Below are positions 1-27,988 of a DNA stretch of 27,988 nt, piece after piece. Made by a program: the position numbers and the translations under genes. Source of the DNA: a virus; the IMG/VR virus record IMGVR_UViG_3300005747_000132, positions 1-27,988 of that record; one strand, given 5' to 3'. Each line of letters opens with the position of its first letter. Within the stretch, counting starts at the first letter, position 1. The notes under the pieces were generated by a model. It was not told the DNA's origin. It was given only the letters and a program-made list of their open reading frames with translations, and searched no databases.

Positions 1-3
1 ACC

Positions 4-2922
4 TTATGAAATGTTAATCGTGCCAACCATGCCGGCATGGAATTGACATTGATAATACAATGTTGATGGAGCATTCATTGGTACTTCAAAAATTATTACA
101 CCGTTTGCACTACCTGAAACACCAGTTGTGTATTGATTTCCTGTACCTGTTCCTGCAGTTGTTTTTATTAACAACGGATGTGCGCCACCTGTACCTGAGT
201 TATCAAGATAATATGTATTGCCTTTTCTAAAATATAAATCTGGATCATTTGGTGTTCCTGTTAATCCCGGGCCGCCTACTTGATAGTTACTTGCATCAGT
301 AGCATTAAATTCGTAACGATAACTTGGACCGTTTGCATTCACCCAGTTAGTTCCGTTATAAACTAACATTTGTCCTGTTTCAACTGAACTTAGATTAACA
401 TCAGTTAGTTGTGTTAAATTACTTGCACCGCCACTAGCAGTACTATTAATTGTAATAGTATCACTACTGTTATTAGTAGTAATTGAAATATCTGTTCCAG
501 CAACAAGTGTTAATGTATCTGTTGAAGATTCTGCTACAACATCATTTTGTCCTGCAACCACTATAGTTTCAAAAGAATTAGAACTACTACCTGATGAATT
601 AATTGTAATGTTACCTTCAGCATCACTTGCTGTAGTTACGTTTGTACCACCTATAATTTTTATACTTTCGCCAGGGCCTACATTTCTAATTGTAGAATCG
701 TCTGCACCAATACCAAAACTTGTAAGTGTGTTTTCGTCAACGTATTTTTTAGTAGCCGCATCTTGTGCATTTGTTGGATCTAATAATCTTACAATTTTAG
801 TATCTTGCAAATTAATTTCACCTACAACATCAAATAACAAATCATTTCCAGATTGTAATGTAGGAGTTCCTGCACCGCTACTTTGTATACTAGGTGCATC
901 GATAACTGCCGCTGTAATGGTGCCTGTGCTTGTAATAGAGCCTGTTGTACCAGTGATAGCAACATTTTGTACACTTAGAGTGTTTGTACCGTTATTCCAC
1001 GATAAACCGCTTGATGTGTTTACTAGTGTTGTTCCTGTTGCTGAGTAATATGCAATTCTACCTGCTAGACCACTTGTTACTGTTCCTGAGCCTCCTGCTC
1101 CTGCACTTGCATTAATTGTAATTTCATCAGTAGTTGGATCAGTAGTAAGTGTAATATTTGATCCTGCTACAAGTGTTAAAGTATCTGTTGTTGAATCTGC
1201 AACAACATCTCCCTGTCCATTTACACTGATAGTATTAAATGTATTTGCACTTGTGCTTGAATTAATAGTTAACGTGTCGCCAACAACTGCTGTTGTAATT
1301 CCTGTACCACCTGTAACTGTAAGTGTATCGCTTACTGTATTTGCTGTTGCTGTACCACTGTCACTGGCAATGTTTAACCAGTTAGGTGCATCGTTGTTTA
1401 TTGTTAGTGTACTTCCTGCAACAATAGTTCCAATTCCTGTACCGCCAGCAATAGTAATAGCATCGTCAGTTGTTGTCGGAGTTACTGTTCCGTTATCACT
1501 TACAACACTTGTAAATTTATTTTCATTATCTACAGCAAATGTAATTGTATCTGTAAGATTGTTTGTTGTAATTGTAAGTCCACTGCCGCCTGCTAAAGTT
1601 AATGTGTCATTTACAACATCAGCAACTACACTATTTTGTCCTGACACAGCAATAGTTTCAAACAAGTTTTGTGAACCACCTGATCCGCCTGTGTTTGTAA
1701 TAGTTACAGTATCTCCTACAATACTTGTAGTAATACCTACTCCGCCTGTAATTGTAAATGTATCAGTTATTGCGTTTGCAGTTGTAGTTCCTGTATCGGC
1801 TGTAAATGTTGCAAATACATTTTGTGAACTAGCAACTGTTCCTGGTTTCCATTTACCTGCAGAACCATCCCAAATCAGTGCTTGGTCAGTTGCTGGTGCT
1901 GTACTATCTACATTATTAAGATCACTTAATACCGCGGCCGCAACTCTTAAATCTGCTCTAGCATCTGCCCTTGTGTTTGTAAAATATAAATTATTTGTAC
2001 CTTCAGATAAACCGTCTGTGTCTGCAATATTGTTAGGTGATACAAATGCAAAGTTTCCTGCGCCATCTGTGCTTAATAAATCTCCTGACGAACCGTCAAC
2101 AACATCTACCTTTTCTATAGTAATTAAACTGTTAGGTATTTGTGAATAAGCAATTTGACCACTTAGATCAAAAAAGTTTGCTACTGTTCCTGCACCGCCA
2201 CCGCCACTAGACACTGTAATAAATGATAAATTTCCTGATCCGTCTGTAGCAAGTACTTGCCCCATAGTACCATCACTAACTTGTAGTTCATTAACTCCAA
2301 CAGTGTTTGCTTTAAGTTGTACATTATCAGTGGTACCTGTTACATCACCGCCTACATTGTAGTTAGAAGGAAAAGTAATATCGCCAAAACTTAAAACTCC
2401 ACTACCATTAGTAGTTAAAAATTGTCCTGCACTACCATCTGAAAAATTTAGTTCATTTAGTGTAACACTTCCTGCTGGAACACTTGCACTTGTAATAGGT
2501 GAAAAACCTCTAACATTAATTTCAGCACCATCAATTGGTGGACTTTGTGAACTATCTTCTTCGGTAAAACTTAATATGTTAGAGTCAAATATTCTAAAAT
2601 CTTTATTTGCTCTCATTTGAACACCATTGTTTGTTACAATAATGTCATTAGCGTTTGCTACATTGTTTGTTAGTATAAATTCGTATGTTGTTCCGTCGCC
2701 TATAAAGTATTCTGTAAAAGCAAACGGAAATGGTCCCATGCTTCCCCATGCGGATCCATTGTAAATTTCCATTACATTTAAATCTGTGTTATATCGAATT
2801 TCACCTTGGTTTGGTGATGGATTTCTATTTGCTGTATTGCCACGCGGTACTGTTATACCCGTGCTACCGTCAAATACTAAACTCCCTGATATTTGTCCAC
2901 TTGATACTCTAGTTCTTGCCAT
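4..2922 (-). CDS. Tail fibre/adhesin with beta-repeats and C-terminal cupredoxin-like domain
   Basis: This 972-residue virion fibre candidate is built from modules. Residues about 22-65 carry the fibre motif shared across this window (VPRGNTANR, then GEIRYNT and a closing W). Residues about 70-140 carry an FIGDGTTYEF-type module also seen in the 1559-residue fibre. Residues about 370-610 and 785-830 hold repeats of about 40-45 residues with cores such as DTLTVTGGTGITT and DTLTLVAG, which look like short beta-strands of a fibrous stalk. The last 105 residues look like a cupredoxin fold: His915 (GAHPLL), Cys959, His962 and Met965 (YYQCQFHAGMVGT), with the C-x2-H-x2-M spacing of amicyanin. AAGGA lies ahead of the start and a late-promoter-like CTAAATA just upstream. 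Fibre role is inferred from repeats and shared modules; host receptor unknown. It stands divergent to the oxygenase operon. The stop codon lies three bases from the window edge. Confidence 0.85.
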   Translation of the reverse strand: MARTRVSSGQISGSLVFDGSTGITVPRGNTANRNPSPNQGEIRYNTDLNVMEIYNGSAWGSMGPFPFAFTEYFIGDGTTYEFILTNNVANANDIIVTNNGVQMRANKDFRIFDSNILSFTEEDSSQSPPIDGAEINVRGFSPITSASVPAGSVTLNELNFSDGSAGQFLTTNGSGVLSFGDITFPSNYNVGGDVTGTTDNVQLKANTVGVNELQVSDGTMGQVLATDGSGNLSFITVSSGGGGAGTVANFFDLSGQIAYSQIPNSLITIEKVDVVDGSSGDLLSTDGAGNFAFVSPNNIADTDGLSEGTNNLYFTNTRADARADLRVAAAVLSDLNNVDSTAPATDQALIWDGSAGKWKPGTVASSQNVFATFTADTGTTTANAITDTFTITGGVGITTSIVGDTVTITNTGGSGGSQNLFETIAVSGQNSVVADVVNDTLTLAGGSGLTITTNNLTDTITFAVDNENKFTSVVSDNGTVTPTTTDDAITIAGGTGIGTIVAGSTLTINNDAPNWLNIASDSGTATANTVSDTLTVTGGTGITTAVVGDTLTINSSTSANTFNTISVNGQGDVVADSTTDTLTLVAGSNITLTTDPTTDEITINASAGAGGSGTVTSGLAGRIAYYSATGTTLVNTSSGLSWNNGTNTLSVQNVAITGTTGSITSTGTITAAVIDAPSIQSSGAGTPTLQSGNDLLFDVVGEINLQDTKIVRLLDPTNAQDAATKKYVDENTLTSFGIGADDSTIRNVGPGESIKIIGGTNVTTASDAEGNITINSSGSSSNSFETIVVAGQNDVVAESSTDTLTLVAGTDISITTNNSSDTITINSTASGGASNLTQLTDVNLSSVETGQMLVYNGTNWVNANGPSYRYEFNATDASNYQVGGPGLTGTPNDPDLYFRKGNTYYLDNSGTGGAHPLLIKTTAGTGTGNQYTTGVSGSANGVIIFEVPMNAPSTLYYQCQFHAGMVGTINIS
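474..1810 (-). repeat. Coding repeats of the 972-residue fibre stalk
   Basis: Degenerate repeats of about 40-45 codons encode alternating units such as SDTLTVTGGTGITT and DTLTLVAGSNITLTT. The densest stretch is positions 1105-1810. A further unit lies at about 430-570, separated by a non-repeat segment. They are protein repeats within one reading frame, not a mobile or CRISPR element. Confidence 0.6.
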
Positions 2923-2943
2923 ACGATTATTCCTTGTTACGTA

Positions 2944-2950
2944 TATTTAG
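2944..2950 (-). promoter_or_regulatory. Candidate late promoter CTAAATA for the 972-residue fibre
   Basis: On the minus strand the sequence CTAAATA matches the core of the GACTAAATA motif found before three other structural genes in the window and resembles the T4 late promoter TATAAATA. With T4 geometry, transcription would start near 2938 and leave a leader of about 16 bases containing AAGGA before the ATG at 2922. Based on motif and position only. Confidence 0.45.
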
Positions 2951-3000
2951 CGTGTAGCCAAAGATACGCTTTACGTAAAATATATAACATAATTAAGTAT

Positions 3001-3756
3001 ATGCTGTTAAAACACAATTATTGGTTCTATACGTCTGCACTATCAAACGAGTTTTGCGATAGTGTACTTGCGTTAGGCAAAAACAAAATAGAAGAAATCA
3101 AACAGAATGAAGGTTCTGCGGAAGGTTGGACGTGGGGAGGTGGAGAAAAAAGTAACAAACCAGAAGCAAATCCCCAAACAGATAAAACCCGTAGTGAGTT
3201 AATTGAAGAAGGTATTCAGCCAGAATCTACTTACGTAAGAGATAGTGAAGTATCTTGGTTAGATGATGAATGGGTTTATGATGAAATTACTCCATATGTA
3301 GAACTAGCAAATTACAATGCAGGCTGGAACTTTGATATTGATTTTCACGAATCTTTTCAATTTACAAAATATAATCCTGCAGGATTTTATGGGTGGCACA
3401 GAGACGGAAACAGCGACCATTTAGGAAAATTTAAAAGATTTATTCCAGGTATAACACACGAAGATGAAGGCAGAATTCCTACAGGACACACACTTAATCC
3501 AGACATGGTAGGAAAAGTAAGAAAGTTAAGTGTAACAATCAATATTGCTGAACCTGAAAGTTATGAAGGTGGAGATTTAAAGTTCGATTTTGGTGAACAT
3601 ACAGACAGCGGCAATCGTTTTCATACATGCGAGGAAATACGCCCACGGGGAAGTATAATTGTATTTCCTAGTTTTTTACCCCATTGTGTTACTCCTGTAA
3701 CAAAAGGTACAAGGTACAGTTTAGTACTATGGAGTTTAGGAAGGCCATTTAGATGA
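3001..3756 (+). CDS. 2OG-Fe(II) oxygenase, PKHD/prolyl-4-hydroxylase-like
   Basis: This 251-residue protein looks like a 2-oxoglutarate/Fe(II)-dependent dioxygenase of the prolyl/PKHD hydroxylase type. The double-stranded beta-helix signature is complete: HxD at His133/Asp135 (YGWHRDG), distal iron ligand His228 (FLPHCVTPV) and a 2OG-binding Arg238 (GTRYSLVLW). Such enzymes hydroxylate a substrate while turning 2OG and O2 into succinate and CO2; the substrate here is unknown. An insertion of about 35 residues rich in charge lies between HxD and the next strand (RKLSVTINIAEP). It is the first gene of the plus-strand operon and overlaps the next gene by ATGA. No good ribosome-binding site precedes the ATG, and no late-promoter motif lies on the plus strand upstream, so an early or middle promoter is likely but not identified. 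Confidence 0.88.
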   Translation: MLLKHNYWFYTSALSNEFCDSVLALGKNKIEEIKQNEGSAEGWTWGGGEKSNKPEANPQTDKTRSELIEEGIQPESTYVRDSEVSWLDDEWVYDEITPYVELANYNAGWNFDIDFHESFQFTKYNPAGFYGWHRDGNSDHLGKFKRFIPGITHEDEGRIPTGHTLNPDMVGKVRKLSVTINIAEPESYEGGDLKFDFGEHTDSGNRFHTCEEIRPRGSIIVFPSFLPHCVTPVTKGTRYSLVLWSLGRPFR

Positions 3757-4421
3757 GCGACGAAATTCAAAATTTTTTTAAAGATAATGGTTATGTTGTA
3801 ATCAACAACTTTATAGATAAGCAATTTGCACACATACTTTATGAATATATAAAGATAAATGTACAACGTTCAGATTACAAATATCAAAATGATATAGATT
3901 TATACAACGAGCATTGGGACGGTAATTGGATTGATCCACAAGCACCCGGGGCATACAGTAGGTATGGAGATCCAATGTTTGATACAATTTTAAATGAAGC
4001 ATCTAATATCATGCAAAATTATACAGGCTCTAATACTATTCCTACCTATAGTTATTATAGATTGTATACACAAAACGATGAACTAGTAAGACACAAAGAT
4101 CGACCTAGTTGTGAAATTAGTACAACACTTTGTATTGGTTATGATGTTGAAAATGTAGATCAAAATACATATCCAGATTATAATTGGCCTATGTGGGTAC
4201 AAAATAAAAACGGTGAAGAACTACCTATAAAACTTTATCCAGGTGATATGATTATATACAGAGGTCATGAGATAGATCACTGGCGTGAACCTTTTAAAGG
4301 ACGCAATCATGCACAGGTATTCTTACATTACAACGACGAAGATGGTCCTTTTGCTAAAAAATGGGATGGCCGCCCTATTTTAGGTATACCAAGAGGGTTC
4401 CAAACAAGGAGAGAAAAATGA
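3753..4421 (+). CDS. 2OG-Fe(II) oxygenase-like protein (paralogue of 7015-7671)
   Basis: This 222-residue protein has a recognisable dioxygenase core. His114/Asp116 (VRHKDRPSCEIS) form an HxD, and His176 (IDHWREPFKGR) is the likely third iron ligand, with Arg184 eight residues on as a candidate 2OG-binding residue. It aligns by eye with the protein at 7015-7671 over the whole second half: shared steps are the YxYxRxY strand, H-x-D-R-x-S, PGD-x-x-x-Y-x-G, HWR-x-P and GRPILG/TRPMLG. The start codon sits inside the last codons of the gene before it (ATGA overlap), with GGAAGG upstream. Its stop overlaps the next start in the same way. Substrate unknown. The reading as an active oxygenase rests on the retained metal triad. 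Confidence 0.82.
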   Translation: MSDEIQNFFKDNGYVVINNFIDKQFAHILYEYIKINVQRSDYKYQNDIDLYNEHWDGNWIDPQAPGAYSRYGDPMFDTILNEASNIMQNYTGSNTIPTYSYYRLYTQNDELVRHKDRPSCEISTTLCIGYDVENVDQNTYPDYNWPMWVQNKNGEELPIKLYPGDMIIYRGHEIDHWREPFKGRNHAQVFLHYNDEDGPFAKKWDGRPILGIPRGFQTRREK

Positions 4422-4762
4422 GTTTTGATTTAAACAACCTAAGTGAAGAAATGTTTAATTACGATAATTTAAATGATGAACATAAAAAGGCGGCAGTTGA
4501 AATATTACGTCTTATGCAACAACACGGTGATCCTTTAATTGTAAACGAACTAGTTAAGAAAAACTTTGCATTAGATCCTATGCCTAAAATAAACCCTGAA
4601 GAAAGTTTATTTGTAAAAGCATGTAAAGAAGGTGGACAATATGTCAACATACAAGGACATGTAGAAGATAATGGGGTTCTATATCCTGTTTGTAGTATAA
4701 CAGATGACATAAGAAAATTAGATCAGTTATTTGGTGTAATTAAAGATTTTAAAGTTGAATGA
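4418..4762 (+). CDS. Small protein of unknown function in oxygenase operon
   Basis: I do not recognise this 114-residue protein. The start at 4418 is chosen over an in-frame upstream ATG at 4361 because AAGGAGAG lies just before it and it gives the same ATGA overlap as its neighbours. The first 60 residues look helical (residues such as NDEHKKAAVEILRLMQQHG). The second half has short beta-like segments (GGQYVNIQGHVEDNG, then PVCSITDD) and two cysteines. No signal peptide or membrane segment is visible. Its place between an oxygenase and the carbamoyltransferase, overlapping both, suggests it works with them, perhaps as an accessory subunit; that is inference only. Confidence 0.8.
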   Translation: MSFDLNNLSEEMFNYDNLNDEHKKAAVEILRLMQQHGDPLIVNELVKKNFALDPMPKINPEESLFVKACKEGGQYVNIQGHVEDNGVLYPVCSITDDIRKLDQLFGVIKDFKVE

Positions 4763-6420
4763 AAGTAGTAGGTATTAATCGTATCCATAATAGTGCAGTG
4801 ACCTATTTAGAAAATGGGGAACTTAAATTCCATCTGGAAAATGAAAGACTATCAAACATAAAATACGATTCATATCCTTTTTTAACATTAAACAAACTAA
4901 AAACATATACAAAAGATATTGACAGTCTTGCTATTGCAGGATGTAATAATCTAAAAACTTTTGAAGATTTTACTTCAAGTGATGTGTATAGCGAATATGT
5001 ACAAGGTCTAAATAAAAGTTTTTTAGACAAAGGATTTGATGTATGTGATTATGGAATGGATCATCATTTCTTACATGCCGCACATGCTTTTTACAACAGT
5101 GGATTTGACACTGCACTATGTATAGTAAAAGATGGCATGGGCAGTGAATATCCTATTACAGACAGCAATTTTAAATCAGGAAGTTATGGTAGAGAAATAT
5201 CAAGTGTATTTGAAGGTTCCTATCCTAACATGTTTTATCAAGTTGAAAGAGAAGTTTATGTTCCGTTTGACTGTAACTATACCAGCGACAATGTAACTTA
5301 TACAAACACCGTAAGTGAAGGATTAGCCTTCCAAAAAACAGCAAAACATTTTGGATTTCACGAATTAGATGCTGGAAAAGTAATGGGAATGGCAAGTTAC
5401 GGTAAGCCTGATCCTAATGTTCCTCCTATATATGTAGATAATAAAATTAATCCAGAATTGTTTAATAATGAATTATCAACTACAAAAGAAGTTACATTAA
5501 ACGTAAAAAATTATCCATATTTAGATACAGATGATTTTCAAATACAAGCAAATTTTGCTCGTGCTTTACAAGAAGCAACACAACACAAAGTACTGAATGA
5601 TATAATTAGATTGGTAGAAAAAACTGGACACAATAATGTTTGTTTATCAGGTGGTTATTTTTTAAATTGTGTTGCCAATTATTATTACAAAAAACGCTTA
5701 CCAAAAAATATTAATTTATACATAGAACCAATTAGTAGTGATGCTGGAACAAGTTTTGGTGCGGCCAAATACTTGCACCATACAAGTACTAAAGACACTA
5801 CTAAAAGGCCTCTTAAAACGCTATACACGGGCCTACAGTACACGTTAACACTTGATGACATACAAACTACTACATACAGCAATACAGATGCTAAAACAGT
5901 CGCAAATCTAATTGCTGATGGAAATATTGTTGCTATATATCAAGGTAGAAGCGAAGGTGGGCCTAGAGCATTAGGTAATAGATCAATACTTTTTGATCCA
6001 CGCAATCCAAAAGGAAAAGATATTGTAAACACTGTTAAAAACAGAGAATGGTTTAGGCCGTTTGCAGGAACTATACTTTTGGAAAAAGTAAATGATTGGT
6101 TTGATATGGCAGGCTTAGATGAATCTCCATATATGATGTACGCTGTAGATACAGTAAAAAATAAGATAGATAGTATACCTGCAATTAATCATATAGATAA
6201 TACATGTAGAGTACAAACACTCACACAAAAACAAAATCCAAATTTTTATAAACTAATAAAAGAATTTGAAAATATAACACAGGTTCCTATATTGTTTAAT
6301 ACAAGTTTTAATCTTGCAGGCGATTGTATAGTTGAAACAATACAAGATGCTATAGATACTCTACAAAAAAGCAAAATTGATTATTTGTATGTTCCCGAAT
6401 TAGGAGTATTAATAAAATGA
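4759..6420 (+). CDS. Carbamoyltransferase, NodU/CmcH/TobZ family
   Basis: This 553-residue protein has the two-domain layout of O-carbamoyltransferases. Family members move a carbamoyl group from carbamoyl phosphate, through carbamoyl-adenylate, onto a hydroxyl group of a sugar or antibiotic. The N-terminal ASKHA-like domain starts with VVGINRIHNSA and contains the metal-site histidines (DHHFLHAAHAF, His102, His103, His106, His109) and VKDGMG with Asp125. The GG-motif (LSGGYFLNCVAN) lies near residues 295-308. The C-terminal YrdC-like/carbamoyltransferase part has QGRSEGGPRALGNRS (about 394-408), NREWFRPFAG and FNTSFNLAGD. The length is typical of the family. The start overlaps the previous gene (ATGA), and its stop overlaps the next start. 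The acceptor is unknown; the flanking oxygenases could supply a hydroxyl to be carbamoylated. Confidence 0.93.
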   Translation: MKVVGINRIHNSAVTYLENGELKFHLENERLSNIKYDSYPFLTLNKLKTYTKDIDSLAIAGCNNLKTFEDFTSSDVYSEYVQGLNKSFLDKGFDVCDYGMDHHFLHAAHAFYNSGFDTALCIVKDGMGSEYPITDSNFKSGSYGREISSVFEGSYPNMFYQVEREVYVPFDCNYTSDNVTYTNTVSEGLAFQKTAKHFGFHELDAGKVMGMASYGKPDPNVPPIYVDNKINPELFNNELSTTKEVTLNVKNYPYLDTDDFQIQANFARALQEATQHKVLNDIIRLVEKTGHNNVCLSGGYFLNCVANYYYKKRLPKNINLYIEPISSDAGTSFGAAKYLHHTSTKDTTKRPLKTLYTGLQYTLTLDDIQTTTYSNTDAKTVANLIADGNIVAIYQGRSEGGPRALGNRSILFDPRNPKGKDIVNTVKNREWFRPFAGTILLEKVNDWFDMAGLDESPYMMYAVDTVKNKIDSIPAINHIDNTCRVQTLTQKQNPNFYKLIKEFENITQVPILFNTSFNLAGDCIVETIQDAIDTLQKSKIDYLYVPELGVLIK

Positions 6421-7013
6421 GTATTCAATTAGAACATTGGTTCCCTACTACTATAGGATATGTTTTTAATCCTCATCATGATAAAATAGAAAAAGATTTA
6501 ATTGAGCATTGTAAAAATTTAAAACTGTCTGTACAGCCGGGAGGACAAGACTGGTTGTCTAAAGATACATATAATACTAGTGACGGAAAACATGATTGTT
6601 TTGAAGATGAAAAATTTTCTACACTTAATAAATGGGTATCAGAACAAGTTAATAATTATGCTCAAATGCTTAAAATTAAAAATACATTAATCCCACATTG
6701 TAGTTGGTTTAATATATACGATAAAAATGATTACCAAGAGTTTCATGTACACCCTGGTCTAACTATAAGTGCAATTTATATGTTAGCAGGAGATAAAGAT
6801 AGTGCAAAGGTATATTTTAAAAGTCCTAAAAATGAGATGTTTCATATAGAATATGAAGAATTTTCTAATAATACATTTGGTACTATTAACTACAATGTTG
6901 ATGCAGGTAAACTATTAATGTTTACTAGTGATACTAGTCATAGTGTAGAACGTCATAATAACAGCAATGATAGAATAACAATATCTTACAACTTTATACA
7001 AGAAAGAAGTTAA
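6417..7013 (+). CDS. 2OG-Fe(II) oxygenase-like protein with HxH motif (TIGR02466/PF13759-like)
   Basis: This 198-residue protein resembles the TIGR02466 group of putative 2OG-Fe(II) oxygenases. The start of the core is QEFHVHPGLTISAIYML, where His110 and His112 replace the usual HxD. Later comes FTSDTSHSVERH with His175, and Arg186 in DRITISYNF as a candidate 2OG ligand. The N-terminus (EHWFPTTIGY) is also typical of this group, whose members often open with a 'fP..iy' segment. TTAGGAG precedes the start, and the ATG overlaps the carbamoyltransferase stop as ATGA. Function is unknown. Oxygenase activity is inferred from fold motifs, and the second metal ligand is unusual. Confidence 0.78.
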   Translation: MSIQLEHWFPTTIGYVFNPHHDKIEKDLIEHCKNLKLSVQPGGQDWLSKDTYNTSDGKHDCFEDEKFSTLNKWVSEQVNNYAQMLKIKNTLIPHCSWFNIYDKNDYQEFHVHPGLTISAIYMLAGDKDSAKVYFKSPKNEMFHIEYEEFSNNTFGTINYNVDAGKLLMFTSDTSHSVERHNNSNDRITISYNFIQERS

Positions 7014-7014
7014 A

Positions 7015-7671
7015 ATGAGTTTTAAAAAGGATTTATATAAAGAAATTAAAAGTGCAGTTCCTAAAGAAGTTTGCAGAGTAGCGGCTCGTGAATTTGAAAT
7101 GGCAAAAGACATTGCCACTGCGGCTGTTAGAGATGGACATAAATTTCCCTATCAAGATGAGATGGTTGAAAATAGTTTTAGTTGGTACAGTGCTTTAGCA
7201 TTTGAAAGTTTAAGTGATACAATAATAAAGGATATTGTTGAAAAAGAAATAGGAGAACCTGTTTTTCCTACATATACCTATGCAAGAATATACTATACAG
7301 GTGCAGAAATGAAATATCATATTGACCGAAGTAGTAGTGAATTTAGTGTATCATTATGTGTTAAAACAGATCCTAATCACCCGTGGCACTTAGGAATGGA
7401 AACGTTGCAAGGCGAAAGAAAATATATTGTACAAGAACCCGGGGATGCAGTATTATATAAAGGTAATGAACTTTTTCATTGGAGAGATCCTTACGAGGGA
7501 ACAGAACAAATAAATGCTTTTTTCTTTTTTGTAAGAGCAAAAGGTCCTAAAGCAGTTTTAAAATATGATACTAGACCTATGCTTGGTATGGGTCCTGAAA
7601 CTCGCAAATGGGATAGTGATAAACAATGGAAATTATTTCCAGGTCCAAAAGAAAATCCAACTCATGAATAA
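7015..7671 (+). CDS. 2OG-Fe(II) oxygenase-like protein (paralogue of 3753-4421)
   Basis: This 218-residue protein is a diverged copy of the gene at 3753-4421. His102/Asp104 (KYHIDRSSSEFS) give the HxD, His155 (LFHWRDPYEG) the third ligand. PGDAVLYKG and DTRPMLGM match PGDMIIYRG and DGRPILGI of the paralogue. The position of the paralogue's candidate 2OG-binding Arg184 is occupied by Thr/Glu (YEGTEQ), so cosubstrate binding may differ. The N-terminal 60 residues are unlike the paralogue and look helical (AAREFEMAKDIATAAVRDG). One base separates it from the previous stop, and the ribosome-binding site is weak (AGAAAG), which fits translational coupling. Its last eight bases overlap the next gene. 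Confidence 0.8.
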   Translation: MSFKKDLYKEIKSAVPKEVCRVAAREFEMAKDIATAAVRDGHKFPYQDEMVENSFSWYSALAFESLSDTIIKDIVEKEIGEPVFPTYTYARIYYTGAEMKYHIDRSSSEFSVSLCVKTDPNHPWHLGMETLQGERKYIVQEPGDAVLYKGNELFHWRDPYEGTEQINAFFFFVRAKGPKAVLKYDTRPMLGMGPETRKWDSDKQWKLFPGPKENPTHE

Positions 7672-8287
7672 TTTTATAGAAGTAGGCGAAGTAGGAGTTA
7701 TTCTTTGTGATCTACCTACACAACTAAAAACTAAACTCGATACTATTACTGATAACTTACAACAAGATTTTACAAAAGGAAATAGTTTCAATGACAATCT
7801 AGTAGGACATATTAAACACGAATATGCTTTAGACTATGACACAGATTTAGATATTTTCTTAAACAATCTTATTACAGATTATAATGAAAAATATCCAAAT
7901 TACCTTAAAGATTACAATGTATTATTCAACGATGCTCCGTTAGGATTACACAACCATTGGGTTAATTTTCAAAAGAAGCATGAATTTAATCCTCCTCATT
8001 CTCACAGTGGTGTTTTTAGTTTTGTAATATGGTTAAAGATACCTTATGATTTACAAGAAGAATTAGACTACTTTGGCAATGTAAATCAAGGAAGTAAGAC
8101 AAGTATGTTTAATTTTTTATATACAGATGGGTTAGGTAAAATAAAAACTTACAATATACATGTAGACAAAAACTTTGAAGGAAAAATATGTATGTTTCCT
8201 TCAGAAATGTTACACTATGTAAATCCGTTTTATACTTCTAATGATTATCGTATAAGTTTAAGTGGAAATATAAAACTACAAAACTAA
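7664..8287 (+). CDS. 2OG-Fe(II) oxygenase-like protein with HxH motif, last gene of operon
   Basis: This 207-residue protein has an oxygenase-like core. NPPHSHSGVFSFVIWLKIP holds His112 and His114 in place of HxD, and CMFPSEMLHYVNPF holds His184 as third ligand. Arg196 (DYRISLSGNI) sits where 2OG-binding arginines usually lie. The ATG at 7664 is chosen over an in-frame ATG at 7565, because the longer version would run about 100 bases into the previous gene and the added residues look like an out-of-frame read of it. It therefore overlaps the previous gene by eight bases. It ends five bases before the stop of the convergent glycine-rich adhesin gene. Substrate unknown; it could act on the same target as the other oxygenases of the operon. 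Confidence 0.78.
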   Translation: MNNFIEVGEVGVILCDLPTQLKTKLDTITDNLQQDFTKGNSFNDNLVGHIKHEYALDYDTDLDIFLNNLITDYNEKYPNYLKDYNVLFNDAPLGLHNHWVNFQKKHEFNPPHSHSGVFSFVIWLKIPYDLQEELDYFGNVNQGSKTSMFNFLYTDGLGKIKTYNIHVDKNFEGKICMFPSEMLHYVNPFYTSNDYRISLSGNIKLQN

Positions 8288-8292
8288 TTGTT

Positions 8293-9885
8293 TTAGTATC
8301 TTACAATAACAATACCTGGTCCACCACGGCCACCTGCGCCACCACCTGATGGGTTAGCACCTGCGCCACCGCCACCGCCAGCACCACGGTTATTACTACC
8401 GTCGCCGCCGTTTTGACCTGGCTCACCACCAAAGCCGCCTCCTCCAGAGCCGCCTCCTGCACCAATACTAGTAGAAGATCCTGATCCTCCTCCACCGCCT
8501 CCAGCGTATGTTACTGTTGAACCTGAAATATCTGAGTTACGTCCTGAACCACCTGGTGCTCTACGTCCGTTACCACCAGTACCGCCGACTCCACCAGCGC
8601 CGCCGCCACCTGCTCCTGAATATGGTGATTGGTTTGGATTTGGTCCACCAGCATTACCGTAACCGTATGTTCCACTATCTCCTGGTTGTCCTGGTTGTTC
8701 TGCAGATCCTGTTGGTCCACTTGCAGAACCTCCGCCTCCACGTCCACCGCCTGATCCACCTGGCCCACCGTTTGCTATTGGTCCTCCTGGACCACAGCCA
8801 CCGTAACCACCACCAATTGCTGTTAGTGTTCCGAATGTAGTATTTGTTCCTTTTTCTCCTGGTGTCTCTCCACCTGAGTAACCGTTAGCGCCTCCGAAGC
8901 CTCCACGTCCGATTGATCCACTTACGGATCCTCCTGGACTAACTGGGAAACTAGGTACATCAATCATGCCGCCTGCTCCTGCACCTGCACCACCGTCAGT
9001 ACCGCCGGAGTTAGCACCACCATTACGTGTACCACCGCCACCACCACCTGCAACTACAAGTACTCTAACTGAACTAACGCCAGTTGGTACGTTGAAAGTA
9101 AATCCGCCTGTGGATGTATAAGTTGATGTTACTGGTGCTTTAACTGTAATAGAAAATGCTCTATCTAGTGTGTCACCTTCGTTGTCTGTTGCTCTAACAG
9201 TAAAGTTTGAAGTTGTGTCTGATCCTTGGGCACTTGCTGTACCTGTAATTGTACCATTAGCATTAAAAGTCATTCCTGACGGAACTGATCCACTTACTAT
9301 TGAGTATGTAGGAGTTCCACCGTCAGCATCTGTTGCTGTAAGTGTAATTGTAGGATAACCTGATCTACCACTATCATAAATTGTAGCAACACTTCCTGCT
9401 CCTGTTGACCAAACTGGAAATGTATTAATTGTTCCCGCTGGTTCTAACACTGCTGAAAGTCCTGATGGATTAGTTACTTTTATTCCATAACTCTGTGCTG
9501 GAACAAAGTTAACAGTTGCCGCATTTGTTGCACAAGTGAGTTCACCTGAGTTTACAAAAGTTGTTGAAAGTGTTCTGTCAATGTTACTAACACCTGCACC
9601 AGTTACTTGTACTTGTGATCCAGTTTTAAAATTTGATCCTGTAATAGTAATAGTAGCGTCGGTTGCTTCATAAATTGTACCAGTTTGATTACTAACAGTT
9701 GGCGGAGCATCAATACCTGCCCAACCTGTTGAATTGTATTGCTCTAAAAAACCTAAAGTAGAATTATATCTAAGTTCACCTACTGATCCAGTTGGCCGTT
9801 GTGCTGATGTGCCTCCCGGAACTTTAATACTTCCAGTACCAGTAAACCTTCTATTTTTTCCAGTAAAATCTCTTAAATCACTCAT
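8293..9885 (-). CDS. Adhesin with TIG-like, Ig-like and C-terminal glycine-rich domains
   Basis: This 530-residue virion protein is likely a tail-fibre tip. Residues about 18-60 are the shared fibre motif (VPGGTSAQRP, GELRYNS, closing W). Residues about 62-140 look like an IPT/TIG domain (ATITITGSNFKTGSQVQV). Residues about 165-250 look like a putative Ig/cadherin-like domain (PSGMTFNANGTITGTAS). From about 257 a strand-rich lead-in (GGFTFNVPTGVSSVRVLVV) opens a glycine-rich domain of about 250 residues that closes with GPGIVIVRY. Glycine-rich domains of this kind occur in phage adhesins; the T-even gp38 adhesin packs polyglycine-II helices and binds host outer-membrane receptors. The ATG shares one base with the stop of the 1507-residue fibre (TAATG), so the two are translationally coupled and probably assemble together. 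Confidence 0.87.
   Translation of the reverse strand: MSDLRDFTGKNRRFTGTGSIKVPGGTSAQRPTGSVGELRYNSTLGFLEQYNSTGWAGIDAPPTVSNQTGTIYEATDATITITGSNFKTGSQVQVTGAGVSNIDRTLSTTFVNSGELTCATNAATVNFVPAQSYGIKVTNPSGLSAVLEPAGTINTFPVWSTGAGSVATIYDSGRSGYPTITLTATDADGGTPTYSIVSGSVPSGMTFNANGTITGTASAQGSDTTSNFTVRATDNEGDTLDRAFSITVKAPVTSTYTSTGGFTFNVPTGVSSVRVLVVAGGGGGGTRNGGANSGGTDGGAGAGAGGMIDVPSFPVSPGGSVSGSIGRGGFGGANGYSGGETPGEKGTNTTFGTLTAIGGGYGGCGPGGPIANGGPGGSGGGRGGGGSASGPTGSAEQPGQPGDSGTYGYGNAGGPNPNQSPYSGAGGGGAGGVGGTGGNGRRAPGGSGRNSDISGSTVTYAGGGGGGSGSSTSIGAGGGSGGGGFGGEPGQNGGDGSNNRGAGGGGGAGANPSGGGAGGRGGPGIVIVRY
8300..9065 (-). repeat. Glycine-rich coding tract of the adhesin
   Basis: The tract encodes runs of Gly-Gly-x and Gly-x-Gly with Ser, Ala, Asn and Pro between them. 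On the plus strand it reads as CCACC/CCGCC-rich sequence, clearly richer in GC than its surroundings. Low complexity here would favour recombination between copies and length change in the adhesin. Confidence 0.7.
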
Positions 9886-12800
9886 TATAATACCTCAATC
9901 AATTTCCAGCCGTGTGTGGCATTTGTATATACAAGACCTATTGCTGAATTTTCTGTAGACAGTGTCAAGTCTTCTGCTAGTCCCATTATGTTATTTCCAT
10001 TTCTTCCTAATACTAGGTTGTTGCTATCAAAAGTTCCTGCTAGATCTAAAATTCTTACAGCATCGCCCATTGCTGGTGACGCTGGAAGTGTTATAATAAA
10101 ACCGCCGCTTGTTGTATCACACATAAAGCCTTCGCCTTTTGTGATTGCAGTTGCGGTAGAAACTTCTGACCATTTAATACTACCTGCTGGTTCCCAACTA
10201 GATGCTCCATAAACTTCTAAACTATTTGTTGTAGTGTTGTATCTGAACATACCTGATACAGGTGAACCTGGTCTATTAGCAGTTGTACCACTTGGTAATT
10301 TAAAGTGTGAACCACCAATCTCTGCTACTTCAACACCTGCAATATCAAAGTCAATTGTGTCTGTGGCCGCACCATTTCCGTTTACTTCTACTTTAGATTG
10401 TGAAGGACTATTACCTGCAACAATAGTACCTTGGCTTGCACTTAGACTTGTAATTTCTTGATCAACATAAGTTTTAACTGCTTTTTCTGTTGGAACTGAT
10501 TCATCTGAATTATCAGCAAAAGTACCATCAGTACTAAATTCGTTAACTGTAGCACCCTGCCTACCTGCTGTAATACTACCTAGTTGTAGTTCGTTCAAAC
10601 CAGATAAATCAAACTCTTCAGACGAAAGTGTTGCTCGTCCTGTTGCTTGTTCAACTTTGAAATAGTCACCTACTCTAAAGTTACCGTCTTGGTCTGTTGT
10701 TACATAGAAAACTCTACCACCATCTTCAGCAAGTGTTTCTTTATTCTGATCCGGTTGCTGTGGATAATCTGCTTGAATAATAACTGGATAATTTGTATCT
10801 GCAAATCCGCCAGTACCAATATCTAAGAAGTCATGTCCGCTCATTCTAACTTGACTAAATGCTTCACGGAATACAACTGATGTACTATCGTCTGGTGTTT
10901 TGTTACTCGGAATAGCAGGATCTATTTGTATTGTACCAATACCTGTGTTTGGATCAAAATTACTTACACCAATAACAAAATATGTTTCTGTGTCTCCTGT
11001 AATTTGTAATACAGAACCTTCTTTTGGTGATCTTGTTAAGCCATCAATTGTAAAAATTACACCTGTTCCAATACCTGCAAAACCTTGTCTATTTGCTACA
11101 AGTGTTCTTGTTTGACTAGGTGATTGGTTAAGTGTAAGTGTTGAGTCAGTACTTCCTAAAGTAAGGCTGGCCGCTGTTATTTCTTCAATTGATTTAGTAA
11201 CTACTGTGTTTGTAGTTTGTGTGGCTCCGACGATCGCCGCAAACACATAACTTCCAGATGTTACAGTACCAATTCCTGAGGCAATGTTACGTTGTACATT
11301 TAATATAACACTATTACCTTGTTCCGAACCTGCGGCAATAACATTAACACCGTCAAGCATTACACCGTTAAGTGCTATATTGCTAGTTCCGTTATCAAAA
11401 ATTTGTGTCCATGATTCTACTCCAGCACTTGAATATCTTGCTACTAATCCAGTATTATTATTGTTAGTACCTTCGTTCATATAACCTACAAGGTATACAT
11501 CATTGCCAAAAGGTAAAACATCTTTCCATTCGCCTTCTTCTGTACTTAATGCTAATTGTTTTTGCCATGCAATATCACCTTTTACATTTATTCTAAATGC
11601 TAAAGGATTTTTGTTTACTGCGCCGGCATCATAATAACCTACTGCTACCAAATAGATACCATCACCGTTACCTGTGTCTAATCTTAATTTGTTTATTCTT
11701 ACATCACCATAAATGTATGATGCTACGTAAGCACCGTTTGATTCAAGTCTTGTAATAACTGATTGGTTAGCAGTTGAATCGTAACTTGCAATATATATAT
11801 TACCAGACGCTGTTGCATCACCTGCTAGTGCATATGTATCTGTTGATGTAGTCGGTGTTGCCGCTACACATGCAGAACTTGCAACAAGTGTATTTGCCGC
11901 GGCACTATCATTATATTCTAATGTTCTTGACCATTGTTCTATACCTGATGGATTTAATTTTGTTACACTTGATCCTGTTGTTGTATGTGTACCGATGGCA
12001 TATAAGTTATTACCATCTGTTGTTATATCAGCAATTTCTGAAGTATCACCAATAGTTTTCTGCCATTGTATTTCACCTGCTTTAGAAATACTTAAAACAA
12101 AACCTTTATTTGTTGCACTATCATATATAACACCGCCTGCATAATATCTGTCACTTACTTCTACAACACTATGAACTGCTCCATAACTGCTTTCGTAAGT
12201 GTACACCCAGTCTAAACTTCCTGCTGAATTAAATTTACAAATAAATGGATAACTTGCTGTGTTTGACCAACTTGAAGTTACATCTGTACCTGTAGGATTT
12301 GTATGTCCTACGAAAATTCTATTACCAACACTATCTCTATAACTTGTAAACACATGTACATTTGTGCCTAATTGTGTAACTGAATTAATAGTTTGATCGG
12401 TTAACTGTAATGTTCCTGTTAGGGGTGTTTCTAATTGTGAATACCCACGAGCAACAGCGCCATATTCTCCATATGAGTTGTTACCAACAATAGCACGAAT
12501 TTTACCACCGCTTTCTGCAAGATAACCGTTATTACAGTAATATGTAAAACAACTTACAATCTCAGTTCTACCATCATTTAGTGCATGTACACCAACGCCG
12601 TCACTGTTAATCTGTGTCCAATCATTTGCAACCATACTCTTATAACCACCGTTGTGTAGAGCACCGTCGATTTTAAATCCAGTTCCGCCTGGAGTAAATG
12701 AAGTACAGTTTTGTACATAAGGTGATTGTGAAGTAATCCAAACACTTGTATCATCAGGACCAGTACCTGGATCTAATCCTACAATAACACTTCCTGTTGA

Positions 12801-14408
12801 GAAATTTCTAAACACAAAGTTACGTAATCTACAACCGTTGTTCATGTGGAACACATCGGAGTTAGCATTTGGTGTTGATCCATCATCGGATATACCAACA
12901 CCGAACCCGTTGTCATTTGTAGTATCCGGTCCAAGTGTAACAGCACCTAAGCCGTTACCTTCAAGTACTACACTGCGTCCTACTTTGATTGGACATTGTT
13001 CTGTGTATGTACCTGCTTGAACGTTAATACGGCATTGTCCTAAACTAAATGTTTGAGTTGCCGCATGTTTAAGTGTTTTCCAAGACGTTGTAGGTGTTCT
13101 ACCATCGTTTGTATCATCTCCTTGTGGAGATACATAATAATCATTTTGTGGAGTTAAGTGTCCCCAATATGGCGCACCATCTTTAACTGTTAAGAAAGAA
13201 CCACTAGGACCAACTGGCAATCTTGTTGTTTGTGTTGCATCTCTAAAGATTATATCACCTTTAGTTGTTAAAACAGCATTCGAATCACCTTGTGCCATCA
13301 TCTGCCAAATAGCATTATCAGTACCTGGTGTTGTACCTGTATTGTCTGCTGTTAATGAAACGTAACTTGAAGTAGCATATTCTACAACATCGCCTATTTC
13401 ATATTCAGTTGCAATGTCCCAAGCACCTCTCCAATAAAAACCATCTGAAAATAATTCCCAATAATCTGCATTTGGTGGCTCAGGGGAAGTAGAGCCATCA
13501 TTTTCATACCCTTCAGTACAAATATATGATCTACCATTTAATCTAACTACATCTCCCGGTTTATAACTAGTGGAGCCATCGTAGCCACCTTTCCAGTTAA
13601 ATCCATCTACTAGTAAATCCCATCCACTAGTATCAATTGTTGGGGGTGTTTGTGGATTTACATTATCATAAAAAATTGCACTTTTACAAACATAAATTTT
13701 ACCACCATATTTTACAACATGGTTAGGTGCATAATCTGAAATATTATTCCAATCTTGTAACCATTTTAAACCTGTTGATAATATATCCCAAAAAGCAGTG
13801 TTACTTGGATTTTCAGTTTGACCTAACGGTCTTTTTGTTGATTGTACAACATATTGATTACCACCGTAGTTAACAACGTCACCTGGTCTATACTGTGTAG
13901 CATCTCCCCATGCTCCTACATTTTCATATCCTTTTGAATAGATATCCCAATATACAGTATTTGTTGGATCGTTGTTTAATGAATTTTGTTTACATACGTA
14001 TAAGAAACCACCATAATAAACTATATCACCTTTTTGATAATTTACTGAAATACTGTAATCGCCTTCAAATTGTTGGCCATCTACAAATTTACTCCAGTAA
14101 CCTGGCTGATCATATGGATTTTGATTTGTGCTTTCTTGTAAAGCAATATATACTGCTCCACCGTATGTTACTGTTTGTCCTTTTTTGTATAGTGTTGAGG
14201 TTCCCCATACTCCTGCACTTTCAAGTCCTTCTGACATTACCTCGAATTTTGATGAATTATTAACAAAAACAGTGTCACTTGTATGAGCGTCAATACAAAC
14301 GTAGACACTAGGACCGTATTTTACAATATCGTCTTTGTTATATGCAGTGGTAGGAGCCCAATCGCCCTTCCACGTAAATTTTAAATTTCCTAGGTTAATA
14401 ACTGTCAT
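9885..14408 (-). CDS. Giant fibre: seven CBM-like repeats, beta-helix, beta-propeller-like insert, fibre modules
   Basis: This 1507-residue protein is a probable long tail fibre or adhesin. Residues about 10-390 hold seven repeats of about 53 residues with the pattern W-x4-Y-x2-GD-x-V-x-Y-x-G-x2-YVC (for example AWGDATQYRPGDVVNYGG), as in CBM5/12-type carbohydrate-binding modules. Residues about 422-680 look like a right-handed beta-helix beginning YYVSPQGDDTNDGRTP. Residues about 685-1040 hold at least five blade-like units with G-x3-W (SLDWVYTY, EIQWQKTI, DIAWQKQL), like a beta-propeller. Residues about 1188-1265 carry RMSGHDF and a GRVFY/TDQDGNFRVGD module shared with the 1559-residue fibre. 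The shared LPSGTTANRP motif is near 1371, and a common phage-fibre end domain (FIITLPASPAMGDAVRI) closes the protein. The start overlaps the previous stop as ATGA. Confidence 0.88.
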   Translation of the reverse strand: MTVINLGNLKFTWKGDWAPTTAYNKDDIVKYGPSVYVCIDAHTSDTVFVNNSSKFEVMSEGLESAGVWGTSTLYKKGQTVTYGGAVYIALQESTNQNPYDQPGYWSKFVDGQQFEGDYSISVNYQKGDIVYYGGFLYVCKQNSLNNDPTNTVYWDIYSKGYENVGAWGDATQYRPGDVVNYGGNQYVVQSTKRPLGQTENPSNTAFWDILSTGLKWLQDWNNISDYAPNHVVKYGGKIYVCKSAIFYDNVNPQTPPTIDTSGWDLLVDGFNWKGGYDGSTSYKPGDVVRLNGRSYICTEGYENDGSTSPEPPNADYWELFSDGFYWRGAWDIATEYEIGDVVEYATSSYVSLTADNTGTTPGTDNAIWQMMAQGDSNAVLTTKGDIIFRDATQTTRLPVGPSGSFLTVKDGAPYWGHLTPQNDYYVSPQGDDTNDGRTPTTSWKTLKHAATQTFSLGQCRINVQAGTYTEQCPIKVGRSVVLEGNGLGAVTLGPDTTNDNGFGVGISDDGSTPNANSDVFHMNNGCRLRNFVFRNFSTGSVIVGLDPGTGPDDTSVWITSQSPYVQNCTSFTPGGTGFKIDGALHNGGYKSMVANDWTQINSDGVGVHALNDGRTEIVSCFTYYCNNGYLAESGGKIRAIVGNNSYGEYGAVARGYSQLETPLTGTLQLTDQTINSVTQLGTNVHVFTSYRDSVGNRIFVGHTNPTGTDVTSSWSNTASYPFICKFNSAGSLDWVYTYESSYGAVHSVVEVSDRYYAGGVIYDSATNKGFVLSISKAGEIQWQKTIGDTSEIADITTDGNNLYAIGTHTTTGSSVTKLNPSGIEQWSRTLEYNDSAAANTLVASSACVAATPTTSTDTYALAGDATASGNIYIASYDSTANQSVITRLESNGAYVASYIYGDVRINKLRLDTGNGDGIYLVAVGYYDAGAVNKNPLAFRINVKGDIAWQKQLALSTEEGEWKDVLPFGNDVYLVGYMNEGTNNNNTGLVARYSSAGVESWTQIFDNGTSNIALNGVMLDGVNVIAAGSEQGNSVILNVQRNIASGIGTVTSGSYVFAAIVGATQTTNTVVTKSIEEITAASLTLGSTDSTLTLNQSPSQTRTLVANRQGFAGIGTGVIFTIDGLTRSPKEGSVLQITGDTETYFVIGVSNFDPNTGIGTIQIDPAIPSNKTPDDSTSVVFREAFSQVRMSGHDFLDIGTGGFADTNYPVIIQADYPQQPDQNKETLAEDGGRVFYVTTDQDGNFRVGDYFKVEQATGRATLSSEEFDLSGLNELQLGSITAGRQGATVNEFSTDGTFADNSDESVPTEKAVKTYVDQEITSLSASQGTIVAGNSPSQSKVEVNGNGAATDTIDFDIAGVEVAEIGGSHFKLPSGTTANRPGSPVSGMFRYNTTTNSLEVYGASSWEPAGSIKWSEVSTATAITKGEGFMCDTTSGGFIITLPASPAMGDAVRILDLAGTFDSNNLVLGRNGNNIMGLAEDLTLSTENSAIGLVYTNATHGWKLIEVL
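13238..14381 (-). repeat. Seven tandem CBM5/12-like coding repeats
   Basis: Seven units of about 53 codons open the 1507-residue fibre. Each has an early aromatic/Trp, then Tyr, GD or a variant, V-x-Y and a closing Y-V/I-C/A. The units are well diverged at DNA level, so they are old repeats rather than a recent expansion. Confidence 0.75.
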
Positions 14409-14665
14409 TGTGGGTTCTCTCTATACGTATATATTAGTTGTCCATTGGTATTTATCGAATACTTTCCATCATCGTCACCAATGTATTTTTCAGTAAACAA
14501 ATCAACATTGTTACCGTCTTTAAGTTTAACTTCTCCGCTAGTAATTCTAGTATATTCTAAATTACCATTTGAATTCTTATTAAATCCATGGAAACAACTA
14601 CGTCCTTGGCCACTTCCTGCAGGACCACCTTGTGGATTTCCAATAAAATTAGGTATAGTTGCCAT
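14405..14665 (-). CDS. Small probable virion protein, unknown function
   Basis: This 86-residue protein is not assigned to a function. The first 25 residues are rich in Gly and Pro (FIGNPQGGPAGSGQGRS), followed by a short segment with strand-like spacing (EYTRITSGEVKLKDGN) and DLFTEKYIGDDDGKYSI. It lies between two structural genes: its start is one base after the stop of the 110-residue gene, and its stop overlaps the start of the 1507-residue fibre (ATGA). GGAG for this gene lies inside the end of the upstream gene. Tight coupling to the fibre suggests a partner such as an attachment or assembly protein, but that is inference. Confidence 0.75.
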   Translation of the reverse strand: MATIPNFIGNPQGGPAGSGQGRSCFHGFNKNSNGNLEYTRITSGEVKLKDGNNVDLFTEKYIGDDDGKYSINTNGQLIYTYRENPQ

Positions 14666-14666
14666 A

Positions 14667-14999
14667 TTACGTTATCTCCAATACACTTACAATGCTATCT
14701 AAACTATTTGCAGTATCTGATCTAACGCATAGTTCTTGATTAGGCTTAATAACAAGTTTTTGTTCTCCACCTACTGGTACAGTTGCCGCACCTGCATTTA
14801 ATGTTGTTCCTTTAAGTAGATATACTTCTGTACTATCTACATCACGCACAAATATATCTAATACAACACTATTTGATGTTCTATTTGATACTGTAAACCC
14901 GATAATTGTAGTGTAAATTACACTAGCACCAGGGGTGTATACAGTTACATCTGCTGTTCCTATTCCTGCATTTAATTTGTTATCAAAACTGTTTGCCAT
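14667..14999 (-). CDS. Small beta-rich virion-associated protein (paralogue-like to 20293-20640)
   Basis: This 110-residue protein follows the pattern of a small beta-sandwich protein common in marine myovirus fibre clusters. It has an N-terminal segment (VTVYTPGASVIYTTIIGFTV), then asparagine, a strand (VVLDIFVRD), a YLLKG segment, PVGGEQKLVIKPNQELCVRS and a final hydrophobic strand. The same order (Y-T-x, short polar loop, D-x-x-IVxN, H-QLKIPGGET, L-x-LENGD) is seen in the 115-residue protein at 20293-20640, so they are likely distant paralogues. TTAGGA at the end of the 1559-residue fibre serves as ribosome-binding site. Function unknown; a fibre accessory or capping role is possible. Confidence 0.75.
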   Translation of the reverse strand: MANSFDNKLNAGIGTADVTVYTPGASVIYTTIIGFTVSNRTSNSVVLDIFVRDVDSTEVYLLKGTTLNAGAATVPVGGEQKLVIKPNQELCVRSDTANSLDSIVSVLEIT

Positions 15000-15007
15000 A
15001 CTATTAA

Positions 15008-18000
15008 TTATCCTAACGCTATCGAATATGTTATTGCTTCATCTACTGCTTGTGCCCTTGTTATTACATTTGGAGCAGGTATAGTACTATAATTTACTAT
15101 ACTTATTGCCACTGTATCACTTGGAGCAGTATCAAATGTTAATGTTGTACCACTAACACTAAATTCACTTGGGTTTGTATACACACCATTTAAGAACACT
15201 AACACTCCGTACTTATCTAATGCTTCGTTTGCCATTATAAAAGCGACAGTACTACCATCACCTGTAAACGAATCTACATTAGTTGCCGGAACACTTGGAC
15301 TGCTTAAATGTCTTACATCAACTATCGCACCATTCTCAACTGGATATGCAGTTGATGTACTATCTATAAAGATTAATTCTTTTCCAGCAATAATATATGC
15401 TTCGCCTGGAGTCTGCACAACACCGTTAATAGCAACCATAAGTGATTCTGCTGAGTTTGGTGTAGTTGAAAGTGTAAAGGCGTATTCTGTACCATCACCT
15501 GTAAATGATTGTTGTGTTACTGGAGTGCCATAACCAATACCTAAATAACTCCATCCACCATTTGCAAAGTATGCTTCAAATTTATCAGTTTCAGTGTTTA
15601 ATCTTACTTCACCAGTTGTTGGAGAAACTGCACGTTCTGCTGTTGTTCCTCTTGGTAATATAAGCCTACCATCTTCAAAATCTATAGCACCGTCCGCTTT
15701 AGCAGTAGTTCCGTTGTCACTTGTAATTGCTTTTTTATCTGTATCAGTTACTACAAGTTTACTTGCAGAATAACCTTTAAGTTTTACTGTGTTAGCAGAT
15801 ATAGTTTCGTATCCACTGATTGTAATGTCACCAACTTGTGTACCTTGTTCAATTGATCTTATTGCCGCAAATTCATCTTCGCTTTCATCGTAAACAAATC
15901 CAACGTTAATATCACTTCCTCTTTCAAGGATCATACCCATGTCAACTGCGTTGGCTCCACTTGCACTTTGGTTAAGCGAAATCAAAGGATCTGTAAAGAA
16001 TACGTTACCTGAACTACTCGGTGCACTTGATCCACCATCAATTAAAACTCTACCTGTTCCGTTTGCACGTAAAATTAAATCTTCGTTTGTATTAATATTT
16101 TCAATTACGTTATCGTTAATACTAACTTTGTTATCTACAACAAGTCCACCTCTCGAAATAATAACTTTTGGATAGTCTGGTGGAGTTTCTCCGTAGTTGT
16201 TACCTACATAAAATGTAAATTGGTCTGAGTCATCATTCGCAGTTTCAACAGTTACATATGTGTCACCGTCGCCATCTGTAATTGAACCACCGCCAATTAA
16301 TTCCCATGCACTACCGGACCATGCTTCAATTGATCTTAAATTACTATTATATCTAATAACACCTGTATCACCTGTTCCATACCCTACATGTCTTTGCAGT
16401 GTTGTACCTGTTGGAATTTTAATACCAACAGTACCTGTAAAGTCAACATAAGAACCAGCAGTAACATCTAATGCTTTTATTTTATCAGTTGCAAATCCGT
16501 TTGTTGAATCTAGTTCTGCGGCCTTAGTAGCACCTGTGTAAAAATCTAATCTATCTTCATCAGCACCAGGAACACTTTCTGGAATAATATAAGTGTCGTT
16601 GTCAACATCACGTACTCCGCCTAAACTTGACCAAGCAGTTCCGTTAAAGCCTTCAAATTGTGTTGTATCAGTATTAAATCTTACTGTACCTTTTAATAAG
16701 TTTACATTTCCTGTTGGACGTTCTGCATCTGTACCAACTGGTAACTTAATAGCAGTTGTGTTGTCAAACTTAATAAAATCATCTGTTAGTGGTTGTAAAG
16801 TATTTGTTCTAAAACTTGTTGCATCTAACTGTGCAGTTTCAGTACCACCTGTAAAGAATTGTAAAATATCTTCATCATTACCTGGGCCTGTTTCTGGTTG
16901 AATATATGTATCACTGTCGACATCTCTAACACCGCCCAAAGAACTCCATGCATTAGTTGCATATCCTTCAAACTGTTGTGTTGTTGTATTAAAACGTATG
17001 TGTCCTGTAACACCAGTTGGTCTTTGTATTGTTGTACCAGTCGGAATATTAAGTGCTTCATTACCAACAATATCAACATAACCTGTTTGGTTACCTTGTA
17101 GTTCTAAGTTTGCACCTGATATGGTTGTTTCTAAACCGTTGTTTCTAATTAAAACATTGTCAACTTGTATTTGTGTTGCATTAACTTGATTTTCTTCTAA
17201 GATCATAATCAAGTTAGAAGTTGAACCATCACCTCCGTAGAAGTTTTTAATGTGTGCATTTCTCCAACGTTTTGTAGTTTTACCTACATCGTATGTAATG
17301 TCTGCATCAGGAATTAAATTACTGTTAAGATCTGCATTGATTGTAATATTATCTGTATCTTGGTTACCTAGTGTAATGTTACCTTCTAAATCAATGTTAC
17401 CACTTACATTTAAGTTACCTGTAATATTAGTTTCACCTGTAGTAGGTGTTAAGTTTAAATCACCTGTTGAAGTTGAAATAGTATTTCCTGATAGTACAAT
17501 ATTACCTGTTGCAACTTGTCCTGGATCAATGATAGTAGTGTTAGCACCGTTAGTAAAATTAATACCTGACAATGAACTAACATCAAATGTTCCACCAGTA
17601 AATGTAACTGCACCTGTGTCTTGATCTACATAAAATAAGTCACCAATTCTATAATCACCAAATTGGTCAGTTGAATTATAAAATACTCTACCTGCATTTA
17701 CTTCAACAACTTCGTTTGCTTGTGCAACATCGTTATCGTTATTATCAAACTTTTTACCTGTACCAATGTATCCAAAATCATGTGAACTCATTCTTAAACG
17801 TACATCTGGACCATCTGCTCTAATACCAAACTGTCCATAAACGTTTGCTGATGCAATAGAACGCATTTCTGCGCCAAAATCTTTTCTGTCGTATCTTACA
17901 ATACTTGTTGCAGTTGCACCACTGCCTGTTGTTGCTACAATACTTTGAGGTGTTGTATCAAAACCATCTAAGCCATCATAACGTCCGTCAACAATAAGTG

Positions 18001-19687
18001 TATCACTTCCGCTTACGCTTTCAACTGTACATGTTGTTACTGTTGATCCGTCAGTTGATGTAAATGTAACTACATCACCTGCTAGGAATGTTCCTGTAAT
18101 GCCGCCTAGTTGAATTTTAGTTTTACCATCATTAAACGTACCTGCTGTTCCTGCTAGACCTGTAATACCTTGTTCAGCAAAGTAAATGAAACTGTTAAGC
18201 CATTCTGCTCTACCACCTTCAGTAATAATAATACCTTTTGAATTTGGAACAATAAGTGTTACACTGTCAAACAACATTGCCGCTTCAATTGATCCTGAAG
18301 CAATAGCACTACCATCTATAAGAATACCTCTACCAGCGTCCCCTGCATCATAACCATAAGGATCATCTGATCCGTTAGTTCCAAGTCTAACACTTGAACC
18401 AAAGTTTAATACTGTAACATCTTTAATATATGCTGAACGTCTTGAAATACTTGCGTTTGGTTGATAACAAAAAGCATAACCTGTTGTACCACTCCATTCC
18501 ATTTCTCTTACTGTTAAGTTTTCAACAGTACAATCACCATTCATTCTAAAGAAGTCGTTTGTTCTTGTAGCCGCTGTTGGTTTTAATTGTGTAGCACGTA
18601 GTCCATGTCCAGTAATTGTAATACCCTGTGGCAAATCTAATGGAGCAACTTCTTCAAAAGTACCTGCACCTAATCTAATAGTATCTCCAAATGTTGCAAC
18701 AGATATTGCATGTTTTAGTGTAGCAAAGGCTTCGTTAATATCTCCGCCGTCATTAGCGTCATTACCATTTTTTGTAACATGATAAACATTACCTTCTTGT
18801 AATAATAAATTTGTGCCATTAGCAAGTACTAGTCCTGTACCAGAACTGTTTATGTTAATGTTTGTGTTTGAATTTGTTGCGTAAATTCCTGTGTTGTCTG
18901 CATCGCCATCAACTAGAATATTTCCAAATCTTAATTCGTCGCCTGTTAAGTTTACATTACCACCTGAAGTAATTTCAAGTCCGTAAATGTTTACAACTCC
19001 TGTACCGTTAGCACGAATAATTAAATTTTCGTTAGTGTTTTGTGGTTGTATTACATTGTCAGTGATTTGTAGATCGCCAATATTTGCTTGATTAGAATCA
19101 ATAGTTTTCCAACGCTTACTTGGATTACCTAAAACATATTTGTTTGATTCGTCTGGTAAAATATCACTTACAACATCTGCATTAAAAGTAATGTTGTCTG
19201 TGTTTCCGTCACCTAGTGTAATATTACCTGCCGCAGTAATTGTTCCTGAAGCAAACAAGTTGCCTGAAACATTTGTATTACCAACCAATTCAATTGTACC
19301 AACACCGTTTGGTCTAATTTCAACAGAAGCGTTTGAATCTATTGTAGTAATATAGTTGTCATTTAGTTCTAATGAATCAACTCTAATTTTTGAATGGTAA
19401 ATCACAGGATCATTACCTGCTGGTAATAATTCAATTGTTCCTAAGTTGGATGAAATTGTATTGTTTTGTAAATTTAAGTTACCAACGGAAACTTGGTTTG
19501 TTGCTTGTAAATTTGTTGCGTTTATAGTGCCATTAACATCTACATCATAGGCTGGACTGTTGGTCTTAACACCAATTCTATTGTTGTTTACATCTAAATA
19601 TAATAAATCCGTTTCAAACGCTAAATCTACACCATTACGTAGTAAATTTGCCTTCAACAACGGACCTGAAATTCGACCGACGGCCAT
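15008..19687 (-). CDS. Giant beta-helix tail fibre with repeated fibre modules
   Basis: This 1559-residue protein is a probable tail fibre. It opens with MAVGRISGPLLKANLLRNG, then beta-rich modules (DGNTDNITFNADV, KRWKTIDSNQANIG, NENLIIRANGTGVV) that recur near residue 770 and near 1200. Residues about 304-600 look like a right-handed beta-helix (YHVTKNGNDANDGGDINEAF). RMSSHDF with GRVFY/TDQFGDYRIGD follows near 630-690. Four copies of the P-x-GTT-x-x-R-x fibre motif lie near 877, 979, 1087 and 1344, and three D-x-D-x-DTY repeats lie between them. Two FTGDG modules (about 1394 and 1472) end the protein. The gene follows a 98-base leader with a strong AGGAGAA site and a GACTAAATA promoter. Host receptor unknown; virion location is inferred from architecture. 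Confidence 0.88.
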   Translation of the reverse strand: MAVGRISGPLLKANLLRNGVDLAFETDLLYLDVNNNRIGVKTNSPAYDVDVNGTINATNLQATNQVSVGNLNLQNNTISSNLGTIELLPAGNDPVIYHSKIRVDSLELNDNYITTIDSNASVEIRPNGVGTIELVGNTNVSGNLFASGTITAAGNITLGDGNTDNITFNADVVSDILPDESNKYVLGNPSKRWKTIDSNQANIGDLQITDNVIQPQNTNENLIIRANGTGVVNIYGLEITSGGNVNLTGDELRFGNILVDGDADNTGIYATNSNTNININSSGTGLVLANGTNLLLQEGNVYHVTKNGNDANDGGDINEAFATLKHAISVATFGDTIRLGAGTFEEVAPLDLPQGITITGHGLRATQLKPTAATRTNDFFRMNGDCTVENLTVREMEWSGTTGYAFCYQPNASISRRSAYIKDVTVLNFGSSVRLGTNGSDDPYGYDAGDAGRGILIDGSAIASGSIEAAMLFDSVTLIVPNSKGIIITEGGRAEWLNSFIYFAEQGITGLAGTAGTFNDGKTKIQLGGITGTFLAGDVVTFTSTDGSTVTTCTVESVSGSDTLIVDGRYDGLDGFDTTPQSIVATTGSGATATSIVRYDRKDFGAEMRSIASANVYGQFGIRADGPDVRLRMSSHDFGYIGTGKKFDNNDNDVAQANEVVEVNAGRVFYNSTDQFGDYRIGDLFYVDQDTGAVTFTGGTFDVSSLSGINFTNGANTTIIDPGQVATGNIVLSGNTISTSTGDLNLTPTTGETNITGNLNVSGNIDLEGNITLGNQDTDNITINADLNSNLIPDADITYDVGKTTKRWRNAHIKNFYGGDGSTSNLIMILEENQVNATQIQVDNVLIRNNGLETTISGANLELQGNQTGYVDIVGNEALNIPTGTTIQRPTGVTGHIRFNTTTQQFEGYATNAWSSLGGVRDVDSDTYIQPETGPGNDEDILQFFTGGTETAQLDATSFRTNTLQPLTDDFIKFDNTTAIKLPVGTDAERPTGNVNLLKGTVRFNTDTTQFEGFNGTAWSSLGGVRDVDNDTYIIPESVPGADEDRLDFYTGATKAAELDSTNGFATDKIKALDVTAGSYVDFTGTVGIKIPTGTTLQRHVGYGTGDTGVIRYNSNLRSIEAWSGSAWELIGGGSITDGDGDTYVTVETANDDSDQFTFYVGNNYGETPPDYPKVIISRGGLVVDNKVSINDNVIENINTNEDLILRANGTGRVLIDGGSSAPSSSGNVFFTDPLISLNQSASGANAVDMGMILERGSDINVGFVYDESEDEFAAIRSIEQGTQVGDITISGYETISANTVKLKGYSASKLVVTDTDKKAITSDNGTTAKADGAIDFEDGRLILPRGTTAERAVSPTTGEVRLNTETDKFEAYFANGGWSYLGIGYGTPVTQQSFTGDGTEYAFTLSTTPNSAESLMVAINGVVQTPGEAYIIAGKELIFIDSTSTAYPVENGAIVDVRHLSSPSVPATNVDSFTGDGSTVAFIMANEALDKYGVLVFLNGVYTNPSEFSVSGTTLTFDTAPSDTVAISIVNYSTIPAPNVITRAQAVDEAITYSIALG
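16230..17060 (-). repeat. Tandem fibre repeats of about 105 codons
   Basis: Three units in the 1559-residue fibre each combine a P-x-GT-x-x-x-R motif, an R-x-N-T/S strand, a closing W-x-x-GG, and a D-x-D-x-DTY segment (VRDVDSDTYIQPE, VRDVDNDTYIIPE, ITDGDGDTYVTVE). The first two are closest to each other, which suggests a duplication. Confidence 0.7.
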
Positions 19688-19785
19688 TGTGTTCTCCTAT
19701 AAACGGGCATCCTGTGCCACTAACCACATTACATAGCGGGTTAACCACTGTTTGTCCTGCAAACTGATTCGGTCAAATTTGCATT
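19688..19785 (-). promoter_or_regulatory. 98-base structured leader of the 1559-residue fibre
   Basis: If transcription starts six bases after GACTAAATA, the leader is 98 bases. It contains a GGAC motif, a hairpin at 19735-19749 (AGTGG, TTAAC loop, CCGCT in transcript sense), a second hairpin at 19706-19718 (GGCA/TGCC) and ATAGGAGAA before the ATG. The leader of 21681-22130 has the same length and the same ordered motifs. Confidence 0.5.
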
Positions 19786-19790
19786 AACAG

Positions 19791-19799
19791 TATTTAGTC
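19791..19799 (-). promoter_or_regulatory. Candidate late promoter GACTAAATA
   Basis: Exact copy of the nine-base motif that also lies before 21590 and 22130, in the intergenic space before the giant fibre gene. It is a variant of the T4 late consensus TATAAATA. Distance from its last base to the start codon is 104. Confidence 0.6.
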
Positions 19800-19825
19800 T
19801 TTAATGGAAAAAGGGTATAGTTGGC

Positions 19826-20293
19826 TTAGTCAAAACCGTGTATTACAACGACATCTTTACCTAGAGGTACAGCACTATCAAATCGTAAGTATTGTCCACC
19901 TTGGCCTTGTATCATAGTGTAGTTTACACCTGCAATTTGAACAACGTTTTCTACTAAAACTAAAACGTTTGCGGCTGATGCTGGTGTAGGGTTTAAAGGG
20001 CCAAACTCTTGCTCTGTAGCATCGCCTGTACCTAAAGTTTGAATTGTAATTGTATTAGGACGCATAGTTCTTGCTTCTTCCCATGCATTGTTTACATAAA
20101 ATTCAAATTCATTTATTTCTGTATTATATCTAACTTGTCCATTTTCAGGATATGCTGGACGTTCGGCTGTAGTTCCTGTAGGAACTTTTACTGCATAATT
20201 TGTACCAAGAACAACTTGACCGTTTGCTTCAACAGAAACACTAGGATCTGTGATAAGTTTAGAGTTCAATTGTTGTTTTTTAACAAATCTCAT
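19826..20293 (-). CDS. Small fibre-module protein
   Basis: This 155-residue protein consists almost wholly of two modules that are found as parts of the larger fibres. Residues about 35-72 hold the shared motif (KVPTGTTAERPAYPENGQVRY would be its span; key residues are P-x-GTTAERP, G-x-VRYNT and a closing W). Residues about 82-155 hold the TGDATEQEF module that resembles the FTGDG modules at the end of the 1559-residue fibre and near residue 72 of the 972-residue one. It could be a stand-alone fibre tip, a connector or an assembly partner. The ATG shares one base with the upstream stop (TAATG). Confidence 0.8.
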   Translation of the reverse strand: MRFVKKQQLNSKLITDPSVSVEANGQVVLGTNYAVKVPTGTTAERPAYPENGQVRYNTEINEFEFYVNNAWEEARTMRPNTITIQTLGTGDATEQEFGPLNPTPASAANVLVLVENVVQIAGVNYTMIQGQGGQYLRFDSAVPLGKDVVVIHGFD

Positions 20294-20640
20294 TACACTG
20301 CTACCGTACTGATTGTTGCACTAATTGTAGCCGGTGATGTTGTTTGTGCTACAATAGTATCTCCATTTTCAAGGACTAATCTTTCACTATCCATAATAAA
20401 AGTTTCTCCTCCAGGAATTTTAAGTTGATGTAATATTTTGTTTTCGTCACCTGCTGAACCACCATTTGGTACAATATGTAAATCTAAAAACGTGTCTGCA
20501 TCAGTTAAAACATTTCCTGCACCTGCAATATTATCTGTGTCTTGATAGTTACAAAATATCATACTTGTAACTGCCGAGTCACCACTGCTGGTGTAAAGTG
20601 TTGTTAATGTAGCATCTATAAAGTTGTTTGTAATCGCCAT
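20293..20640 (-). CDS. Small beta-rich virion-associated protein (paralogue-like to 14667-14999)
   Basis: This 115-residue protein has alternating hydrophobic strands and polar loops: ATLTTLYTSSGDSAVTSMIF, then N, a strand with DLHIVPNG, HQLKIPGGETFIMDSERLVL, LENGDTIVAQT and a C-terminal run of Thr/Ile. The order of elements matches the 110-residue protein at 14667-14999, and both sit directly beside giant fibre genes. TTAGGAAAAA lies before the start, in the tail of the 313-residue gene. No enzyme motif is visible. A fibre accessory role is inferred from position. Confidence 0.75.
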   Translation of the reverse strand: MAITNNFIDATLTTLYTSSGDSAVTSMIFCNYQDTDNIAGAGNVLTDADTFLDLHIVPNGGSAGDENKILHQLKIPGGETFIMDSERLVLENGDTIVAQTTSPATISATISTVAV

Positions 20641-20648
20641 TGTTTTTC

Positions 20649-21590
20649 CTAAAATAACATGCTATAAAGCAATGCCTTCTTTTTACTTACTAATTCATCT
20701 CTAGTACTAGATGTATTTACAAAATATAGTCCAGAACCGCCTTCTGCTTGGGTTTGAGAATATAGTTTAATTCTACCACTATCTGCACTTGGAGCCGTCG
20801 GACTTACTGCACCTTCAATACTTAATACATCACGTACAACAACTTCTCCTGTGCCGTTAGTTTCTAAAAATAAACTATTGTTTGATGTTGTTGGACGGAT
20901 TGTAGTTCCGTCTATTTGTAGTTCTTGTAATTCTGTAGTAATACCGTTTACACTAAATTTTTGTACACCGTCTACATTAATAGTAAACTGTGATAGTGGA
21001 TCACCGTCACTAGTATCAAACACTTCAGCAATAGTATTGCCTGCTGTCATTCTACTAATAGCCGCTCCTGCAACCGCAGTATCTACATACTTCTTATTTG
21101 GAATATCATCATCGTCTGTTACGTTAGTTTCATAGTCACTTGTTCCTGTAACACTAACAACAGCATTAGGAGCATTTTGTCCTAGCAATAATAAATTTTC
21201 ACCTGAAGTTTCAACTACGTGTGCTTGGATTGCTCCAAGACTTGATCCTACTTTAAATGTAAAAACACCTTCGCCTGTACCACCATTTGGTTGTAAGTAT
21301 GACAATGTATCATCAAATACAAAATTTGCTGGAGAACTTGAAGGGCCTCTGTATATATTAAGTCCTGCTTGTCCTAAACTAATTCCGCTTCCGCCTGTTT
21401 CACCTGAGTTGAGGGTAATAATATTATCTTCAATGGTCATGTTAGCAGTTTGAATTGTAGTTGTAGCACCAAGTACAGTCAAATCTCCAGTAATTCTCAC
21501 TTCTGGGGTATCCATAGTAAGTCGTGTTCCGATACTAGTGGAAGTTACGATTTTGTAATCACCTGTTACTTTAAGTACATCTACTGCCAT
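20649..21590 (-). CDS. Fibre-like virion structural protein
   Basis: This 313-residue protein has a beta-rich sequence with repeated short strands (VRITGDLTVLGATTTIQT, MTIEDNIITLNSGE) of the sort seen in phage fibre shafts. IPNKKYVDTAV near residue 165 is a conserved short step also present in other fibres of the window (KKYVDE in the 972-residue protein, KTYVDQE in the 1507-residue one). LQIDGTTIRPTTSNNSLFLE matches the NENLIIRANGTG-type unit of the 1559-residue fibre. The C-terminus (SGLYFVNTSSTRDELVSKKK) ends in a short basic/hydrophobic tail. AAAGGAT is the ribosome-binding site and a GACTAAATA motif lies 29 bases upstream. It probably leads its own late transcript covering the next two small genes. 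Confidence 0.82.
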   Translation of the reverse strand: MAVDVLKVTGDYKIVTSTSIGTRLTMDTPEVRITGDLTVLGATTTIQTANMTIEDNIITLNSGETGGSGISLGQAGLNIYRGPSSSPANFVFDDTLSYLQPNGGTGEGVFTFKVGSSLGAIQAHVVETSGENLLLLGQNAPNAVVSVTGTSDYETNVTDDDDIPNKKYVDTAVAGAAISRMTAGNTIAEVFDTSDGDPLSQFTINVDGVQKFSVNGITTELQELQIDGTTIRPTTSNNSLFLETNGTGEVVVRDVLSIEGAVSPTAPSADSGRIKLYSQTQAEGGSGLYFVNTSSTRDELVSKKKALLYSMLF

Positions 21591-21618
21591 TTGAATAAGG
21601 ATCCTTTGTTAATAGTAT

Positions 21619-21627
21619 TATTTAGTC
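21619..21627 (-). promoter_or_regulatory. Candidate late promoter GACTAAATA
   Basis: Third exact copy of the motif. It lies directly after the T-rich tail of the terminator at 21630-21657 and before the fibre-like gene starting at 21590, giving a leader of about 23 bases with AAAGGAT. Confidence 0.6.
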
Positions 21628-21629
21628 AA

Positions 21630-21657
21630 GAGAAAAGGGCAAAGCGAACTTTGCCCT
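21630..21657 (-). terminator. Intrinsic terminator with TTCG loop
   Basis: In transcript sense a nine-base-pair stem AGGGCAAAG/CTTTGCCCT closes a TTCG loop and is followed by TTTTCTCTT. It lies 24 bases after the stop of the 149-residue gene. Stem, tetraloop and T-rich tail together fit a factor-independent terminator. Confidence 0.85.
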
Positions 21658-21680
21658 CTCCTAATGTTAATAACCAACGA

Positions 21681-22130
21681 TTATGCGTCTTCTGTGAAGT
21701 CGTCGTCGTCTGTTCCAACTAGTGTATTATCGTCACCTGCTTCTTCAACTTGTGCCGCACCATCTGAAGTACTTGTGCTAAAGTTCCACGGTAGACTTTG
21801 TCCGTCATAAGCGTTTGCACCTGTTGCACTTGGAGCAGATAAAGTTGCTTTACGTCCAGTAATTTTACTTACTGTGTATGTTTCTGCATCATCCATTTTG
21901 AAAGAAATAGCCATTTCACCTGCCGCTAGTGCCGCTGGTAATTTGCCAGTTGTTAGTGTACAAGTAAATTCGCCGCCTGTGCCAATTTCTTCACACACAA
22001 ATTTCTTTGAACCTTTTTGTTTTACGATATAACCTTCTTTAACGGCTGTGCCATTATGAAAGTTTACTTTGATCTCGTTTCCGCCTGCTGTAGGTGTTCC
22101 GAATAATCTTTTGTTTAGTGGTCTTCCCAT
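21681..22130 (-). CDS. Probable virion structural protein of marine T4-like phages
   Basis: This 149-residue protein opens with MGRPLNKRLFG and a segment (VNFHNGTAVKEGYIVKQKG) with two basic patches, followed by strand-like sequence (GEFTCTLTTGKLP, KITGRKATLSAP) and a strongly acidic C-terminal tail (DDNTLVGTDDDDFTEDA). I recognise the opening as a type common beside capsid genes in marine myoviruses, where it is annotated only as structural or hypothetical. The gene has its own late-type promoter, a 98-base leader with ATAGGAGAA, and its own terminator, so it appears to be expressed as a single-gene transcript, as suits a high-copy virion protein. Basic head and acidic tail could serve electrostatic assembly; that is inference. 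Confidence 0.82.
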   Translation of the reverse strand: MGRPLNKRLFGTPTAGGNEIKVNFHNGTAVKEGYIVKQKGSKKFVCEEIGTGGEFTCTLTTGKLPAALAAGEMAISFKMDDAETYTVSKITGRKATLSAPSATGANAYDGQSLPWNFSTSTSDGAAQVEEAGDDNTLVGTDDDDFTEDA

Positions 22131-22228
22131 TTGTTTTCTCCTATTATAGTAGTCCTATCTGGGTTCTATCCAGTACGCTGTGGGTTAAACAGCATAAGTC
22201 CATTACATTATGTAATTTCCTATTTGAC
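22131..22228 (-). promoter_or_regulatory. 98-base structured leader of the 149-residue virion protein
   Basis: Predicted leader between a GACTAAATA promoter and the ATG. It has GGAC, a hairpin at 22177-22193 (GCTGT, TTAACCC loop, ACAGC in transcript sense), a second hairpin at 22159-22173 (CTGG/CCAG) and ATAGGAGAA. GGAC and TTAACCC fall within one base of their positions in the leader at 19688-19785. Confidence 0.5.
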
Positions 22229-22233
22229 AGTGA

Positions 22234-22242
22234 TATTTAGTC
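22234..22242 (-). promoter_or_regulatory. Candidate late promoter GACTAAATA overlapping a stop codon
   Basis: Exact copy of the motif, 104 bases before the ATG at 22130. The TAA inside it is the stop codon of the 95-residue gene upstream, so promoter and gene end are interlocked. Confidence 0.6.
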
Positions 22243-22524
22243 TAGCCTAGTAAACAAATGCATAAGATGTACGGAACTAAAGTCTTTTACAAGACGATTA
22301 ATTTTAGCACATTGATCTTTGTGTTCTAATATTACACTGTCACGTCTTTGTTGTCTATATTTTAATTCTATACTACTGAGTTTGTTTATTTCACTACGCA
22401 TTCCGCTACAAAACTTTACAATATCAAATTTAAACTCAGGTGCTGTTTTTGCAAGAGTACGTATCTGAGTTTCTACGTCAGGCCAATCTAAACTTGATGT
22501 TATTTCTTTGATGCTCTCTTGCAT
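22237..22524 (-). CDS. Small hypothetical protein after gp23
   Basis: I do not recognise this 95-residue protein. It is rich in charged residues and looks mainly helical (MQESIKEITSSLDWPDVETQ, then a basic stretch YRQQRRDSVILEHKDQCAK) with no membrane segment. It lies between the gp23 terminator and the leader of the next gene, on the same strand as the structural genes. There is no visible ribosome-binding site, and a GATAAATA octamer ends six bases before the ATG, so the message may be leaderless. The stop codon lies inside the next promoter. Coding status is supported by length, fit between signals and lack of an opposing frame; function unknown. Confidence 0.65.
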   Translation of the reverse strand: MQESIKEITSSLDWPDVETQIRTLAKTAPEFKFDIVKFCSGMRSEINKLSSIELKYRQQRRDSVILEHKDQCAKINRLVKDFSSVHLMHLFTRLD

Positions 22525-22529
22525 ACAAA

Positions 22530-22537
22530 TATTTATC
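22530..22537 (-). promoter_or_regulatory. Candidate late promoter GATAAATA at the start codon
   Basis: Seven of eight bases match the T4 late promoter TATAAATA. With T4 spacing the first transcribed base would be 22524, the A of the ATG. It follows the gp23 terminator closely. Confidence 0.45.
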
Positions 22538-22542
22538 AGTCA

Positions 22543-22572
22543 TAAAAAAAGGGCGACCAAAGCCGCCCTTTT
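22543..22572 (-). terminator. Intrinsic terminator after gp23
   Basis: In transcript sense AAAAGGGCG pairs with CGCCCTTTT across an eight-base loop and is followed by a run of T. It lies 25 bases beyond the gp23 stop. The same stem also has four T on the plus-strand side, so weak activity in the other direction is possible. Confidence 0.88.
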
Positions 22573-22596
22573 CAGTATTTCTACTAAGTCTAAGAC

Positions 22597-23790
22597 TTAC
22601 GAGAATGATACGTTTGCTGTTGTAATAGCAACTTTACCTAAGTAGTCACCAGCGTTACCTAAAGATGACGCAGTGTTAGTAAGTTCTACATAACCATAAC
22701 GTGTCATGAAGCCTACTACTGGCTCAAAAGTTTCAGGATCTAATACTACACCTGAACTCATTAGTGGAATGTATGGGCAATAAAACGCCGCCGCATCCGC
22801 TTCTGATGAACCTTTGTAACCAACAAGTACTTGGTTGTTGTCTTCTGCAGTTGTATCAGCCATATAAGCGTCAACATATACTCTCATAGCGTTATTCAAA
22901 GTACCTACAAATTTAGTATTTGTTGGTGCTTCAAAAGTACCTTCAGTTGTTCTTGCAAACGCTGAAGTTGTAGCAGATTGTAGGATAGTTAATGCTTGGT
23001 TTGAAACCACTGCAAAGTTACCTGCACCTCTACGTGTACGCTGTGCGATTTTGTTAGCAGTTCTGTTGATTTGAACAGCAAGTGCCGCATGTTCATCACC
23101 AACAAAAGTTGCTGTACCGCTTACAGCCGCTTGGTCGTAAGTTTCTTCAACTGAAGCAAGTGAACGAAGAGATGTTAAAATCTCTTGGTCAATCTCAGCA
23201 GTAATCTCTTGTGCAAGAGCCGCCATGATTTCCGCTTCAATATCGATACCTTGTTGTGCTTGAGCATCTTGTGCCGCTTCAAACGTCCAACGTGCAGATA
23301 GTTTTCTTGACTTCGCTTCTACTGCTTGTTTTAAGATTTGAATTGACAATCTGTTACCTGCACTACCTTCAAGTGCCGCAGTACCTGCCGCTTTACCTGA
23401 TGTACCGTCACCAGCATATGCTTGACCGATTTTGAATGGTGATAAAGCCTCATCACCTGCAGTCACATCATTTGCAGTTCCTGTAGCGTTGTTAGTGTCC
23501 GAGTAACGTACTCTTAGTGTGTGAATTTGTGACACTGGTCCAGTCATTGGTTGTACACCTACGATTTCATTTGCGATAACCGTTGGCATTACACGTCTAA
23601 TTACTGGAAGAATCACTCTGTTTAGTGTTGCAACATTTCCTGCGGAAGTTGCACCAGCAGTTGCCGACTCAGCGAGATAACGTCTAGTATTCTCGAGAGT
23701 GACATCCATCACGCTTTTCTTGTGTCCGTTAAGACCTTCTAGAAGTGCGCCTTTGGTAGCCTGCCAATTTTCATTGATCATTTCTGACAT
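22597..23790 (-). CDS. 23: Major capsid protein gp23
   Basis: This 397-residue protein is the T4-type major capsid protein that forms the hexamers of the head. The stretch from NRVILPVIRRVMPTVIANE through VQPMTGPVSQIHTLRVRY is the hallmark of gp23 in marine T4-like phages. A prohead protease site of the L-x-E type lies at Leu39-Ala40-Glu41 just before SATAGATSAG, as expected for removal of the N-terminal propeptide by gp21. Length is shorter than T4 gp23 (521 residues), probably through reduced insertions in the peripheral domain. A strong AAGGAG precedes the start, 16 bases after gp22. The gene is followed by an intrinsic terminator, so it ends the head transcript. No separate promoter is obvious before it. 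Confidence 0.96.
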   Translation of the reverse strand: MSEMINENWQATKGALLEGLNGHKKSVMDVTLENTRRYLAESATAGATSAGNVATLNRVILPVIRRVMPTVIANEIVGVQPMTGPVSQIHTLRVRYSDTNNATGTANDVTAGDEALSPFKIGQAYAGDGTSGKAAGTAALEGSAGNRLSIQILKQAVEAKSRKLSARWTFEAAQDAQAQQGIDIEAEIMAALAQEITAEIDQEILTSLRSLASVEETYDQAAVSGTATFVGDEHAALAVQINRTANKIAQRTRRGAGNFAVVSNQALTILQSATTSAFARTTEGTFEAPTNTKFVGTLNNAMRVYVDAYMADTTAEDNNQVLVGYKGSSEADAAAFYCPYIPLMSSGVVLDPETFEPVVGFMTRYGYVELTNTASSLGNAGDYLGKVAITTANVSFS

Positions 23791-23805
23791 TTTGTCCTTC
23801 TCCTT

Positions 23806-24897
23806 TTAGTTTAATCCCGCTAATTTGCGGAGTTGTATTAAGTTTGACTTTTCTTCTACCGGTTGAGTAGTTTCTTTATTGCCTGTTACTTCTGTGCTTT
23901 CATTAAGTGCCTTTTTAACAGTTTTAGAAGTTTTTCTGTCTTCCATTACTGCTGGTAGATATTTGTCAAATGCTGTGTGCAATTTTTCAGTTTGCACTGA
24001 CTCTAGTAGTTCAGACATAATTTCACTTTTGTCTTTACCTAACGGAGTCAATAACTCATTCATCACTGCAACACGTTTCGCGGAATCTTTAGCAACATTA
24101 ATTTCTGCTTCCTTAGACTCAACTAGAGTATTCTTCTCTGTGATGGTTTTCTTAGCCTCAGCCAATTTTTCTTCTTTCTCAGCAACAAGTTTCATTAACT
24201 TCGCAGTTTCTGATTTCTCGTTTAAGTATGAGTTAGAATATTCATTAGCAAACGCTTCGAATAGTTTTCTACCAAAATTGTTTTCACGTGCTGAATGAAT
24301 ATCTTCTTTCAATTGTGAAATCTCTTTTGCTAGTTTAGTACTTACAGTTTCCTTAACAATTTCTGCTGACTTAGCAACAAATTTTGCTTTGACTTCTGCA
24401 AATTTAGTTTTGGCTTCTTTTACAAGTTTAACCTTGGTTTCTGCCAAATCTTTTTTGTCCTCTGCGAACTCGTTGATTTCATTTGCAAGTTGTTTGACAA
24501 CAAAGTCTTCCAATTTTGAAAAGTTTTCTGAAACCTTATTACGGTCTTCATGCAACTCTGCAATTTCTTTAGTTAATTGCTTGAGCATAAACTCTTGCAA
24601 TTTTTCAGAGTGTTCACTGACTTTCTTCTTATAAGATACAGTTGCTTCCGCAAGTGCCTTCTTATCTTCAGCAATTTCAGCAATCTCTGATTCTAAACGT
24701 TCGGAAATCATTTTGTCAATCGCTTCAACCATGTTTGATTTATCATGCTCATAACGATTTGCAAATTCCTCACGGAGTTCAGCAGTAACAGTGTCTTTGT
24801 TTTCCTTGATCTTCGCGTCCCACGCTTCTTGTAAGTCAGAACGAACTTCCTCACCTAGAATACCTGTTTCGAAAAGTTTGTTAAACATATCACTCAT
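23806..24897 (-). CDS. 22: Prohead core scaffold protein gp22
   Basis: This 363-residue protein is the internal scaffold around which the prohead forms; it is cut by gp21 after assembly. It is almost wholly helical and highly charged, with long coiled-coil stretches. Four related units, each with a Leu-x-x-Glu-Ile core followed by an EDK/EDR step (near residues 68-82, 107-122, 136-151 and 188-203), show internal repetition. The C-terminal 50 residues (TSKTVKKALNESTEV onward) become polar and end in LIQLRKLAGLN. Identity rests on position between gp21 and gp23, on length and on coiled-coil make-up. AAGGAG lies before the start, and the gap from gp21 is 14 bases. Confidence 0.9.
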   Translation of the reverse strand: MSDMFNKLFETGILGEEVRSDLQEAWDAKIKENKDTVTAELREEFANRYEHDKSNMVEAIDKMISERLESEIAEIAEDKKALAEATVSYKKKVSEHSEKLQEFMLKQLTKEIAELHEDRNKVSENFSKLEDFVVKQLANEINEFAEDKKDLAETKVKLVKEAKTKFAEVKAKFVAKSAEIVKETVSTKLAKEISQLKEDIHSARENNFGRKLFEAFANEYSNSYLNEKSETAKLMKLVAEKEEKLAEAKKTITEKNTLVESKEAEINVAKDSAKRVAVMNELLTPLGKDKSEIMSELLESVQTEKLHTAFDKYLPAVMEDRKTSKTVKKALNESTEVTGNKETTQPVEEKSNLIQLRKLAGLN

Positions 24898-24911
24898 TTG
24901 CTTCTCCTTTG

Positions 24912-25538
24912 TTACTCCAAGCCTTTTATGACTCGTAGCATCTGTTCTTTGAGATACTTCTGTGCTTTAGCATCTTTCGATACTTCGTGTGCCGCCCTAA
25001 TTGCACTATAACCACCTCTTGTATTCATTAAGTGTTCATAGATTGGTGTCGGGTAAGCACCCGGCGCACTTGGTTGTGCTACCACATCAACTGTGATAAT
25101 TTCAAATCCGTTAACTTCTCCAGTGGATTCATTAACTTCACCTGCTCCTCGTGAACTGACTCCCAGTTTCACACCTGACTGTAACATGGTTTTTACAAGA
25201 TTACCCATCGGGGTAGGCAAAATTTTCATCTTACCAAACCCGTTAGGGCCATCCATCCACATATCAGTAATCATATGCGATACACGATCTAAATTGACCT
25301 TTAAATCATCTGGGTGATCAACTTCACCTAGTACAGAATAACCGCCGTCGATCTGATCCTTGAGCGTTTTAACAGCGTTGCCTATCTCAGAGACAGGGTA
25401 GATTCGCTGGTTAGCGTTTTTAACACCACCCTGAATACAGATGCCTTTTAGATAAAGGTCTTTATCAGTACCTTCACCTATTGACTCAAGTGTGACTTTC
25501 GCCTGATCGAACGTAAGATGTTCTCTTAAGTATGCCAT
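24912..25538 (-). CDS. 21: Prohead protease gp21
   Basis: This 208-residue protein is the T4-type prohead maturation protease, a serine protease with a herpesvirus-assemblin-like fold that degrades the core and trims capsid proteins. Candidate catalytic residues are His75 (LGEVDHPDDL) and Ser128 or Ser129 (KLGVSSRGAGEV), in the same order as in T4 gp21. The middle strand (FEIITVDVVAQPSAPGAYP) is also typical. Length matches T4 gp21 (about 212). The C-terminal 40 residues are helical and may be the self-cleaved tail. TTAGGAG precedes the ATG, 16 bases after the acidic core gene. Order gp67-like, gp21, gp22, gp23 agrees with T4. Confidence 0.95.
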   Translation of the reverse strand: MAYLREHLTFDQAKVTLESIGEGTDKDLYLKGICIQGGVKNANQRIYPVSEIGNAVKTLKDQIDGGYSVLGEVDHPDDLKVNLDRVSHMITDMWMDGPNGFGKMKILPTPMGNLVKTMLQSGVKLGVSSRGAGEVNESTGEVNGFEIITVDVVAQPSAPGAYPTPIYEHLMNTRGGYSAIRAAHEVSKDAKAQKYLKEQMLRVIKGLE

Positions 25539-25554
25539 ATTAGCAAACTCCTAA

Positions 25555-26400
25555 TTATTCAGCACTCTTTGGTGCAGATGCCTTCTTAAAAGTGTCTCCG
25601 GCTTTTGAACCTGGTTCATTCTCGAAAGAAGTTCCCATGTCTTTTGGCTTTTGAGCACTACCGCCCTTTTCTTCACTACCGCCGATAGCATGTGCTTTAG
25701 CATCGTTAGGTGCTTTAGCGTTACTTGCTACTGGTGAAGTAGTTGCATCAGCGCCTTCGGAATTAGATGGAGCAGAAACTTTTTCTACGTATTCACGCAT
25801 AGTTTCGCCAGCGGATTTATCTTTTTTCGCTTCATCTACAACTTCTGCTTCTTCGTCTGTTGACTCAATAGCAGGTTCAATTGCTTCCTCTTCGGCTTCT
25901 TCTGATTCTTCTTCGTCACCTTCTTCTGCATCGTCGTCTTCTGGTTTGTCGTCCATCATGGCTTCAAACTCATTTTTAAGATCGTCTAATGCATCTTCAA
26001 GGTCTACAACGCGGTCTTCAATATCACCATGCTCTTCTTCATGATCATCCATTTTACCGTCATCGTCGAAATCTTTCATTTCGTCTTCGTCATCACCGGA
26101 TACTGCTTTCATCATCATATCTGTTGCATCACCGCCGACTTCTTCGACTGATTCATCTTCAAAGTTTTCTTCAACTTTGTCTTCTTTTTCTTCTGCGTCA
26201 GTTGCTTCTTCAACTTCGTCTTCTTTTGACGTATCTGTTGCTTCTTCAACTTCGTCTTCTTTTTCCTCAGACTCAATAAGTCCTTGGTAAATTTCTTTTG
26301 ATTTCTCTACCACGATATCGTGGAAAAGTTCTTCTGCTTTATCTTTATCTTCATTCACTAGAAGATCAAGCAGTTGTTCAAATTTGCTTGTATCTGACAT
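25555..26400 (-). CDS. Acidic prohead core protein, gp67-like
   Basis: This 281-residue protein has a short helical N-terminus (FEQLLDLLVNEDKDKAEELF) followed by a very acidic body. The N-terminus plus acidic tail resembles T4 gp67, a prohead core protein, but this protein is much longer. Residues about 45-80 hold imperfect repeats of KEDEVEEATD type, and residues about 100-190 are dense in Asp and Glu. The last 80 residues are less charged, rich in Ala, Ser, Gly and Lys, and may be a separate segment. Likely function is core assembly with gp22, with later digestion by gp21. AAGGAG sits before the start. Name is inferred from context and composition, not from catalytic motifs. Confidence 0.8.
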   Translation of the reverse strand: MSDTSKFEQLLDLLVNEDKDKAEELFHDIVVEKSKEIYQGLIESEEKEDEVEEATDTSKEDEVEEATDAEEKEDKVEENFEDESVEEVGGDATDMMMKAVSGDDEDEMKDFDDDGKMDDHEEEHGDIEDRVVDLEDALDDLKNEFEAMMDDKPEDDDAEEGDEEESEEAEEEAIEPAIESTDEEAEVVDEAKKDKSAGETMREYVEKVSAPSNSEGADATTSPVASNAKAPNDAKAHAIGGSEEKGGSAQKPKDMGTSFENEPGSKAGDTFKKASAPKSAE

Positions 26401-26443
26401 TGTTTTCTCCTTAATTTATATTAGTTGGCAAGGCTGTCCCTTG

Positions 26444-26450
26444 TATTTAC
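26444..26450 (-). promoter_or_regulatory. Possible late promoter GTAAATA
   Basis: A TAAATA core in the 99-base gap before the acidic core protein, with a predicted leader of about 38 bases ending in AAGGAG. The match is weaker than for the GACTAAATA copies. The rest of this gap holds an ACCGGT-centred palindrome and no other clear signal. Confidence 0.3.
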
Positions 26451-26499
26451 GATAAAACCACTTTTACCGGTGAAAATAGGCTCATTTATTACATTCTTG

Positions 26500-27093
26500 C
26501 TAATCATGTGGTTTTTTGAGTCTAAATTCGAGTTCATCATAGTCAATATTGCGTATATTATCGTAACTGTTAAGTTGTCCGGGGCAAAAATCTCCAACGT
26601 TAGTTACCCTTAAAAACTGTATATCAGTATTGGTTCTGATTACGCTTTCAGTTTGCCTAAGCCAATTGCCATAATATGTTGCTGGTTCTTTTGATTTTTT
26701 ATAATTGTTAGTATCTGCAAACAAGTTGTTAAACTTTTTGCCACCATTTAACCCCATATAATCAAATCCTAGTATATAGATAGTTTTATGCTTGTCGTCA
26801 GCCGCTTTTGCTAGTGCTGTAGGACCACTACTCCATCCTTTGCTAGGTTGAAAATAATTAAGATTAGTATACTCTTTGTATCCGTTATTATAGTTTGTCC
26901 ATACTACATGATTGTGATGATAGCCATCTGCTACAATCTCATGTACCATTTTTGGATCAACTGCAATAAGAACATCAGGTTCAAAATTTCGATAAACAGC
27001 ATTGCAGGCATAGATGTTTCCTTTGCCACGCAACTTTTCTACATCAAAATGTTTTCTGGAGGTACCATTACCCATTACGAATGCTGTGTTCAT
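26500..27093 (-). CDS. DUF115-like protein inside the head gene cluster
   Basis: This 197-residue protein begins AFVMGNGTSRKHFDVEKLRG, a glycine-rich nucleotide-binding-like start with GNGTSR, then CNAVYRNFEPDVLIAVDPKM and later YILGFDYMGLNGG. This order (GxGxS, N-A, PD-x-x-x-x-xD, GFD) is that of DUF115/MptE-like and related glycosyltransferase-like proteins. Family members act in surface glycan or pterin metabolism; what it does here is unknown. It is not part of the T4 head set and splits the portal from the core genes. No ribosome-binding site is visible; a TTTAAATA octamer ends six bases before the ATG. It could be a hitch-hiking auxiliary gene. Confidence 0.75.
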   Translation of the reverse strand: MNTAFVMGNGTSRKHFDVEKLRGKGNIYACNAVYRNFEPDVLIAVDPKMVHEIVADGYHHNHVVWTNYNNGYKEYTNLNYFQPSKGWSSGPTALAKAADDKHKTIYILGFDYMGLNGGKKFNNLFADTNNYKKSKEPATYYGNWLRQTESVIRTNTDIQFLRVTNVGDFCPGQLNSYDNIRNIDYDELEFRLKKPHD

Positions 27094-27098
27094 AATGG

Positions 27099-27106
27099 TA
27101 TTTAAA
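27099..27106 (-). promoter_or_regulatory. Possible late promoter TTTAAATA at the start codon
   Basis: Differs from TATAAATA at the second base. With T4 geometry the first transcribed base would be 27093, the A of the ATG. Low weight alone because the region is AT-rich. Confidence 0.3.
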
Positions 27107-27114
27107 CAGTTTTA

Positions 27115-27360
27115 TTAAAGGGTAGTATCTTCTTGAGCAGGTTGTCCATACATCAGTTGCACAAACTCTAATTCTTTTGCTTGTTCAACTTCTCTTGCTT
27201 CAGATGTACGTCTAATTTGATTAAGTTGTTCTAGTGTAAGTCTAGTTTTTCTAGTATCCGTAGGTTTAATTACAGAAACATCTCTCTGAGCACTATAACG
27301 TTTATCGTCCTCAAAGTCTTGTCCGTCTTTATCAAAATAAAAAAATTCTTTTAACAACAT
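27115..27360 (-). CDS. Small protein following the portal gene
   Basis: This 81-residue protein starts MLLKEFFYFDKDGQDFEDDK. The start at 27360 is chosen over an in-frame ATG at 27417 because the longer form would run into the portal gene, its extra residues look unlike coding sequence, and AAGG lies ahead of the nearer ATG. The protein is charged, with an acidic front, a helical middle (LTLEQLNQIRRTSEAREVEQ) and a short tail. Genes of this size are regularly found just after gp20 in marine T4-like phages, in the position where T4 has its small core genes. I do not know its function; a core or portal-associated role is inferred from place. Confidence 0.75.
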   Translation of the reverse strand: MLLKEFFYFDKDGQDFEDDKRYSAQRDVSVIKPTDTRKTRLTLEQLNQIRRTSEAREVEQAKELEFVQLMYGQPAQEDTTL

Positions 27361-27373
27361 ATTATTATTTACC

Positions 27374-27988
27374 TTAAACTGTGTCGCCACCAGGAGTAGT
27401 ATCAGTGTCTGACACATCTATTTCTGGTTCAGGAGCATCTGCTCCAGGCTCTGTAGTACCAAGATCATCTAAGTCTGATTGTATACCACTTGGTGTAACA
27501 CCTGCACCACGCATTTCTGCACCAGCACTTGCGTTATTGAAGTTTTCATTGGTGTTTTCTTCACGCCACATTGATTCATTTTCTGCAAGTTCTTCTTGTG
27601 AAAGACCTAAGAAACGTTTAAGTGCAAATCGTTTACTCATGTAAGGTACTTCTTGTAGTGAAGCAAACGTGTTAACTCTAGCATTATCCATTTCACTTTG
27701 TCTATATGAAGCAAAGTTTTGTGGTGGATTCATTTTTAAATCAAATAAGTTGTTGTCAATGTTTACACCTTTAGCGTTCATAAACATTTTAAACTCTCTA
27801 TCAAATACATATGCAACTAAATTTTGTAGTCTTACACAGTATTTGTTGAATCTTAGTTCTTGAATATAAGCAGTGCCTACCCTACCATCGTTGTACTGTG
27901 CGGCAGAATCATCTGCGCCGGTAGGTAAGTAAGAACTTGGAATACGTAAACCACGGAATAACTTGTTAGTAAAATATTTTAAGTCATC
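27374..27988 (-). CDS. 20: Portal protein gp20, C-terminal part
   Basis: The frame is open to the right edge of the window, so the 204 residues seen are the C-terminal part of a protein of normally over 500 residues. The portal is the dodecameric ring at one head vertex that initiates head assembly, passes DNA and joins the neck. LRIPSSYLPTG near the visible start, followed by ELRFNKYCVRLQNLVAYVFD and the segment PPQNFASYRQSEMDNARVN, is the known gp20 signature of marine T4-like phages. The last 60 residues (GGVTPSG-like, Asp- and Pro-rich, ending SDTDTTPGGDTV) are a low-complexity acidic tail. The next gene starts 13 bases after the stop. Confidence 0.95.
   Translation of the reverse strand, partial: DDLKYFTNKLFRGLRIPSSYLPTGADDSAAQYNDGRVGTAYIQELRFNKYCVRLQNLVAYVFDREFKMFMNAKGVNIDNNLFDLKMNPPQNFASYRQSEMDNARVNTFASLQEVPYMSKRFALKRFLGLSQEELAENESMWREENTNENFNNASAGAEMRGAGVTPSGIQSDLDDLGTTEPGADAPEPEIDVSDTDTTPGGDTV

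Follow-up and report, generated by a model that had tools for sequence, protein, structure and literature searches.

Two long mRNA leaders in a sequence of 27,988 nucleotides from an uncultured T4-like phage (the window; IMG/VR record IMGVR_UViG_3300005747_000132) contain conserved, structured RNAs. The leader of the minus-strand gene starting at position 22130 is the Rfam family freshwater-2 (RF02980), an RNA that was already known, but functionally unexplained. The leader of the minus-strand gene starting at 19687 is, by sequence comparison, a separate RNA without an Rfam entry, in which an H-type pseudoknot is the central feature. We propose with moderate confidence that both leaders are cis-acting RNAs on separate late messages, and that each controls the translation of its own virion gene.

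The second RNA is a widespread phage-borne pseudoknot with strong covariation that is missing from Rfam. For freshwater-2, what is new in the sequence data is a gene context, namely its strict linkage to a family of probable virion genes (MGRP), a late promoter box, its occurrence as one copy per record, and also a near-universal CC in the loop of its second hairpin.

Two long leaders of late genes

The T4-type late promoter box GACTAAATA occurs on the minus strand at 22234..22242 and again at 19791..19799. It ends at 22234 and 19791, respectively, so that 103 bases separate it from the ATG in each case (22130 and 19687). This distance is long, because TAAATA upstream of other genes in the window is 5-40 nt from the start codon, except for one TTGTAAATA at 73 nt. 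An earlier note on this sequence correctly described these long, equal gaps, as well as GGAC (offsets 32/33) and TTAACCC (offsets 45/46) within one base of the same place in the two leaders, the placement of ATAGGAGAA before both ATGs and a further hairpin 3' of the TTAACCC hairpin in both. Dinucleotide shuffling produces a shared 7-mer at a matching offset in 2.5% of cases (p 0.025), and as many shared 4-mers in 1.3% (p 0.013). These p values are weak evidence alone, because the comparison is post hoc; it is conservation in relatives that proves selection on both leaders. The note's proposal of a selected RNA element upstream of late virion genes is borne out for both in this way: the hairpins persist among relatives with compensatory changes, and the late promoter box is present in 157 of 158 distinct relatives of the 22130 leader (as TAAATA) and in 125/125 distinct relatives of the 19687 leader.

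What the note took to unite the two leaders did not hold up. Equal length was suggested to be a selected trait, and we rejected this idea because leader lengths vary among relatives, from 63-115 nt for freshwater-2 (median 90) and from 69-134 nt for the pseudoknot RNA (median 101). Nor did we accept TTAACCC as a functional loop common to both, since it is only one of many apical loops in freshwater-2 relatives (16/157), and in the family of the 19687 leader it forms one strand of a covarying pseudoknot stem. Thus, while the expected conservation of hairpins in related phages was found, the TTAACCC loop is not conserved as such in either family. GGAC is also not kept among relatives of the 19687 leader. 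Judging by these relatives, the shared TTAACCC and the equal length of the two leaders are coincidental.

Freshwater-2 RNA and the MGRP gene

The RF02980 model matches the 22130 leader over the model's full length, including the Shine-Dalgarno sequence and ATG, at positions 22217-22128 (72 bits versus a gathering threshold of 49.9, E 2.1e-9); this is the only Rfam match in the window. The RNA (22128..22217, minus strand, like the other parts of the two leaders and their genes) has three hairpins, followed by the Shine-Dalgarno sequence and ATG. Among 34 distinct relatives, 7 of the 16 base pairs in these hairpins have changed on both sides. Hairpin 1 (AUUACA/UGUAAU, 22202..22216) is supported by folding, the Rfam match and covariation. 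Hairpin 2 (UAUGCUGU/ACAGCGUA, 22174..22196) is supported by folding and covariation, and its 8 base pairs enclose the 7-nt loop UUAACCC (22182-22188), as the note had claimed. The corresponding loop in relatives is ACCC, TACCC, ATATCCA, AATTGACCCA or others, and only CC is near universal (154/157). Hairpin 3 (CUGG/CCAG, 22159..22173) has the conserved loop AUAGAAC, and is supported by the Rfam match and covariation.

The gene downstream of this RNA (21681..22130) encodes a 149-aa protein of the MGRP family. This is probably a virion protein, because its relative EST35_0383 in phage PA5oct is annotated as a structural protein detected by mass spectrometry ("structural protein, ESI-MS/MS"). The predicted structure of the MGRP protein (pLDDT 79) is beta-rich and yielded no convincing match in the PDB. 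Rfam classes freshwater-2 as cis-regulatory, and in the literature we found no paper that describes its function. Directly after the MGRP gene and before the next GACTAAATA, there is a strong hairpin resembling an intrinsic terminator (GAGGGCAAAG..CUUUGCCCUUUU, 21627-21660). Given this hairpin, the MGRP message is probably monocistronic.

A pseudoknot RNA that is absent from Rfam

None of the 4227 models of Rfam 15 matches the 19687 leader, even at E 10, and the freshwater-2 model is no exception, let alone at its gathering threshold. We compared 125 distinct leaders from IMG/VR contigs, which share a common anatomy: a 5' hairpin, an H-type pseudoknot, a second hairpin, the Shine-Dalgarno sequence and ATG. 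The consensus of the pseudoknot is NGUG-G-UUAACC-CGCN'-AUGUAAGGU-GGUUAG. In the window, the 5' hairpin, P1 (19758..19783), has the loop GACC (19771-19774). P1 varies in sequence among relatives, and it folds better than shuffles, with z < -1 in 75/77 relatives and a mean z of -2.75. The pseudoknot (19720..19749) consists of stem S1 (AGUG at 19746-19749 with CGCU at 19735-19738), a single G as L1 (19745), stem S2 (UUAACC at 19739-19744 with GGUUAG at 19720-19725) and L3 (19726-19734), which is nearly invariant in relatives. The second hairpin, P4 (GGCA-CAGGA-UGCC, 19706..19718), exhibits a GC/CG exchange in relatives, and is followed by the Shine-Dalgarno sequence AGGAG (19694..19698), which, as in freshwater-2, is outside the conserved stems. 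The end of S2 is 27-34 nt upstream of the ATG in 105 distinct cores.

Compensatory changes support both stems of the pseudoknot, as UA/AU/CG in S1, and AU/GC/UG and CG/UA in S2. Pairing is possible in 92.8% of cells in S1 and S2, versus 35-49% when the partners are slid relative to each other, and an unguided covariation scan ranks the pairs of S1, S2 and P4 highest among the fully pairable ones. There are variations: an A-A mismatch interrupts S2 in one large subgroup, and some members have an extra hairpin within L3 and have lost one S1 pair. The note had placed UUAAC in a hairpin loop. This part of the 19687 leader can indeed be drawn as the loop of an AGUGG/CCGCU hairpin, but the relatives show that it pairs in a pseudoknot stem. 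The nested fold of the whole leader has no stability beyond that of shuffles (mean z -0.36), as expected if the pseudoknot dominates. The gene downstream (15008..19687) encodes a 1559-aa protein of the GRISGPLLK family that is baseplate-wedge or tail-fibre-like (PHROG baseplate wedge, E 1.2e-130).

Linkage to genes and distribution

We scanned IMG/VR with motifs for both RNAs, ignoring gene identity. All 120 copies of the pseudoknot RNA (120/120) are upstream of GRISGPLLK genes. The freshwater-2 motif gave 134 matches, of which 130 are before MGRP or MAR genes, 2 are cut off and 2 are chance matches. Model searches of records of at most 245 kb found one copy each of freshwater-2 in 17/20 records and of the pseudoknot RNA in 18/22. 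Where a locus has both RNAs, they share a strand, with freshwater-2 first and the pseudoknot RNA 2.3-8.5 kb further downstream (98/98 loci, which are partly redundant). At one locus (L173:482-2120), two MGRP genes of 367 and 134 aa stand in tandem, and a separate freshwater-2 leader precedes each of them.

An MGRP gene is also present in the cultured jumbo phages PA5oct and Phosso, where it follows a late promoter box after a leader of only <40 nt, and a model search of these two phages found neither leader RNA. Control by RNA would therefore be dispensable in some phages. A motif search of bacterial genomes gave no copy of the pseudoknot RNA, and only one of 101 freshwater-2 matches looks real. 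This one (L469), with the start of an MGRP gene, is on a contig assigned to the MAG of a marine member of the Rickettsiales, which could be a hint of the host or a binning error. Separately, we observed that the window contains a block of ORFs (3001-8287) on the plus strand, opposite to that of the virion genes, of which by eye some resemble 2-oxoglutarate oxygenases and one a carbamoyltransferase.

Possible pairing of leader loops with first codons

One loop in each leader is complementary to the first codons of its gene: GACC to GGUC within the Gly-Arg codons, and CCCA to AUGGG. In the window, the candidate partner of the P1 loop is UCGGUC (19675..19680) in codons 3-5 (GUC GGU CGA). At exactly this site the window uses the rare codons GTC (19/521 Val) and CGA (9/202 Arg). 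Among GRISGPLLK genes, the Gly-Arg codons are GGT in 136/142 cases (46% elsewhere) and CGN in 137/142 (53% elsewhere). The minimum-energy fold of the leader plus 36 coding nucleotides includes a P1-codon helix of about 12 bp. The energy of the P1-codon duplex is -15.1 versus -13.05 with shuffled P1, and 0/200 shuffles are as strong. By permutation, there is also strong covariation between the P1 loop and the wobble position of codon 3.

These data suggest pairing between leader loops and first codons. However, we put it forward only as a hypothesis, for three reasons: the covariation finds no support when independent pairs are tested on a 124-protein tree, duplexes with permuted partners come close in stability (22/200), and the codon bias persists where GACC is absent (GGTCGN is retained in 23/29 such leaders). 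The unguided covariation scan found no leader-codon pair. Another candidate, pairing of the Shine-Dalgarno sequence with codons 11-13 (GAGC/GCTC; Fisher p 6e-6), was rejected, as the association is not phylogenetically independent and is absent in the window's own clade.

Two further observations concern this region. In a clade whose proteins start with VANVGRISG (L180, L232 and L251), the P1 loop is GUUGGUC or GUUGGUU and the coding start is GGCCAAC, possibly a compensatory switch of the leader-codon pairing. Also, the start of the GRISGPLLK gene (19645-19687 in the window) keeps rare synonymous codons across relatives (Pro CCG 111/119, Leu CTC 77/121 and Lys AAG 88/112), to a greater extent than at conserved residues further on. 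The pseudoknot RNA may continue past the ATG into the gene itself.

Possible functions

Both structures are conserved, directly upstream of the Shine-Dalgarno sequence and ATG, 3' of a late promoter box and associated one-to-one with a gene family. Their position by the ribosome site, the late promoter box before nearly every copy and the one-to-one linkage lead us to favor gene-specific translational control, most simply autogenous. The pseudoknot and hairpins would then form a binding platform beside the 30S site, and a gene-specific factor would bind the leader; the simplest candidate for this factor is the protein that the gene itself encodes, or else an assembly intermediate. As an alternative to such a factor, a leader loop might fold back on the first codons, i.e., GACC on GGUC and CCCA on AUGGG. 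Either event would set the amount of that virion protein that is made. In a more elaborate version, which we consider quite doubtful, the leader RNAs, unrelated but in the same virion-gene cassette, each fold back on the first codons of their own gene as autogenous switches, and so set the proportion of head-region to tail protein. If true, pseudoknot-based translational feedback in phage assembly would extend beyond T4 gene 32.

The leaders might instead be general 5' stabilizers or translation enhancers of abundant late messages, whose fold blocks decay or holds the ribosome site open without a specific ligand. Their location before virion genes and 3' of late promoter boxes is compatible with such a role, as are Shine-Dalgarno sequences outside the conserved stems. 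However, a general device of this kind, as suggested in the note, predicts reuse on several abundant late genes, whereas each RNA occurs once per record and with a single gene family, and neither precedes the major capsid gene (22597-23790). Moreover, the conserved unpaired stretches (AUGUAAGGU and UAGAAC) exceed what a stabilizer needs. We therefore regard this explanation as possible but unlikely, and the linkage of one gene with one RNA as favoring gene-specific translational control.

H-type pseudoknots with highly conserved loops are common in riboswitches, and the nearly invariant L3 would fit a sensor that binds a small molecule through the pseudoknot. It is nonetheless very unlikely that the leaders are riboswitch-like, given linkage to virion genes rather than to metabolism and the lack of a match to any Rfam riboswitch. 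A compact pseudoknot and conserved loops could also belong to a signal for self-cleavage or RNase processing, by which the message would be trimmed at its 5' end, but no ribozyme family matches, and this role seems highly improbable. The idea that both leaders diverged from a single ancestral one draws on their equal length in the window, TTAACCC and GGAC in the same order, and neighboring genes in a fixed order, yet it is scarcely credible and was already disfavored, because neither model detects the other leader, the conserved parts differ (CUUAUGC..GCGUA..UAGAAC versus GUGG..AUGUAAGGU..ACAGGAU) and TTAACCC is kept as such in neither family.

Comparison with known systems

With respect to RF02980, the 22130 leader is a member and the 19687 leader is not. 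The gene 43 operator of T4 and RB69 is a phage leader hairpin with a UAAC loop that is used in autogenous translational control (PMC3014915). This operator lacks a pseudoknot, whereas UUAAC in the window's leaders is paired in a pseudoknot or part of a variable loop.

The 19687 leader resembles the gene 32 operator of T4, T2 and RB69, in that each is a phage mRNA leader with an H-type pseudoknot 5' of the Shine-Dalgarno sequence. The T2 gene 32 pseudoknot has a one-base L1 and an S2 of about 6 bp, and the 19687 leader is alike in these respects. T4 gene 32 controls translation through its pseudoknot leader (PMC535899, PMC3014915), and a 2010 review considered that translational autoregulation by a viral pseudoknot may be unique to this case (PMC3014915). 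However, the 19687 leader has a different sequence, and precedes a late virion gene rather than a gene for an ssDNA-binding protein. Gene 32 has unstructured UUAAA repeats over the ribosome site (PMC535899, PMC3014915), while the 19687 leader instead has a hairpin and then GUUUAUAGGAGAACACA. Additionally, in the gene 32 type the gene's own product binds the pseudoknot as a translational repressor, and the likeness of the 19687 leader is one of topology. Because it lacks the UUAAA repeats and its ligand is only putative, the 19687 leader is not a member of the gene 32 type, and at most would work like the T4 gene 32 operator. Both RNAs offer a direct test of whether phages tune the ratios of their virion proteins by gene 32-like control.
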